From positions 1 to 55,295 of the forward strand of contig NZ_AFXZ01000037.1 in the NCBI RefSeq assembly GCF_000224335.1: a stretch of 55,295 nt of DNA. The letters are read 5' to 3'. The notes beneath the pieces were generated by a model. That model worked only from the letters and a program-made list of their open reading frames with translations. It did no database searches and was not told the DNA's origin. Each line of letters opens with the position of its first letter. Positions within the stretch are counted from its first letter, which is position 1. Shown piece after piece: positions 1 through 55,295 of the stretch. The stretch is from Bizionia argentinensis JUB59 (lineage in GTDB: Bacteria; Bacteroidota; Bacteroidia; Flavobacteriales; Flavobacteriaceae). The translations under genes and the position numbers were made by a program.

Positions 1-15
1 TACTACTACTACGTA

Positions 16-98
<83 letters not shown>

Positions 99-225
99 AA
101 AGGGGTAATTGCTGGGTGAGTTGATAAATTTAATAATTAAGGAGTTTACTTTAGTAGGCCAGAATTAACGATAAGGTTTCGTGAAAGTTCTATGTGAAAT
201 ATGCAGTTTAAAAATAAACACAACA

Positions 226-259
226 TTTTGCATCTTTTTACAATCTCTTCCGTCTATTA
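226..259 (+). promoter_or_regulatory. candidate ECF-sigma promoter of the Cys-rich peptide gene
   Basis: TTTTGCATC at 226-234 and CGTCTATTA at 251-259 are separated by 16 bases. A CGTC-containing -10 element with this spacing is typical of promoters read by ECF sigma factors. Transcription would start near 265 and leave a leader of about 18 bases before the ATG at 283. Since the next gene but one encodes an ECF sigma factor (SigZ), autoregulation is the natural inference, but it is not shown. Confidence 0.5.
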
Positions 260-282
260 TATGAACTTAAAACCCATATATT

Positions 283-384
283 ATGAAAAATAAAGAATGT
301 ACTTGTAACTGCTCAAGTTGTAAAAGTGGTAATTGCGCAGGATGTACTTGCGAAAATTGTACTTGTAGTAATTGCAACTGTTAA
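283..384 (+). CDS. 33-residue Cys-rich metallothionein-like peptide
   Basis: This short ORF encodes 33 residues, 11 of them cysteine (positions 6, 8, 10, 13, 18, 21, 23, 26, 28, 31, 33), mostly as CxC and CxxC pairs. The rest is small or polar, with no aromatic residue and no hydrophobic core. That composition is characteristic of metallothioneins, which bind Zn, Cu or Cd through thiolate clusters. It has no signal peptide, so it would be cytoplasmic. A candidate ECF promoter lies directly upstream, and a hairpin with a T-run separates it from sigZ 77 bases downstream. A Cys-rich RiPP precursor is an alternative, but no modifying enzyme is nearby. The peptide is seen directly; metal binding is inferred. 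Confidence 0.7.
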   Translation: MKNKECTCNCSSCKSGNCAGCTCENCTCSNCNC

Positions 385-404
385 GTTATATTAAAATAGT
401 ATTT

Positions 405-450
405 AAGCAGAACCGATTTAGTATTTTTATGCTAAAGCAGTTCTGCTTTT
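405..450 (+). terminator. hairpin with T-run between the Cys-rich peptide and sigZ
   Basis: AAGCAGAAC at 405-413 pairs perfectly with GTTCTGCTT at 440-448. A nested TTTAG/CTAAA pair extends the stem, and TTTT follows. It lies 21 bases after the peptide stop and 12 bases before the sigZ ATG. It could be a partial terminator that sets the peptide-to-sigma ratio within one transcript. Confidence 0.65.
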
Positions 451-461
451 ATAAATAGAAG

Positions 462-1001
462 ATGACGACACAAGAAATTTGGAACATCTACGCGGAAGCT
501 ATTAAACATTTTATTTTAAGTAAGGTTAAAGAACCGGCCGTTGCGGATGATTTGCTTCAGGAAACATTTATAAAAGTGCACACTAAAAAGGATACACTTA
601 AAAATGATGACAAGCTAAAACCTTGGTTATTTACTGTTGCGCGGTATACGGTTATGGATTATTTCCGAGAGCAAAATATTATAAATCAGCTTCCTGAAAC
701 CGATGTCATAGAAGATAATATTAAACACGAGCATACCGAGTATGATTGTTTGCGTGTTATTATAAAGAGTTTACCCCAAAAGTACAGAGACCCTTTGTTT
801 TTAGCTGATATACAAGGATTGAAACAGTCAGATATAGCCGTGAAACTAAACTTACCGCTTCCTACTGTAAAATCGCAAATACAACGTGCCAGAAAATTAA
901 TTACACAAGGTTTTATGGATTGTTGCGATTTAACCTTAAATGATTCTGGTTATTTAGTGGGTGAAATTAAGGATAAAAAGGATTGTAAAGTTTGTCACTA
1001 A
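462..1001 (+). CDS. sigZ: RNA polymerase ECF sigma factor SigZ
   Basis: A 179-residue ECF-type sigma-70 factor. Region 2 spans about residues 8-75 (the DDLLQETFIKV helix and the PWLFTVAR block). Region 4 spans about 100-155, with the helix-turn-helix GLKQSDIAVKLNLPLPTVKS. The protein ends in a Cys-containing tail with a CC pair at 154-155 and a final CKVCH, the SigZ hallmark; the thiols could sense metal or redox state. No anti-sigma gene follows, and the gene downstream is a helicase fragment with its own promoter. The Cys-rich peptide gene sits upstream across a hairpin, which suggests a joint thiol- or metal-stress module (inference). Confidence 0.85.
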   Translation: MTTQEIWNIYAEAIKHFILSKVKEPAVADDLLQETFIKVHTKKDTLKNDDKLKPWLFTVARYTVMDYFREQNIINQLPETDVIEDNIKHEHTEYDCLRVIIKSLPQKYRDPLFLADIQGLKQSDIAVKLNLPLPTVKSQIQRARKLITQGFMDCCDLTLNDSGYLVGEIKDKKDCKVCH

Positions 1002-1116
1002 AGAATACGATCTTGAAAGCTATTTTTTTTTAAATTAAAAATCCTCCAAAATCTCAATTCATATTTTAGTCGTAAGTTTGTGGCATTAAATATCGTATAA
1101 AAAGCCAAATACTTCT

Positions 1117-1728
1117 ATGTCCTTTAAAAAATTCCATCCATTACTAAAAGAAGCTTTACAAGATCAAAATATGGAGGCGCCATTACCTTTTCAAAAAGAA
1201 ATTTTACCGAAATTAAAAGGTGGGATGGATGTGTACGGTGTTGCTCCAGAAGGCTCTGGGAAAACAACGGCACTTATATTGGCAATCGTTCATAAGTTGA
1301 AAGCAGAAGCTTTTGAAGATTCTCCCCGTGCTCTTATTATGGTTAAGGATAAAGAGGCTGCATTGCATTTAAAAGATCAGTTTGAGATGTTTACTAATGA
1401 AACTGATTTGCGTGTTTATTGCGCATATGATGAATATGATTTAGAAAAACAAAAGAATGAAATTTATGTGGGTGTGGATATCGTTATTGCGACGCCAAAG
1501 CGTTTGAATAAATTGTATTTTTTAAATGGTATTCATTTAGGGCAATTACAAATATTCGCTATGGAGGATGCCGAATTCTTAATGCGTAACAATTATCAGA
1601 ATGATGTGCTGCGTGTTGTAGATAGTTTAAAGAAATGCCAATATGTAATTCTAACTGAAAAAATGTCACCTAAATTAAAAAGTCTTCAAGAAAACATGAT
1701 GAGCAATGCACATATTGTTAAAGTATAA
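1117..1728 (+). CDS. DEAD-box helicase-like protein, N-terminal RecA domain only
   Basis: A 203-residue protein corresponding to the first RecA-like domain of DEAD-box RNA helicases. It has a Q-like motif (PFQKEILP, about residues 24-31), a Walker A of the form APEGSGKTT (about 43-51), a TPKR motif Ib (about 126-129) and a degenerate motif II reading EDAE instead of DEAD (about 150). The second RecA domain with the arginine fingers is absent, and no helicase sequence follows the stop. It cannot be a complete helicase, though it may bind ATP or RNA. A TAAGTTTG -7 element at 1073-1080 suggests it has its own promoter. The frame is intact and starts on ATG, so it looks like a functional stand-alone half. 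Confidence 0.75.
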   Translation: MSFKKFHPLLKEALQDQNMEAPLPFQKEILPKLKGGMDVYGVAPEGSGKTTALILAIVHKLKAEAFEDSPRALIMVKDKEAALHLKDQFEMFTNETDLRVYCAYDEYDLEKQKNEIYVGVDIVIATPKRLNKLYFLNGIHLGQLQIFAMEDAEFLMRNNYQNDVLRVVDSLKKCQYVILTEKMSPKLKSLQENMMSNAHIVKV

Positions 1729-1732
1729 AATC

Positions 1733-2128
1733 TTACAGTGTCAAGTGCCAAGTGCGTTGTAATTGTTTAAATTTCTTTAATTCAGAACGTAATAATGGTA
1801 AGTAATCTTTGCCATTACTACTGCACTTTTCTAAACGCTTAATATTTTTATTTAGTAAATAAGTTAGACGCTTTACAGAAGCAATGTGTTTGTGTTTTTT
1901 TTCCGAATAACGCGCTTCTTCTGCTTTTGCAATTTCCGGAGCTAGTGACACGGATTGCTGAACAATATCTCCCGAAAAGTAAATAAAATCATTCTCTGAA
2001 TTATCTGATTTCAAGTTAGATAAATCCTGATGAAGATAGGCTGAAATGCTTCGTGTAAGCATAAGAATATCCATAGCCTTTTGATATAGAGGTGAATGGA
2101 ATAAGCTTGATGAGATATGGGTGATCAT
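1733..2128 (-). CDS. conserved hypothetical protein, predicted helical bundle
   Basis: A 131-residue protein that I do not recognise with certainty. It has no signal peptide. The sequence suggests four helices, with a middle segment rich in Ala and Glu (EIAKAEEARYSEKKHKH) and a basic C-terminal half carrying regularly spaced leucines. It converges with the helicase-like gene, its stop lying a few bases from that gene's stop. A relationship to the S23/four-helix-bundle proteins is possible but weak. Confidence 0.55.
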   Translation of the reverse strand: MITHISSSLFHSPLYQKAMDILMLTRSISAYLHQDLSNLKSDNSENDFIYFSGDIVQQSVSLAPEIAKAEEARYSEKKHKHIASVKRLTYLLNKNIKRLEKCSSNGKDYLPLLRSELKKFKQLQRTWHLTL

Positions 2129-2179
2129 AATACAATAGCAATTTTATCAAAATTAGTGACAAGTTCACACAATCCTCTT

Positions 2180-2207
2180 TTGATATTAAAGTAAAAACGT
2201 ATATTTG
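2180..2207 (+). promoter_or_regulatory. Bacteroidota-type promoter of the Lrp gene
   Basis: TATATTTG at 2200-2207 matches the TAnnTTTG -7 consensus, and a TTTTG at 2178-2182 lies 17 bases upstream, slightly closer than the usual 19-21. The inferred start is near 2212, about 34 bases before the Lrp ATG. Confidence 0.55.
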
Positions 2208-2245
2208 ATTTAACAATCGACTTATTATCGTAATTTTACCTTAAA

Positions 2246-2689
2246 ATGAGTATAGATAACCTAAACTGGAAAATATTGGAGTGTTTGCAACAGAATGCAC
2301 GCATGTCAAACGCTGAAATTGGTCGACAAGTTGGTGTTAGTTCACCAGCAGTTTCCGAGCGAATAAAAAAAATGGAAGATTGTGGAATTATTCAACATTA
2401 CCATACTACTGTTTCTCCTTTTGAAGCAGGTTACCAATTAAAAGCTTTAATTACCATTCGCGCTTTTATGGGAATGCTAAAACCATTCCTAGAAAAAGTG
2501 AAAACCTATGATGAGGTTATTAATTGTTATAGAATTACGGGGAATGAAAATATTGTAATGGAGGTTGTTTTAAAAAACCAGAAGCATTTGGAGACATTTA
2601 TAGATCAGTTAATTGTTTATGGAGAAACAAAAACGCAGATTGTATTATCGCATGTTATAAAACATAACCCGGTAAAACCTTTAAAGTAG
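2246..2689 (+). CDS. Lrp/AsnC family transcriptional regulator
   Basis: A 147-residue regulator of the leucine-responsive (feast/famine) family. An N-terminal winged helix-turn-helix at about residues 5-50 contains the family signature NAEIGRQVGVSSPAVSERIKKME. It is followed by the RAM ligand-binding and oligomerisation domain at about 65-140. Such proteins form octamers that respond to amino acids. It is transcribed toward a decayed gene on the other strand and the MFS transporter, neither of which reveals its ligand or target. The length is usual for the family. Confidence 0.9.
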   Translation: MSIDNLNWKILECLQQNARMSNAEIGRQVGVSSPAVSERIKKMEDCGIIQHYHTTVSPFEAGYQLKALITIRAFMGMLKPFLEKVKTYDEVINCYRITGNENIVMEVVLKNQKHLETFIDQLIVYGETKTQIVLSHVIKHNPVKPLK

Positions 2690-2951
2690 AATTGCAAATC
2701 ATTAGCATTAAATGGTTTGTCGTCGTTTGGGTCCTGGTCATCCATTTTAATATCGTAAAACATCGATTCTCCAGACGTGCGTGCAATTTTAGCAGGAGTT
2801 TTCAATGCGTTTTCCGAAAATAATCCAAATTACTCGGTATCATTTCCGCTTTAAATTCATGTTGAAATTCTTTTTTTAAACCGCCCTTCTAAGATGTTTA
2901 ACCAGATTCTGGATTTTCATGGTTTTCACAAAAAGCGGTAATTTTTCCCAT
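2684..2951 (-). pseudogene. decayed gene remnant with several frameshifts
   Basis: On the minus strand, protein-like pieces are spread over shifted frames. A start MGKITAFCENHENPESG ends at a stop (from 2951). A middle piece, EFQHEFKAEMIPSNLDYF, follows in another frame. A longer piece runs from ALKTPAKIARTSGES through a Met/Asp-rich stretch to NDLQFYFK, ending near 2684 just after the Lrp gene's end. No single frame is open across it. The pieces follow the order expected of one short gene of about 90 codons that has collected indels. I do not recognise the family. Confidence 0.45.
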
Positions 2952-3016
2952 TCTTGATCCATAAAATTAATCGTTTTAATATTACATACGTTTTATAAAT
3001 TGAGTAATTGAAAATT

Positions 3017-4234
3017 TCATAAAATTTTAACGGCTTTATTTTTATTTAAATAGCGCATTAAAATCCAGAGTAGACCAATACAAACAATGGCTAAAAGCGT
3101 CATAAAATACCAGGTATTTTCAAAACCTAATGAATCAGCCATGTGCATGCCAGCATTATGACCAAAGATATGAGCAATGGAGAATGCTATGCTATAAAGC
3201 GCCATATATTCGCCTTGATTTCCTCGTTTAGCGCGTTCCATAGCAAACGCATTGGAAAATGGAAAGGTAATCATTTCACCAATCGTCATAAAAAGCATAC
3301 CGATTAATAAAATGCCAATCCAAGGCGTTAAATTCAAAACAACGAAACTAATACCTATAACTATGGCGCCAAAAATCATTAAAGTAGTTTGACTGAAGCC
3401 CGAATTTTCCAACCATTTTATGAGTGGCATTTCAAAAATAAAAATAAAGGCGCCATTAAGCCCTAACAACATACCTATTTCCAGCTCTGTTAAATTATGA
3501 ATATCCTTATAATAAAGCGGCATCGTAGAAAAGTATTGTAAGAAAATAATCCCAAACATGGTCATAGCAGCAAGAAAAATTAAAAAAGCTTTGTCTTTAT
3601 AAGCAGATTCAGGGTTATCATTAATAATGTTGTCTTGGGTTTTTGCCTTTTTAGGATGTAAAACGTTAATCATTAATAGTGTTGCTAGAATACACGAAAT
3701 TCCATCAATCCAAAACAAACCTGCGTAACTCATGGTCGTAATAATAATTCCGCCAATGGCTGGGCCTGCCGAAAACCCCAAATTTATGGCTAAACGAATT
3801 AGCGTAATAGAACGGGTTTTATTTTCAGTTTTGCTGTAAGCGCTTAACGCCACAAACATGGCTGGCCGGAACATATCTGCCACTAACATGACAAAAAATA
3901 TGCCTAAACATATACTAGAAAATGTGTGTAAAAACTGCAGTCCAATAAATAGTATTCCTGTTAAAAGTAAACTACGAACCATGACTTTATAATAACCAAT
4001 TTTGTCGGTTAGTTTGCCGCCTAGCCAAGAACCACATACGGAACCTAAACCAAAAGCAGACATGACCCAGCCCACTTGACCCAGAGTCAAGTTTAAATCC
4101 GTTGTTAGATACAAGGATAGAAATGGGATTACCATTGTACCTGCGCGATTGATTAATGTAATCAAGGCTAGCCACCAAATTTCGGGTGATAATCCGCGAA
4201 AAGAATTAATATAACTGTTGTAGAGTCTTTTCAT
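3017..4234 (-). CDS. major facilitator superfamily transporter
   Basis: A 405-residue inner-membrane protein with about twelve hydrophobic segments in two halves, split by a polar loop near residues 190-215. The loop between TM2 and TM3 carries the MFS motif A-like GSWLGGKLTDKIGYYK (about residues 68-83), as in drug/H+ antiporters. The substrate is unknown; multidrug efflux or sugar/metabolite export are both possible. A 23-codon ORF and an intrinsic terminator lie between its probable promoter and its ATG, suggesting control by attenuation, as for some antibiotic-efflux genes. Confidence 0.85.
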   Translation of the reverse strand: MKRLYNSYINSFRGLSPEIWWLALITLINRAGTMVIPFLSLYLTTDLNLTLGQVGWVMSAFGLGSVCGSWLGGKLTDKIGYYKVMVRSLLLTGILFIGLQFLHTFSSICLGIFFVMLVADMFRPAMFVALSAYSKTENKTRSITLIRLAINLGFSAGPAIGGIIITTMSYAGLFWIDGISCILATLLMINVLHPKKAKTQDNIINDNPESAYKDKAFLIFLAAMTMFGIIFLQYFSTMPLYYKDIHNLTELEIGMLLGLNGAFIFIFEMPLIKWLENSGFSQTTLMIFGAIVIGISFVVLNLTPWIGILLIGMLFMTIGEMITFPFSNAFAMERAKRGNQGEYMALYSIAFSIAHIFGHNAGMHMADSLGFENTWYFMTLLAIVCIGLLWILMRYLNKNKAVKIL

Positions 4235-4260
4235 TTAGAAATTTCAGTGTTTTATAAAAC

Positions 4261-4289
4261 AAAAAACTCCGACATATTGGTCGGAGCTT
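4261..4289 (-). terminator. intrinsic terminator in the leader of the MFS gene
   Basis: Read on the minus strand, CTCCGAC and GTCGGAG form a 7-bp stem around a 6-base loop, followed directly by six T residues. It lies 27 bases upstream of the MFS start codon and downstream of a small leader ORF. No full-size gene ends here, so its position fits an attenuator. Confidence 0.75.
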
Positions 4290-4321
4290 AATGTATAGAT
4301 TTTGTTTAATAATAATTAATG

Positions 4322-4393
4322 TCATATACACGGTATCCAACTCATCAATGATGAGATTGTTGGCTTCCTATATGTTGAGACTCTAATCTTCAT
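4322..4393 (-). CDS. putative 23-residue leader peptide
   Basis: A short ORF starting on ATG encodes MKIRVSTYRKPTISSLMSWI plus three more residues (PCI). It lies between a TAAGTTTG -7 element and the terminator upstream of the MFS gene. Its second half overlaps a perfect hairpin (CTCATCA/TGATGAG). A GTTGGA stretch just after that hairpin could pair with TCCGAC in the left arm of the terminator, offering an alternative structure. It resembles leaders of ribosome-mediated attenuation systems in layout only; I know of no homologue. Confidence 0.4.
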   Translation of the reverse strand: MKIRVSTYRKPTISSLMSWIPCI

Positions 4394-4413
4394 GATTTTA
4401 TAATTTTAGCATT

Positions 4414-4421
4414 CAAACTTA
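4414..4421 (-). promoter_or_regulatory. -7 element (TAAGTTTG) of the MFS leader transcript
   Basis: TAAGTTTG on the minus strand matches TAnnTTTG and would start transcription near 4410, about 17 bases before the leader ATG. I see no clear -33 TTG. A TATTTTTG at 4442-4449 on the plus strand is the matching candidate for the divergent DUF1684 gene. Confidence 0.45.
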
Positions 4422-4470
4422 CACAAAATATGAATATGTTGTATTTTTGAAATTAATTTAAATTTTATTC

Positions 4471-5076
4471 ATGAAAAATTTACTTGCTTTTTTACTGCTT
4501 TTTTCAATAGTTAGTTGTGCCCAGAAAAAGGAGCCTATTCTAGGAGAAACAGATTGGCAAAGGGAACAAAATGCTGATTTTAAAGATGCGAGCAAATCGC
4601 CTTTAAAAGCGAAGGATCGTAAAGGTTTTAAAACGCTAGATTTCTTTGACGTAGATTCGACATATGTTGTAAATGCAACCTTGAAGCGGACACCAGGATC
4701 CGAATGGTTTTTAATGCAAACCACAACCGACCGTGTCAGTAATGAGCGGATTTTTGGATATATTATATTTGAATTAAAAGGGAAAACTTATGAGCTAGCC
4801 GTGTATCAAGGTCAAGATTTAATGAAGCAGGAAGGTTTTGAGGATTATTTGTTTTTACCATTTATGGATAATACTAATGGCGAAACAACTTATGCGGGTG
4901 GTCGTTATTTAGATCTTCGAATTCCTGAAAACGATATCTTGACAGTAGATTTTAACAAAGCCTATAACCCATATTGCGCCTACGATGCCAAGTACTCTTG
5001 TCCGATTGTTCCCCGCAATAATCATTTATATGTAGAGGTGGAAGCAGGGGTGAAGGACTTTAAGAAAACGGAGTGA
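4471..5076 (+). CDS. DUF1684 lipoprotein
   Basis: A 201-residue predicted lipoprotein with a signal peptide ending at Cys16 (FSIVSC). The body matches the DUF1684 pattern: an early SPLKAKDRKGFKTLDFF stretch, then FLPFMDNTNGETTYAGGRY and DFNKAYNPYCAYDAKYSCP near the C terminus, followed by a PRNNHLYVEVEAG ending. The biochemical function of DUF1684 is unknown; the conserved Cys, Tyr and Asn block suggests a small ligand-binding or metal site. It is divergent from the MFS leader and converges with crcB, with only five bases between the stops. Confidence 0.85.
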   Translation: MKNLLAFLLLFSIVSCAQKKEPILGETDWQREQNADFKDASKSPLKAKDRKGFKTLDFFDVDSTYVVNATLKRTPGSEWFLMQTTTDRVSNERIFGYIIFELKGKTYELAVYQGQDLMKQEGFEDYLFLPFMDNTNGETTYAGGRYLDLRIPENDILTVDFNKAYNPYCAYDAKYSCPIVPRNNHLYVEVEAGVKDFKKTE

Positions 5077-5081
5077 TTAAT

Positions 5082-5447
5082 TTACTTTATTAGAAAAATC
5101 CCGAGGAAAACGGCTAGAAATCCAAGGACAAAACTTGCAATTGTGTAAATGGCGAAGCTCATAAAATCTCCTGATTTGAGAAATAAATGATTTTCATAGG
5201 CAAACGTTGAAAAGGTGGTAAAACCGCCGCAAAAACCAGTTGCAAGTAAGGCCATATGATTTTCAGATAACGAATTATTTTTGGCAGCTAGTCCCAAGAG
5301 GATTCCTATAAGGAGGCTGCCTAAAATATTCGCTAAAAAAGTACCGTAGGGAATACCTGTTTCTGGGTTATTTAAAAATTTCCCCACCAAAAACCGTAGT
5401 GCACTTCCAAATCCACCGCCAATAAATACTAATAGGACTTGTCTCAT
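5082..5447 (-). CDS. crcB: fluoride channel CrcB/Fluc
   Basis: A 121-residue membrane protein with four hydrophobic segments. It carries the Fluc signatures GGGFGSALRFLVGKFL at the N terminus and GFCGGFTTFSTFAYE in the third segment, with the Phe and Ser/Thr residues of the fluoride pore. Fluc works as an antiparallel homodimer that exports fluoride across the inner membrane. No fluoride riboswitch is visible, because the gene sits seven bases after the SRPBCC/GyrI gene on the same strand and probably shares its transcript. Confidence 0.92.
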   Translation of the reverse strand: MRQVLLVFIGGGFGSALRFLVGKFLNNPETGIPYGTFLANILGSLLIGILLGLAAKNNSLSENHMALLATGFCGGFTTFSTFAYENHLFLKSGDFMSFAIYTIASFVLGFLAVFLGIFLIK

Positions 5448-5454
5448 TTAAGCA

Positions 5455-6474
5455 TTAGTTAATCGCAATATAAATTTCAGTGATCCAATTGGCTGGATTT
5501 GGTTTTTGACTAGGATCCGTTAAATAAACTTCTAACATAGGACCTGTTTCTGTTGCTTCCATATTATATTGATTAATATAATTATAGCCAGCATCTCTTG
5601 CTTCTCGCAAATTTGAATAGTTTCCTTTTAAGGTTGTTTTTATAGCTCTAAAAGGTTCAAATTGTCCAGTTAAAATATCGCTTTGCGTGGTTACTGTTTG
5701 TGTAGAAGTTGGAATGCAGCATGAAAACATCACCGCATTATTAGCTTCATCCCATTTATGATAAGTAATAAATGGAGAGCCCGCCATACTGATGTTATTT
5801 TTTATAGCATAATCTTTTACACCTGGCATTACTTTATTAATCGTAGTTTGTATATCAGAAATTTTACTAGATGTTGTAGTATAAATATAATAGCCGCCAC
5901 CGTGTTGTGCAATACCATCAACTTTAATGGAATAGACTTCCATGGCTGTTATGACATCTCCATTTAATTTTTCTAAACCACGTTCAAGATCAGGGCCAAT
6001 CATTTTTTCGTGACCACCGTGAATAAGCGCATTAGCTTTTTCAAAAAACGATAATTTATCAGTCGAAACCGTCCAAGATACCTCTGTGTCAGTAGCGTTA
6101 TTTTGATTGAACTCCCAATTTGCTTGGGCTGTTTCAATTTTATCAAATTGCAATTCCTGATTTATAGATTGGAAAGGTACAGTAGAAAGGGTTTTTATAG
6201 AGCCTGAATGATTATTGCTTTTCCATGTGTAAAAAGCACCAATGTTAGAAGTGGAATCTGCTAAATCAAGTTTAGTTTCCGAATCTTTCTCTAACCAAGG
6301 GAGCCAAGATTCCATTTTTTTCACATCGATAATATGATTGTATATAACTTGCGATGGTGCAGCAACTGTTCGTGTTCGAGTAACCTTGAAGTCGTTTGGT
6401 TGCACTGCTATATATACGGATACACCAATGGTTATAATGAGTAAAATGAATAGAATATATTTAAGTGTTTTCAT
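5455..6474 (-). CDS. SRPBCC and GyrI-like effector-binding domain protein
   Basis: A 339-residue protein with an N-terminal membrane anchor (about residues 5-24). A START/polyketide-cyclase-like SRPBCC domain follows at about 30-170 (TVAAPSQVIYNHIIDVKKME is its first strand and helix), then a GyrI/AraC-type effector-binding domain at about 178-338. Both domains bind small hydrophobic ligands. There is no DNA-binding domain, so it is not a classic regulator; a lipid or xenobiotic-binding envelope protein is more likely. A TACCTTTG -7 element lies at 6494-6501 on the minus strand, in the interval shared with the divergent DPP III gene. Confidence 0.75.
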   Translation of the reverse strand: MKTLKYILFILLIITIGVSVYIAVQPNDFKVTRTRTVAAPSQVIYNHIIDVKKMESWLPWLEKDSETKLDLADSTSNIGAFYTWKSNNHSGSIKTLSTVPFQSINQELQFDKIETAQANWEFNQNNATDTEVSWTVSTDKLSFFEKANALIHGGHEKMIGPDLERGLEKLNGDVITAMEVYSIKVDGIAQHGGGYYIYTTTSSKISDIQTTINKVMPGVKDYAIKNNISMAGSPFITYHKWDEANNAVMFSCCIPTSTQTVTTQSDILTGQFEPFRAIKTTLKGNYSNLREARDAGYNYINQYNMEATETGPMLEVYLTDPSQKPNPANWITEIYIAIN

Positions 6475-6572
6475 GTTTGATTTGGTTATAAATCAAAGGT
6501 AAACAATTTTATGCGTTAATAATTAATGTTACATTTGTCAATTACTAAAAAAAACATTAAACATATAAAAAT

Positions 6573-8618
6573 ATGAAACTTAAACTTATAATGGGTATGG
6601 CCTTGATGGCTCCATTGTTTTATTCATGCAATGATAACAAATCGGAAAACAAAGCAGAAATAGTAGAAACTGAAATCAAAGTTGAAACAGACTTTGATCA
6701 TAATGTGGAGCAGTTTGCAGACATTAAAATTTTGCGTTACCAAATTCCAGGTTGGGATAACTTAACACTTAAAGAGCAAAAACTAGTTTATTATTTAGGA
6801 CAGGCAGGATTGGCTGGACGAGATATTATTTGGGATCAGAACTATCGTTATAATTTAACGATTAGAAAAGCGTTAGAAAATGTTTACACTACCTATTCTG
6901 GAGATAAATCTTCAGCAGATTGGAAAGCTTTTGAAACGTATTTAAAGCGTGTTTGGTTTAGCGGCGGTATTCACCATCATTATTCTAATGCTAAAATGAA
7001 GCCAGAATTTTCAAAAGACTATTTAGTTGAAATTTTAGCTGAAACCGAGACGGATTTGACCGGAGACCCTTTAGATGTCATATTTAACGATAAGGATTCT
7101 AAAAAAGTTGATCAAACTAAAGACGCTGATAATGCTTTGTTATCGGCCGTTAATTTTTATGGTCCAGAGGTAACCAATGCAGATGTAGAAGCATTTTATA
7201 AAAGTAAAAAATCGCCAGATGCTAAAAAGCCCTTATCTTTTGGCTTAAACTCTAAATTAGTTAAAGAAGGTGATAAAATTGTAGAAAAAGTTTATAAATC
7301 TGGTGGATTATATGGTGAAGCAATTGATAAGATAATTCCTTGGCTAGAGAAGGCGCAAACCGTTGCTGAGAATAAAGCCCAAGGTGATGCGATTGCCTTA
7401 TTAATTGAATATTATAAAACAGGTGACTTACAAACTTGGGATGATTATAATGTAGCTTGGACATCAGCCACAGAGGGAAATATTGATTATATAAACGGAT
7501 TTATAGAGGTTTATAATGACCCATTAGGTTACACAGGAAGTTTTGAAACTATTGTACAGATTACCGATTTTGATATGTCGGAAAAAATGTCTGTTTTATC
7601 TGAAAATGCGCAATGGTTTGAAGATAATTCGCCGTTAATGGAAGATCATAAAAAGAAAAATGTAGTTGGCGTATCTTACAAAGTAGTAAATGTTGCTGCT
7701 GAAGCTGGAGATGCATCACCAAGCACACCAATTGGTGTTAACTTACCAAATGCTAACTGGATTCGTGCGGCAGTAGGATCTAAATCTGTTTCTTTAGGAA
7801 ACATTATCAATGCTTACAATAACGCTGGAAGCACAGGTCGTTTGCAAGAGTTTGCACATGATGCTGATGAAATTAAATTAGAAGAAAAGTATGGTCAGGT
7901 AGCTGATAAATTACATACAGCTTTACACGAAGTAGTTGGTCATGCTTCTGGACAATTAAATCCAGGTATTGGCGAAACTAAAGAAACACTTAAAACGTAT
8001 GCTTCTACTTTAGAAGAAGGTCGTGCGGATTTAGTAGGGCTTTACTATTTATATAATTCAAAAATACAGGAGCTAGGATTGGTGGACGATTGGAAGTCTC
8101 TTGGTATGGCAGCTTATGACGGTTATATTAGAAATGGTTTAATGACGCAATTAATTCGTTTAAATTTAGGCGATGATGTAGAAGAATCTCATATGCGAAA
8201 CAGACAATGGGTAAGTGCTTGGGTTTATGAAAAAGGAAAGGAAGCCAATGTTATTGAAAAAATTAAACGTGACGGGAAAACGTATTTTAACATTACTGAT
8301 TATGATAAGTTACACGATTTATTCGGACAATTATTACGTGAAACACAACGTATTAAATCTGAAGGAGATTATGCAGCCGTTCAAGCTTTAGTAGAAGATT
8401 ACGGCGTTAAAGTTGATCAAGATGTTCATGCTGAAGTTTTAAAGCGTAACGAACAATTTAAAGCAGCACCTTACAGTGGTTTTGTTAATCCAGTTTTGGT
8501 TCCAGAAATGGATGAAAATGGTGAAATAACTAAAATTAAAGTAGTACAACCAGAGTCTTTTACGAAGCAAATGTTGGACTATAGTGCTAATTATAATTTC
8601 TTGCCAGAAGTTAATTAA
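6573..8618 (+). CDS. dipeptidyl-peptidase III family (M49) lipoprotein
   Basis: A 681-residue zinc peptidase of family M49. The zinc motif is HEVVGH (His452, Glu453, His457), the hexapeptide HExxGH peculiar to this family, and the third ligand lies in EEGRAD (Glu481-Glu482). The N terminus is a lipoprotein signal ending in FYSC (Cys19), so it acts at an envelope membrane, unlike the cytosolic eukaryotic enzyme. It would remove dipeptides from oligopeptides. A TACATTTG -7 element at 6530-6537 and a strong terminator after the stop make it a single-gene unit. Confidence 0.9.
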   Translation: MKLKLIMGMALMAPLFYSCNDNKSENKAEIVETEIKVETDFDHNVEQFADIKILRYQIPGWDNLTLKEQKLVYYLGQAGLAGRDIIWDQNYRYNLTIRKALENVYTTYSGDKSSADWKAFETYLKRVWFSGGIHHHYSNAKMKPEFSKDYLVEILAETETDLTGDPLDVIFNDKDSKKVDQTKDADNALLSAVNFYGPEVTNADVEAFYKSKKSPDAKKPLSFGLNSKLVKEGDKIVEKVYKSGGLYGEAIDKIIPWLEKAQTVAENKAQGDAIALLIEYYKTGDLQTWDDYNVAWTSATEGNIDYINGFIEVYNDPLGYTGSFETIVQITDFDMSEKMSVLSENAQWFEDNSPLMEDHKKKNVVGVSYKVVNVAAEAGDASPSTPIGVNLPNANWIRAAVGSKSVSLGNIINAYNNAGSTGRLQEFAHDADEIKLEEKYGQVADKLHTALHEVVGHASGQLNPGIGETKETLKTYASTLEEGRADLVGLYYLYNSKIQELGLVDDWKSLGMAAYDGYIRNGLMTQLIRLNLGDDVEESHMRNRQWVSAWVYEKGKEANVIEKIKRDGKTYFNITDYDKLHDLFGQLLRETQRIKSEGDYAAVQALVEDYGVKVDQDVHAEVLKRNEQFKAAPYSGFVNPVLVPEMDENGEITKIKVVQPESFTKQMLDYSANYNFLPEVN

Positions 8619-8640
8619 TTAGAATTGGTAAGAATAGAAA

Positions 8641-8672
8641 AAGCCTCAACGTAATTGCGTTGAGGCTTTTTT
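8641..8672 (+). terminator. intrinsic terminator of the M49 peptidase gene
   Basis: AAGCCTCAACG at 8641-8651 pairs perfectly with CGTTGAGGCTT at 8658-8668, followed by a T-run. An A-run on the left side would let it work for the opposite strand too. Confidence 0.9.
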
Positions 8673-8714
8673 ATTTGTATTGCTTTTTATTGAAAAACTC
8701 TTAAATAATATTGT

Positions 8715-8900
8715 TTATTGAAACAACCACTTAATAGAAACGATAAACATAACGAAACAAATAAAGGCGACTAGAACCCAAGCCGTTCCTTTATAATGTA
8801 CTTTATGAAGTGCTAAATCTTTTCTATAGGTATAAACTAGAACCCCAATAAAAACGATTGCAAATAATATTCCAAAAACTATTTGTTTTGTACTAAACAT
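8715..8900 (-). CDS. small two-helix membrane protein
   Basis: A 61-residue protein with two hydrophobic segments (about residues 5-23 and 39-58) separated by a basic loop (TYRKDLALHKVHYKG). It is a hypothetical of a kind common in flavobacteria. I chose the ATG at 8900 over an in-frame TTG at 8918 because a TAAATTTG -7 element at 8916-8923 puts the transcription start between them. Confidence 0.65.
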   Translation of the reverse strand: MFSTKQIVFGILFAIVFIGVLVYTYRKDLALHKVHYKGTAWVLVAFICFVMFIVSIKWLFQ

Positions 8901-8997
8901 CAGATTAAATTTTTGCAAATTTACGAAAACAAACTCATTTTTAGTCTCTTTTGTTCAGTTGAAATAATTTTAAGCTGGGTTAAGAGATAAATAGTAA

Positions 8998-9036
8998 ATT
9001 GTTGAATTGAGGTTTATAAAAGTTCAATTCAACAAT
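8998..9036. promoter_or_regulatory. perfect 13-bp inverted repeat upstream of the MazG-like gene
   Basis: ATTGTTGAATTGA at 8998-9010 is the exact reverse complement of TCAATTCAACAAT at 9024-9036, with 13 bases between. It starts 66 bases before the MazG-like ATG and has no T-run on either side, so it is not a terminator. An operator or a 5'-UTR hairpin are both possible. Confidence 0.5.
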
Positions 9037-9063
9037 AATTAAAACTAAAAAAAACTTACAAAA

Positions 9064-9453
9064 ATGAAAAATAAAATAGAAGCGGTTAAAGCATTTCATA
9101 CGGCGTTTAAAATTGGTCATCTTGAATCACCAAGAGCCGATTTAGGAACTGATAAAAACGTGTTACGTTATAAATTAATGCGTGAGGAAAATGAAGAATA
9201 CCTAGAAGCTGCAGCCAATAACGATTTAGTAGAAGTAGCAGATGCCTTGGGCGATATGCTTTATATTCTATGCGGTACAATTATTGAGCACGGTATGCAA
9301 CATAAGATTGAAGCGGTGTTTAATGAAATTCAACGCAGCAATATGAGTAAATTAGGACTTGATGGCGAGCCTATTTATCGTGAAGACGGTAAAGTTTTAA
9401 AAGGACCAAATTATTTTCAACCTGATATTAAAACTATTTTAAACGAAAAATAA
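9064..9453 (+). CDS. MazG-like all-alpha NTP pyrophosphohydrolase
   Basis: A 129-residue protein of the all-alpha NTP pyrophosphatase superfamily (MazG / HisE-like / dUTPase-like). The metal-binding motifs are EENEEYLEA (about residues 40-48) and EVADALGDMLY (about 57-67), giving the EExxE and ExxD carboxylates that hold Mg2+. These enzymes hydrolyse nucleoside triphosphates to the monophosphate and pyrophosphate, often to clean the nucleotide pool. There is no his operon nearby, so a HisE role is unlikely. A perfect inverted repeat lies upstream and a bidirectional terminator follows. Confidence 0.8.
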   Translation: MKNKIEAVKAFHTAFKIGHLESPRADLGTDKNVLRYKLMREENEEYLEAAANNDLVEVADALGDMLYILCGTIIEHGMQHKIEAVFNEIQRSNMSKLGLDGEPIYREDGKVLKGPNYFQPDIKTILNEK

Positions 9454-9482
9454 AAAAAAGCAGCCAATTGGCTGCTTTTTTA
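9452..9482. terminator. bidirectional terminator between the MazG-like gene and ilvE
   Basis: The perfect palindrome GCAGCCAATTGGCTGC at 9460-9475 is flanked by an A-run on the left and a T-run on the right. It can end both convergent transcripts. Confidence 0.9.
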
Positions 9483-9495
9483 ATAGTTCTAAACT

Positions 9496-10566
9496 TTATT
9501 TAATTTCATAACGCCATCCATATTTATCTACGGACTGGTTTTGTTGAATATTAACTAATTTCTTTTTTAATAAATCAGCATAAGCATTTTCCATATCTGG
9601 AATTTCAAAAACTTCGTTACCATGTTCAAATGCTGAAATAGCACTAATAACAGCAGCAGTTCCAGTGCCAAAAATCTCTTTTAAGCTGCCATTTCTTGAA
9701 GCTTCTTTGATTTCACTTACTTTAACACGACGAACTTCAACCGGAATATTATTATCTTCAGCTAACTGAATAATACTTTTTCTAGTAATACCATCCAAGA
9801 TACGATCGCTTATAGGCGCGGTAACTAGTGTATCATTAATTCTGAAAAAGATGTTCATTGTGCCAGCTTCTTCTAAATACTCATGCGTATTCGCGTCCGT
9901 CCAAATAACTTGTTGGTAACCTTTTTGCTGCGCTAAACGCGTTGGGTAAAACTGTGCAGCATAATTCCCAGCAGCTTTAGCAAAACCAACGCCGCCATTG
10001 GCAGACCGGCTGTATTCTTCAGCAAAAATAACACGAACTTTATCGGTGTAATACGCCTTTGCTGGCGAACAAATAATCATAAAACGATACGCTTCAGCAG
10101 GAGCTGCAGAAATAGCGGGTTCTATAGCAAAAACAAAAGGTCTAATGTATAAGGAGTTGCCATCACCTGATTTAATCCAATCTTTATCCATTTCTATTAA
10201 GGTGGTTAAACCTTTCATGAAATAATCTTTTGGGAATTCCGGAATCGCTAAACGGGCCGCAGAAATATTAATTCGTCTATGGTTATCTTCAGGACGAAAC
10301 AAAAAGGCATTTCCATCCGTGTCTTTATAAGCTTTCATACCCTCAAATACGGCTTGACCATAATGTAAAACACGCGCAGAAGGTTCAATTGTCATGGCTT
10401 GATAAGGAACAATTTTAGGTTGTTGCCATTCATCATCTATAAAATCACAATAAAACATGTGATCAGTAAACTTTCGTCCAAAATCGAGTTTATCAAAGTC
10501 CACATCATGAATTTTTGTATTTTCCACTTTTTCTATATCGATTTCGCACTGTTTTTGATCTATCAT
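9496..10566 (-). CDS. ilvE: branched-chain amino acid aminotransferase
   Basis: A 356-residue fold-type IV PLP enzyme that moves the amino group between glutamate and the 2-oxo acids of Leu, Ile and Val in the cytoplasm. The catalytic Lys197 is in GFAKAAGNYAAQF. The family motifs LHYGQAVFEGMKAY (about 67-80) and LEEAGTMNIFF (about 231-241) are present. Its length matches the larger BCAT class. It stands alone, away from other ilv or leu genes, convergent with the MazG-like gene. Confidence 0.95.
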   Translation of the reverse strand: MIDQKQCEIDIEKVENTKIHDVDFDKLDFGRKFTDHMFYCDFIDDEWQQPKIVPYQAMTIEPSARVLHYGQAVFEGMKAYKDTDGNAFLFRPEDNHRRINISAARLAIPEFPKDYFMKGLTTLIEMDKDWIKSGDGNSLYIRPFVFAIEPAISAAPAEAYRFMIICSPAKAYYTDKVRVIFAEEYSRSANGGVGFAKAAGNYAAQFYPTRLAQQKGYQQVIWTDANTHEYLEEAGTMNIFFRINDTLVTAPISDRILDGITRKSIIQLAEDNNIPVEVRRVKVSEIKEASRNGSLKEIFGTGTAAVISAISAFEHGNEVFEIPDMENAYADLLKKKLVNIQQNQSVDKYGWRYEIK

Positions 10567-10643
10567 GTTTTTATATTCTTTATTCTTGCGAAAGTACTCA
10601 ATTTTAGACGTATAAAAAACTTAAAATTTACTTAAAAAAACCG

Positions 10644-10651
10644 TATATTTG
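10644..10651 (+). promoter_or_regulatory. -7 element (TATATTTG) of the DUF4920 operon
   Basis: TATATTTG matches TAnnTTTG 28 bases before the DUF4920 ATG. A -33 TTG is not obvious at the expected distance. Confidence 0.5.
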
Positions 10652-10679
10652 ACATTCAAATTTTTAAAAAACGCTTATA

Positions 10680-11186
10680 ATGAAAAATTTAATTCTAGCT
10701 TTAAGCCTTGTTTTTATTGCTGTTTCATGTAAAGACAATGATAAAACTACCGAGGTTTTAAGAGTGGAGACTAACGATATAGCTTACGCGTCTTTTGGTG
10801 AAGAGATTCAATCTGAAAATGCTTTGAATGTTTCGGAAATTAGAGAAAAGTACCAAAACATGAAAACTGGTGACACTTTACAGACTAAAGTCATTGGGAA
10901 AGTAAATAGCGTATGTCAGTCTAAAGGTTGTTGGATGCGTTTAGGTTTAGATAACGACCAAGAAGTCATGGTGAAATTTAAAGACTACGGATTCTTTATG
11001 CCTAAAAACATAGCAGATAAAGAAGTTATAATTAATGGTAAAGCCTATATAACTGAAGTTTCTGTGGCCGAGCAACGTCATTATGCAGAAGATGCTGGTA
11101 AAACAGCAGAAGAAATTGCTGCTATTACGGAAACGGAACGTACGTTGTCGTTTGAAGCAGATGGTGTATTGCTAATTGAAGAATAA
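10680..11186 (+). CDS. DUF4920 lipoprotein
   Basis: A 168-residue lipoprotein with a signal peptide ending in AVSC (Cys17). The mature part carries the DUF4920 core: a TLQTKVIGKVNSVCQSKGCWM strand pair with two cysteines (about residues 65-86), then VMVKFKDYGFFMPKNI. The OB-like fold and CxxxGCW motif suggest metal or haem/thiol chemistry in the periplasm, but no function is established. The stop codon overlaps the start of the next gene (TAATG), so the two are translationally coupled. Confidence 0.85.
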   Translation: MKNLILALSLVFIAVSCKDNDKTTEVLRVETNDIAYASFGEEIQSENALNVSEIREKYQNMKTGDTLQTKVIGKVNSVCQSKGCWMRLGLDNDQEVMVKFKDYGFFMPKNIADKEVIINGKAYITEVSVAEQRHYAEDAGKTAEEIAAITETERTLSFEADGVLLIEE

Positions 11187-11632
11187 TGAAAGGAATTTTA
11201 AGCTGTTTCAGCATGCTTTTTTTATTTATCAGTTGTAACAATACTGAAGAAAAAGTAATTCTTGAAAATTCAAAAAAGGGAAAAATAGTTTATGATATGT
11301 ATGAGCCTTCAGAAATGGCTAATCTCATGAACCAAATGTATGCCTATAATGAGGGAGTTAAGAAAACTATCATTGCAGGCGAAGACATAGAGGGCTTTCC
11401 TTTAGATTTCTTAAAAATCCACTCGGCTGAATTGTCTGATTTTAAAAAGCGAAACCAAACTTTTGAAAGTTTTTCTAAACTTTTTATTGAGGCCGAAAGG
11501 GAACTTTATAATCCCGAGTCAGATTTGTCGGAAACTGACAGATTTAATAACGTGGTTAATTTGTGTATTTCCTGTCACCAAACCGAATGTACTGGACCAA
11601 TTCCTCGTATTCGAAAATTATTAATTAAGTAG
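11186..11632 (+). CDS. small lipoprotein with a c-type haem motif
   Basis: A 148-residue protein with a lipoprotein signal ending in FISC (Cys17). Near the C terminus it has CISCH, the CxxCH motif for covalent haem c attachment, followed by TEC and a GPIPRIRKL tail. The length and the EMANLMNQMY helix in the first half suggest a four-helix, cytochrome c'-like domain. It overlaps the DUF4920 gene by one base, so the two probably act together in the periplasm, perhaps in electron or metal handling. Its start is fixed by the overlap. Confidence 0.7.
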   Translation: MKGILSCFSMLFLFISCNNTEEKVILENSKKGKIVYDMYEPSEMANLMNQMYAYNEGVKKTIIAGEDIEGFPLDFLKIHSAELSDFKKRNQTFESFSKLFIEAERELYNPESDLSETDRFNNVVNLCISCHQTECTGPIPRIRKLLIK

Positions 11633-11634
11633 TT

Positions 11635-12321
11635 TTGAAGCGACATATTATTACTACGGCGGACGGTTCTAAAACCATTCAGATAAATGATTGGGATGAA
11701 CAATACCATTCCATTCATGGTGCTATTCAAGAGGCGAATCATGTTTTTATAAAAACAGGGTTTGATAAGGTTGTTGCTAATTCAAATCCCAGTGATTTAG
11801 CCATACTAGAAATTGGATTTGGTACAGGTTTAAATGCCATCATCACATTATTAAAAGCGGAAAAAGAGGGAATTAAGGTCGATTATGTTGGTGTGGAAGC
11901 CTATCCTGTTTTAGCTTCAGAAATTAGCCAGTTAAATTACACCGAACTTTTAGGAGCATTGGCGGAAGCGCATTATAAGGTTATCCACGAGACTCCTTGG
12001 GAAGCAAAGTCTGTTATTACACCGTTATTCTCATTAACAAAGCAAGAGAAAAAGTTTCAGGAAATTTCAGATGTTAATCAATTTAATCTTATTTATTTTG
12101 ATGCTTTTGGCGCTCGTGTTCAGCCGGAATTATGGACCGAAGGTATTTTTAAGAAAATGTATGAAGCCTTAAAACCAAATGGTATATTGGTTACCTATTC
12201 AGCAAAAGGGAGTGTGCGTCGTGCTATGCAAGCTGTTGGTTTCTTTGTGGAACGCTTACCTGGGCCTCCAGGCAAACGTGAAATGTTGAGGGCAACGAAA
12301 ATATTCAACGTAACACAGTGA
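11635..12321 (+). CDS. mnmD: tRNA U34 methyltransferase MnmD
   Basis: A 228-residue SAM-dependent methyltransferase of the DUF752 family, the stand-alone form of the MnmC methyltransferase domain. It completes mnm5(s2)U at the wobble position of certain tRNAs. The SAM-binding loop ILEIGFGTGLNA lies at about residues 58-69, the DAFGARVQPELWT motif at about 156-168, and the ending GPPGKREMLRATK is usual. The start is a TTG two bases after the previous stop; no ATG is available in frame. Its last 12 codons and stop are copied twice more downstream. Confidence 0.88.
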   Translation: MKRHIITTADGSKTIQINDWDEQYHSIHGAIQEANHVFIKTGFDKVVANSNPSDLAILEIGFGTGLNAIITLLKAEKEGIKVDYVGVEAYPVLASEISQLNYTELLGALAEAHYKVIHETPWEAKSVITPLFSLTKQEKKFQEISDVNQFNLIYFDAFGARVQPELWTEGIFKKMYEALKPNGILVTYSAKGSVRRAMQAVGFFVERLPGPPGKREMLRATKIFNVTQ

Positions 12322-12414
12322 GTTAAATGTTGAGGGCAACGAAAATATTCAACGTAACACAGTGAGTTAAATGTTGAGGGCAACGAAAATATTCAACGTA
12401 ACACAGTGAGTTAA
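12283..12414 (+). repeat. three tandem copies of a 44-bp unit at the 3' end of mnmD
   Basis: A 44-base unit starting ATGTTGAGGGCAACG occurs at 12283-12326, 12327-12370 and 12371-12414, identical as far as I can read. Copy 1 holds the last 12 codons and the stop of mnmD, so copies 2 and 3 are out-of-gene duplicates. The identity implies a recent tandem duplication or slippage. Confidence 0.95.
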
Positions 12415-12703
12415 ATGCTTTAGACAAAAGCGCAAAAATATTCAATATATTGTATGCGTTAAATCTATTAATCAAGACTCCCAAAATTCAAAAGTTACTA
12501 CTTACCTCAATTTTTTTGTCTATATATGCAATTACCCTATTCTTTGCGTTATTATTGAGTAACCTTATAAGCAAGCCTGCCTTCAAAATAGATTAATTGT
12601 TTATAGTTTATATTAAATCTAATCTTTCGTTAAATCTGTTAAAGCTTCATTAAAAGCTATAGCTATCAGTGCTCTAATACGTATCTTTAAATAAAAATAG
12701 TGC
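12415..12703. other. intergenic stretch after the mnmD repeat array
   Basis: This AT-rich sequence has no convincing ORF on either strand, no clear terminator and no repeat beyond the array. It must hold the promoter of the following epimerase gene, but I cannot assign one. Confidence 0.5.
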
Positions 12704-13609
12704 ATGAAAGTATTAATTACAGGAGCTACGGGCTTAATAGGTAAGGCTATCGTTAAAAAATGTCATGAACAAAATATAACGGTTCATTATCTTACTACTT
12801 CCAAAGAAAAAATCGAACAACAAGATAACTACAAAGGATTTTATTGGAACCCTACCGCCAATAAAATTGATGTGGCTTGCTTGGATGGTGTGGAATCTAT
12901 AATTAATCTCGCAGGTGCCACTATTGCAAACCGATGGACAGCAAGCTATAAAAATGTAATTGTAAATAGTAGGCTTAATACACTTCAGTTAATTAAAGAA
13001 ACGCTTCAAAATAATAAACATGGTGTTAAGCATGTTATTTCTGCAAGTGCTATTGGTGTTTACCCAGACTCATTAACTAACTATTATGACGAAGAAACAT
13101 CAATGGTTTCTACCAGCTTTTTAGGAGAAGTAGTCGAGCAGTGGGAAGCCATGACAGATACATTTAAGGAGTTAGATGTGTTGGTATCCAAGGTTCGAAT
13201 TGGTTTAGTCCTGGATGGGGAAGAGGGCGCTTTACCTCAAATAGTGAAGCCAGTTAAGTTTAATGCTGGTGCGCCTTTTGGAAGTGGCAATCAGTGGCAG
13301 TCCTGGATTCATATTAATGATTTGGCCGGCATTTTTGTTTACGTATTAACCCAAGAAATTGATGGTGTAATTAATGGCGTAGCACCAAACCCAGTTACTA
13401 ATACTGAACTGACGAAAACCGTGGCATGTGTTCTAGACAAAAAACTCATTTTACCAAATATACCCAAAGGCTTCATGAAATTGGTATTAGGGGAAATGCA
13501 TATATTATTATTTGAAAGCCAACGGGTGAGTAGTAAAAAAATAGAAGAAGCAGGATTCCAGTTCGAGTATGTACATTTAAAACCTGCACTTCAAAATTTA
13601 TTGACATAA
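12704..13609 (+). CDS. TIGR01777 family NAD(P)-binding epimerase-like protein
   Basis: A 301-residue extended short-chain dehydrogenase of the YfcH/TIGR01777 family. The Rossmann motif GATGLIG lies at residues 7-13. NLAGATIANRWT (about 67-78) and SASAIGVYP (about 107-115) are typical. The C terminus carries the DUF1731 region with GFMKLVLGEM. Natural substrates are mostly unknown; the plant homologue acts in plastid division. A bidirectional terminator follows. Confidence 0.88.
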   Translation: MKVLITGATGLIGKAIVKKCHEQNITVHYLTTSKEKIEQQDNYKGFYWNPTANKIDVACLDGVESIINLAGATIANRWTASYKNVIVNSRLNTLQLIKETLQNNKHGVKHVISASAIGVYPDSLTNYYDEETSMVSTSFLGEVVEQWEAMTDTFKELDVLVSKVRIGLVLDGEEGALPQIVKPVKFNAGAPFGSGNQWQSWIHINDLAGIFVYVLTQEIDGVINGVAPNPVTNTELTKTVACVLDKKLILPNIPKGFMKLVLGEMHILLFESQRVSSKKIEEAGFQFEYVHLKPALQNLLT

Positions 13610-13610
13610 A

Positions 13611-13640
13611 AAAATCCGCAACTTTCGTAGCGGATTTTAA
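13611..13640. terminator. bidirectional terminator between the epimerase and yceI-like genes
   Basis: AAAATCCGC at 13611-13619 pairs with GCGGATTTT at 13630-13638 around a 10-base loop, with A and T runs outside. Both convergent genes end beside it. Confidence 0.85.
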
Positions 13641-13658
13641 ATAGTTTTACAACTTTAA

Positions 13659-14312
13659 TTATGCTTTGTTAGCCGTAATTGTAATCTGTAACTCCATATC
13701 ATCGTTGATGAATTTATCACCTAAATCGTCAAAGAATGATTTTGAACCATACTTCACATTCCATTTAGAACGATCCACAGTAAAAGTTTCACTTGTAATA
13801 GTTAAAGAGTCATTATTTTCTTTAACATTTACTGGAATAGAAATGTTGTTTTCTACATCTTTCATTTTAAGATTCCCTGAAAGCATAGTTTTTCCATTTT
13901 CAGTTTTAAAGCCTGTTACTTCAAAAGCTGATGCTGGAAAAGCTTCAACATCAAAGAAATCTGGGCTCTTTAAGTGACCAGTTAATTTTCCATGATCTTC
14001 AGTATCCTCTGCAAGATCTGTTACGTACAATGATTTCATATCAATTAAAAAGCTTCCACTTTCAATTGCTTCATCATTCGTAGTAAATACACCACTTTCT
14101 AATTTAATAGTTCCTGTGTGAGAACCGGTTGGCTTAAAGCCTTTCCACATAATAGTTGATGCCTCTGTATCAACTACGTATTTTGTTGAAACTTCTGTTA
14201 CTTCAGCTGCTTGTTCTACTTCTGTAGTTTCAGCTTCTTGTGCTTTATCTTTACAGTTTGTAAATGTTAAAGCTAATGCTAGCGTTAATATTGTTAAAAA
14301 ACGAGTTTTCAT
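13659..14312 (-). CDS. YceI family lipoprotein
   Basis: A 217-residue exported lipocalin-like protein. The signal peptide ends at TNC (Cys20), making it a lipoprotein, and an acidic Glu/Ala/Thr linker follows. The YceI barrel covers about residues 45-215, with the opening YVVDTEASTIMWKGFKPTGSH and the ending TVDRSKWNVKYGSKSFFDDL. YceI proteins bind polyprenyl chains such as those of quinones. It is divergent from grpE; a TATTTTTG -7 element lies at 14342-14349 on the minus strand. Confidence 0.9.
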   Translation of the reverse strand: MKTRFLTILTLALALTFTNCKDKAQEAETTEVEQAAEVTEVSTKYVVDTEASTIMWKGFKPTGSHTGTIKLESGVFTTNDEAIESGSFLIDMKSLYVTDLAEDTEDHGKLTGHLKSPDFFDVEAFPASAFEVTGFKTENGKTMLSGNLKMKDVENNISIPVNVKENNDSLTITSETFTVDRSKWNVKYGSKSFFDDLGDKFINDDMELQITITANKA

Positions 14313-14366
14313 TGTTATAAATTTATTTTAGTGTTAATGCGCAAAAATAGTGATTTCAAACGTGAT

Positions 14367-14403
14367 AATGTCACAAAATAATGTTTAATTATTTTGTGAC
14401 ATT
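14367..14403. promoter_or_regulatory. perfect 16-bp inverted repeat in the yceI-like/grpE interval
   Basis: AATGTCACAAAATAAT at 14367-14382 is the exact reverse complement of ATTATTTTGTGACATT at 14388-14403, with a 5-base spacer. It lies between divergent genes where nothing terminates, ending 19 bases upstream of the -24 element of the sigma-54-type grpE promoter. An operator or activator site is the best reading. Confidence 0.7.
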
Positions 14404-14421
14404 TTGACACTTTATTTATAA

Positions 14422-14437
14422 TGGCAGCACTTTTGCC
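14422..14437 (+). promoter_or_regulatory. sigma-54-type promoter of grpE-dnaJ
   Basis: TGGCAGCACTTTTGCC at 14422-14437 has GG and GC separated by exactly 10 bases, the invariant spacing of the -24/-12 elements read by sigma-54 (consensus TGGCAC-N5-TTGC). Transcription would start near 14448, about 25 bases before the grpE ATG. No other matching site was seen in the intergenic regions I scanned by eye. Confidence 0.6.
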
Positions 14438-14472
14438 CTCCATTAAAAGTATTTTAAAAATAGAGGTACAAG

Positions 14473-15015
14473 ATGAGCAAAAAAGATAAAAACGACGCTA
14501 CTGCTAACGAGCAGTTGGACGAGCAAATAAAAGATACTACGGAAGAATCTACCGAAGATACCCGAACTGTGGAAGAACAGTTGCAAGATTCATTGGCACA
14601 CGAAAAAGATAAATTTTTGCGCCTGTTTGCAGAATTTGAAAATTATAAAAGACGTACAGCTAAAGAACGTATTGATTTATTCAAAACAGCAAGTCAGGAC
14701 GTCATGTCGGCTTTATTGCCAATTTTGGATGATTTTGATCGTGCATACCATGAGATTTCTAAAACCGATGAAAAGGATTTATTAAAAGGTGTGGAGCTAA
14801 TTAAAAATAAGTTGAATTATACGCTTGAAAATAAAGGTTTAGAACTTATTGATTTACAAGCTGGCGACGATTTTAATGCAGACCTCCATGAAGCAATTAC
14901 GCAAGTACCAGCGCCCAATGACGCATTAAAGGGTAAAATTATTGATGTGATAGAAAAAGGGTATAAGCTTGGTGATAAGATAATAAGATTTCCAAAAGTA
15001 GTTATAGGACAATAA
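14473..15015 (+). CDS. grpE: nucleotide exchange factor GrpE
   Basis: A 180-residue cytoplasmic co-chaperone that releases ADP from DnaK. An acidic disordered N terminus (residues 1-40) precedes the long dimerising coiled coil (about 40-100, [21 protein letters not shown]). The beta-wing domain ends in [21 protein letters not shown], matching the GrpE signature. dnaJ follows two bases after its stop, so they form an operon; dnaK is not in the window. Confidence 0.95.
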
Positions 15016-15017
15016 AT

Positions 15018-16139
15018 ATGGCAAAACAAGATTATTACGATATATTAAAAATTGATAAAAGTGCCAGTGCGACTGAAATTAAAAAGGCGTACCGTAAAAA
15101 GGCAATAAAATTTCATCCTGATAAAAATCCTGATAATAGTGAAGCAGAAAGCAAATTTAAAGAGGCAGCTGAAGCTTACGAAATTTTAAGCAACCCTGAT
15201 AAAAAAGCGAGATACGATCAGTATGGTCATCAAGCCTTTGATGGTAATGGTGGTTTTAGTGGTGGCAATATGAATATGGATGACATATTCAGTCAGTTTG
15301 GCGATATTTTCGGAGGTGGTTTCGGCGGCGGCGGCGGATTTTCTGGATTTGGCGGCGGTGGCGGTCAACGTCGTATTAAAGGAACCAACATGCGAATTCG
15401 TGTAAAACTTACACTCGAAGAAATTGCTAACGGTGTAGAGAAAAAAGTTAAAGTTAGACGTAAAGTTCAAGCGCCTGGAACCAGCTATAAAACTTGTGAT
15501 GCCTGTAATGGAGCTGGACAAGTTATGCGTGTTACTAACACTATATTAGGTAGAATGCAAACCGCTACTACGTGTACATCTTGTGGTGGTGCTGGACAAA
15601 TTATAGATAAAAAACCGAATGAAGCTGATGCACAAGGTATGCTTGTGAAGGAGGAAACGGTTTCCATTAAAATACCAGCAGGTGTTGTAGATGGTATGCA
15701 GTTAAAAGTTACTGGAAAAGGAAACGAAGCGCCAGGTAATGGTGTTTCTGGTGATTTATTAGTGGCTATTGAAGAAGAACCACATGCAAAACTACAGCGT
15801 GAAGGCGATAATTTACATTATGATTTATATGTAAGTCTTCCGGATGCTGTTTTAGGTTCATCCAAAGAAATAGATACTGTTACTGGAAAAGTGCGTATTA
15901 AAATTGAAACAGGTGTGCAGTCAGGTAAGATTTTAAGATTACGAGGTAAGGGAATTCCATCTATAAATGGATATGGAAGAGGTGATTTATTAGTTCATGT
16001 AAATGTGTGGACACCAAAAACACTTAATAAACAACAGAAAGAGTTTTTTGAATCTATGAAAGATGATGAGCATTTTGAGCCTAAACCTGAAATAGGTGAT
16101 AAATCCTTTTTTGAAAAAGTAAAGGATATGTTTTCATAA
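15018..16139 (+). CDS. dnaJ: chaperone DnaJ with a reduced zinc-binding domain
   Basis: A 373-residue Hsp40 that delivers substrates to DnaK and stimulates its ATPase. The J domain (residues 4-68) has HPD at 33-35. A Gly/Phe-rich linker follows at about 78-116, then the client-binding beta domains and a C-terminal dimerisation segment. Classic DnaJ has four CxxCxGxG repeats forming two zinc sites. Here only the middle two remain (Cys160/Cys163 and Cys186/Cys189); the first is replaced by VQAPGTS and the fourth by KPNEADAQG. Zinc site II should survive and site I is lost. The flanking sequence is intact, so this is probably a lineage feature rather than damage. Confidence 0.93.
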
Positions 16140-16158
16140 AACATAATATACTGTAATA

Positions 16159-16184
16159 TAAATCCGCTTTTAAGGCGGATTTAT
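16159..16184 (+). terminator. intrinsic terminator of grpE-dnaJ
   Basis: TAAATCCGC at 16159-16167 pairs with GCGGATTTA at 16175-16183, and a T-rich tract follows. It is 20 bases after the dnaJ stop. Confidence 0.8.
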
Positions 16185-16239
16185 TGTTTTAGGCATAAAG
16201 TTAATTCCCCTCTTACTGTTATAGTTAAGGAAATTTTAC

Positions 16240-16340
16240 TATATTTGGTTTGTTACTATGTTAAATAGTAACAATTTTTCTTTTTCATAGCAATTTTTTC
16301 CCATCCTTAAGCGTGAGTTTTAGGATGGGTTTTGTTTTTA
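16240..16340 (+). ncRNA. candidate small RNA with its own promoter and terminator
   Basis: A TATATTTG -7 element at 16240-16247 would start a transcript near 16252. It begins with the hairpin GTTACTA/TAGTAAC (16252-16258 with 16266-16272), then a U-rich single strand. It ends at the hairpin CCCATCCT/AGGATGGG (16300-16307 with 16322-16329) followed by TTTTGTTTTT. No ORF lies inside, and dnaJ already has its own terminator upstream. The result would be about 85-90 bases long. I do not recognise a known RNA family. Confidence 0.4.
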
Positions 16341-16430
16341 AGGCAATTGTAGATTTTCTTTTTATAAATTTCGCATAACAGGGTTACATTTAATATATTT
16401 ACGGTAATCACACTTAATTAACTATCAGAT

Positions 16431-17357
16431 ATGGGTAACTTATTAGAGGCGCACAACGTTTCTAAAAAATTTGGGAATTATACCGCATTAAACAATGTGT
16501 CTATTGCAGTTCCACAAGGCAGTATTTTTGGGCTTTTAGGTCCAAATGGTGCTGGTAAAACAACACTTATTCGCGTTATTAATCAAATTACCATGCCGGA
16601 TTCTGGACATGTAATTTTAGATAACGAACCTTTACAAAATCATCATGTCAGAGATATTGGCTACTTGCCAGAAGAACGCGGTTTGTACAAATCTATGAAG
16701 GTAGGCGAGCAGGCTTTGTATTTAGCACAGCTTAAAGGGTTGAGTAAAAGTGAAGCCAAAAAACGCTTAAAGTATTGGTTTGAAAGACTAGAAATGGGCG
16801 ATTGGTGGAATAAGAAAATCCAGGAGCTTTCTAAAGGAATGGCTCAAAAGGTACAGTTTATAGTTACGGTTTTACACGAGCCAAAATTATTGATTTTTGA
16901 CGAGCCTTTCTCTGGATTCGATCCAATCAATGCCATTCTAATTAAAGATGAAATTTTAAGACTTCGAGATGAAGGTGCAACAGTTATTTTTTCCACACAC
17001 CGTATGGAATCTGTTGAAGAACTGTGTGATCATATAGCATTAATACACAAATCGAATAAAATTTTAGATGGTAAATTAGATGATATAAAAAGAGAATTTA
17101 AAACCAATACTTTCGAAATTGGTATTCGTGCAACTAATAAAAAAGTATTAGAACAAGAGTTAGCGGACAAATTTACAGTTACGCCAACTAGTTTTAAAAC
17201 CTTAGGGAATGAATTGAAGCGCAATATAAAATTAGCAGAGCATCAATCTCCTAACGAATTATTGAGTTTTTTAACCAGTAGAGGAGAAGTTTCTCATTTC
17301 GTAGAACTCATACCAAGTGCTAACGATATTTTTATTCAAGCCGTAAAGAGCAATTAA
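16431..17357 (+). CDS. ABC transporter ATP-binding protein (NatA-like)
   Basis: A 308-residue ATPase of an ABC-2 exporter. The Walker A GPNGAGKTT is at residues 37-45, the signature reads LSKGMAQKVQ (about 135-144), Walker B is LLIFDEPFSG (about 156-165), and the switch histidine lies in STHRMESVEE. A C-terminal DUF4162-like domain covers about 220-300. The permease starts three bases after its stop. Subfamily members export drugs, sodium or peptides; the substrate here is unknown. Confidence 0.9.
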   Translation: MGNLLEAHNVSKKFGNYTALNNVSIAVPQGSIFGLLGPNGAGKTTLIRVINQITMPDSGHVILDNEPLQNHHVRDIGYLPEERGLYKSMKVGEQALYLAQLKGLSKSEAKKRLKYWFERLEMGDWWNKKIQELSKGMAQKVQFIVTVLHEPKLLIFDEPFSGFDPINAILIKDEILRLRDEGATVIFSTHRMESVEELCDHIALIHKSNKILDGKLDDIKREFKTNTFEIGIRATNKKVLEQELADKFTVTPTSFKTLGNELKRNIKLAEHQSPNELLSFLTSRGEVSHFVELIPSANDIFIQAVKSN

Positions 17358-17360
17358 TTT

Positions 17361-18671
17361 ATGAATCATTTACCTCTCATTATAAAACGCGAGTATCTTA
17401 CTAAAGTTAAAAATAAGTCATTTATAATTATGACTATTTTGAGCCCTATAATTATGGTTGCGTTAATAGCTGTCGTTGCTTATTTAACGCAACTAAATAA
17501 AAACACAGAAAAGACCATTGCCATTCTTGATGAATCCGGCATGATTGCAAGTGTTTTTGAAGATACGGAAACTACTAAATATCTAATTTTAGACCAATTG
17601 TCCTTGGAAAGTGCCAAGAAACTAACCGAAACACAAGAAAATTACGGTTTGCTTTATATTGGTAATTTTGAAGAGATTAGTGACGCTCATAAAAACATAA
17701 AATTCTATTCAGAAGAATCGCCCTCCATTAACGTTATCAGTGACCTAGAAAGTAAATTGGAAAAACAGCTAACGGATTTAAAGCTAGAAAGTCAAGGCGT
17801 TGATATTGAAAAAATAAGAACTTCTAAAGTTACAGTCGCCATAGGTCAAGAAAGCTATTTGGGTAAAAAAACGTCTAAAATAGATAGTCTTGTTAAATTA
17901 ATTTTTGGTGGTGCGGCCGGTTATTTGTTATTCATGTTTATCATTATTTATGGTAATATGATTATGAGAAGTGTGATAGAAGAGAAAACGAGTCGGATTA
18001 TTGAAATCATCATATCCTCCGTAAAACCAATTCAATTAATGCTTGGAAAAATTATCGGAACCTCATTAGCAGGAATTACCCAATTTGTTATTTGGGTTAT
18101 TTTGGGTGGTATATTGGTGACTATAATCTCTGCTATTTTTGGTGTGGATTTATTGCAAGCTTCACCTTCGGGACAGTTATTGAATGAAGCCAGTAATGGA
18201 TCAACAAACCCAGATATTGTTCAAAGTGCTATGCGCGCTTTTTATAATTTACCACTTACCAATTTAGTTATTGCATTTTTACTCTTTTTTATAGCAGGTT
18301 ATTTACTTTATAGTTCACTCTACGCAGCTATTGGTGCTGCTGTGGATAATGAAACGGACACACAACAATTTTTAATGCCTATTTTAATGCCACTTATATT
18401 GGCGGTGTATATTGGGTTTTTTACGGTTATTGAAAATCCTCATGGAACTATCTCCACTATTTTCTCGTTTATACCATTTACCTCTCCCGTTGTAATGCTT
18501 ATGCGTATTCCTTTTGGTGTTCCTATCTGGCAACAAATTGTATCTTTAGTACTATTAATTGGTACTTTTATGTTTACGGTTTGGTTTGCTGCAAAAATTT
18601 ACCGCGTCGGTATTTTAATGTATGGTAAAAAACCAACTTATCGGGAAATTTTAAAGTGGATTAAATATTAA
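17361..18671 (+). CDS. ABC-2 type permease (NatB-like)
   Basis: A 436-residue membrane subunit pairing with the preceding ATPase. One transmembrane helix at about residues 22-42 is followed by a large extracytoplasmic domain (about 45-180), then five or six helices at about 190-425. The motif VIEEKTSRIIEIIISSVKP (about 206-224) is characteristic of NatB/ABC-2 permeases. It lies in a tight run with the ATPase before it and the MscS gene eight bases after it. Confidence 0.9.
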   Translation: MNHLPLIIKREYLTKVKNKSFIIMTILSPIIMVALIAVVAYLTQLNKNTEKTIAILDESGMIASVFEDTETTKYLILDQLSLESAKKLTETQENYGLLYIGNFEEISDAHKNIKFYSEESPSINVISDLESKLEKQLTDLKLESQGVDIEKIRTSKVTVAIGQESYLGKKTSKIDSLVKLIFGGAAGYLLFMFIIIYGNMIMRSVIEEKTSRIIEIIISSVKPIQLMLGKIIGTSLAGITQFVIWVILGGILVTIISAIFGVDLLQASPSGQLLNEASNGSTNPDIVQSAMRAFYNLPLTNLVIAFLLFFIAGYLLYSSLYAAIGAAVDNETDTQQFLMPILMPLILAVYIGFFTVIENPHGTISTIFSFIPFTSPVVMLMRIPFGVPIWQQIVSLVLLIGTFMFTVWFAAKIYRVGILMYGKKPTYREILKWIKY

Positions 18672-18679
18672 ATTCTGAT

Positions 18680-19561
18680 ATGCAAAATAATTTTGAAGAT
18701 GTTGTAAAGCAAAGTGGTGTTTGGGAGACTATTGTCGATTTTCTGAATTTAGGGTTTGAATTTGGATCTGGAGAGGAAACTATTAAAGTTTCAGTTGGAC
18801 TCGTTTTATTGGTTGTTGTTATATTTATAGCGACTAGTATTATTTTGAATTTCCTTAAGCGGCTTTATGCTAAACGATTGCCTAAAGAAGATAAAGCGAA
18901 GTTCAATACGGTATTTTCATTTAGTAGATGGTTCATTTATCTAATCGTCGTACTCGTTGTTTTCGATTCCGTAGGCGTTAATGTAACCGCTATTTTTGCC
19001 GCATCTGCAGCCTTATTAATTGGTGTTGGTTTAGCACTTCAAACTTTGTTTCAGGATATTATCTCTGGTGTTTTTATTCTTGTGGATCAAAGTTTGCAAG
19101 TTGGTGATGTTATTGAATTAGAAGGAAAAGTAGGTCGTGTGGAAGAAATTAAATTACGAACCACACGTGCCGTTACTATAGATAACCGCGTTCTAGTAAT
19201 ACCAAATCATTTATACTTAACTAAGTGTTTGTATAACTGGACTCAAAATGGCAATAAAACCAGAGAAAGTATTTCATTAGGTGTCGCGCATAGTAGTGAT
19301 GTAAAATTAGTTGAGCGTTTGCTTACGGAAGCTGCAAACTCCCATGATGATGTTTTAGAAAAAGATAGCACGATTGTCCTAATAACAGATTTCGAATATA
19401 ATGCTATACGATTTAAACTTATTTTTAGTGTTCTAGATAGTTTTAGAGAGCAATTTATAAAAAGTGATATTCGCTATGAAATAGATCGTTTATTTAAAGA
19501 GAATAATATTACCATACCATTCCCACAAAGAGATATTCACATAATTGAAAAACAAGAATAA
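18680..19561 (+). CDS. small-conductance mechanosensitive channel (MscS family)
   Basis: A 293-residue MscS-type channel. Hydrophobic segments at about residues 38-58 and 76-96 precede the pore helix TM3 with its Ala/Gly pattern (IFAASAALLIGVGLALQTLF, about 104-123). The beta domain follows, with DIISGVFILVDQ and VGDVIELEGKVGRVEEI, and a C-terminal alpha/beta domain closes it. It would open under membrane tension and release osmolytes. Its place inside the ABC operon suggests linked envelope or osmotic control (inference). Confidence 0.9.
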   Translation: MQNNFEDVVKQSGVWETIVDFLNLGFEFGSGEETIKVSVGLVLLVVVIFIATSIILNFLKRLYAKRLPKEDKAKFNTVFSFSRWFIYLIVVLVVFDSVGVNVTAIFAASAALLIGVGLALQTLFQDIISGVFILVDQSLQVGDVIELEGKVGRVEEIKLRTTRAVTIDNRVLVIPNHLYLTKCLYNWTQNGNKTRESISLGVAHSSDVKLVERLLTEAANSHDDVLEKDSTIVLITDFEYNAIRFKLIFSVLDSFREQFIKSDIRYEIDRLFKENNITIPFPQRDIHIIEKQE

Positions 19562-19567
19562 TTAGTT

Positions 19568-20731
19568 ATGCCAAAAATATTAGTAATAGAAGATGAGGCT
19601 GCCATTAGGCGTGTGCTTGTTAAGATTCTTTCAGAAGAAAATGATACCTACCAAGTTGAAGAAGCTGTTGATGGTTTAGAGGGTATTGAAAAAATTAGAG
19701 ATAATGATTACGATTTAGTTTTTTGCGATATTAAAATGCCTAAAATGGACGGTGTGGAAGTGTTGGAAGCTGCTAAAAAAATTAAACCAGAGATTCCTAT
19801 TGTCATGATTTCAGGTCATGGCGATTTGGATACAGCCGTAAATACTATGCGTTTGGGTGCTTTCGATTATATATCTAAACCACCAGATTTAAACCGTTTA
19901 TTAAATACGGTTCGTATTGCTTTAGATAATAAAGTATTGGTTGTTGAAAATAAAATGCTTAAAAAGAAAGTTAGTAAGAATTATGAAATGATTGGCGAGA
20001 GTGCTGCTATTAATCATATTAAAGATATGATTGAAAAAGTTGCGCAAACCGATGCTCGTGTACTTATTACGGGTCCAAATGGAACTGGAAAAGAATTAGT
20101 AGCGCATTGGTTACATCAAAAAAGCGATCGATCTAAAGGTAGTTTAGTCGAAGTGAATTGTGCTGCGATACCTTCAGAATTAATAGAAAGTGAATTATTT
20201 GGTCACGTAAAAGGAGCTTTTACAAGTGCTGTAAAAGATCGTGCCGGGAAATTTGAAGCTGCCAATGGCGGAACGATTTTTTTAGATGAAATTGGCGATA
20301 TGAGCCTATCCGCACAAGCGAAAGTTTTACGCGCACTTCAAGAAAATAAAATTCAACGTGTTGGTAACGATAAAGATATTAAAGTAGACGTACGCGTTAT
20401 TGCCGCGACGAATAAGAATTTAAAAACTGAAATTGCTGAAGGTCGTTTCCGTGAAGATTTATACCACCGATTGGCGGTTATACTTATTCACGTACCTTCA
20501 TTAAATGAAAGGCGTGAAGATATTCCGTTGTTAATTGAATATTTTACGGATAAAATATCAAATGAGCATGGAACAGTCAAAAAATCATTTTCTGATAAAG
20601 CAATCATGCAACTTCAGGAATACGATTGGACAGGTAATATTCGCGAACTGCGAAATGTGGTAGAACGCTTAATTATTTTAGGTGAAAAAGAAATTAGCGA
20701 GGATGATGTTAAAATGTTCGCTTCTAAATAA
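19568..20731 (+). CDS. NtrC-family sigma-54 response regulator lacking a DNA-binding domain
   Basis: A 387-residue regulator. The receiver domain (residues 1-120) has phospho-acceptor Asp54 and Lys104. The AAA+ domain (about 141-375) has Walker A GPNGTGKE (170-177), the sigma-54 contact loop GAFTSA (217-222) and Walker B GGTIFLDEIG. The protein stops right after the AAA+ lid (NVVERLIILGEKEISEDDVK), where a Fis-type helix-turn-helix normally follows. It must activate sigma-54 RNA polymerase without its own operator binding, from solution as FlgR and CtcC do, or through a partner. No histidine kinase is adjacent. It starts six bases after the MscS stop and closes the operon. Confidence 0.9.
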   Translation: MPKILVIEDEAAIRRVLVKILSEENDTYQVEEAVDGLEGIEKIRDNDYDLVFCDIKMPKMDGVEVLEAAKKIKPEIPIVMISGHGDLDTAVNTMRLGAFDYISKPPDLNRLLNTVRIALDNKVLVVENKMLKKKVSKNYEMIGESAAINHIKDMIEKVAQTDARVLITGPNGTGKELVAHWLHQKSDRSKGSLVEVNCAAIPSELIESELFGHVKGAFTSAVKDRAGKFEAANGGTIFLDEIGDMSLSAQAKVLRALQENKIQRVGNDKDIKVDVRVIAATNKNLKTEIAEGRFREDLYHRLAVILIHVPSLNERREDIPLLIEYFTDKISNEHGTVKKSFSDKAIMQLQEYDWTGNIRELRNVVERLIILGEKEISEDDVKMFASK

Positions 20732-20737
20732 TCTTAA

Positions 20738-20768
20738 AATGTCTGAAACTGTTCAGGCATTTTTTTTG
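20738..20768 (+). terminator. intrinsic terminator of the ABC-MscS-NtrC operon
   Basis: AATGTCTGAA pairs with TTCAGGCATT (one G-T wobble) around a short loop and runs into eight or more T residues, just after the NtrC-like stop. Confidence 0.9.
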
Positions 20769-20865
20769 ATATTTTTTTACGCATAAAACCCAAATGCAAT
20801 CGGCTTATAAATGCGTGGGTAATTATGTATATTTATAAAATAAATCAAAGTAAAGATCTTTTATT

Positions 20866-21744
20866 ATGAAATCAATTAAACCAGAAGACTTTAGAGTAAG
20901 TCGAAATGTTGATATAGAAAATATAGAAACGACTTACGATTTAGGTATTAAAAAAAGTCAAGTAAAAGATGAATTGCAAGAGGTTTGTAAGGATTTAGCC
21001 AAAATTCAAAATGCCATGTATGCGCATGGAAAATATGCAGTACTAATTTGTATTCAAGGCATGGATACTGCAGGGAAAGATAGTATGATCCGTGAAGTTT
21101 TTAAAGAACTGAACGCAAGAGGTGTCATTGTACATAGTTTTAAAACGCCAACAGATTTAGAGTTAAAACATGATTATTTATGGCGTCATTATGTAGCCTT
21201 ACCTGCTCGTGGTAAATTTGGAGTTTTTAATAGAACGCATTATGAAAATGTTTTAGTAACGCGTGTGCATCCCAAATATATACTTAAAGAAAACTTGCCG
21301 AATGTACAGTCGTTAGAGGATATTAATGATGCATTTTGGGATAGGCGATTTGAGCAAATCAATAATTTTGAAAAGCATATTGCCGAAAACGGTACTATTA
21401 TATTTAAATTCTTTTTACATATTTCTAAAGAAGAGCAGAAAAATCGCTTGTTAAGACGATTAGATAAACCGGATAAGAACTGGAAGTTTTCGCCGGGCGA
21501 TTTGGAAGAACGCAAACTTTGGGATAGTTATCAAGGATATTATCAAAACGCCATATCTAGAACAACAAAAGCACATGCACCATGGTACGCCATCCCATCT
21601 GATGATAAACCAACGGCGCGTTATATTGTAGCTAAAATCCTTTTGGATACACTAAAAGAATATAAAGATATTCGTGAACCAGAATTGGATGATGCTTTTA
21701 AAATGAATTTAGACGATTATAGAAAACAGTTAGAATCAGAGTGA
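20866..21744 (+). CDS. polyphosphate kinase 2 family protein
   Basis: A 292-residue PPK2 that transfers phosphate between polyphosphate and nucleotides. Walker A is GMDTAGKD (residues 65-72). The lid region has RHYVALPARGKFGVFNR, and FNRTHYENVLVTRVHP (about 124-139) replaces the FDRSWY of class I enzymes. That pattern points to the TIGR03709 branch, which includes the class III enzymes that phosphorylate both AMP and ADP. The class assignment rests on this motif only. It stands alone after a strong terminator. Confidence 0.9.
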   Translation: MKSIKPEDFRVSRNVDIENIETTYDLGIKKSQVKDELQEVCKDLAKIQNAMYAHGKYAVLICIQGMDTAGKDSMIREVFKELNARGVIVHSFKTPTDLELKHDYLWRHYVALPARGKFGVFNRTHYENVLVTRVHPKYILKENLPNVQSLEDINDAFWDRRFEQINNFEKHIAENGTIIFKFFLHISKEEQKNRLLRRLDKPDKNWKFSPGDLEERKLWDSYQGYYQNAISRTTKAHAPWYAIPSDDKPTARYIVAKILLDTLKEYKDIREPELDDAFKMNLDDYRKQLESE

Positions 21745-21818
21745 TTTCAGAAACTGTTTAGCTTTCCAAGCTTAAAACTCCGTAAATTCAAAACTATATT
21801 AAACCCATGTAATCATTT

Positions 21819-23189
21819 ATGAAACGTATTCTTTCACTTTTAATTTTTCTCATAATAGCTAATGTGTCTGCACAATCAGATGCTGAAATGCTAAAAACTA
21901 TTTACACACAATCATTAACGAATGGTAAAAGCTATTCGTGGTTGGATTATTTATCCAATCAAATTGGTGGTCGACTTTCAGGTTCTTTAAGCGCAGAAAG
22001 AGCAGTTGCCTACACCAAAGAAGAGTTGGACAGTTTAGGCTTGGACAAAGTTTGGTTGCAACCGGTTATGGTGCCAAAATGGGTAAGAGGAAACAAAGAA
22101 TACGCTTTTTTAGAATCGTCTTCAGGAAGTACGAGTACGGTAAATATTTGTGCGCTTGGTGGATCTATAGCTACGCCAATTGGTGGTTTAAAAGCGGCAG
22201 TAATTGAAGTGCAAGGTATTGAAGAGATGAAAGCCTTAGGGAAGGAAGCAGTTTCTGGGAAGATTGTGTTTTTCAATCGTGCTATGCAGCCGGAAATAAT
22301 TCAAACTTTTGAAGCTTATGGTGGCTGTGCAGATCAGCGTTATTCAGGCGCTATGGAAGCAGGGAAACTTGGAGCGGTTGGCGTTATTGTTAGATCTTTG
22401 AATTTACGTTTAGACGATTTTCCACATACGGGAAGTATGACGTATGGTAATCTACCAATCTCTCAGCGCATTCCATCGGCAGCAATTAGCACCAACGATG
22501 CTGAAAAGTTAAGCACTATGTTGACGCTGGATAAAAACACCAAGTTCTTTTTTAATCAGACGTGTAGACAATTAGACGATGTGGAATCTCATAACGTAAT
22601 TGGGGAGATTACAGGCAGTGAATTTCCTAATGAATATATTATAGTCGGTGGTCATTTAGACTCTTGGGATTTGGGCGATGGCTCTCATGACGATGGTGCA
22701 GGTGTCGTTCAGTCAATGGATGTTTTACGCTTATTAAAGGAAAGTGGTTACAAGCCAAAACGTAGTATTCGTGTGGTATTATTTATGAATGAAGAAAACG
22801 GATTACGTGGTGCCTTGAAGTACGCTGAAGTTGCGAAACAAAAAGGCGAAAATCATATATTTTCTTTAGAAAGTGATTCGGGTGGTTTTACGCCTCGAGG
22901 TTTTGATTTTGAATGTGATGACGCTTTTATGACAAAAATTGAAGGATGGAAAAATCTTTTCAAACCGTATTTAATTCACCATTTTGAAAAAGGTTACAGT
23001 GGAGCGGATGTCGCGCCCTTAAAAACGGCTAATAATGTTTCTGCAGGATTACGTCCAGATTCTCAACGTTATTTTGATCATCATCATGCTGCCACTGATC
23101 TTTTTGAGCATGTAAATAAACGCGAATTAGAATTAGGTGCAGCCACAATGGCGAGTTTGGTGTACTTAATTGATAAGTACGGCATTTAA
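21819..23189 (+). CDS. secreted M28 family zinc aminopeptidase
   Basis: A 456-residue exported metallopeptidase. A signal peptide (residues 1-19, ending NVSAQ) is followed by a helical segment, a PA-like insertion at about 115-255 and the M28 catalytic core. The binuclear zinc ligands are visible as GGHLDSWD (His and Asp), SHDDGAG (bridging Asp), NEENG (catalytic and liganding Glu), LESDSGG (Asp) and a final His in DHHHAATD. Relatives cleave N-terminal residues or dipeptides from peptides in the periplasm. There is no T9SS C-terminal domain, so it probably stays in the periplasm. Confidence 0.92.
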   Translation: MKRILSLLIFLIIANVSAQSDAEMLKTIYTQSLTNGKSYSWLDYLSNQIGGRLSGSLSAERAVAYTKEELDSLGLDKVWLQPVMVPKWVRGNKEYAFLESSSGSTSTVNICALGGSIATPIGGLKAAVIEVQGIEEMKALGKEAVSGKIVFFNRAMQPEIIQTFEAYGGCADQRYSGAMEAGKLGAVGVIVRSLNLRLDDFPHTGSMTYGNLPISQRIPSAAISTNDAEKLSTMLTLDKNTKFFFNQTCRQLDDVESHNVIGEITGSEFPNEYIIVGGHLDSWDLGDGSHDDGAGVVQSMDVLRLLKESGYKPKRSIRVVLFMNEENGLRGALKYAEVAKQKGENHIFSLESDSGGFTPRGFDFECDDAFMTKIEGWKNLFKPYLIHHFEKGYSGADVAPLKTANNVSAGLRPDSQRYFDHHHAATDLFEHVNKRELELGAATMASLVYLIDKYGI

Positions 23190-23671
23190 AATAGTTTTGA
23201 ATTTAATCATTAGTCAACAATTATTCCCCTACTTATAGAGATTAATGGTATGGCTTTTAAGTTTTTATTATTTTAGATAGTATTCAATTTAGATTGTCTT
23301 TTACATCCTAATAGTCAATAGATGTCTGACTGCTGAAGTTGAAGTCGATTTTTTTTTATTTAATAGCATAAGGCTATTTCTACAAATGTCATGTTATCGC
23401 ATAATTTTTTGGCATAAGTAACAAGGTCTATATTGTATAGTATTATTTTTATCATAATACAGAAACCCGCCCTTAACTGCTACCAAAAGGGGAACAATAC
23501 TGGCAGGTTTTTAGTTGACGTTCTAGCATAATCTTTCTAAAGAAAGTTTTAATATCTATGGTTCAAGTCTATTATTTTTTGAATTAATATAATCAAAAAT
23601 CTTTTTAATTTGGTTTGTTTTAATGATTTATAATCAGATGATTAATTAAGATTTTGAAAAAAGTAACTCTC
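23190..23671. other. 482-base interval without a gene
   Basis: This is AT-rich sequence between convergent genes. I see no ORF of note. An imperfect hairpin, AAACCCGCC at about 23463 with GGCAGGTTT at about 23502 and a T-run after it, may be a terminator or an RNA structure. Nothing else is recognisable. Confidence 0.5.
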
Positions 23672-24724
23672 TTAAAATGCGCCATTATCCACGTCTTTTA
23701 TAAACTGTATTAATCCAGAGAAATAGGCTTCAGGATCATCATATTGTGAGATATGCCCTGAATTTGTAGTTAAACTTCTTCCGTGTTTCACTTGGGTACT
23801 CATCCATGTCATATATTTAGGATCCATGGTGTCGTGAGTGCCGCCAATCATTAAGGTTGGGATTTCTAATTCATTTAACCTGTTAGAAATATCCCAACCT
23901 TTTAAAGTAGCATTTCCTGTAACCCCAAATTCACTATAACCTTGCATATAGATATAAATGTTAGGATTGATGTGTTTAAAGGATCGATTAACAAATTCAG
24001 GCCACTCATCCAATGGCATATTTAAGACGTGTTTGGTGTAATAATGTTGTGTTACGAGCTCCGTATAACGAGGGTTTCCAAAATCTTCCGCTGCTTCCAT
24101 TGCTTTTATTTCTTTATAGACGTTTTCTGGTAGTTGAGGACCTAGAACTTCCGCAGCATATTTTTCATATTCTGGAATACTGGACATCATATTGGAAACA
24201 ATTAAACCCTTTAAATTGTCTTGATATTTTAACGCATATTCCATTGCCAAAATACCGCCCCAAGATTGTCCGAGTAGATAAAAATTATCTTTGTCAAGTT
24301 TTAAAGCTTTTCGAACTTGTTCCACTTGTTCAACAGAATGTTCAATAGTCCAAAGGCTTGAATCGTTAGGTTTATCGCTATAATAACTATCTAATTGATC
24401 ATAATAAATGTATTCTATTTCTTCATTAGGTAAATAGCCATCGAAATTTTCAAATAACTCATGCGTGCCACCAGGACCTCCATGAAGCAATAACACTTTC
24501 ATTCTCGGATTATTACCCATGCGTTTTGTCCAAACGTTGAATGTGCCTTTGGCAGTTTTAATGGGAATCATTTTAATGCCTCCTGTTTTTTGATCGTCGC
24601 TATTGGAATAATCGAAATAGGAAGAATCAGTCGCCTTGTCGGAATTTGGTGTGTTAGCTTGTTTATCAACACAGCTGAATAGAAGTATTGATGATGCGAT
24701 GAAAAGGTAAATTAATTTTTTCAT
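23672..24724 (-). CDS. proline iminopeptidase-family alpha/beta hydrolase lipoprotein
   Basis: A 350-residue serine hydrolase of family S33. The signal peptide ends in LLFSC (Cys18). The oxyanion-hole motif is LLHGGPGGTHE (about residues 78-88), the nucleophile elbow GQSWGG (about 152-157), the acid lies near GGTHDTMDP and the histidine in NSGHISQYD. These enzymes release N-terminal proline or small hydrophobic residues from peptides. The envelope location matches the nearby M28 and M49 peptidases and suggests a shared role in peptide use. Confidence 0.88.
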   Translation of the reverse strand: MKKLIYLFIASSILLFSCVDKQANTPNSDKATDSSYFDYSNSDDQKTGGIKMIPIKTAKGTFNVWTKRMGNNPRMKVLLLHGGPGGTHELFENFDGYLPNEEIEYIYYDQLDSYYSDKPNDSSLWTIEHSVEQVEQVRKALKLDKDNFYLLGQSWGGILAMEYALKYQDNLKGLIVSNMMSSIPEYEKYAAEVLGPQLPENVYKEIKAMEAAEDFGNPRYTELVTQHYYTKHVLNMPLDEWPEFVNRSFKHINPNIYIYMQGYSEFGVTGNATLKGWDISNRLNELEIPTLMIGGTHDTMDPKYMTWMSTQVKHGRSLTTNSGHISQYDDPEAYFSGLIQFIKDVDNGAF

Positions 24725-25444
24725 GAGACTGTTTTATTATTTTACTTAAAGTTAATCAGTTATTGGTTTATTCAAGCATTTTTAGTCAATTTTTGACTTT
24801 AACACTTATAAAGTATCTATCTTTTTTATCTACATTTTTAGTTTATGAGGTTCTAATTGCTCTATTCAGAGACTAGTTAATGTTGGTAGCATAGTTTTTC
24901 ACGCTTATGTGGATCAAAAAAGAGCAATTAAGAAAAGTGTAAAACGTAGAAATACATTGAAGTCCATAAATCTTAAATTAATACTATCAAAAAGACTTGA
25001 AGGTTGTAATATGATATTTTTTGAAATACTGAACAGTTTTTTGTTTCATCCACAGGCTATTAACTTAATAATATAGCGTGAAAACATTACCATCTTTATA
25101 GACATTCAAAATAGTTTCATGTTATACTTATGAATTATTTTTCTAATCCCTTATTTATCCATCACTACCCGAAGAATTATAGTAGGTTTCAAGCAATACT
25201 AAAACCGGTAGATTTTGTATGGAATTTGAAAGTTAATGCTTCAAAAGTTATACCGTATATCTGTGACATGGATTTAAATATTCGTGCTGTTTTAGCTTGC
25301 CAATGGACTTGAAAAACTTTCGGTATATCAACATTACAATACATTTTTTATATTATAAATGCCCTAACTGAAAGTGGGGTTTAAACGAAGAAACTTCTTG
25401 AAAAATAAATTTTAAGGCATTCCACAAACAACTTTTAAAAATTA
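24725..25444. other. long intergenic interval upstream of sucC
   Basis: About 700 bases separate the divergent hydrolase and sucC genes. The only open frame of any length (25130-25312, 60 codons) lacks protein-like composition, neighbours and a promoter, and I reject it. A short sequence AGCGTGAAAA occurs in both orientations near 24900 and 25075. No transposase motif or terminal repeat is convincing. The stretch may be the eroded site of a lost gene. Confidence 0.45.
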
Positions 25445-25475
25445 TTGTTTAAAAGCGTTAGGTTGATTACTTTTG
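25445..25475 (+). promoter_or_regulatory. Bacteroidota-type promoter of sucC
   Basis: TTG at 25445-25447 and TACTTTTG at 25468-25475 are separated by 20 bases, matching both the -33 and the TAnnTTTG -7 elements. The start would be near 25480, giving a 5' leader of about 55 bases. Confidence 0.7.
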
Positions 25476-25533
25476 TGCAACGAAAAATTTAATTATTTTC
25501 TCCTGTTGAGAAAACTCCAAACGAATTTATAAG

Positions 25534-26724
25534 ATGAATTTACACGAATATCAAGGAAAAGAAATGTTAAGTAGTTTTGGCGTGCGTATCCAACGTGGTA
25601 TAGTTGCTCAAAATGCTCAAGAAGCTGTTGCAGCTGCTAAAAAACTTACAGAAGATACAGGTACTGGCTGGCATGTTATTAAAGCTCAAGTTCATGCTGG
25701 TGGACGTGGTAAAGGCGGAGGTGTTAAAATTGCTAAAAGCCTTGAAGAAGTAGAAAGAATTGCAGGTGAAATAATCGGAATGGATTTAGTAACACCGCAA
25801 ACATCTGCTGAAGGTAAGCGTGTTCATCAAGTATTAGTTGCTGAAGATGTTTATTACCCTGGTGATAATGAACCAGAAGAATATTATATGTCTGTTCTTT
25901 TAAATCGTGCTACAGGTCGTAACATGATTATGTATTCTACGGAAGGTGGAATGGATATTGAAACCGTTGCTGAAGAAACGCCACATTTAATTTTTACAGA
26001 AGAAATAGATCCTTCTGTAGGAATGATGCCTTTCCAAGCGCGTCGTATTGCTTTTAATTTAGGCTTATCTGGTGCAGCTTTTAAAGAAATGACCAAATTT
26101 GCAACTGCTTTATATACAGCTTACGATAAGTCTGATGCTTCATTATTTGAAATTAACCCAGTGTTAAAAACAAGTGATGATAAAATCATGGCAGTTGATG
26201 CAAAAGTAACAATGGATGAAAATGCATTATACCGTCATAAAGACTATGTTGCATTACGTGATTTACGTGAAGAAAACCCTATTGAAGTAGAAGCTCAAGA
26301 AGCTGGACTTAACTATGTAGACCTTGACGGAAACGTTGGTTGTATGGTTAATGGTGCAGGACTTGCAATGGCTACAATGGATTTAATTAAGCAAGCAGGT
26401 GGTGAGCCAGCAAACTTTTTAGATGTTGGAGGTACAGCTGATGCAGCTCGAGTTGAAATGGCTTTCGAATTAATTTTAAGAGATCCAAACGTAAAAGCAA
26501 TCCTTATCAATATATTTGGTGGTATTGTACGTTGTGACCGAGTAGCTCAAGGTGTTATTGATGCTTATAAAAACATGGGTAATATTGATGTGCCAATTAT
26601 TGTGCGTCTTCAAGGTACCAATGCGGATATAGCAAAAGAGTTGATTGATAATTCTGGATTAGCCGTTATGAGTGCTACAGAATTCCAAGAAGCTGCTGAT
26701 AAAGTACATGAAGTATTATCTTAA
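25534..26724 (+). CDS. sucC: succinyl-CoA synthetase subunit beta
   Basis: A 396-residue subunit that, with SucD, converts succinyl-CoA to succinate while making ATP or GTP in the citric acid cycle. The N terminus MNLHEYQGKEMLSSFGVR and the ATP-grasp region with KAQVHAGGRGKGGGVK (about residues 46-61) are diagnostic. The CoA-ligase domain has NGAGLAMATMDL, FLDVGGTAD and the NIFGGIVRCD loop. The length is usual. sucD is not adjacent, which is common in flavobacteria. A strong terminator follows. Confidence 0.96.
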   Translation: MNLHEYQGKEMLSSFGVRIQRGIVAQNAQEAVAAAKKLTEDTGTGWHVIKAQVHAGGRGKGGGVKIAKSLEEVERIAGEIIGMDLVTPQTSAEGKRVHQVLVAEDVYYPGDNEPEEYYMSVLLNRATGRNMIMYSTEGGMDIETVAEETPHLIFTEEIDPSVGMMPFQARRIAFNLGLSGAAFKEMTKFATALYTAYDKSDASLFEINPVLKTSDDKIMAVDAKVTMDENALYRHKDYVALRDLREENPIEVEAQEAGLNYVDLDGNVGCMVNGAGLAMATMDLIKQAGGEPANFLDVGGTADAARVEMAFELILRDPNVKAILINIFGGIVRCDRVAQGVIDAYKNMGNIDVPIIVRLQGTNADIAKELIDNSGLAVMSATEFQEAADKVHEVLS

Positions 26725-26750
26725 TTATATTTAAGATATTCTAATTATAA

Positions 26751-26782
26751 AAAAAGCTCTCAATTTATTTGAGAGCTTTTTT
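26751..26782 (+). terminator. intrinsic terminator of sucC
   Basis: AAAAAGCTCTCAA and TTGAGAGCTTTTTT form a long perfect stem around a five-base loop, ending in a T-run. Confidence 0.92.
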
Positions 26783-26843
26783 AGTTTTTAGCATGAAAAT
26801 GAAAACTGCTTTCGACTTATAGATAATTATAAAGTCGAATATT

Positions 26844-27191
26844 CTATTTGGGTTTATTTCTTCTTTCCGAAGGTTTAGCAATCGGTTTTTTAGCAGGATC
26901 TACTTTTGGTTTTGAAATTACTTTTGCAGCAGATTTTACACCTGGTTTAGGCTTCTTGTCATCTTTAGGTCCACGTAAATGAATAACCAAACCGTTCAAA
27001 AAATTACGGAGTATCTGATCGCCACACTCCATGTAATTAGGGTGGTCTTCTTTTCTGAAAAATGCTCCTAATTCACTTTTTGTTATTCTAAAATCTACGA
27101 GTTCTAATATTTTAACTATTTCGTCGTCACGTAATTGCAATGCGACACGTAATTTTTTAAAAATATCGTTGTTTGTCATGTTGTCTGTCAT
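26844..27191 (-). CDS. DUF1456 protein with a basic tail
   Basis: A 115-residue protein with a single DUF1456 unit at about residues 5-72 (NNDIFKKLRVALQLRDDE, then FRKEDHPNYMECGD and LNGLVIHLRG). E. coli YehS has two such units in tandem. Here the second is replaced by a Lys/Pro-rich tail of about 40 residues that looks disordered and could bind nucleic acid. The function of DUF1456 is unknown. The start is the first ATG, with another four codons later. Confidence 0.85.
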   Translation of the reverse strand: MTDNMTNNDIFKKLRVALQLRDDEIVKILELVDFRITKSELGAFFRKEDHPNYMECGDQILRNFLNGLVIHLRGPKDDKKPKPGVKSAAKVISKPKVDPAKKPIAKPSERRNKPK

Positions 27192-27429
27192 AGTATCATT
27201 TTGAATGTTAATTAGAACTTATTCTAGTCGGTAAATCATAAAATATCGGTGAAACGTAAATTAACCGTAAAGCATTGATAGTCATTGTATTGAGTTGTTA
27301 ATTTTGAATAAATGTAGAAAAACACGATGAAATGCATCTAAATTTTCGACAAGTTACAATTTATCATGGATTATTAAATAGCCTTTCTGTGTATCTTTAT
27401 AATGCTAATAATTAATCTATTCCTCTAAA

Positions 27430-27831
27430 ATGATTAACAAGCTTGAAAAATTAAGTCTCCTTTCAGAGATGATCTCATTTGCTAATAACGAAAAAGATTT
27501 AAAGCCAATAGAATACAGTTTTCTTTTAGCTATAGCTAAGCAATTAGGTATTTGTAGAGCGGATTTTGACTATTTGACTGTAAATCCTATTACTTATATT
27601 CATTTAAAATCTCAAAGCGAACGTATTGTACAATTTCATCGGCTAGTCTTACTGATGAATATTGATGTTGAGCATACTCTTAAAAGCGAAATAAAGCTTT
27701 ATAATTATGGATTACGTATGGGTTTAAGTCACGAGTCTATAAATAAAGTGCTTTATATAATGGAAGAGTTTCCCAATAAAATTGTTCCTGCCGATGTATT
27801 GATTGATATTTTTAAAGTGCAGTACAATTAA
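27430..27831 (+). CDS. TerB-like hypothetical protein
   Basis: A 133-residue all-helical protein without signal peptide or membrane segment. The first half (KLSLLSEMISFANNEKDLKP, then EYSFLLAIAKQLGI) resembles the TerB/DjlA-type helical domain, which carries acidic metal-binding positions in some members. The match is by pattern only. It converges with uvrB, whose stop lies eight bases away. Confidence 0.55.
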   Translation: MINKLEKLSLLSEMISFANNEKDLKPIEYSFLLAIAKQLGICRADFDYLTVNPITYIHLKSQSERIVQFHRLVLLMNIDVEHTLKSEIKLYNYGLRMGLSHESINKVLYIMEEFPNKIVPADVLIDIFKVQYN

Positions 27832-27839
27832 CTACTTAA

Positions 27840-29843
27840 CTACACTTTTAATTTTTCTAATTTATCCTGATAACTTTTTATCAAATCCCTGAACTGTGCC
27901 GCTTCCATGAAATCCAAAGCTTTTGCAGCTTGCTCCATCATTTTACGATTTTCACGTATTTTCTTTTCTAATTCGCCTTTATTTAAATACTGGTTTTCAG
28001 GTTCAGCAGCTTTGGCGGCTTCCAATGCATAACTATAGGTACTTACGGAGTTTTTGGTTAATGCATTATCTAAACTTTTGTTTAGTGCTGTTGGCACCAT
28101 ATTATGTTTCGTATTGTACTCGATTTGTTTCTCACGTCTATATTCGGTTTCATCCATGGTTTTTTGCATGCTTTTAGTTATTCTATCAGCATACATAATT
28201 GCTTTCCCGTTAAGGTTCCTGGCGGCACGTCCAACTGTTTGTGTTAATGAACGCGCTGAACGTAAAAAACCTTCTTTATCCGCATCTAAAATGGCAACTA
28301 ACGACACTTCCGGTAAGTCTAACCCTTCACGGAGTAAGTTTACACCAACTAGAACATCAAATATGCCTTTACGTAAATCCTGCATAATTTCTACACGCTC
28401 TAATGTGTCCACATCACTATGGATATAACGACAACGAATTTGAATTCTTTCCAAGTATTTAGTCAGTTCTTCAGCCATACGTTTAGTTAATGTGGTGACT
28501 AAAATACGTTCGTCTTTTTCAATACGAAGATGAATTTCTTCAATTAAATCATCAATTTGATTTAAACTTGGTCTAACTTCAATAACGGGATCTAATAAAC
28601 CTGTGGGACGAATAATTTGCTCGACAAAAACACCACCCGTTTTTTCCAATTCATAATCTGCTGGAGTAGCACTCACATAGATTACTTGGTTTTGAAGCGC
28701 TTCAAACTCTTCAAACTTAAGTGGTCGGTTATCCATAGCAGCTGGTAAACGGAAACCGTAATCTACTAAATTCACTTTGCGACTAAAATCGCCACCATAC
28801 ATGGCATGCACTTGGGAGATGGTAACGTGACTTTCATCAACTACCATTAAATAGTCGTCTGGAAAATAATCTAATAAACAGAATGGTCTGGTGCCTGGTT
28901 GTCTGCCATCCAAATATCTAGAATAGTTTTCAATACCAGAACAATAACCCAATTCACGAATCATTTCTAAATCAAACTCCGTACGTTCTTTTAAGCGTTT
29001 GGCTTCTAAATGTTTTCCTATTTCTTTAAAGTAATCGTATTGCAGCACCAAATCGTCTTGAATGCCTTTTATAGCGCCTTGCAAGACATCCGGTGATGTT
29101 ACAAACATATTGGCTGGATAAATATTCAGTCGATCGTACTTTTCAATAACTTCATTTGTTTGAACATTAAACGCTTCAATATCTTCTATTTCATCACCGA
29201 AAAAGTGAATTCTAAAAGCGTGATCATCATAACTAGGAAATATATCTACCGTATCTCCTTTAATTCTGAAGTTACCGTGATTAAATTCGCCTTCGGTTCT
29301 GGAATATAAACTTTGTACTAAGCGGTGTAATAATTTGGTTCTTGAAATAACCTCATCGCGTTCAATAGAAATAACATTTTTCTGAAACTCCACTGGGTTT
29401 CCAATACCGTATAAACAAGATACGGATGCAATAACAATAACATCACGCCGACCCGAAAGTAGGGAGGATGTGGTGCTTAATCGCATTTTTTCAATTTCCT
29501 CGTTTATAGATAAATCCTTTTCAATATAAACCCCTGAAACAGGGATATAAGCTTCCGGTTGATAATAATCATAGTAAGACACAAAATATTCCACAGCATT
29601 ATCAGGGAAAAACTGCTTAAATTCCGAATATAGTTGAGCAGCCAATGTTTTATTATGCGCTAATACCAAAGTTGGCTTTTGCACTTCTTCAATAACGTTT
29701 GCAACCGTAAATGTTTTCCCAGACCCGGTAACACCTAAAAGTGTTTGGTACTTTTCATCTGTGTCAATACCTTTTACTAGTTTTTTAATAGCTTGGGGTT
29801 GATCGCCAGTAGGTTTAAAATCGGATTTTATTTTGAATTTCAT
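27840..29843 (-). CDS. uvrB: excinuclease ABC subunit UvrB
   Basis: A 667-residue helicase-like damage-recognition subunit of nucleotide excision repair. Walker A GVTGSGKT is at residues 37-44, followed by the beta-hairpin region with YYDYYQPEAYIP (about 91-102), the DESHV motif II, motif VI QTVGRAARN and a C-terminal UVR motif (EKKIRENRKMMEQAAKALDF) that contacts UvrC. The length is usual. The gene stands alone; the GGATAC just before the ATG is a weak ribosome-binding candidate. Confidence 0.97.
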   Translation of the reverse strand: MKFKIKSDFKPTGDQPQAIKKLVKGIDTDEKYQTLLGVTGSGKTFTVANVIEEVQKPTLVLAHNKTLAAQLYSEFKQFFPDNAVEYFVSYYDYYQPEAYIPVSGVYIEKDLSINEEIEKMRLSTTSSLLSGRRDVIVIASVSCLYGIGNPVEFQKNVISIERDEVISRTKLLHRLVQSLYSRTEGEFNHGNFRIKGDTVDIFPSYDDHAFRIHFFGDEIEDIEAFNVQTNEVIEKYDRLNIYPANMFVTSPDVLQGAIKGIQDDLVLQYDYFKEIGKHLEAKRLKERTEFDLEMIRELGYCSGIENYSRYLDGRQPGTRPFCLLDYFPDDYLMVVDESHVTISQVHAMYGGDFSRKVNLVDYGFRLPAAMDNRPLKFEEFEALQNQVIYVSATPADYELEKTGGVFVEQIIRPTGLLDPVIEVRPSLNQIDDLIEEIHLRIEKDERILVTTLTKRMAEELTKYLERIQIRCRYIHSDVDTLERVEIMQDLRKGIFDVLVGVNLLREGLDLPEVSLVAILDADKEGFLRSARSLTQTVGRAARNLNGKAIMYADRITKSMQKTMDETEYRREKQIEYNTKHNMVPTALNKSLDNALTKNSVSTYSYALEAAKAAEPENQYLNKGELEKKIRENRKMMEQAAKALDFMEAAQFRDLIKSYQDKLEKLKV

Positions 29844-30186
29844 GTATCCTTATTGATAGTTTTTGCTGTTCCCGAAGTATCGAGACTTTCCGCACTTAAT
29901 TATTTAGATAGGGTATTAAGACTTTAATAATATCCGTTTCAGGTTGCAAAATTACGGAAAATCTATCATATAAGTAGAGCGCTTTGATTGTCTATTCTAG
30001 CATTAAGTATGTGGTGGAAACACCATTAAAATTAGTCGTAAATTTTTTTTATCATTACCTATTAATTATTTTAAATAAATGGAATATCTAAATTAGAACT
30101 GCTGGTGTTGTTTTTATTGTTTTGATCTTCAGAAGATTGATTGTTTTAATTTACAATATCAGTTTACGATTTTGCTTATTATTTTA
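29844..30186. other. 343-base interval without a gene
   Basis: This AT-rich sequence lies between uvrB and the first T9SS protein gene. It must hold the uvrB promoter and the end of the T9SS transcript. I see no clear hairpin with T-run and no ORF. Confidence 0.5.
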
Positions 30187-33100
30187 TTAGCGTTTTAGGG
30201 TAAAGTGGCGTTTGACTTCAAAAGAAATTTCACCTTTTTTAACTTTGGCTACAAACCAATAATCGTCCGTTGGCATATTAGCACCATTGTATGTGCCGTC
30301 CCAACCAATGGATGTGTGATTTAATGTTTTTAGTAACTTTCCATAGCGATCAAAAATATAAACTATAGTTCCTGGAATTTGATTGACACCTGTAATATGC
30401 CACGTATCATTTTGGCCGTCATTATTAGGGGTAAAAAACAATGGCGCATCAATAATAACAATATCTTTCATTGTGGATGCGCAGCCGTTTAAATCATAAA
30501 CTTCAATGGTATGTGGCCCGATAGTCACGTTATAAAATACATTGGATGTTTGCGGTTCACCATCATCCAAAATATATACATAATCACCAATACCGCTAAT
30601 AGTAACGGTAATGTTATTCGGGTTTGAGAAATCTACGGTTTCCGTGAATTCTATAGTTGCCGATTCAGATTCGATAACGTTGAAGGTTTCAGAAGTGATG
30701 CAGCCAAATTGGGATTTTACTGTTATCGAATAAGAACCTATTTCTGTGATTTCAATTTCTGATGAGGTAGCGTTTGTAGACCATAAATAAGTATCTGTAT
30801 CAAAACCCGTTGCTGCTGAAACAACAAGCGGTAAATTATCTATACATACCGGTTGATCTGAAATTTCTACAAATGGTTTTCGTGAAACAAAAATGATAAA
30901 GCTTGTGGTATTAAAACAATTTGTTGCTTTATTTTGCACACGGACGTAAATTACTTGTTCATGAAAAGCGTTGTAGTTTAAATCAGAAATAGGATTTACG
31001 TTTTCGAGGGCTTCAATTTCTAATTCGAAATAAGACACTACAAAATCAGCAGGATTTTGACCTCCCAAAATTGTTAGTGTTTGTTCGGAAAGATCAAAAA
31101 TCAACATGCTATCAAAATCGTCATCACAAGTTTCTAAATTAGGAGGTGAAATAGCAATTGGGCTTGGGTTAACTACTAAAGTAAAGTTGCTAATAGTAAA
31201 ACAGCTAGTAAGGGTGTTTTCTGCCCGAACGTAAAGAATATCGCTGTAAGAACTATAATTGTAATTGGGGTTTAATGCGTTTTGAGCTGTTTCAGCTTGT
31301 GTCTGCGATATGTAAAACGTCAATTCTATATTTTCTTGATTTCCTATTAAAGCTTCAGTTGTTTCCTGTAAATCGAAACTGTTATCTACGGTATTACAAA
31401 TAGGGAAATTAGAAATGAGGTTTAAAGGTGGCGGTAAATTTACTTCTAATTCTAGAGGTACCATTACGTAACATTTCGAAACCGTATTGGTTACACGAAT
31501 ATAAACCATTTGTGGATTTATAATATTATTATAAGCTTGTGGATTGGGAATATTATTAATATTATCCGCCAAGTCTATTACCGTTTCATGATAGGTTACT
31601 AAAATATCATCTTTTCTAATGTCGAGTACTTCCAATGTTGCTACGGTTAAATCAAATGTGGATAAACCATCCGCATCTGTGTCACAATTAATCATTTTTG
31701 ATGCTTGATTTACACGAGGAACTTTGATTACGTTTAATCCAAACTGTGCAATACCATGGCAATAGGTGCCGTTTTCAATACGTGTAAATATTTGTTGCGG
31801 ATTGGTTTGATTGGTGTAATTTAAATCGATTGGATTTTCAGCGTTATCGGCATCCTGGAAACTTTCATAAAAAGTAATTGTTAAGTTATCCGTGCTACCA
31901 GCGCTTATTTGAGTTTGGATAGCGGTTAAATTGAAAAGCTCTTGGCCGTCATTCGAAACATCATCACATAAAAAGATGTTTACTGGTGCATTATATATAG
32001 GAACCGATCCGACTTCAATAAAAAATGTACTCAGGCCAAAACAACTGGTGTCACTGATGTTTTCTACACGAACATGAATGAGCTGTGGATTTGATTTGTT
32101 TTCATAAACACTTGTTTTATCAATACTATTGGCGTTGTTCAAAGCATCTGTCGCATTTTCAAAGTATATAACACGTTTGCCAGTTTGCCCATTTATAATA
32201 TCAGCATCTTTATCTTCAAAGATAAATTCAGCTATTTGATCGCCGTCTGTTTCGCAATTATTAAAATCAGAAATCGTAGTAAAGACTGGTAAAGTATTAA
32301 CTATGATTTCAAAACTTTCAATATTAAAACAGCCTGTAGATATGCGTTCAATTCTAGTAAAAATAGATTGCGTATCGGCGTTGTATGCTGTGGTGTTTGT
32401 AATTCTATCGTAATCGTTTTCAGCTTCAGTCAAGGATCTGTAAAAATTAATACTTAAGTTGGTCGTATTACTAACGATTTCTGAAACTTTAGCCTCTAAA
32501 TTAATGATACTAAAACCATCTTGATCGTCATCGCAGATAATTTCATCGCTGGGCTTTGTGCTTAATGGCGCTGGTAGCACTTCAACTTCTAATGGCTGCA
32601 CATCATAGCAGCCTGAAGCATTTTGAACGCGAACATATAATACAAATGGATTGCTCACGTTATTATAAAATCTGGGTAGACGATTTGTATTATTCATGGC
32701 ATTTTCTTCTGAAAGAAAATAATTAATACGCCCTCTAGGAACTCCTGTTAGCACATAGTTATTAAAACTATATAAATCTACGGAAGTAAAAGTGTCGTCA
32801 TCTGAACTACAAAGGGTAACTGAACCTAAAGTTGGTAAATTTAAGGCAGGAAGAATTATCAGATCAATTTCTGAACCAACGCTACAATATGAGTTTTTAA
32901 GTGTTATAAATAACTTCTGTGGTGTTTGGGTTACTTCATATGGAGTGGATGTAGCAATAGGATTGGTTCCTGCAGCTTGATCGGTTGCATTTTTATAAAA
33001 AGTAATAGTCGTAGCTATTAAACCACTAGTAATAGTATTGGCAATGTTTTCGAGATTAAATATGGCAATACCATCATTAGATGCGTCATCGCAAAGCGAG

Positions 33101-35010
33101 AAATTCCGAATATTGCTTTTATTTATCAATAAATTAGCGTGTAATTCAATACTGGCAATGGAAGCACAGCCAGTTGTATTGTCTTCTACACGGATGAAGA
33201 TAATTTGAAAATCTCGTACAGTGTTTGTGTAATTTGTAATATTAGAAATCGGGTTAGCGTCTGTTTGAGCATCTTCATTGGTTTCATGGAACGATGTGCT
33301 AACATTTATTAAGCCATCCAAAACATCGTCAATAATAGATGTTAAGTCGAAAATTTCAAAACCACCATCGTCTTGTGCACAAGCATCAATAGTATGAGTT
33401 TGGCTATCAATATCCGGACTATCTAAAACCCTTACACCCAAAGTTGTTGTGTTTCGACAGCCAGTTCTTGAGTCTACAACACTAACAAAAAGCAGATCGT
33501 TTTGTGTAATATTGGAATAGGGATTGGGAACGGCATTCTCACCACTTTCGGCATCGGTTTGATTATAATGATAAGTGGTTTCGAAATTTGGATTATCGCC
33601 AGTGATTTCTGTGTTTTTCACGGTCAAATCGATTAGCGTAAAACCATCACCGTTGCTGTCGTCACAGACTTCTAATAATGAAGGCGGGGTTATAGTTGGT
33701 AACGGGTTTACAATTAGGTTTAAAGTTCCAAAAGTTAAACAGCCATTGTCAACATCCAAAATACGTACATGGATTATTTGCGGGTTTGTTGTGTTTTTTG
33801 TGGGTGTGGTTATAGGGAAACTACCGACATGCGCATTATTGGTATTATAATGATATGAAATAGTGTAATTCCCGCTTGGAACGGCTGCCAAAACCTCTGA
33901 ATCTTTTATTGATAAATCGAAGGTCTCAACACCATTATTACTAACGTCGTCACAAACTATAAAATCAGGAATATACTCCACCGCTCGTTCCGAATTTAAA
34001 GTAATTGAAATCGTATCTTCAATTTCACAAATAGTATTGTTTATAGGAATTGAGATAGTAACGGTGTAAATACCTGAAGAATTTACTATTAAGGTTGAAC
34101 TGTTTTCTCCAATTAGTGGTGTGCCATTTTCTAACCATGTGTAAGTTGCTAAAGAATTTTGAATGTTACCGTCTAAAGTAACGCTATTAGCACAGGTTGT
34201 AATATCAGGACCTAGATCTACAGAAGAATTAAAGCTATTGCCTTCAATGAAAACAGCGGAATCGAAGTTTTCATCACGTTGATCGGCAATAACTAATTTT
34301 ATATGATACTTTACGTTAGGCTGGATAATTGCCGATGCCGTTAAAACTATTGTTCTTCCATTAAAATTGGTGTCACCTAAATTGTAGCCATCAAAATATT
34401 GTTCGTTTTCTGCAGGACAAAACCCTACAATTTCCTCATGAATAGTACTCGTGTTAACGGGTATAATAGTTCCTGGAATTAAAGCGACATTAATATAAGG
34501 ATCTGATGTACCAGCTTCTTTGATCAGGAATGCAAATCCATCGGAATATTGACAAGGATAATTATCGAAATACTCCTCTGAAGCTAGAATATAGTTAAAC
34601 TGAACTTGGTTAGAAATGGATTTAAAATCAAACTCGATAGACGTGGCATTTAATGTATTGGTAAGTCCTAAAGCAGTTTCTAAATCAGGATCAGTGAGCC
34701 AATCCACATCGCCGTCATTTAATGGGGTTGTATTGATGGAATTTCCCGCAGATACGGCCGCTCCTGTAGATAAAAGAATACCATTTGCAAAAGGGAATGA
34801 GGAGTCACCACGGTCAAAATAACCAAAACTATTAATGTTATTAATGGTTCCGTTTATAATTGATTGTACATTAGAAATTTCTACACAGCCTTCAATTAAA
34901 CGGTCTTCAATAAGTTCTTTTGCCGTAAATGTATCGTTAATAGATATATTTTGTGCAAACCCATTATTAATAAAGGTTGCTAACAAACAGACGAAGAATA
35001 AATACTTCAT
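30187..35010 (-). CDS. large T9SS type B surface protein with about 11 internal repeats
   Basis: A 1607-residue secreted protein. The signal peptide (1-19, ending NGFAQ) is followed by a choice-of-anchor L domain at about 25-260 (NGILLSTGAAVSAGNS, LASEEYFDNYPCQYSDGFAF). A short Ig/PKD-like stretch comes next. About eleven repeats of roughly 90 residues then run from about 350 to 1340, each opening with a C-D-D or similar motif and FDL, continuing with xPQxIxVRVxN and closing with a conserved Cys and a beta strand. Two PKD-like strand blocks lead to the C-terminal gliding-motility domain (FFTPNNDGQNDTWHI to RHFTLKR), the T9SS type B sorting signal. It should be attached to or released from the outer membrane, likely as an adhesin. 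Confidence 0.93.
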   Translation of the reverse strand: MKYLFFVCLLATFINNGFAQNISINDTFTAKELIEDRLIEGCVEISNVQSIINGTINNINSFGYFDRGDSSFPFANGILLSTGAAVSAGNSINTTPLNDGDVDWLTDPDLETALGLTNTLNATSIEFDFKSISNQVQFNYILASEEYFDNYPCQYSDGFAFLIKEAGTSDPYINVALIPGTIIPVNTSTIHEEIVGFCPAENEQYFDGYNLGDTNFNGRTIVLTASAIIQPNVKYHIKLVIADQRDENFDSAVFIEGNSFNSSVDLGPDITTCANSVTLDGNIQNSLATYTWLENGTPLIGENSSTLIVNSSGIYTVTISIPINNTICEIEDTISITLNSERAVEYIPDFIVCDDVSNNGVETFDLSIKDSEVLAAVPSGNYTISYHYNTNNAHVGSFPITTPTKNTTNPQIIHVRILDVDNGCLTFGTLNLIVNPLPTITPPSLLEVCDDSNGDGFTLIDLTVKNTEITGDNPNFETTYHYNQTDAESGENAVPNPYSNITQNDLLFVSVVDSRTGCRNTTTLGVRVLDSPDIDSQTHTIDACAQDDGGFEIFDLTSIIDDVLDGLINVSTSFHETNEDAQTDANPISNITNYTNTVRDFQIIFIRVEDNTTGCASIASIELHANLLINKSNIRNFSLCDDASNDGIAIFNLENIANTITSGLIATTITFYKNATDQAAGTNPIATSTPYEVTQTPQKLFITLKNSYCSVGSEIDLIILPALNLPTLGSVTLCSSDDDTFTSVDLYSFNNYVLTGVPRGRINYFLSEENAMNNTNRLPRFYNNVSNPFVLYVRVQNASGCYDVQPLEVEVLPAPLSTKPSDEIICDDDQDGFSIINLEAKVSEIVSNTTNLSINFYRSLTEAENDYDRITNTTAYNADTQSIFTRIERISTGCFNIESFEIIVNTLPVFTTISDFNNCETDGDQIAEFIFEDKDADIINGQTGKRVIYFENATDALNNANSIDKTSVYENKSNPQLIHVRVENISDTSCFGLSTFFIEVGSVPIYNAPVNIFLCDDVSNDGQELFNLTAIQTQISAGSTDNLTITFYESFQDADNAENPIDLNYTNQTNPQQIFTRIENGTYCHGIAQFGLNVIKVPRVNQASKMINCDTDADGLSTFDLTVATLEVLDIRKDDILVTYHETVIDLADNINNIPNPQAYNNIINPQMVYIRVTNTVSKCYVMVPLELEVNLPPPLNLISNFPICNTVDNSFDLQETTEALIGNQENIELTFYISQTQAETAQNALNPNYNYSSYSDILYVRAENTLTSCFTISNFTLVVNPSPIAISPPNLETCDDDFDSMLIFDLSEQTLTILGGQNPADFVVSYFELEIEALENVNPISDLNYNAFHEQVIYVRVQNKATNCFNTTSFIIFVSRKPFVEISDQPVCIDNLPLVVSAATGFDTDTYLWSTNATSSEIEITEIGSYSITVKSQFGCITSETFNVIESESATIEFTETVDFSNPNNITVTISGIGDYVYILDDGEPQTSNVFYNVTIGPHTIEVYDLNGCASTMKDIVIIDAPLFFTPNNDGQNDTWHITGVNQIPGTIVYIFDRYGKLLKTLNHTSIGWDGTYNGANMPTDDYWFVAKVKKGEISFEVKRHFTLKR

Positions 35011-35587
35011 TTCTTCAAAATTGAAATTATAAAATTAAGAGACTAATTTTTTGTAAAATTATTAATAAAAACCAGATGAAATACGAAGTTATTCGCTGAA
35101 ACGCTGGTTTGTGTCAAGTTGCAGGTTTAGGGGTAAGTTGAAATCGTTTAAACGAAGTTTCTATAAACAGGTTTCAGGTTCTAATTTATAGTCTTCATTT
35201 ATAGGTCTTCATGGGTTTTTTATGCCAAGGAATATTATTGTCACTTTCAAAAAGGTGTGTTCCTCAGTAATTCTAATTTTTAAAATAATATATCATTATT
35301 ACTCATCAAATCAATCGTTATAACCGCTTTAATTCTTAATAGATACTGGAAGAATATAAGACTGATGGTTAACAACTGATCTACTAAATTTATGAAAAAG
35401 AAAGCACAATTCCATTTTTACGCGAATATATATTTATTGAGAACAAGACGTGTTTTAATAAACCATATAAATATTTCAATTGGAGTAATCTCCTAAAGAA
35501 GTATTGTATGCACTAAATGGAATATCGTATAAACGGATAATTGGTGAAGTGAATTGATGTTATAGTTTAAAAATAGAATTCTAAATT
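35011..35587. other. 577-base interval between the two T9SS genes
   Basis: No ORF, terminator or repeat stands out in this AT-rich stretch. It should contain the promoter of the 1607-residue protein gene. Confidence 0.5.
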
Positions 35588-38065
35588 TTAGCGTTTTAAG
35601 GTAAAGTGACTTTTAAATATTCTACCATCTTGTAACTTTACCGAAAACCAATAATCGTCATTTGGTAAGGTTTGGCCATTGTACGAGCCGTCCCATCCAT
35701 TGCCTGTAGGGTTTAGTTCTTTTAATAATTTACCGTAGCGATCAAAGATTAATATACGAGAATTCGGTTGAAAATGCTCTGATATTCCTTTAATATTCCA
35801 GGTGTCATTTGCGCCATCGCCATTTGGTGTAAAGAATTTTGGAAAGCCTATTACAGAAACCATGGAATTCACTAAACCACAATTATTTTTAATATCACGA
35901 ACGCTAGCTGTGTAAATTCCAGGTGAAACGTTAGTAAATTCATTACTCGTTTGATAATCTGCAAATAATGATCCTGCAGCATCAAAAAGGGCAAATTCAT
36001 ATTCGCCTTCACCAGTAGCGATAACGATTATTGTGTTATTGTCTTGTTGTCCATCTTGGACGTTAATAGTTTCAATAGTAGCAATATTTGAAGGTTCTAC
36101 AGTAATGAATCGCGTTTGAGTACAACCAGAACTATTAGTTGCCGTTACTGTATACGTACCAATTTCATTTATAGAAATACGGTTGGTTGTATCTCCAGAA
36201 GACCAAACGTATGTATAATTGCTAGGTGAATCGTTTACAATGCCAGCAGATAAAAGGATATTCTGCGGAAATGTGTTTAAACAATATAATACTGTTTCAT
36301 TAGGCGCTAATTTAGGTCTTGCAGTAACGGTTAAAGCTACTTCCCCAATACCATAACAAGCGTTATTATTTTCAGCACGAGAATATATAACTTGATTATA
36401 AGGCGTTAAGTTGGCGTATGGTGTTATTAATGGATTTTGTTCCAATAATGCATCTTTATAGGTATCATAATAAGTTATAGGAAAGGCTACATTATTGTCC
36501 TGTTGAATAGCAGTTGTAATCGTATTTAAATCGAAAGTATGAATTCCGTCTTCGGCGTCTATATCCTCACAGACTTCAGGTGCTTGGTAGTTGTTTATTT
36601 GTGTGGTACTGACTTCTAAAGATAATTCTGCCACGCTAAAACATAGCGTCGTGTTATCAATAATTTTGGCAAAAACTATTTGAGGGTTGGATGTATTTAT
36701 ATAACCTAATGCATCTAGCATATTGGAACCATTTTCAACATCGCTTTGGTTTGTATAATATTCAATTGAAGCAATTGTTGAATTTACTGATAAAGCATCG
36801 AAAGCTTCATCCAAATTAAAAGCGGTTCTACCGTCCTTATTGCCATCCTCATCACATTGAAGCAAGCTACTATTAGAAGCTAGTGGTAAGAGGTTAACAA
36901 TTAGATTAAACGATGTGGTACTATAACAGCTTGTTTCTAATACATTCTCGATTCTTACAAAAATTCCTTCTTGAAAAGGGGTTTGGTTGTAATAGCTGTC
37001 TGGATGTGGATTTGTGCCAGTATCTGCATCTACTTGGGAATTGTGATAAGAAATATTTAATTCAGAAGCGCTCTGTCCGTTTAAAATTTCTTCATCTTTT
37101 GATGCTAAATCGAAAATAATTTGACCATTAGAAGCATCACCATCATCAAAATTATCACATAAATTATAGTCTGAAGGAACACTGAAGTCGGGACCAGGAG
37201 AGACAGTAAGTTTAAAAGGAATTATTTCGAAACATCCCGTATTATCATTGGTTATTTTAGCATAAACTTCTTGAGGATTAATGATGTTTGTAAACAATCC
37301 CGTGATAGGGTTGACATTGATATTGGCATCACTTTCAGAAATGAAGTAGTCTACGCTAACATTCATTTGACTTCCTATAATTTGTTTAGTGTTAACACTT
37401 AAATCAAAAGTTGTTTGACCATCAGTTTTAGGCGTAATCATATCACAGTTTTCTAAATTCAGAGTATTAGTTCCTGGGATATTGCTAGCTTCATTTGTGG
37501 GAGGACTTGCAAATTGAGCAGTTCCAATCCATTCTAAATTAAACGAGCTGTTACCAATTGGCCTATCTATTACAATAAAATAAGTTTCTCCGGCAGTAAC
37601 AGTCAACCATTCTACAAAACTATCACCTACGGGACCAGGTCCACCGCTAGTTAAATTTGATGGCGTATCTCTCATTCCTGTTAAATTATTTCCTTGATTT
37701 GCTGCTTGCGGATTGGTTGTTGAACAGCGAATGGCAGGACTTAAATTACCACAAACCGAATTAGGGCCAAATACGAAAAAATCGTAATCTTCATTGATAT
37801 CGGTACTATTAGGTGTAAGTATAAAACCTAAAGTTCCATCAGTTACCAGCGTAACCTTTAGCCATAGACTATTATGTTCTTCGCTGTCGCAGTTGTTTAA
37901 ACCCGTAAGCTCTTGCATGCCCACTCCACCAACATTTAAGTTAATTTCAGAGTTTCCACAAACGATAATGGCGTCAACACAATCTGTAGGAGCCTGTGCG
38001 TTTGAATTATATGTGATCAAATATATAAAAAACAAGCAAACTTTTAATTTTAAAAAACTTTTCAA
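35588..38065 (-). CDS. T9SS type B surface protein with about 4 internal repeats
   Basis: An 825-residue paralogue of the neighbouring 1607-residue protein. A signal peptide (about 1-25, ending NSNAQA) is followed by a domain with CGNSEINLNVGGVG and an FIVIDRPIGNSSF strand, of a type frequent in Bacteroidota surface proteins (about 28-190). About four repeats of the C-D/FDL/VRIEN type follow, then PKD-like strands and the T9SS C-terminal domain (FFTPNGDGANDTWNI to SHFTLKR). The start is a TTG at 38065; no ATG is in frame nearby and the signal peptide begins there. The sequence just upstream is the fossil end of a third such gene. Confidence 0.92.
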   Translation of the reverse strand: MKSFLKLKVCLFFIYLITYNSNAQAPTDCVDAIIVCGNSEINLNVGGVGMQELTGLNNCDSEEHNSLWLKVTLVTDGTLGFILTPNSTDINEDYDFFVFGPNSVCGNLSPAIRCSTTNPQAANQGNNLTGMRDTPSNLTSGGPGPVGDSFVEWLTVTAGETYFIVIDRPIGNSSFNLEWIGTAQFASPPTNEASNIPGTNTLNLENCDMITPKTDGQTTFDLSVNTKQIIGSQMNVSVDYFISESDANINVNPITGLFTNIINPQEVYAKITNDNTGCFEIIPFKLTVSPGPDFSVPSDYNLCDNFDDGDASNGQIIFDLASKDEEILNGQSASELNISYHNSQVDADTGTNPHPDSYYNQTPFQEGIFVRIENVLETSCYSTTSFNLIVNLLPLASNSSLLQCDEDGNKDGRTAFNLDEAFDALSVNSTIASIEYYTNQSDVENGSNMLDALGYINTSNPQIVFAKIIDNTTLCFSVAELSLEVSTTQINNYQAPEVCEDIDAEDGIHTFDLNTITTAIQQDNNVAFPITYYDTYKDALLEQNPLITPYANLTPYNQVIYSRAENNNACYGIGEVALTVTARPKLAPNETVLYCLNTFPQNILLSAGIVNDSPSNYTYVWSSGDTTNRISINEIGTYTVTATNSSGCTQTRFITVEPSNIATIETINVQDGQQDNNTIIVIATGEGEYEFALFDAAGSLFADYQTSNEFTNVSPGIYTASVRDIKNNCGLVNSMVSVIGFPKFFTPNGDGANDTWNIKGISEHFQPNSRILIFDRYGKLLKELNPTGNGWDGSYNGQTLPNDDYWFSVKLQDGRIFKSHFTLKR

Positions 38066-38148
38066 ATAAGTAACGTTTTAGAGTGAAATGACTTATAACA
38101 TAGGACTATCTTGTAATTGTCCAGACAACTAGAGTCGTCAATGGCATC
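38062..38148 (-). pseudogene. fossil 3' end of a third T9SS type B gene
   Basis: This stretch aligns on the minus strand with the last 75-80 bases of the 35588-38065 gene. A central ATCTTGTAA block on the plus strand is identical, TAAAACG near the end is shared, and the remaining differences are mostly transitions with a few single-base gaps. The matching part covers the DDYWF to SHFTLKR end of the sorting domain. The frame is shifted: the 29 codons now open read AIDDSSCLDNYKIVLCYKS and end at a TGA overlapping the TTG start of the next gene. The rest of the fossil gene is gone; an ABC permease gene begins within about 15 bases on the far side. Confidence 0.65.
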
Positions 38149-38160
38149 TACAATAGAAAA

Positions 38161-38988
38161 TTATAGATCGCGCTTTTTTAACAATTTTAAAGATAAAAAC
38201 ACAAGTATAGCTATCCAAGCTAAAACAATAGCAATTTCATACCAATGAACGGCGTAATCGTAAGCTAAATCAGCCTTATCTGGAAATTTAGTTATCATAA
38301 GACGTTGAAATGGTTGATCTATTAAATTGTACATGGATTCTAAAGGTAAGAAACCCTTAACTTTAAAAGCAGCTTCGGAGGATCCAAGTATATTATAGGC
38401 GCCCCAATATATTAACCATTCTACAATATATAGTACGAATAAAAAGGCTAATGCAAATGCAGATCTTTTTAATAACATAGCGAAAAATAAGCAAAGCGTA
38501 AAAAATCCAACAAGCTTAATAAAGTAAGCAAGTAAAAATTCCGTTTCTCTAAAGATTATACTCGCTTCTGTATAGCTAGAATAGTATAAACCGATAAAAA
38601 ATGAGGCAACCGCAATTAAAACAGTGGCAACTAGGGAGAAAAATATAATGGTGTAAAACTTGGATAAAATAAATTCCTTTTTACTTAAACCATCTATTAA
38701 ATTCTGTTTAATGGTTTTATTGCTGTATTCATTGCCAATCATACTAACAACCACAATTGCAAAGAAAAACTTGAAATAGGAAGCAAAGAAGGTTGTAATA
38801 TGCCAAATTATGGGGAAGTTAAAAATACCTAATTCACCTAATTCCATCGTGAAAAATCCGAAAAAATTAATTTTTATTGATGATAATATCAAAACCGTAA
38901 AGGGTAATATAAATGATATAAATATAAGGATTATATTGGTTCTGCTTAAAAGCAGTTTTTGTAGTTCTAAATTGACCAGTCGTAACAT
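38161..38988 (-). CDS. ABC-2 type permease
   Basis: A 275-residue membrane protein with six hydrophobic segments and an amphipathic N terminus (LRLVNLELQKLLLSRTN), the layout of BcrB/ABC-2 permeases. SMIGNEYSNKTIKQNLIDGLSK (about residues 82-103) is the coupling-helix region of this family. The partner ATPase ends 18 bases upstream on the same strand. The substrate is unknown; bacitracin- or lantibiotic-type exporters share this architecture. Confidence 0.88.
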   Translation of the reverse strand: MLRLVNLELQKLLLSRTNIILIFISFILPFTVLILSSIKINFFGFFTMELGELGIFNFPIIWHITTFFASYFKFFFAIVVVSMIGNEYSNKTIKQNLIDGLSKKEFILSKFYTIIFFSLVATVLIAVASFFIGLYYSSYTEASIIFRETEFLLAYFIKLVGFFTLCLFFAMLLKRSAFALAFLFVLYIVEWLIYWGAYNILGSSEAAFKVKGFLPLESMYNLIDQPFQRLMITKFPDKADLAYDYAVHWYEIAIVLAWIAILVFLSLKLLKKRDL

Positions 38989-39006
38989 GAAGTTGATTTT
39001 GTTGGG

Positions 39007-39903
39007 TTAGTTGTTGTCTGTTAGTTGCAAGAATTGTTCTTCGAGACTCTCTTTTCGTTTCACTAAATGGGTTAAAATAATTCCGTTTTCAAAAAGTAGT
39101 TTGTTAACGGTTTTAGCATCCATCGGTTCATCTAAAAAAGCAGTGATTAAATCGCCTTCAACTTTAATTTCACCAAACACTTTTTCTGTTTCTAGGAACT
39201 GTTGAAGCTTAATAGTGTTTTCCGCTTTCAGTTCTAAAAACCCATGACTAGATATCATTTCGTCCACACGACCGGAATATAATTTTTTTCCTTTGCTTAA
39301 AACTACAACGTGCGAGCACACTTTCTCCACTTCGTCTAGTAAATGAGAAGCTAATAGAACGGTGGTTCCTTGACTTGCAATGAGTTGTATCAAACTTCTG
39401 ATTTGATGAATACCTTGCGGATCTAATCCGTTGGTGGGCTCATCTAAAATAAGAATTTCTGGATCGTTTAGTAATGCGGAAGCAATGGCTAAACGCTGTT
39501 TCATTCCTAAAGAAAAGGTTTGAAACTTGCTATCCCTTCTATCTAATAGTTTAACAAGTTCTAATTTCTCGTCAATTTTGCTATAATCAACACCTTTAAT
39601 TTTACAAACCAATTTTAGGTTTTGATACGCCGTCATATACGGATAAAAGTTAGGGCGTTCAATAATAGCACCTACTTTTTTAAGCGCATCGTGTGTTGAG
39701 GTGCTGCCACCAAACCAGCTAAAATCGCCAGAGGTTTTATTTACCACATTTAGAACAATGCCTAGCGTGGTAGATTTTCCGCTGCCATTAGGTCCTAAAA
39801 TCCCGTAGACATTACCTTTGTTAATGGTGAATGATAAATTATTTACAGCTGTGAGATAGCCAAATTTTTTGGTAAGATTATTAATATTAAGGATGGTTTC
39901 CAA
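39007..39903 (-). CDS. ABC transporter ATP-binding protein
   Basis: A 298-residue ATPase of the BcrA/DRA family. Walker A is GPNGSGKST (about residues 38-46), the signature FSLGMKQRLAIASAL (about 129-143), Walker B ILILDEPTNGLDP (about 150-162), and ASHLLDEVEKVCSH contains the switch histidine. A small C-terminal domain follows at about 215-298. It forms an exporter with the permease directly downstream. Confidence 0.92.
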   Translation of the reverse strand: METILNINNLTKKFGYLTAVNNLSFTINKGNVYGILGPNGSGKSTTLGIVLNVVNKTSGDFSWFGGSTSTHDALKKVGAIIERPNFYPYMTAYQNLKLVCKIKGVDYSKIDEKLELVKLLDRRDSKFQTFSLGMKQRLAIASALLNDPEILILDEPTNGLDPQGIHQIRSLIQLIASQGTTVLLASHLLDEVEKVCSHVVVLSKGKKLYSGRVDEMISSHGFLELKAENTIKLQQFLETEKVFGEIKVEGDLITAFLDEPMDAKTVNKLLFENGIILTHLVKRKESLEEQFLQLTDNN

Positions 39904-39975
39904 AATGGTCTTGGTTTTGATTATTGATTACATGTATGACGAATAACTCTCTAGTTTGTTACAGGCTAAAATAGA

Positions 39976-40002
39976 AAAAGCATTCGGTTAGGAATGCTTT
40001 TT
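39976..40002 (-). terminator. intrinsic terminator of the pRiA4b ORF-3-like gene
   Basis: AAAAAGCATTC and GAATGCTTTTT form an 11-bp stem around GGTTAG. On the minus strand it follows the end of the 40041-40559 gene and precedes the ABC ATPase, separating the two transcripts. Confidence 0.88.
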
Positions 40003-40040
40003 AATTTATTTATTACTTGTCTGTAAGATGAAAAGGAAGA

Positions 40041-40559
40041 TTAATTCCAATTTTCATCAAAATCTAAATTATCGTAATCATCGATATCTAAATCATCTTC
40101 AAACTCATCATTATAGTCGTCAAAATTTTCAGCTTCAAAGTTTTTTTCCGGAGCATTATCAGGTACTTGTCCGTGAACAAACATCAAGTTTGGATAATCT
40201 GCACCTTCAGATTCTTCAACAATTTCGGCAAGTTCTACTAAAAATGTCCACATGCTTAAAAAGTCGTATACATAGATCAATTTGGTTCTGGAGTCGCCAA
40301 CTACTTCATTTAAAGAAGTTTCACTCATGAGTTTTACAGGATTTAACCCTTCACTCATATCAAATAATGAAATTTCTTCACCTTGATTCCATTCGTCATC
40401 AGACACATAAAAAGAAGCCATTTCCAAACCGTCAAAACCAAAGGATTGGGTAATGGTGTTATGTAGGTCTTCCAAGGTATCAGTTTCACGAATTTCTAAA
40501 TCGCGTAAAATGTCCTTGTCCGTGTCGTTATCTAATATTATTCGAAATCTGTATATCAT
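40041..40559 (-). CDS. pRiA4b ORF-3 family protein with an acidic tail
   Basis: A 172-residue protein with the plasmid pRiA4b ORF-3 domain at about residues 1-140: MIYRFRIILDNDTDKDILRD opening, TLEDLHNTITQSFGFDGLEMASFY, and the YVYDFLSMWTFLVELAEI strand-helix near 95-112. The last 30 or so residues are almost all Asp, Glu, Asn, Tyr and Phe. The family is sometimes labelled an IS1096 TnpR passenger, but nothing mobile is nearby and the gene looks chromosomal. Its function is unknown. Confidence 0.82.
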   Translation of the reverse strand: MIYRFRIILDNDTDKDILRDLEIRETDTLEDLHNTITQSFGFDGLEMASFYVSDDEWNQGEEISLFDMSEGLNPVKLMSETSLNEVVGDSRTKLIYVYDFLSMWTFLVELAEIVEESEGADYPNLMFVHGQVPDNAPEKNFEAENFDDYNDEFEDDLDIDDYDNLDFDENWN

Positions 40560-40595
40560 AATCTTATTTATGGCGCAAAGGTAGTTATTTTAATA

Positions 40596-41609
40596 TTATT
40601 TGCTAAATCGGTGAAGCGTAAATGTCATAGCGGAAAGTAAGAAAAAAGCACCAATTTGATGTGCTACTCCTAGCCATAAGGGAACTGCATAAATGATGGT
40701 TAATACGCCTAATAAAAACTGAAAACCGACTAGAATTAATAGGGAATCAATACCGCTTCTTTGAAGTTTAGTGAGTGTCATTTCGCGCGCTTTAAACCAT
40801 AAAACAAATATAAAACCTACAACTAAATATGCTAAAGTTCTATGAATAAATTGAATACCGCTTGGGTTTTCAATTAGGTTTTTATAAAACGGATCTAAAA
40901 TATAAACGGTATAGTGCATAAACTCACCTTCATTCATAAGCGGCCAATGATTATGCAATAATCCCGCTTTTAAACCAGCTACAAAACCACCGTAAATAAT
41001 TTGAATCAAGAGAACCACATAACTTACAATGATGAGGTTTCTGAATTTTTTGTTTATCGGTTTTTTATTCGGATAAATTAAATCTAAAGCTACCCAAAGC
41101 GTAGCGCAAAATGTTAAGAATGCCGTTGTTAAATGCGCAGAAAGTCGGTAGTGACTCACATTAGGGTTATCTACCAAACCACTTTTTACCATAAACCAAC
41201 CTAGGAAACCTTGAAAAGCGCCTAAACTTAAAAGCACCAAACATTTTTTGATAGTTCTTTTTGTGAGTTGTTTTTTAAACAGAAAATATAAAAATGGAAT
41301 AATAAAAACCAATCCTATTACACGACCGATTACCCGATGAAACCATTCCCAGAAATAAATACTTTTAAAATCATCTAAAGTAAAATGTGAATGCAATTTT
41401 TGAAATTCAGGATATTGCTGATACAAAGCAAAAGCATCTTGCCATTCGGCATCATTTAATGGAGGAATAGTGCCAGTAATAAGTTTATAATCCGACATGG
41501 ATAATCCAGAATCCGTTAGTCGGGTGATACCACCAACAACCACCATGATAAAAATGAGTACGCAACCAGTAATTAGCCAATAAATGACGTTTTTGTTGTC
41601 TTTTTTCAT
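40596..41609 (-). CDS. ctaA: haem A synthase (COX15/CtaA family)
   Basis: A 337-residue inner-membrane protein with eight predicted helices. It oxidises the methyl group of haem O to make haem A for the terminal oxidase. Signatures are VVVGGITRLTDSGLSM (about residues 21-36), EWFHRVIGRVIGLVF with a haem-ligand His (about 88-102), HYRLSAHLTTAF (about 154-165), FIHRTLAYLVVGF and VAHQIGAFFL. It is of the proteobacterial/mitochondrial long type rather than the short Bacillus type. The gene lies between the pRiA4b-like and CCA-transferase genes on one strand. Confidence 0.93.
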   Translation of the reverse strand: MKKDNKNVIYWLITGCVLIFIMVVVGGITRLTDSGLSMSDYKLITGTIPPLNDAEWQDAFALYQQYPEFQKLHSHFTLDDFKSIYFWEWFHRVIGRVIGLVFIIPFLYFLFKKQLTKRTIKKCLVLLSLGAFQGFLGWFMVKSGLVDNPNVSHYRLSAHLTTAFLTFCATLWVALDLIYPNKKPINKKFRNLIIVSYVVLLIQIIYGGFVAGLKAGLLHNHWPLMNEGEFMHYTVYILDPFYKNLIENPSGIQFIHRTLAYLVVGFIFVLWFKAREMTLTKLQRSGIDSLLILVGFQFLLGVLTIIYAVPLWLGVAHQIGAFFLLSAMTFTLHRFSK

Positions 41610-41630
41610 GATTTATAAAGTTTTAATATT

Positions 41631-43067
41631 TTATTTGTCAGTTGTAACTCTCGTTAATCCCAAGCGTCTGCCTTCCTCTAGCATGAGTTGAAAAGCTGCT
41701 TCGTATTCATTTGGAATATCACCTTCCAGAATAGCTTCTTTGATACTTTCTTTAATAGTGCCAATCTCTCGTGATGGTTTTAAACCGAATGTTTCCATAA
41801 TTTCTTCCCCCGAAACAGGTGGCTGAAAGTTTCTAACCTGATCGCGTTCTTCAACTTCTACGATTTTATCTCTTACATTTTTAAAGTTCTCATGATACTT
41901 TTTATACTTCTTAATGTTTTTGGTGGTAATATCGGCTTCACAAAGAATCATTAATTCTTCAACATTGTCGCCAGCATCAAAAACCAAACGTCTAACTGCA
42001 GAGTCCGTAGCAATATCATCAGCAAGCGCAATAGGTCTTGAACTCATGAAAACCATTTTTTGAACAAATTTCATTTTATCATTCAAGGGCATTTTTAAAC
42101 GTTTGAATAAACGATAGACCATTTTAGAGCCTTCAAATTCATGCGCATGAAACGTCCAACCAATTTTTTTATGGAATCGTTTTGTAGGTGCTTTTCCAAT
42201 ATCGTGCAATAGAGCAGCCCAACGAAGCCAAACGTTATCGGTGTTTTTAGATATGTTATCCACCACTTCCAACGTATGATAAAAGTTGTCCTTGTGTCGT
42301 TGGCCTTCAATTTCATCAATACCTTTAAGGGCGGTTAGTTCTGGTAGAATTTGGTTTAATAAACCTGTTTGTTCTAAAAGTAAAAATCCGATAGATGGTT
42401 TAGGTGATTCCAATATTTTATGAAGCTCAACAACAATCCGTTCTTTAGTAATAATTTCTATTCTGTGATTGTTTTTTGAAATTGAATCCAAAGATTTAGA
42501 ATCAATAGTAAATCCGAGTTGTGTGGCAAAACGAACGGCACGCATCATTCGTAAAGGATCGTCACTATACGTAATATCTGGGTCGAGTGGTGTACGAATT
42601 ATTTTGTGTTCTAAATCTAGTTCTCCTTGAAAGGGATCGAGTAAATCGCCATAACTAGACTTATTTAAACTTAATGCTAATGCATTTATAGTGAAATCGC
42701 GGCGATTTTGATCATCCTCTAGAGTACCGTTTTCCACAATGGGATTGCGACTGTTTTCGTTATAACTTTCTTTCCTAGCGCCTACAAATTCAATCTCAAT
42801 ATCTTCAAAACGCAACATGGCGGTGCCGTAGGTTTTAAAAACTTGCACTTTAGGTTTATTAGGTAGGTTTTGAGCAACCTGTCTGGCTAACTCAATACCA
42901 CTGCCAACGGCTACAATATCTATGTCTTTTGGATTGCCACGTTTTAGAAGGAAATCACGTACAAATCCACCAATAACATAAGCATCAATCTGAAGTTCTT
43001 GAGCAGATTTTGAAATTATTTTAAATATAGAATGATCTAATGCGTTTTTGTAATTCATGGGTTTCAA
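41631..43067 (-). CDS. CCA tRNA nucleotidyltransferase with HD domain
   Basis: A 478-residue class II nucleotidyltransferase. The head domain has GGFVRDFLLKRGNPKDIDIV (about residues 33-52), with the DxD metal site in KDIDIV, and RRDFTINALAL (about 122-132). The neck has DPLRMMRAVRFATQLGF. An HD phosphohydrolase-like domain follows (HNFYHTLEVVDN, then RWAALLHDIGKAPTKRF). It adds or repairs the 3' CCA of tRNAs. A poly(A) polymerase role is less likely because the family in this phylum annotates consistently as CCA-adding. Confidence 0.92.
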   Translation of the reverse strand: MKPMNYKNALDHSIFKIISKSAQELQIDAYVIGGFVRDFLLKRGNPKDIDIVAVGSGIELARQVAQNLPNKPKVQVFKTYGTAMLRFEDIEIEFVGARKESYNENSRNPIVENGTLEDDQNRRDFTINALALSLNKSSYGDLLDPFQGELDLEHKIIRTPLDPDITYSDDPLRMMRAVRFATQLGFTIDSKSLDSISKNNHRIEIITKERIVVELHKILESPKPSIGFLLLEQTGLLNQILPELTALKGIDEIEGQRHKDNFYHTLEVVDNISKNTDNVWLRWAALLHDIGKAPTKRFHKKIGWTFHAHEFEGSKMVYRLFKRLKMPLNDKMKFVQKMVFMSSRPIALADDIATDSAVRRLVFDAGDNVEELMILCEADITTKNIKKYKKYHENFKNVRDKIVEVEERDQVRNFQPPVSGEEIMETFGLKPSREIGTIKESIKEAILEGDIPNEYEAAFQLMLEEGRRLGLTRVTTDK

Positions 43068-43151
43068 ATTCCCTGTCTGTTAAAGCCAGGCAAAATTTAA
43101 GCACGACATTCCAAAGTTTATTTTGAAAATTAGTACTTAAAATTTGAAGTT

Positions 43152-43712
43152 TTATGGTCTTATAATCTTAACCGTGCCATCTTCTAATATTTTAATTATT
43201 GTTGATGGTTCAGCGTCCGTTTTTTCGTCTTGCAAATTTACAACATAGTCCACATCTTTTAAAATGTCCGCATGTATTTCTTTAAATGATTTTGGAGCAC
43301 TATTACCGCTGATATTCGCTGATGTAGAAACAAGAGGTTTATTAAAGGCTTTTATTAATTCGTATGCGAAACCTTCTTCAACAATCCGGATTGCTAGTGT
43401 ATTATCTTGAGCTACTAGATTGGTAGCAATTAAACGCGGGTTATTATATATAATTGTGGTTGGTTTTGTCGCGGTTTTTAAAAATCCGAGGGCTGCTTCT
43501 GGGATTTCTTTAATATAGGTTTTAAGCATACCTATACTGCATACTAAACAGATTAGAGCTTTGGTTTCTATACGATTTTTAAGTTTGTAAATTTCAGATA
43601 CAGCTTTTGGGTTCGTGGCATCGCAACCTAACCCCCAAAGAGTATCGGTGGGGTAGAGGATTGTTTTTCCAGATTTTAAGACGATTAAGGATTCTTTTAT
43701 ATGATCTGTCAT
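43152..43712 (-). CDS. tsaC: threonylcarbamoyl-AMP synthase (TsaC/YrdC family)
   Basis: A 186-residue enzyme that makes threonylcarbamoyl-AMP from threonine, bicarbonate and ATP, the first step of t6A37 in ANN-decoding tRNAs. The YrdC motifs are TILYPTDTLWGLGCDA (about residues 17-32), KxR-type LKNRIETKAL, and VSTSANISGNSAP (about 128-140). The short form without the Sua5 domain is present. A TATTTTTG -7 element ends five bases before the ATG, so the mRNA may be leaderless. Confidence 0.92.
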   Translation of the reverse strand: MTDHIKESLIVLKSGKTILYPTDTLWGLGCDATNPKAVSEIYKLKNRIETKALICLVCSIGMLKTYIKEIPEAALGFLKTATKPTTIIYNNPRLIATNLVAQDNTLAIRIVEEGFAYELIKAFNKPLVSTSANISGNSAPKSFKEIHADILKDVDYVVNLQDEKTDAEPSTIIKILEDGTVKIIRP

Positions 43713-43728
43713 TCAGCAAAAATAATAA

Positions 43729-43759
43729 TTGATAACCAATTGTAAACGAATTATATTTG
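43729..43759 (+). promoter_or_regulatory. Bacteroidota-type promoter of the DegT aminotransferase gene
   Basis: TTG at 43729-43731 and TATATTTG at 43752-43759 are 20 bases apart, a full match to the -33/-7 arrangement. The start would be near 43764, so translation begins at the ATG at 43794 and not at the in-frame TTG at 43764. Confidence 0.7.
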
Positions 43760-43793
43760 TAATTTGGCACCAAATCCAACAATTAGCGACTTC

Positions 43794-44873
43794 ATGATAC
43801 ATGTTACTAAAACATTTTTGCCTAAGCAAGAAGATTATAATGCATTATTGAAGAGGTCTTGGGATACACAATGGATTACAAATAGAGGTGATTTAGTCAA
43901 GGAATTGGAATCTAAAATTAAAGAAACCTTTAATATTCCATATATGATAGCAACAACAAATGGCACTCTACCTTTGCAAATAGCTATTAAAGCATTAGGC
44001 CTTACAGGCGAGATTATTACCACGCCCTTTAGTTACATAGCCACCTCTTCTGTTATTGCTTGGGAAGGATGCAAACCCGTTTTTGCGGATATTGATCCGG
44101 AGACATTTAATATAGATCCTTCAAAAATAGAAGCGCAAATTACCGCAAAAACTTCTGGAATTATTGCAACACACGTTTTTGGAAACCCTTGTGATATTGA
44201 GGCAATGGATAAAATTGCACAAAAGTACAATATAAAAGTCATTTATGATGCGGCTCATTGCTTCGGCGTGGAGTATAAAGGGAAGAGTGTTTTTAATTAT
44301 GGCGATGTTAGTACTTGTAGTTTTCACGCAACTAAAATCTTCCATACAGGAGAAGGAGGCGCAATGTTTACAAAGGACTTAGAGCTTTTTGAAACCTTAT
44401 ATTACAAACACAATTTTGGACATAATGGTCCGGAAGAATTCCATGGTTTAGGTATCAACGCAAAAATGAGTGAGCTTCAAGCTGCTATGGGATTAGCAGT
44501 TTTTCCACATTTTAATGAAATCCTGAAGCGCAGACACCAGCTTTATAACGTATATATAGAAAATTTAAAAGTGTCGGACCAATTACAGTTTCAGAAAATT
44601 AGAGAATACACAGCTTACAATTGCGCGTATTTTCCCGTAGTTTTCCTGTCTGAAGATATTTTGGATTTGGTTAAAAATGTACTAAATGGCGAATCTATTT
44701 TCCCGCGACGTTATTTTTACCCTTCTTTAAATACGGTCTCTTACTTAAACGGTGAATCTATGCCTATTTCAGAATCCCTTTCAAAACGAATATTATGTTT
44801 GCCATTATATTTTGATTTGAAGGAAGACGATGTATTACAGATTTGTCGTTTGATCCATAAAAGTTTAAATTAA
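43794..44873 (+). CDS. DegT/DnrJ/EryC1/StrS family sugar aminotransferase
   Basis: A 359-residue PLP enzyme that transfers an amino group to a nucleotide-linked keto-sugar. The substrate loop is TNGTLPLQIAIKALGL (about residues 53-68), the phosphate-binding part TTPFSYIATSSV (about 75-86), and the PLP lysine sits in SFHATKIFHTGEGG (about 176-189). The N terminus VTKTFLPKQEDYNALLKRSW is typical. An acetyltransferase gene follows after one base, so the pair may make an N-acylated amino-deoxy sugar. No dehydratase is in the window. I placed the start at ATG 43794 because of the promoter position. Confidence 0.9.
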   Translation: MIHVTKTFLPKQEDYNALLKRSWDTQWITNRGDLVKELESKIKETFNIPYMIATTNGTLPLQIAIKALGLTGEIITTPFSYIATSSVIAWEGCKPVFADIDPETFNIDPSKIEAQITAKTSGIIATHVFGNPCDIEAMDKIAQKYNIKVIYDAAHCFGVEYKGKSVFNYGDVSTCSFHATKIFHTGEGGAMFTKDLELFETLYYKHNFGHNGPEEFHGLGINAKMSELQAAMGLAVFPHFNEILKRRHQLYNVYIENLKVSDQLQFQKIREYTAYNCAYFPVVFLSEDILDLVKNVLNGESIFPRRYFYPSLNTVSYLNGESMPISESLSKRILCLPLYFDLKEDDVLQICRLIHKSLN

Positions 44874-44874
44874 A

Positions 44875-45504
44875 TTGAAAAAAGAAATTTATCTACTAGG
44901 CGTAGGAAACTATACCGAAGTTATAATTGAATTAGCCCAAGATTGTGATTATGAAGTTAAAGGCCTTTATCATTACAGTTCTGATAGGGTAGGTGAAACT
45001 GTTTTTGGTGTTGAGATAATTGGTACTACTGAAAATCTTTTGCAACAAGATATTACGGGCAAAAATTTTGCTGTAACGATGGGTGATAATAAAATTCGAA
45101 ATGATATTGCAAGCAAACTCCGAGACCGAGGAGCACTAACTCCCAATTTAATTCATCCTCAAGCATTTATTAGTAATTCAGCTATTTTAGGGCAGGGTTG
45201 TTTAATTCATTTAAACACAAAGATTAGTACGAAATGTGTTTTAGGAAATGATTGTATTTTAGATTTCAACTGTTATATGGCTCATCATTCAGTTTTAAAA
45301 GATGCTTGTTACATGTCTTCTTTTGCTATGGTTGGATCTTATAGTGTCGTTGGCAAACGTACCTTGTTAGGAATGAATTCACTTATTATGCCATTAAGTA
45401 TAACCTTGGGAAACGATTGTTTAATTGCCGCAAAATCGAATGTAACAAAATCTTTCCCAGACAATTGTGTTCTAGTTGGAAACCCTGCTAGAAAAACAAA
45501 TTAA
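44875..45504 (+). CDS. NeuD/PglD-like sugar acetyltransferase
   Basis: A 209-residue left-handed beta-helix acyltransferase. An N-terminal nucleotide-sugar-binding Rossmann-like part (LLGVGNYTEVIIELAQD) is followed by hexapeptide repeats at about 95-205 (ISNSAILGQGCLIHLNTKIS, then LGNDCILDFNCYMAHHSVLK with the catalytic His, ending VLVGNPARK). NeuD and PglD acetylate amino sugars such as sialic acid or bacillosamine precursors. It starts on TTG one base after the aminotransferase stop, so the two are coupled. Confidence 0.87.
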   Translation: MKKEIYLLGVGNYTEVIIELAQDCDYEVKGLYHYSSDRVGETVFGVEIIGTTENLLQQDITGKNFAVTMGDNKIRNDIASKLRDRGALTPNLIHPQAFISNSAILGQGCLIHLNTKISTKCVLGNDCILDFNCYMAHHSVLKDACYMSSFAMVGSYSVVGKRTLLGMNSLIMPLSITLGNDCLIAAKSNVTKSFPDNCVLVGNPARKTN

Positions 45505-45508
45505 ATAA

Positions 45509-46426
45509 ATGGAGCCCTTATTAACAATTTGTTGCACTACTTTTAATCATGAAAAATATATAAAAGAGACTTTAGATGGGTTTTTAGCTCAAAAAACAAG
45601 TTTTCCAATAGAAATTATTATTCATGATGATGCTTCTACGGATAGCACTGCTGAAATTATAAAGGAATACGCAGAAAAGGACAATCGCATAGTTACTATT
45701 TTACAAAGTGAAAATCAATATTCTAAACATATAAAACCATGGCCAAACTTTGTTTTTCCGAAAGCCCGTGGAAAATACATTGCGTTATGTGAAGGTGATG
45801 ATTATTGGACAGACCCGTTAAAGCTTCAAAAACAAGTTGATTTTTTAGAATTAAATGCTGATTTCGTGATCTCTTGGACTAATTATCAAACTTTTAATGG
45901 AAGTAGCTTTTTGCCTAATAAATGGGATCAAAAAGAAGAAAACACGACTATTGATTATTATAATATATTTTCACCTTACTGCACCTTGACTTTAACGGCC
46001 GTTTTTAAAAGAGAAGCTTTAAATTTAGAACTTTTAAAATCTTTTAAATACGCCAAAGACAACTCCTTATATATTGTTTTGCTACAAAAAGGAAAAGGTG
46101 TTTTTATGGATTTTGAATCCGCTGTTTATCGGGTACATGAAGATGGTGTGTATTCATTACAGTCCGATTTTTTTAAAAATTACTCTTCATACTTAAATGT
46201 TAAGGAAGTTACGGATGCCATTCCAAAATCTAGAACGAGTAATGTTAAAAAAGTAATAAAATCTTTAGGAAATGCGGCTGCTTTTGAAGTTTTAAAATTA
46301 AAAAATGCAGATGAAAAGCTTACCGAAAACCAATTAAGCTTCATGAAAACATACTTTTGTGAAGCCGATTTTAAAACCAAATTTAAATATTATAAGCGCT
46401 TATTAAAATATCAATTTTCACAATAG
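45509..46426 (+). CDS. family 2 glycosyltransferase
   Basis: A 305-residue GT-A enzyme. LLTICCTTFNHEKYIKETLDG (about residues 4-24) and EIIIHDDASTDSTAEII form the nucleotide-binding strand-helix. The metal-binding ALCEGDDYWTDPLKLQKQV (about 90-108) is the DxD region. The gene starts four bases after the acetyltransferase stop and its 3' end overlaps the convergent next gene by nine bases. It probably adds one sugar to a surface glycan. Confidence 0.9.
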   Translation: MEPLLTICCTTFNHEKYIKETLDGFLAQKTSFPIEIIIHDDASTDSTAEIIKEYAEKDNRIVTILQSENQYSKHIKPWPNFVFPKARGKYIALCEGDDYWTDPLKLQKQVDFLELNADFVISWTNYQTFNGSSFLPNKWDQKEENTTIDYYNIFSPYCTLTLTAVFKREALNLELLKSFKYAKDNSLYIVLLQKGKGVFMDFESAVYRVHEDGVYSLQSDFFKNYSSYLNVKEVTDAIPKSRTSNVKKVIKSLGNAAAFEVLKLKNADEKLTENQLSFMKTYFCEADFKTKFKYYKRLLKYQFSQ

Positions 46427-47413
46427 ACATTTGAAGTATAAAATGATTTTGTCGGCCATTTTTAAGGTGTCAAAAAAGGTAGAATCATTTTTTATAAATT
46501 TATAAAATGCTTTATTATATCCTATTGCATTTCTGATGCTCCTTTTAATATTGCGGTCTATATGTTTTTTAAATAACTCTTTATTATAAACCTCTAGTTG
46601 TTTGTTACGTTTCAGTAAGTCATGAGCGGCATGAATGGTTTTTATTACATCTCCAGATGATTGTTTCCGCTTCAATGAAACGGCATGGATGTAAAATGAA
46701 ATATTAGGATCAGTTTTAGGAATGCCTAATTGTTCCATTTGTTTTGCTTTTATTAATACCTCTGACTTTCGGAGGTTCGCTTCTTTAGTTTGACTTATAT
46801 TATTATCATGCCAACGGTATTTTAATAAGGATTCTGGGATATTATGAAATTGCGTTTTATAAATTAGCTGACTCCATAATCCATAATCTTCTGCAGGCAC
46901 ATATTGCTGTTCAAAGCGTAAGTTGCCTAAAGCCGATTTTCTGAACATAACAGTTGGGTTTCCAATGCCACTACTATGCAAAAACTGTATGAGTAAAGCT
47001 TCGTGTGAAACTTCATGTTTCACGACTTTTTCTTTTCTGTTTCCGAAAAAGGAAAACCAAGTACCACAAACGCCCACTTCTGGATGTGCGTTTAAATATT
47101 TTAGTTGTTTTTCAAAACGAGTTGGTAGCGCAATGTCATCTGCGTCTAACAAAGCTATTAGGTCGGTTTTTGCTATTTGTATACCTTCATTTCGTAAATT
47201 TGCAGGACCTTCATTTTTAGTTTTTGTTATTACGGAAATCCGGGAGTCCTGCCTTTTATAATTTTTAAGAATTTCAGCAGTCGAATCGGTTGAATTGTCA
47301 TTTAATACTAATAAGGAGAATTCTGTAAAGGTTTGATTTAAGACGCTGTCAATGGATTCTTTAAGAAATTTTTCGCCATTGTAAACAGGCATTATTACAG
47401 TTAAGACAGGCAT
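46418..47413 (-). CDS. family 2 glycosyltransferase
   Basis: A 331-residue GT-A protein. LTVIMPVYNGEKFLKESIDSV (about residues 4-24), LLVLNDNSTDSTAEIL (about 34-49) and LIALLDADDIALPTRFEKQ (about 85-103, DxD) are the classic GT2 blocks. GVCGTWFSFFG and a long helical C terminus follow. It ends over the last bases of the plus-strand GT2 gene. Confidence 0.9.
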   Translation of the reverse strand: MPVLTVIMPVYNGEKFLKESIDSVLNQTFTEFSLLVLNDNSTDSTAEILKNYKRQDSRISVITKTKNEGPANLRNEGIQIAKTDLIALLDADDIALPTRFEKQLKYLNAHPEVGVCGTWFSFFGNRKEKVVKHEVSHEALLIQFLHSSGIGNPTVMFRKSALGNLRFEQQYVPAEDYGLWSQLIYKTQFHNIPESLLKYRWHDNNISQTKEANLRKSEVLIKAKQMEQLGIPKTDPNISFYIHAVSLKRKQSSGDVIKTIHAAHDLLKRNKQLEVYNKELFKKHIDRNIKRSIRNAIGYNKAFYKFIKNDSTFFDTLKMADKIILYFKCLL

Positions 47414-47460
47414 TTTTGGACAATTTTAATAACAAAAGTAGTTATTTATATGGCTTAAAC

Positions 47461-47468
47461 TATATTTG
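47461..47468 (+). promoter_or_regulatory. -7 element (TATATTTG) before the 47482 gene
   Basis: TATATTTG lies 13 bases upstream of the ATG at 47482 and inside the longer open frame that begins at 47416. It argues for the internal ATG as the real start. Confidence 0.5.
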
Positions 47469-47481
47469 TAAAAAATATTCC

Positions 47482-48348
47482 ATGAAAAAGATACATGTTG
47501 GTTTTTTACTCTCTTATGATTACGATAAATTAAAAAAATCTATTCCACCAGTTTATCAGGAAGCGGATGCTATTTTTATTGCTATAGATTATAAAAGTCG
47601 AACTTGGTCTGGTGAAACCTTCGAAGTAGATCCGGCTTTTTTTGAATGGTTAAAAGAATTTGATATTGATAATAAAATACAATTATATAAAGATGATTTC
47701 TATGATTCGAATTTAATCGCTATTGAAAATGATAATCGCGAACGTCACATGTTATCCTTAAAAATGGGTATCGGTAATTGGTTGGTTCAAATTGATAGTG
47801 ATGAGTATTTTGTCGATTTTGCTAATTTTGTTAAAGACTTAAGACGTTTTGACAGTTACTTGGATAACCCTGAAGAAAAGAACATTCAAATTGCAGCCTT
47901 TTTAATCAACTTATATAAATACACCGATAATGGTGTGTTGTTTATAAAGAAGGCAACACGGGGGGTTATAGCAACAAATTACCCCAACTATAAAGTTGCT
48001 AGAAACACTCGTAAACGTATTGTTTATACCCAAAACATTTTACTTCACGAAAGTATTGCTAGAGATGAAGCGGAGTTAGTTTTAAAATTGGATAACTGGG
48101 GACATAATATTGAAGTTCAAGATAAAGAAGCTTTTTTGGATAAATGGCGAACCACTAATAAGTCCAACTATAAAATTCGTGAAAATTTCTTTTATATCGA
48201 ACCAGAAAAATGGAAACATTTGGAGTTCTGTGAAGGGAATACCATAGAAAAAATTCGTACAAACATCAATTTAGACAGGATCATGCCTTCAAAATTCTTT
48301 ATTGCTAAAAAGAATTTAGGTCAATATTTTAAATACTTATTTAAGTAG
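47482..48348 (+). CDS. probable GT-A fold glycosyltransferase
   Basis: A 288-residue protein. The opening KKIHVGFLLSYDYDKLKKSI resembles the first strand of GT-A enzymes. WLVQIDSDEYFVDFANFVKDL (about residues 92-112) contains a D-S-D-E acidic motif like that of GT2-type glycosyltransferases. The C-terminal half has ATRGVIATNYPNYKVARNTRK and HESIARDEAELVLKLDNWGH, as in several uncharacterised cluster glycosyltransferases. No membrane segment is present. I set the start at ATG 47482, after the -7 element. Its 3' end overlaps the next gene by 12 bases. Confidence 0.65.
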   Translation: MKKIHVGFLLSYDYDKLKKSIPPVYQEADAIFIAIDYKSRTWSGETFEVDPAFFEWLKEFDIDNKIQLYKDDFYDSNLIAIENDNRERHMLSLKMGIGNWLVQIDSDEYFVDFANFVKDLRRFDSYLDNPEEKNIQIAAFLINLYKYTDNGVLFIKKATRGVIATNYPNYKVARNTRKRIVYTQNILLHESIARDEAELVLKLDNWGHNIEVQDKEAFLDKWRTTNKSNYKIRENFFYIEPEKWKHLEFCEGNTIEKIRTNINLDRIMPSKFFIAKKNLGQYFKYLFK

Positions 48349-49413
48349 ACTTCTGTAAACATTTAAATACTGTTTAGCCGTGTTGTCCCAAGAATACGAA
48401 TTGGCATGTTGCTGTAATTTCTCGCTGTAATCGATTTGGTCTTCATTATAAATTTTCATGCCATTTTGAAGAATGTCTGCCATATATTTAGGCTCAAAAT
48501 GCTCCCAGTAAAATGCATGTTCACCTCCAACTTCAGGAAGTGAACTTTTATCTGATAAAAAAACTGGTTTACCATACTGCATAGCTTCTATTGGCGGAAT
48601 ACCAAAACCTTCCCGTAAGGAAGGAAAGCAAAAGGCGTAACAATTTTTTAAATAATAAGCTTTATCTGTTTCAGAGATTTTTCCCGTTAAAAACACACGG
48701 TTTTCAAGTTGTAGTTTATCAACTTTTTTCTTAATTTCTTTAGCATAATCAGTGGTGTTTTTTCCAGAAATAATAAGATTTAATTCGGGAAGATTAGCCA
48801 GCATTTCAACCAAAGTATGGAAATTCTTTTTTTCTAAAACTTCCCCTATGGTAAAGATAAAGTCTCCTTTTGGAAGTAAGGCTGGAATATGGTTTTCTGG
48901 AATTTCTTTAGGTTTAGAACTCCCGTTATAAATAACATACTCTGGAATGTCAGGTACTTTAAAATAGGTGTGTGTCATGGTTTTGGCATATTCTGAAATA
49001 TAGGTAATGGCATGACTGCGTTGTAGTTTGTCTTTAAAGAGCCTTATTCGTTTGTTTAAATCATTTCCTGATAATTCTTCCATAAAGTTCACATCGTGAA
49101 CGGTTAATAAATAAGGAATGTTTTTAAAAGGTTCTATTTTAGTGTTCTGGTTTAAAGAATGCCATAAATTGTATGCCTTTTTAATTCTGAAGATTTTTTT
49201 TCGCTGTAAAGAATTGTATTTTTTATAGCAAAATGTCTGTCCAAATTCTTTTTCTAATTTTTCGGGATGTTTGCTGATTAATGTAATTTCAACATCTAAA
49301 GCTTTCAGAATATCTTGATGATTATAAAATCCTTTTATTAAATGATAGTTAAACTGACCAAATCCGAAGAATAAATTATCAATATTATGTGACTCTAAAC
49401 AAATTGTACGCAT
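48337..49413 (-). CDS. family 1/4 glycosyltransferase
   Basis: A 358-residue GT-B enzyme. The N-terminal domain has NIPYLLTVHDVNFMEELSG and SHAITYISEYAK. The C-terminal domain has FIFTIGEVLEKKNFHTLVEM (about residues 190-209), NRVFLTGKISETDKAYYLKN, and the donor-binding FPSLREGFGIPPIEAMQYG (about 272-290) with the E-x7-E motif. It is a retaining glycosyltransferase family 4 member, probably in LPS or capsule assembly. It overlaps the preceding plus-strand gene at the 3' end. Confidence 0.92.
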   Translation of the reverse strand: MRTICLESHNIDNLFFGFGQFNYHLIKGFYNHQDILKALDVEITLISKHPEKLEKEFGQTFCYKKYNSLQRKKIFRIKKAYNLWHSLNQNTKIEPFKNIPYLLTVHDVNFMEELSGNDLNKRIRLFKDKLQRSHAITYISEYAKTMTHTYFKVPDIPEYVIYNGSSKPKEIPENHIPALLPKGDFIFTIGEVLEKKNFHTLVEMLANLPELNLIISGKNTTDYAKEIKKKVDKLQLENRVFLTGKISETDKAYYLKNCYAFCFPSLREGFGIPPIEAMQYGKPVFLSDKSSLPEVGGEHAFYWEHFEPKYMADILQNGMKIYNEDQIDYSEKLQQHANSYSWDNTAKQYLNVYRSLLK

Positions 49414-49504
49414 AGCTGTAGCTTTGGTGCAAAATATATAAATTGCGATTGAACTGCTAATTTAATTCATAATTAAAACAAAATAAATATTGTAATATTG
49501 TAAC

Positions 49505-50269
49505 ATGAATTATACAGTGCATAAGGCGTTTCAGAAGGATGAACAACAGCTTACAAGTTATATTGAAAACTACGAAACGACTGGAGAAAACTTTGGAAAT
49601 CAAGATCGGAACTCGCTTAAATTATACGATTTAAACGGATTAACTATCAATGTAAAATCTTTTAAGATTCCTAATTTGGTGAATCAAATTGCCTATCGTT
49701 TTTTTAGAAAAAGTAAAGCGCAACGTTCTTTTGAATATGGAAATCGTCTATTGGCGCTAGGAATCGGTACACCGCAACCCATTGCTTTCTACGAGCAGAA
49801 AACACTTTTGCTATTCAGAAAAAGCTATTATATTAGTGAACATTTACCATACGATTTAACGTATCGAGAACTGACATTCGATTTTAACATGCCTAATCAT
49901 GAAGCTATTCTGCGCGCTTTCACGCAATTTACCTTCAGATTGCATGAGGCAGGTGTAAATTTTTTAGATCATTCGCCTGGAAATACGCTTATTCAGATCC
50001 ATAATGGGAATTATAAATTTTATTTAGTGGATTTAAATCGGATGGAATTTGGCGAAATGGATTTTGAAACACGTATTAAAAACTTTGCTCGTTTAACAAT
50101 TCATAAATCCATGGTTAAAGTCATGAGTGATGAATATACCAAATTAAGTGGATATAGCTATAAGCAAGTTTTTGATTTGATGTGGGCTGAAACAGAGGCT
50201 TTTCAAGAGCGTTTTCATAGAAAAAGACGTATTAAAAATAAGATCTTTTTTTGGAGAAAAAAGGCTTAA
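49505..50269 (+). CDS. Kdo/lipopolysaccharide kinase-like protein
   Basis: A 254-residue protein kinase-fold protein of the Kdo kinase/InaA group. The ATP-lobe Lys is probably in LTINVKSFK (about residues 49-57). The catalytic loop reads NFLDHSPGNTLIQIHNG (about 154-170), with Asp and Asn in place, and the DFG-equivalent Asp is in FYLVDLNRMEFGEM (about 175-188). These enzymes phosphorylate sugars of the LPS inner core. It lies amid glycosyltransferase genes, and its stop abuts the stop of the next gene. Confidence 0.8.
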   Translation: MNYTVHKAFQKDEQQLTSYIENYETTGENFGNQDRNSLKLYDLNGLTINVKSFKIPNLVNQIAYRFFRKSKAQRSFEYGNRLLALGIGTPQPIAFYEQKTLLLFRKSYYISEHLPYDLTYRELTFDFNMPNHEAILRAFTQFTFRLHEAGVNFLDHSPGNTLIQIHNGNYKFYLVDLNRMEFGEMDFETRIKNFARLTIHKSMVKVMSDEYTKLSGYSYKQVFDLMWAETEAFQERFHRKRRIKNKIFFWRKKA

Positions 50270-51022
50270 CTACTTTAGGTTTCTCCGTAATAGCCATAGT
50301 TTAACATAGCGCATAAATACAACGTAACCTTGAATAAAACCAATGGTTAAACCAACTACGCCATCTCTGAAGCCACCTTGAACAATATAATGCTTAAAAA
50401 AACCCCAAAATGGTTTAATAACGAAATGATAAGGCGTTAAGTTATCTGTTTTTTTATCATATTCTTCAGCTTGTTTTGTCGCGTATCGATTCATTTTTTC
50501 AAAATATGCATCGATCGTGGTGTAGGTATTGTGATAAAGTTTATTTTTAAGAAAGCCAACAGAACCTTCCGCTATCATTTCCTCATGAACGAGCTTGTCT
50601 TCATATAAACATAAATCTCTTTGAAATAATCGGATAACTTTATCATTACGCCAACCACTATAATTTACGCGTTTTCCCATAAAGTGATTGATTCTACCAA
50701 TCCAAAATGCCGCATGTTTTTGTTCTGTGTTTAGGATATCAATTATTTCAGCTTGCAATTCAGGTGTCACGCGTTCATCGGCATCCACAATTAAAACCCA
50801 TTCATATTCAGCTTGTGGAATAATCCAGTTTTTTTGCTCCGCATGATAAGTAAATTTACGTTGAATAACACTTGCGTTCAAGCTTTTTGCTTTTTCAAAT
50901 GTACCATCCGTGCTAAAACTATCAACCACTATAATTTGATCAGCAAAACTTACTGACGCAATTACGGATTCAATATTATGAATTTCATCTTTGGTTAAAA
51001 TGATAGCTGTTAATTTTTTCAT
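50270..51022 (-). CDS. WaaE/KdtX-like family 2 glycosyltransferase
   Basis: A 250-residue GT2 protein. LTAIILTKDEIHNIESVIASV (about residues 3-23), QIIVVDSFSTDGTFEKAK (about 30-47) and WVLIVDADERVTPELQAEI (about 75-93) match the LPS core beta-glucosyltransferase group (WaaE/LgtF/KdtX). A C-terminal membrane-associated helix region (FWGFFKHYIVQGGFRDG) is typical. It lies seven bases from the heptosyltransferase-like gene on the same strand. Confidence 0.9.
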   Translation of the reverse strand: MKKLTAIILTKDEIHNIESVIASVSFADQIIVVDSFSTDGTFEKAKSLNASVIQRKFTYHAEQKNWIIPQAEYEWVLIVDADERVTPELQAEIIDILNTEQKHAAFWIGRINHFMGKRVNYSGWRNDKVIRLFQRDLCLYEDKLVHEEMIAEGSVGFLKNKLYHNTYTTIDAYFEKMNRYATKQAEEYDKKTDNLTPYHFVIKPFWGFFKHYIVQGGFRDGVVGLTIGFIQGYVVFMRYVKLWLLRRNLK

Positions 51023-51029
51023 ATTAGAC

Positions 51030-52085
51030 TTAGAGGCTTTTTAGAAAATTATCTAATTTTATTTTGAATAAATCTGGTGTAAATTTTTGATACAAATCCA
51101 TGGCATGCGGTTTTACTTTTTTTTCAGTTTTTCCGCTGTATAATTTAGATTGGTAATCTTTTAAATGTACGGATTCGTTAACGTTTTCTTCTTCAAAAAT
51201 ATTCCAAGTGGCTTTATCAACCCACGTTGAAAAAATAGTAAAAGTTTTAATATTGAGCGCTTTTGCCATATTTACAGCACCACCTTCATTACCAATCAAC
51301 GCATGACAATGTGCCGTTAAAGCTAAAAACTCACGTATACTCTTTCCGAAAAGATCCATATAAATATGATTCTGGGTTTCAGGTTGGCATAAGTTGAAAA
51401 TAGCTTGAGCTTCAACTTCTTGTTTCGGAATATAATTAAACAATATCTGACCATCGGTGCTGTCTACAATCTGATCAATTACCTTGGCCATATATTCAAA
51501 TGGATATGTTTTGTTTGGACCACTTCCTAAAACACTAATCATAATTAGTGGTTTCTCTAGACTGATGCCTTTAGAAATTAAAAACTGTTTACTCGTTTCT
51601 AATTCTTTAGAGGTTAAATAAATTTTAGGTTTAGCGGCTTGTATTTTAATATCCAAAGGCTCTAACAATTGTAACCTGTTTACAATAGCCAAACCGCAAG
51701 CTTTATTTGTATGTTTAAGTCGTTTTATGTTATGCGTATATAAAACGCTAGTGTAAGATTTATAATAAGAAATTTTAATTTTAGCACCCGATAAGGTGGT
51801 GATCAGATTACTGGATAATTTAGAATACACATCAATGACCACATCATAATTTGACTTTCTAACGGCTATCGCCAAATCCCAAAGGGCAGATTTGCGCTTT
51901 TCGACTTCTGGCGTTAATAGTATGTAGTTGTCAATAAAAGGATTGTTTTCAACAACAGCCATGGTATGCGAATTAATTAAATAATCCAATTGCGCTTTTG
52001 GATATCGCTCACGCAAAGCCTCAAACAGGATGCTAGACGTGAGCACATCGCCAATCATTTTTTGTTGTATGACTAAAATTTTCAA
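51030..52085 (-). CDS. family 9 glycosyltransferase (heptosyltransferase-like)
   Basis: A 351-residue GT9 enzyme with the opening KILVIQQKMIGDVLTSSILFEALRERYP (cut here as two blocks, residues 2-14 and 15-29). The middle has YDVVIDVYSKLSSNLITTLS. The C-terminal half has LIMISVLGSGPNKTYPFEYM and the acceptor loop ALIGNEGGAVNMAKALNI (about 264-281). Heptosyltransferases I/II act on the LPS inner core in the cytoplasm; flavobacterial members may move other sugars. It forms an operon with the WaaE-like gene downstream. Confidence 0.88.
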   Translation of the reverse strand: MKILVIQQKMIGDVLTSSILFEALRERYPKAQLDYLINSHTMAVVENNPFIDNYILLTPEVEKRKSALWDLAIAVRKSNYDVVIDVYSKLSSNLITTLSGAKIKISYYKSYTSVLYTHNIKRLKHTNKACGLAIVNRLQLLEPLDIKIQAAKPKIYLTSKELETSKQFLISKGISLEKPLIMISVLGSGPNKTYPFEYMAKVIDQIVDSTDGQILFNYIPKQEVEAQAIFNLCQPETQNHIYMDLFGKSIREFLALTAHCHALIGNEGGAVNMAKALNIKTFTIFSTWVDKATWNIFEEENVNESVHLKDYQSKLYSGKTEKKVKPHAMDLYQKFTPDLFKIKLDNFLKSL

Positions 52086-52155
52086 AAAATCTATTTGTTT
52101 TTATTAATTGCAAAGGATAACGTATCCTGATAACTTTCGGAAATGCAAAATAAAT

Positions 52156-52971
52156 TTATACCGCTACATTATATTCACGTAGAGCGTCATTTAAAGATGT
52201 CTTTTTATCCGTACTTTCTTTACGTTTTCCAATAATTAGAGCACATGGCACTTGAAATTCACCTGCTTTAAACTTCTTGGTGTAACTACCTGGAATTACT
52301 ACCGAACGTGCTGGAATTACACCTTTTGTTTCTACAGGTTCGTCTCCAGTAACATCTATAATTTTTGTGCTCATGGTTAAAACGACATTTGCGCCTAAAA
52401 CAGCTTCTTTTTCTACACGTACACCTTCAACAACAATACAACGGGAGCCAATAAAAGCACCATCTTCAATAATAACTGGTGCTGCTTGAAGTGGTTCTAA
52501 AACACCACCAATACCAACACCACCTGATAGATGTACATTTTTGCCAATTTGTGCACAACTTCCAACGGTTGCCCATGTGTCCACCATAGTACCTTCGCCT
52601 ACATAAGCGCCAATATTAACGTAGCTCGGCATAAGGATTACACCTTTTGAAATATAAGCACCATAACGTGCTACAGCATGTGGTACTACTCGAATACCTT
52701 TATCTGCATAACCTGTTTTTAATGGAATTTTATCGTGATATTCAAAAATACCGACTTCAAAAGTTTCCATTCTCTGAATTGGGAAATAAAGAACAACTGC
52801 CTTTTTCACCCATTCGTTTACTTGCCAGCCGTCTGAAGTTGGTTCAGCAACACGTAAAGTTCCATCATCAAGTAAATCAATAACACTTCTTATGCTATCA
52901 ATAGTTACTTTGTCGGTTAATAATTCGCGGTTTTCCCACGCATCTTCGATTATATGCTGTAATTGTTTCAT
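52156..52971 (-). CDS. dapD: tetrahydrodipicolinate N-succinyltransferase
   Basis: A 271-residue hexapeptide-repeat enzyme of the lysine and diaminopimelate pathway. It succinylates tetrahydrodipicolinate. The N-terminal helix domain (QHIIEDAWENRELL, VIDLLDDGTLRVAEP) and the left-handed helix (VRVVPHAVARYGAYISKGV-type repeats, GTMVDTWATVGSCAQIGKNV, GGVGIGGVLEPLQAAPVII) match DapD. The C-terminal end has VVIPGSYTKKF. TATCTTTG at 53025-53032 on the minus strand is a likely -7 element. Divergent from ruvX. Confidence 0.95.
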   Translation of the reverse strand: MKQLQHIIEDAWENRELLTDKVTIDSIRSVIDLLDDGTLRVAEPTSDGWQVNEWVKKAVVLYFPIQRMETFEVGIFEYHDKIPLKTGYADKGIRVVPHAVARYGAYISKGVILMPSYVNIGAYVGEGTMVDTWATVGSCAQIGKNVHLSGGVGIGGVLEPLQAAPVIIEDGAFIGSRCIVVEGVRVEKEAVLGANVVLTMSTKIIDVTGDEPVETKGVIPARSVVIPGSYTKKFKAGEFQVPCALIIGKRKESTDKKTSLNDALREYNVAV

Positions 52972-53107
52972 AATATTTTTTACTAAAAATTGAAAACCTA
53001 AATTTTAGATTCCTGCTCTTTTCACAAAGATAAAGTTATAATTGAATTCTTGATAATTGATTCGTTTTAAATAAGCGCTTTTCCGATTAAGATTTCATTT
53101 TTAGTAG

Positions 53108-53115
53108 TAACTTTG
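53108..53115 (+). promoter_or_regulatory. -7 element (TAACTTTG) of ruvX
   Basis: TAACTTTG matches TAnnTTTG and ends six bases before the ATG at 53122. Transcription would start at about 53119-53122, making the ruvX mRNA leaderless or nearly so. It also excludes the in-frame TTG at 53113 as the start. Confidence 0.5.
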
Positions 53116-53121
53116 CCAGAT

Positions 53122-53532
53122 ATGGGACGCATACTTGCAATAGATTTCGGTAAAGTTAGAACAGGGATTGCTGTTACAGATGAACTTCAAATAATAGCAT
53201 CTGGTTTAACAACAGTAGACACCAAGAAGCTTATAAGCTTTTTAATCGATTATGTTAAAATCGAATCGGTGGAATTATTCCTTGTTGGCGAACCTAAACA
53301 AATGAATAATGATCCTTCTGAAAGTGAAGTGCTTATTTTACCGTTTTTAGAAAAGTTACAAAAATCAATTCCCCAAATTCCTGTAAAACGGGTGGATGAA
53401 CGTTTTACATCAAAAATGGCATTTCAAACTATGATAGATAGCGGTATGTCCAAGAAAAAGCGCCAAAATAAAGCCTTGGTTGATGAAATTAGTGCCACTT
53501 TAATTCTTCAAAGTTATTTGTATTCTAAATAA
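53122..53532 (+). CDS. ruvX: Holliday junction resolvase-like RuvX/YqgF
   Basis: A 136-residue RNase H-fold protein. ILAIDFGKVRTGIAVTD (about residues 3-19) holds the first catalytic Asp. FLVGEPKQMNNDPSE (about 53-67) and KRVDERFTSKMA (about 92-103) are family blocks, and the final acidic motif is in NKALVDEISATLILQSYL. YqgF proteins act in rRNA 5' maturation and possibly junction resolution. The gene order dapD, ruvX, def, DUF5606 is familiar in flavobacteria. The start is at ATG 53122. Confidence 0.92.
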   Translation: MGRILAIDFGKVRTGIAVTDELQIIASGLTTVDTKKLISFLIDYVKIESVELFLVGEPKQMNNDPSESEVLILPFLEKLQKSIPQIPVKRVDERFTSKMAFQTMIDSGMSKKKRQNKALVDEISATLILQSYLYSK

Positions 53533-53781
53533 AAAGTGGACAATAATTTTAATTTATTGGTTTTCAATAATGTCTTAAATTCACCTTAATATCTTATAAA
53601 GCTCTTTTTTAAGAGTTGGGTTATGCCAACAACATGGATGCATTTTATTATATATCGATGAAACACCAATTTTAAATGTTTATCTGTGATACGTTTATCG
53701 ATGAAATAATGGTTTTTACCTTATAAACGAATATACCTTCTGTTTCAACAAATTAATTCTGTTTCTGCTAGGTAACGATAG

Positions 53782-53789
53782 TATATTTG
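53782..53789 (+). promoter_or_regulatory. -7 element (TATATTTG) of the small exported protein gene
   Basis: TATATTTG lies 26 bases before the ATG at 53816 and just ahead of an in-frame TTG at 53792 where transcription would begin. It supports the ATG as start. Confidence 0.55.
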
Positions 53790-53815
53790 ATTTGTTCAAA
53801 AAAAGTAAATCAAAA

Positions 53816-54061
53816 ATGAAGCAGTTTTTACTAGTAGGATTTTTTACCTTATTAAGTTTAGCAAGTATGCAAGCAGAAACTTCAAATAAAAAAGAAGTTA
53901 TTGAAAATAGTGAGCCAGTTTCAGAACTATTTATAGAGTTAAAAACAAATTCTTTTAAAGTTTCGGCCAAAAAGAAAGATATCTTAATTGAAAAGATTCA
54001 ACTAAAATTAAATGGAAAAATCAATTTATTTGTCTTAAAAGAAAGGCGTGTCTTCTGTTAA
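53816..54061 (+). CDS. small exported hypothetical protein
   Basis: An 81-residue protein with a clear signal peptide (residues 1-20, KQFLLVGFFTLLSLASMQA) and cleavage after MQA. The mature part is about 60 residues, Lys/Glu-rich, with alternating hydrophobic positions (ELFIELKTNSFKV, DILIEKIQLKLNG). No Cys after the signal peptide, so it is not a lipoprotein. I recognise no family. A promoter upstream and a terminator downstream make it a single-gene unit. Confidence 0.65.
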   Translation: MKQFLLVGFFTLLSLASMQAETSNKKEVIENSEPVSELFIELKTNSFKVSAKKKDILIEKIQLKLNGKINLFVLKERRVFC

Positions 54062-54091
54062 GAACAGGTAAATTTTAATTGATAAAGTACC

Positions 54092-54117
54092 AAGCTCCTT
54101 TTTTAAGGAGTTTTTTT
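54092..54117 (+). terminator. intrinsic terminator of the small exported protein gene
   Basis: CTCCTT at 54095-54100 pairs with AAGGAG at 54105-54110, followed by seven T residues. Confidence 0.8.
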
Positions 54118-54174
54118 ATGCGTATCTATAAGAAGAATTGTATTTTTGCACTGAATTTTTAGAAATCGAAATCC

Positions 54175-54765
54175 ATGATATTACCCGTTGTAGCCTATGG
54201 CGATCCTGTTTTAAAAAAAGTAGGAAAAGAAATAACTAAAGACTACCCAAAATTGGATGAGCTATTAGATAACATGTATGACACCATGTATAATGCCTTT
54301 GGTGTTGGTCTTGCTGCGCCACAAGTGGGTCTGGATATTAGATTGTTTTTGGTCGACACATCCCCTTTTGCTGATGACGAAGCGCTTACAGAAGAAGAAC
54401 AGGCCTATTTAAAAGATTTTAAGCAAACATTTATAAATGCCAAAATTTTGGAAGAAACAGGCGATGAATGGGCTTTTAATGAAGGCTGTTTAAGTATTCC
54501 GGACGTTCGCGAAGATGTATTTAGAAAACCAACTATTATTATGGAGTTTCATGATGAAAATTTCGAAAAGCATACCAAAACCTTCGATGGTTTAATTGCC
54601 CGTGTTATTCAGCATGAATACGATCATATTGACGGAATTCTATTTACGGATAAATTGTCATCATTAAAAAAACGTTTGATAAAAAGCAGATTATCAAATA
54701 TTTCCAAAGGAAAAATTAGTGTGGATTATAGAATGCGTTTTCCAAATCAAAAAAAGAAACGATAA
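54175..54765 (+). CDS. def: peptide deformylase
   Basis: A 196-residue metalloenzyme that removes the formyl group from nascent proteins. The three motifs are GVGLAAPQVG (residues 43-52), EGCLSIP (103-109, with metal ligand Cys105) and QHEYDH (146-151, with ligands His147 and His151 and catalytic Glu148). An insertion of about 15 acidic residues between motifs 1 and 2 (SPFADDEALTEEEQAYLKDF) is typical of the Bacteroidota enzyme. The DUF5606 gene follows on the same strand. Confidence 0.96.
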   Translation: MILPVVAYGDPVLKKVGKEITKDYPKLDELLDNMYDTMYNAFGVGLAAPQVGLDIRLFLVDTSPFADDEALTEEEQAYLKDFKQTFINAKILEETGDEWAFNEGCLSIPDVREDVFRKPTIIMEFHDENFEKHTKTFDGLIARVIQHEYDHIDGILFTDKLSSLKKRLIKSRLSNISKGKISVDYRMRFPNQKKKR

Positions 54766-54818
54766 TATTTGTTTAACATAGGTAAACGTTTGATATTTGT
54801 CCACTTTAAAATGAAAAT

Positions 54819-55244
54819 ATGAGTTTAGAAAAAGTATTATCAATAGCAGGAAAACCAGGGTTGTATAAAATGATTGCCCAAACACGAGGTGGTTTTGTTG
54901 CTGAATCTTTATTGGATGGCAAGAAAATATCTGTTGGTGTGCATCATAATGTAAGCATATTAAGTGAAATTGCTATTTACACGCTTACGGAAGAAAAACC
55001 ATTACGTGAGGTTCTGAAATTAATTAAAGAGAAGGAATCGGGTAACGAAACAACTGTCAGTCATAAAGAGAGTAAGGATAAATTAGAAGAATATTTCTTT
55101 GAAATTTTGCCTGATTATGATGAGGATCGTGTTTATCCTAGTGATATTAAGAAAATTATTCAGTGGTATAACCTACTTCAGAAAAATGATTTATTAGATT
55201 TTGAAGAAGAGGCGGAACCCGCAGCTACTGAAGAGGAAGAATAA
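54819..55244 (+). CDS. DUF5606 protein
   Basis: A 141-residue protein of the Bacteroidota-specific DUF5606 family. The opening LEKVLSIAGKPGLYKMIAQT and the block KKISVGVHHNVSILSEIAIYT are characteristic. The centre contains EYFFEILPDYDEDRVYPSDI, and the last dozen residues are acidic (EEEAEPAATEEEE). It is cytoplasmic and of unknown function. It probably shares a transcript with def, 53 bases upstream. Confidence 0.9.
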   Translation: MSLEKVLSIAGKPGLYKMIAQTRGGFVAESLLDGKKISVGVHHNVSILSEIAIYTLTEEKPLREVLKLIKEKESGNETTVSHKESKDKLEEYFFEILPDYDEDRVYPSDIKKIIQWYNLLQKNDLLDFEEEAEPAATEEEE

Positions 55245-55274
55245 AATATTTATATATTTATAACTAAAAAATCC

Positions 55275-55295
55275 AGTAACACATAGCGTGTTACT
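55275..55295. terminator. hairpin at the window edge, probable terminator
   Basis: AGTAACAC at 55275-55282 pairs with GTGTTACT at 55288-55295 around five bases, with six A residues just before it. The other side lies beyond the window, so the T-run cannot be seen. Confidence 0.6.

What the first reader, a model, noticed from the sequence alone, without database searches (positions are those of the whole stretch)
226..1001. Self-contained module: ECF promoter, metallothionein-like peptide, hairpin, SigZ
A 33-residue peptide with 11 cysteines follows a CGTC-type ECF promoter and precedes sigZ across a hairpin with T-run. SigZ itself ends in a Cys-rich tail (CC, then CKVCH), and no anti-sigma factor is next to it. 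The arrangement suggests a thiol- or metal-stress circuit in which the sigma factor drives the peptide and read-through of the hairpin feeds back on sigZ. The peptide could buffer the metal or thiol signal that SigZ senses. The peptide is too short for most gene callers and would usually be missed.
Basis: partly seen in the sequence, partly recalled or inferred. Interest (0 to 1): 0.78.

Follow-up and report, generated by a model that had tools for sequence, protein, structure and literature searches.

The report
Sigma factor dedicated to cysteine-rich peptide
In many flavobacteria a tiny cysteine-packed peptide, probably a metal sponge, sits just upstream of the gene for its own transcription switch, a conserved two-gene unit that looks like a built-in response to thiol-binding metals such as arsenic.

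Summary
The 33-aa, 11-Cys peptide (283-384), the promoter (229-259), the hairpin (405-448) and the SigZ-like ECF sigma (462-1001) are all there. Of 73 Flavobacteriaceae genomes with this sigma (395 searched), 69 carry an intact and one a broken Cys-rich peptide just upstream. All 11 Cys are invariant in 63 distinct type-A genes, with dN/dS about 0.07. A strict promoter pattern gave 41 sites in the same 395 genomes, 40 of them upstream of this operon and none in the 322 genomes without the sigma, so SigZ probably serves one target. The hairpin covaries strongly. Across the phylum promoter and sigma type change together, and 14 of 30 peptide-less SigZ loci adjoin arsenic or mercury genes; one type-B genus has acr3 directly upstream. 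Best reading: a single-target, self-sensing, metal(loid)-responsive sigma making a metallothionein-like peptide. The metal, the sensing and the hairpin's role are inferred. The tested peptides match no Pfam or NCBIfam family.

The parts
229..259 (+). SigZ-type ECF promoter: -35 TGCATC (229-234), 16-nt spacer, -10 CGTC (251-254)
   Evidence: Only perfect match in own genome; same architecture in 83 of 83 distinct peptide loci with a loose pattern; 40 of 41 strict family sites lie at this operon
283..384 (+). 33-aa, 11-Cys metallothionein-like peptide gene (type A)
   Evidence: 11 invariant Cys in 63 distinct genes with synonymous TGT/TGC changes, dN/dS about 0.07; no Pfam or NCBIfam family
405..448 (+). 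Conserved intercistronic hairpin followed by a short T-run (terminator- or attenuator-like)
   Evidence: Fold; z -4.55; 9 of 9 consensus pairs with compensatory change, covariation score 0.797 vs 0.275 shuffled
417..436 (+). Apical dyad TTTAGTA-N6-TGCTAAA, more conserved in sequence than the stem below it
   Evidence: Alignment A5; the only perfect match in own genome, looser matches at background level
462..1001 (+). SigZ-like ECF sigma factor, 179 aa, no anti-sigma gene seen beside it
   Evidence: NCBIfam and Pfam; AlphaFold2 model matches ECF sigma structures
921..998 (+). C-terminal Cys tail of the sigma: C154 C155 ... C175 K V C178 H, proposed metal(loid) sensor
   Evidence: Four Cys invariant in the 87 chosen sequences of A4

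Best explanation
A two-gene, self-contained stress module. A SigZ-like ECF sigma without a linked anti-sigma carries a short C-terminal tail with a CC pair and a CxxC that binds a thiophilic metal or metalloid (As(III), or Cd, Hg, Cu or Zn) and so activates the sigma (inferred). Active SigZ recognises TGCATC-N16-CGTC, which in these genomes is essentially one promoter, that of its own operon (supported by comparative genomics). The main product is a 33-aa peptide with 11 cysteines in CxC and CxxC spacing, a metallothionein-like chelator that soaks up the metal (inferred from composition and conservation). A conserved hairpin between the genes lets only part of the transcription run into sigZ, giving much peptide and little sigma plus positive feedback, until the peptide removes the inducer (inferred).
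For: Conserved gene pair, intact in 69 of 73 genomes. In G163 both genes are broken, as expected of a functional pair. Peptide-side search: all 5 peptide hits in 345 phylum genomes, the window's own included, abut sigZ. Purifying selection on the peptide, all Cys invariant (dS near saturation). Promoter found only with the sigma and at one place: 40 of 41 strict sites, 0 of 322 genomes without the sigma at E up to 1e-30, reversed-pattern control 0; 1 perfect site in each of 5 Bizionia genomes with sigZ. Promoter shifts with sigma type: TGCATC/CGTC (type A, most), TGTATC/rGTC (type B, most), TGAATC/CATC (L110, L111), TGCGTC/CGTC (L131, L138, L139). Tail Cys invariant in A4. Related SigZ genes beside arsM, arsI/cadI, acr3, arsE-arsP or merTP: 14 of 30 peptide-less loci, 0 of 7 other ECF loci of the own genome; acr3 directly upstream of a type-B peptide-sigZ unit in one genus. 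RNA helix covariation.
Against: No expression, binding or metal data. Among loci that have the peptide only 2 of 88 (repeats included; L086 and L112, one genus) hold an arsenic or mercury gene, and 0 of 13 type-A loci with 5-kb flanks; the association comes mainly from relatives at roughly 25-40% identity. The tail's distal Cys pattern varies outside types A and B, and some relatives without metal genes lack CC (L126, L132, L133, L135, L136). The strict promoter pattern finds 40 of 73 sigZ genomes because it excludes variants, and it was built from these loci, so only its absence elsewhere is independent. The window's T-run is weak and no strict terminator was found.
Confidence: 0.7

Rival explanations
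1. Leader-peptide attenuation: the Cys codons sense charged Cys-tRNA (trp-leader style), and the hairpin is a terminator controlling sigZ; the peptide itself has no function.
For: Eleven Cys codons and a covarying hairpin starting 0-24 nt after the peptide stop codon in 61 loci.
Against: No antiterminator pairing: own hairpin arms pair with own upstream sequence better than swapped arms in only 27 of 61 loci, p = 0.12, mean in the wrong direction. The spacing of the 11 Cys is fixed and other positions are constrained (G in 62 of 63, dN/dS about 0.07). In L110, L111, L131 and L139 the peptide ends 0-15 nt before the chosen sigZ start, with no room for a hairpin.
Confidence: 0.07
2. The peptide is a mini anti-sigma or redox co-sensor that binds SigZ directly and releases it on metalation or oxidation, rather than a bulk chelator.
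For: Fixed operon position next to the sigma, no other anti-sigma family among 18 tested neighbours, co-decay in G163.
Against: The peptide is the first gene after SigZ's own promoter and lies ahead of a hairpin that should make it more abundant than sigma; several quite different Cys-rich peptides occur in the same place, which fits chelation better than a specific protein interface; 30 related SigZ loci have no such peptide upstream.
Confidence: 0.15
3. The peptide is a precursor of a modified metal-binding natural product (methanobactin-like).
For: Short Cys-rich gene beside an ECF sigma; that ECF sigmas occur at methanobactin loci is recalled (the listing of PMC3621798 shows only that the paper uses the term).
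Against: No modification enzyme seen as shared among neighbours of 13 loci with 5-kb flanks; single loci have a radical-SAM protein (L024, opposite strand) or methyltransferases (L025) but not the others tested. Cys are spread over the whole chain without a leader/core layout.
Confidence: 0.03
4. The module answers oxidative or disulfide stress rather than metals; the tail CC/CxxC is a redox switch.
For: Same chemistry; MTH895/ArsE-like thioredoxins beside three relatives (L129 by family model, below its cut-off; L095 and L137 by similarity).
Against: Those thioredoxins sit with ArsP-type permeases, and the other linked genes are arsenic- or mercury-type genes.
Confidence: 0.12

Closest known systems
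CorE/CorE2 metal-dependent ECF sigma factors (Myxococcus xanthus; ECF44/ECF238)
   Same: ECF sigma without linked anti-sigma and with a short C-terminal Cys-rich extension that senses metal (passages of PMC3107203 and PMC8999054).
   Different: CorE invariant Cys follow CxxC-x7-CxC and the linker has a CXC; here CC-x19-CxxC and no CXC. CorE drives several copper genes; here apparently one peptide operon. The 21 CRD sigmas listed in PMC3107203 come from four phyla without Bacteroidota, although a later survey reports CorE or CusRS homologue hits in marine Bacteroidota (PMC10141476 passages).
SigZ (NCBIfam NF007215, TIGR02959)
   Same: Best family match over the full length; a CC pair in a relative annotated sigZ (Priestia).
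   Different: Below both curated cut-offs; the Priestia SigZ tail has CC only, without CxxC, and the scan of its 5.5-kb stretch gave no Cys-rich ORF upstream (one 43-aa ORF about 1 kb downstream overlaps an annotated gene on the other strand).
Bacterial metallothioneins (SmtA/BmtA, Pseudomonas MT, MymT)
   Same: Very short, Cys-rich, CxC and CxxC spacing (spacing of the known ones recalled).
   Different: No sequence match to any Pfam or NCBIfam family, no His in the window peptide. SmtA is paired with the repressor SmtB (PMC7387436 passages) and MymT is under RicR (PMC10141476 passage); here a dedicated sigma factor activates.
smtA-smtB autoregulated metallothionein operon
   Same: Self-contained sensor plus metallothionein unit.
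   Different: Divergent genes and a repressor there; co-directional genes, an activating sigma and an intercistronic hairpin here.

Membership tests
CorE-like ECF (ECF44/ECF238) | C-terminal Cys-rich extension after sigma4, no anti-sigma gene linked | tested here: met
   Tail after sigma4 with CC and CxxC; no anti-sigma family among 18 nearest neighbours of relatives
CorE-like ECF (ECF44/ECF238) | Four invariant tail Cys spaced CxxC-x7-CxC (PMC3107203) | tested here: not met
   Pattern here CC-x19-CxxC
CorE-like ECF (ECF44/ECF238) | CXC motif in the sigma2-sigma4 linker (PMC8999054) | tested here: not met
   Only C96 at the end of the linker
CorE-like ECF (ECF44/ECF238) | Metal-dependent activity | not testable with these tools
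   Needs reporter assays
SigZ equivalog (NF007215, TIGR02959) | Score above curated cut-off | tested here: not met
   169 of 212 and 155.5 of 168.65 bits; also below cut-off
SigZ equivalog (NF007215, TIGR02959) | Best family match over full length | tested here: met
Bacterial metallothionein (Pfam/NCBIfam families) | Match to a curated metallothionein model | tested here: not met
   No family at E up to 10 for 8 peptides in Pfam and 7 in NCBIfam; no PDB chain for profile A1
Bacterial metallothionein (functional sense) | Small, Cys-rich, conserved Cys spacing | tested here: met
   11 of 33 residues Cys, invariant spacing in 63 distinct genes
Bacterial metallothionein (functional sense) | Binds metal ions in thiolate clusters | not testable with these tools
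   Needs metal titration or native mass spectrometry
Leader-peptide attenuator | Mutually exclusive antiterminator pairing | tested here: not met
   27 of 61 loci, p = 0.12

The most novel reading that the evidence does not exclude
The SigZ clade of Bacteroidota is a phylum-wide family of self-sensing, anti-sigma-free ECF sigma factors for As(III) and other thiophilic metals, each wired to one local detoxification gene set (arsM, arsI, arsE-arsP, merTP or a Cys-rich peptide). In Flavobacteriaceae it has been reduced to the smallest possible regulon: one sigma, one promoter, one metallothionein peptide that both detoxifies and switches its own sigma off, with an RNA hairpin setting the peptide-to-sigma ratio.
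Probability: 0.4. Interest if true: 0.82.

Novelty: new variant of a known kind. Interest (0 to 1): 0.72.

Why it matters
It gives a testable function to a group of sigma factors with no obvious partner, adds very short metallothionein-like peptides for which no Pfam or NCBIfam model matched, and offers a minimal autoregulated sigma module (one sigma, one promoter) with a possible product-inhibition loop. It would also mean that part of arsenic and soft-metal control in Bacteroidota runs through self-sensing sigma factors rather than ArsR- or MerR-type regulators. I found no paper on this in the held open-access library.

Tried and rejected
Leader-peptide attenuation: arm-swap test negative. 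Wider regulon in the own genome: the two looser promoter matches lie inside the recA and an M1-peptidase-like reading frame (families recalled, not searched) and are taken as chance; similar one-mismatch sites in three other Bizionia genomes look like the same recA stretch by sequence but were not checked one by one. Apical dyad as a genome-wide operator: other matches at background level. A housekeeping promoter inside the hairpin loop (TAnnTTT-like) was considered from the alignment; no consistent -33 element was seen by eye, left open. Rfam: no match in 97-1100. Viral contigs: only distant ECF relatives, 26-35% identity. Plasmids: 12 records, all under 60% identity. PDB sequence search with the peptide profile: nothing. 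AlphaFold2: pTM is 0.45, the last block of the tail has pLDDT 64, and no metal site can be read from it.

Rows dropped before counts./A4 used 87 of 112 SigZ sequences at hand; relatives with other tail patterns were left out, so Cys invariance holds for that set only. One search used 65 of 111 rows (type A thinned to 17 of 63). 93 used 37 of 43 listed intergenic sequences (repeats left out); loci with gaps outside 70-85 nt were not in it. One search counted 88 regions with repeats; recounted on distinct ones: 74 of 78 with z below -2, exceptions L068, L084, L112, L138; 5 loci with gaps under 30 nt were left out; 85 rows, L126 and L142 dropped as unrelated Cys-containing ORFs. Searches tested 18 neighbours, not all neighbours, of the 13 named loci.

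Full report
What is there. The window begins at the end of contig C34 of a Bizionia-like genome, so nothing upstream of the CT repeat is known. From 229 on there is an ECF promoter (TGCATC, 16 nt, CGTC), a 33-codon ORF with 11 Cys (283-384), a hairpin (main stem 405-448) and a 179-aa SigZ-like ECF sigma factor (462-1001) whose tail ends MDCC...DCKVCH. The sigma is below both curated SigZ cut-offs but matches SigZ best. AlphaFold2 with an alignment of 87 sequences gives a two-domain ECF sigma with a short tail (mean pLDDT 83.8, pTM 0.45), and Foldseek finds SigH, AlgU, RpoE and SigW chains.

Is it conserved? Yes. All 13 named GTDB loci found with the sigma (48-82% identity) have a 32-34-aa, 11-Cys peptide upstream. 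In the family sample, 73 of 395 genomes (46 of 203 genera) have the sigma at E up to 1e-30. After fetching all 73 loci, 69 have an intact Cys-rich peptide on the same strand, starting 108-351 nt upstream of sigZ: 59 of type A (11 Cys, 32-36 aa) and 10 of type B (14 Cys in 37-38 aa in nine of them; L089 was read from an internal start) with a more divergent sigma. G163 has a broken peptide frame next to a sigma with two stops. L092, L095 and L097 have none. Searching from the peptide side, all 5 hits in 345 phylum genomes (one is the window) abut sigZ. In 63 distinct type-A genes all 11 Cys are invariant while TGT and TGC both occur at every Cys position; NG86 dN 0.128, dS 1.87 over 133 close pairs, dS being near saturation. 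This is a selected protein, not a chance ORF.

The promoter. All 83 distinct peptide loci (family and phylum samples) have G[ACT][AG]TC[CT]-N15-N[AG]TC[TC] in the 95 nt upstream of the peptide; 0 of the 83 reverse complements and 11 of 2608 random windows do. This pattern is loose. The strict type-A pattern TGCATCTTT-N13-CGTCTWNT was run over the 395 family genomes: 41 sites in 40 genomes, every one a sigZ genome, 40 of 41 at 206-406 nt upstream of sigZ, none in the 322 genomes without the sigma, reversed pattern 0. The pattern was derived from these loci, so its presence there is partly circular; its absence everywhere else is not. Five Bizionia genomes with sigZ have one perfect site each, and the sixth, in which no sigZ was found (88% complete), none. 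The promoter changes with the sigma: mostly TGTATC/rGTC for type B, TGAATC/CATC for L110 and L111, TGCGTC/CGTC in L131, L138 and L139 with unrelated Cys-rich peptides. This is what direct recognition predicts.

The hairpin. Between peptide and sigma, 74 of 78 distinct intergenic regions of 30 nt or more fold better than dinucleotide shuffles by more than 2 SD (83 of 88 with repeats). On 37 aligned sequences all 9 consensus pairs show compensatory change; covariation score 0.797 against 0.275 in shuffles and at most 0.194 in slid versions. The lower stem covaries while the apical dyad TTTAGTA-N6-TACTAAA is kept in sequence among close relatives. No antiterminator partner was found. A partial terminator that keeps sigma low and peptide high is the simplest reading, but the window's T-run is short and a strict scan found no terminator.

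What it senses. The type-A loci have no such metal gene in their flanks (0 of 13 with 5-kb flanks), and 18 nearest neighbours tested in Pfam gave neither an anti-sigma nor a shared partner. Relatives do. Of 30 peptide-less SigZ loci in the samples (each about 1.5 kb to either side), 14 hold an arsenic or mercury gene: ArsM (above cut-off in L116, L122 and L125; L092 is the same genome as L122), ArsI/CadI (above cut-off in L120, L121, L124, L127, L128 and L130; partial and below it in L134), ACR3 (L121), MTH895/ArsE-like thioredoxin with ArsP-type permease (L129; L095 and L137 by similarity), MerTP with an ArsR-type regulator (L123), and an ArsC-like fragment with an aquaporin (L120). Several have a SigZ-type promoter directly before the metal gene (L092, L116, L121, L125, and L095 before the thioredoxin); how often this looser pattern occurs by chance there was not measured. 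Other ECF loci of the own genome: 0 of 7; loci with a peptide: 2 of 88, repeats included. Those two are the bridge: one genus (L086, L112) in which ACR3 (L086: 441 bits, cut-off 283) lies directly upstream of a type-B promoter-peptide-sigZ unit. In the sigma tree type A is one side of a branch (SH-aLRT 88), types A and B are neighbours (83), and the metal-linked sigmas sit in several neighbouring clades. A thiophilic metal(loid) is therefore the likeliest signal; which one is open.

Against. Some peptide-less relatives lack metal neighbours or lack the CC pair, one sits by a PhzF gene, and several neighbours matched no family. There is no expression or binding evidence at all.

Compared with the known. 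It works like CorE (metal read by a C-terminal Cys extension, no anti-sigma; passages of PMC3107203 and PMC8999054), but fails CorE's tail pattern and CXC linker, so it is not a member. The peptide works like a bacterial metallothionein but matches no curated family. I found no paper linking SigZ with arsenic or metallothionein (open-access library only; two papers hold both words 'SigZ' and 'arsenic', seen as listings, a Bacillus genome report and a cyanotoxin review). The 2021 ECF classification paper was not held, so which ECF group this is could not be checked.

Noticed in passing
L092, L095, L116, L120, L121, L123-L125, L127-L130, L134, L137: SigZ-like ECF genes of other Bacteroidota adjoin arsM, arsI/cadI, acr3, arsE-arsP or merTP genes, several with a SigZ-type promoter in front of the metal gene.
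   Followed up: partly
L119, just downstream of a second SigZ-type promoter right after sigZ: Another Cys-rich peptide ORF (43 aa, MDTTNQNNCTCNSNCNC...) placed downstream rather than upstream of sigZ.
   Followed up: no
L159 (Klebsiella plasmid): A distant SigZ-like ECF gene between an ars operon and a permease plus thioredoxin-family gene.
   Followed up: no
L074 (G163): Peptide frame and sigma are both broken in the same genome while the promoter remains: co-decay of the pair.
   Followed up: partly
window 417-436: Apical dyad of the hairpin (TTTAGTA-N6-TACTAAA in relatives) is more conserved than the stem that carries it; no other perfect copy in the genome. Role unknown.
   Followed up: partly
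window 1117-1728: A 203-aa protein matching only the N-terminal half of DEAD-box helicases (positions 9-207 of 434 in RhlE1), with relatives near sigZ in five other loci: a half-helicase.
   Followed up: no
window 1-96: Long CT repeat at the very end of the contig; perhaps a low-complexity assembly end, not seen in the upstream 450 nt of relatives.
   Followed up: no
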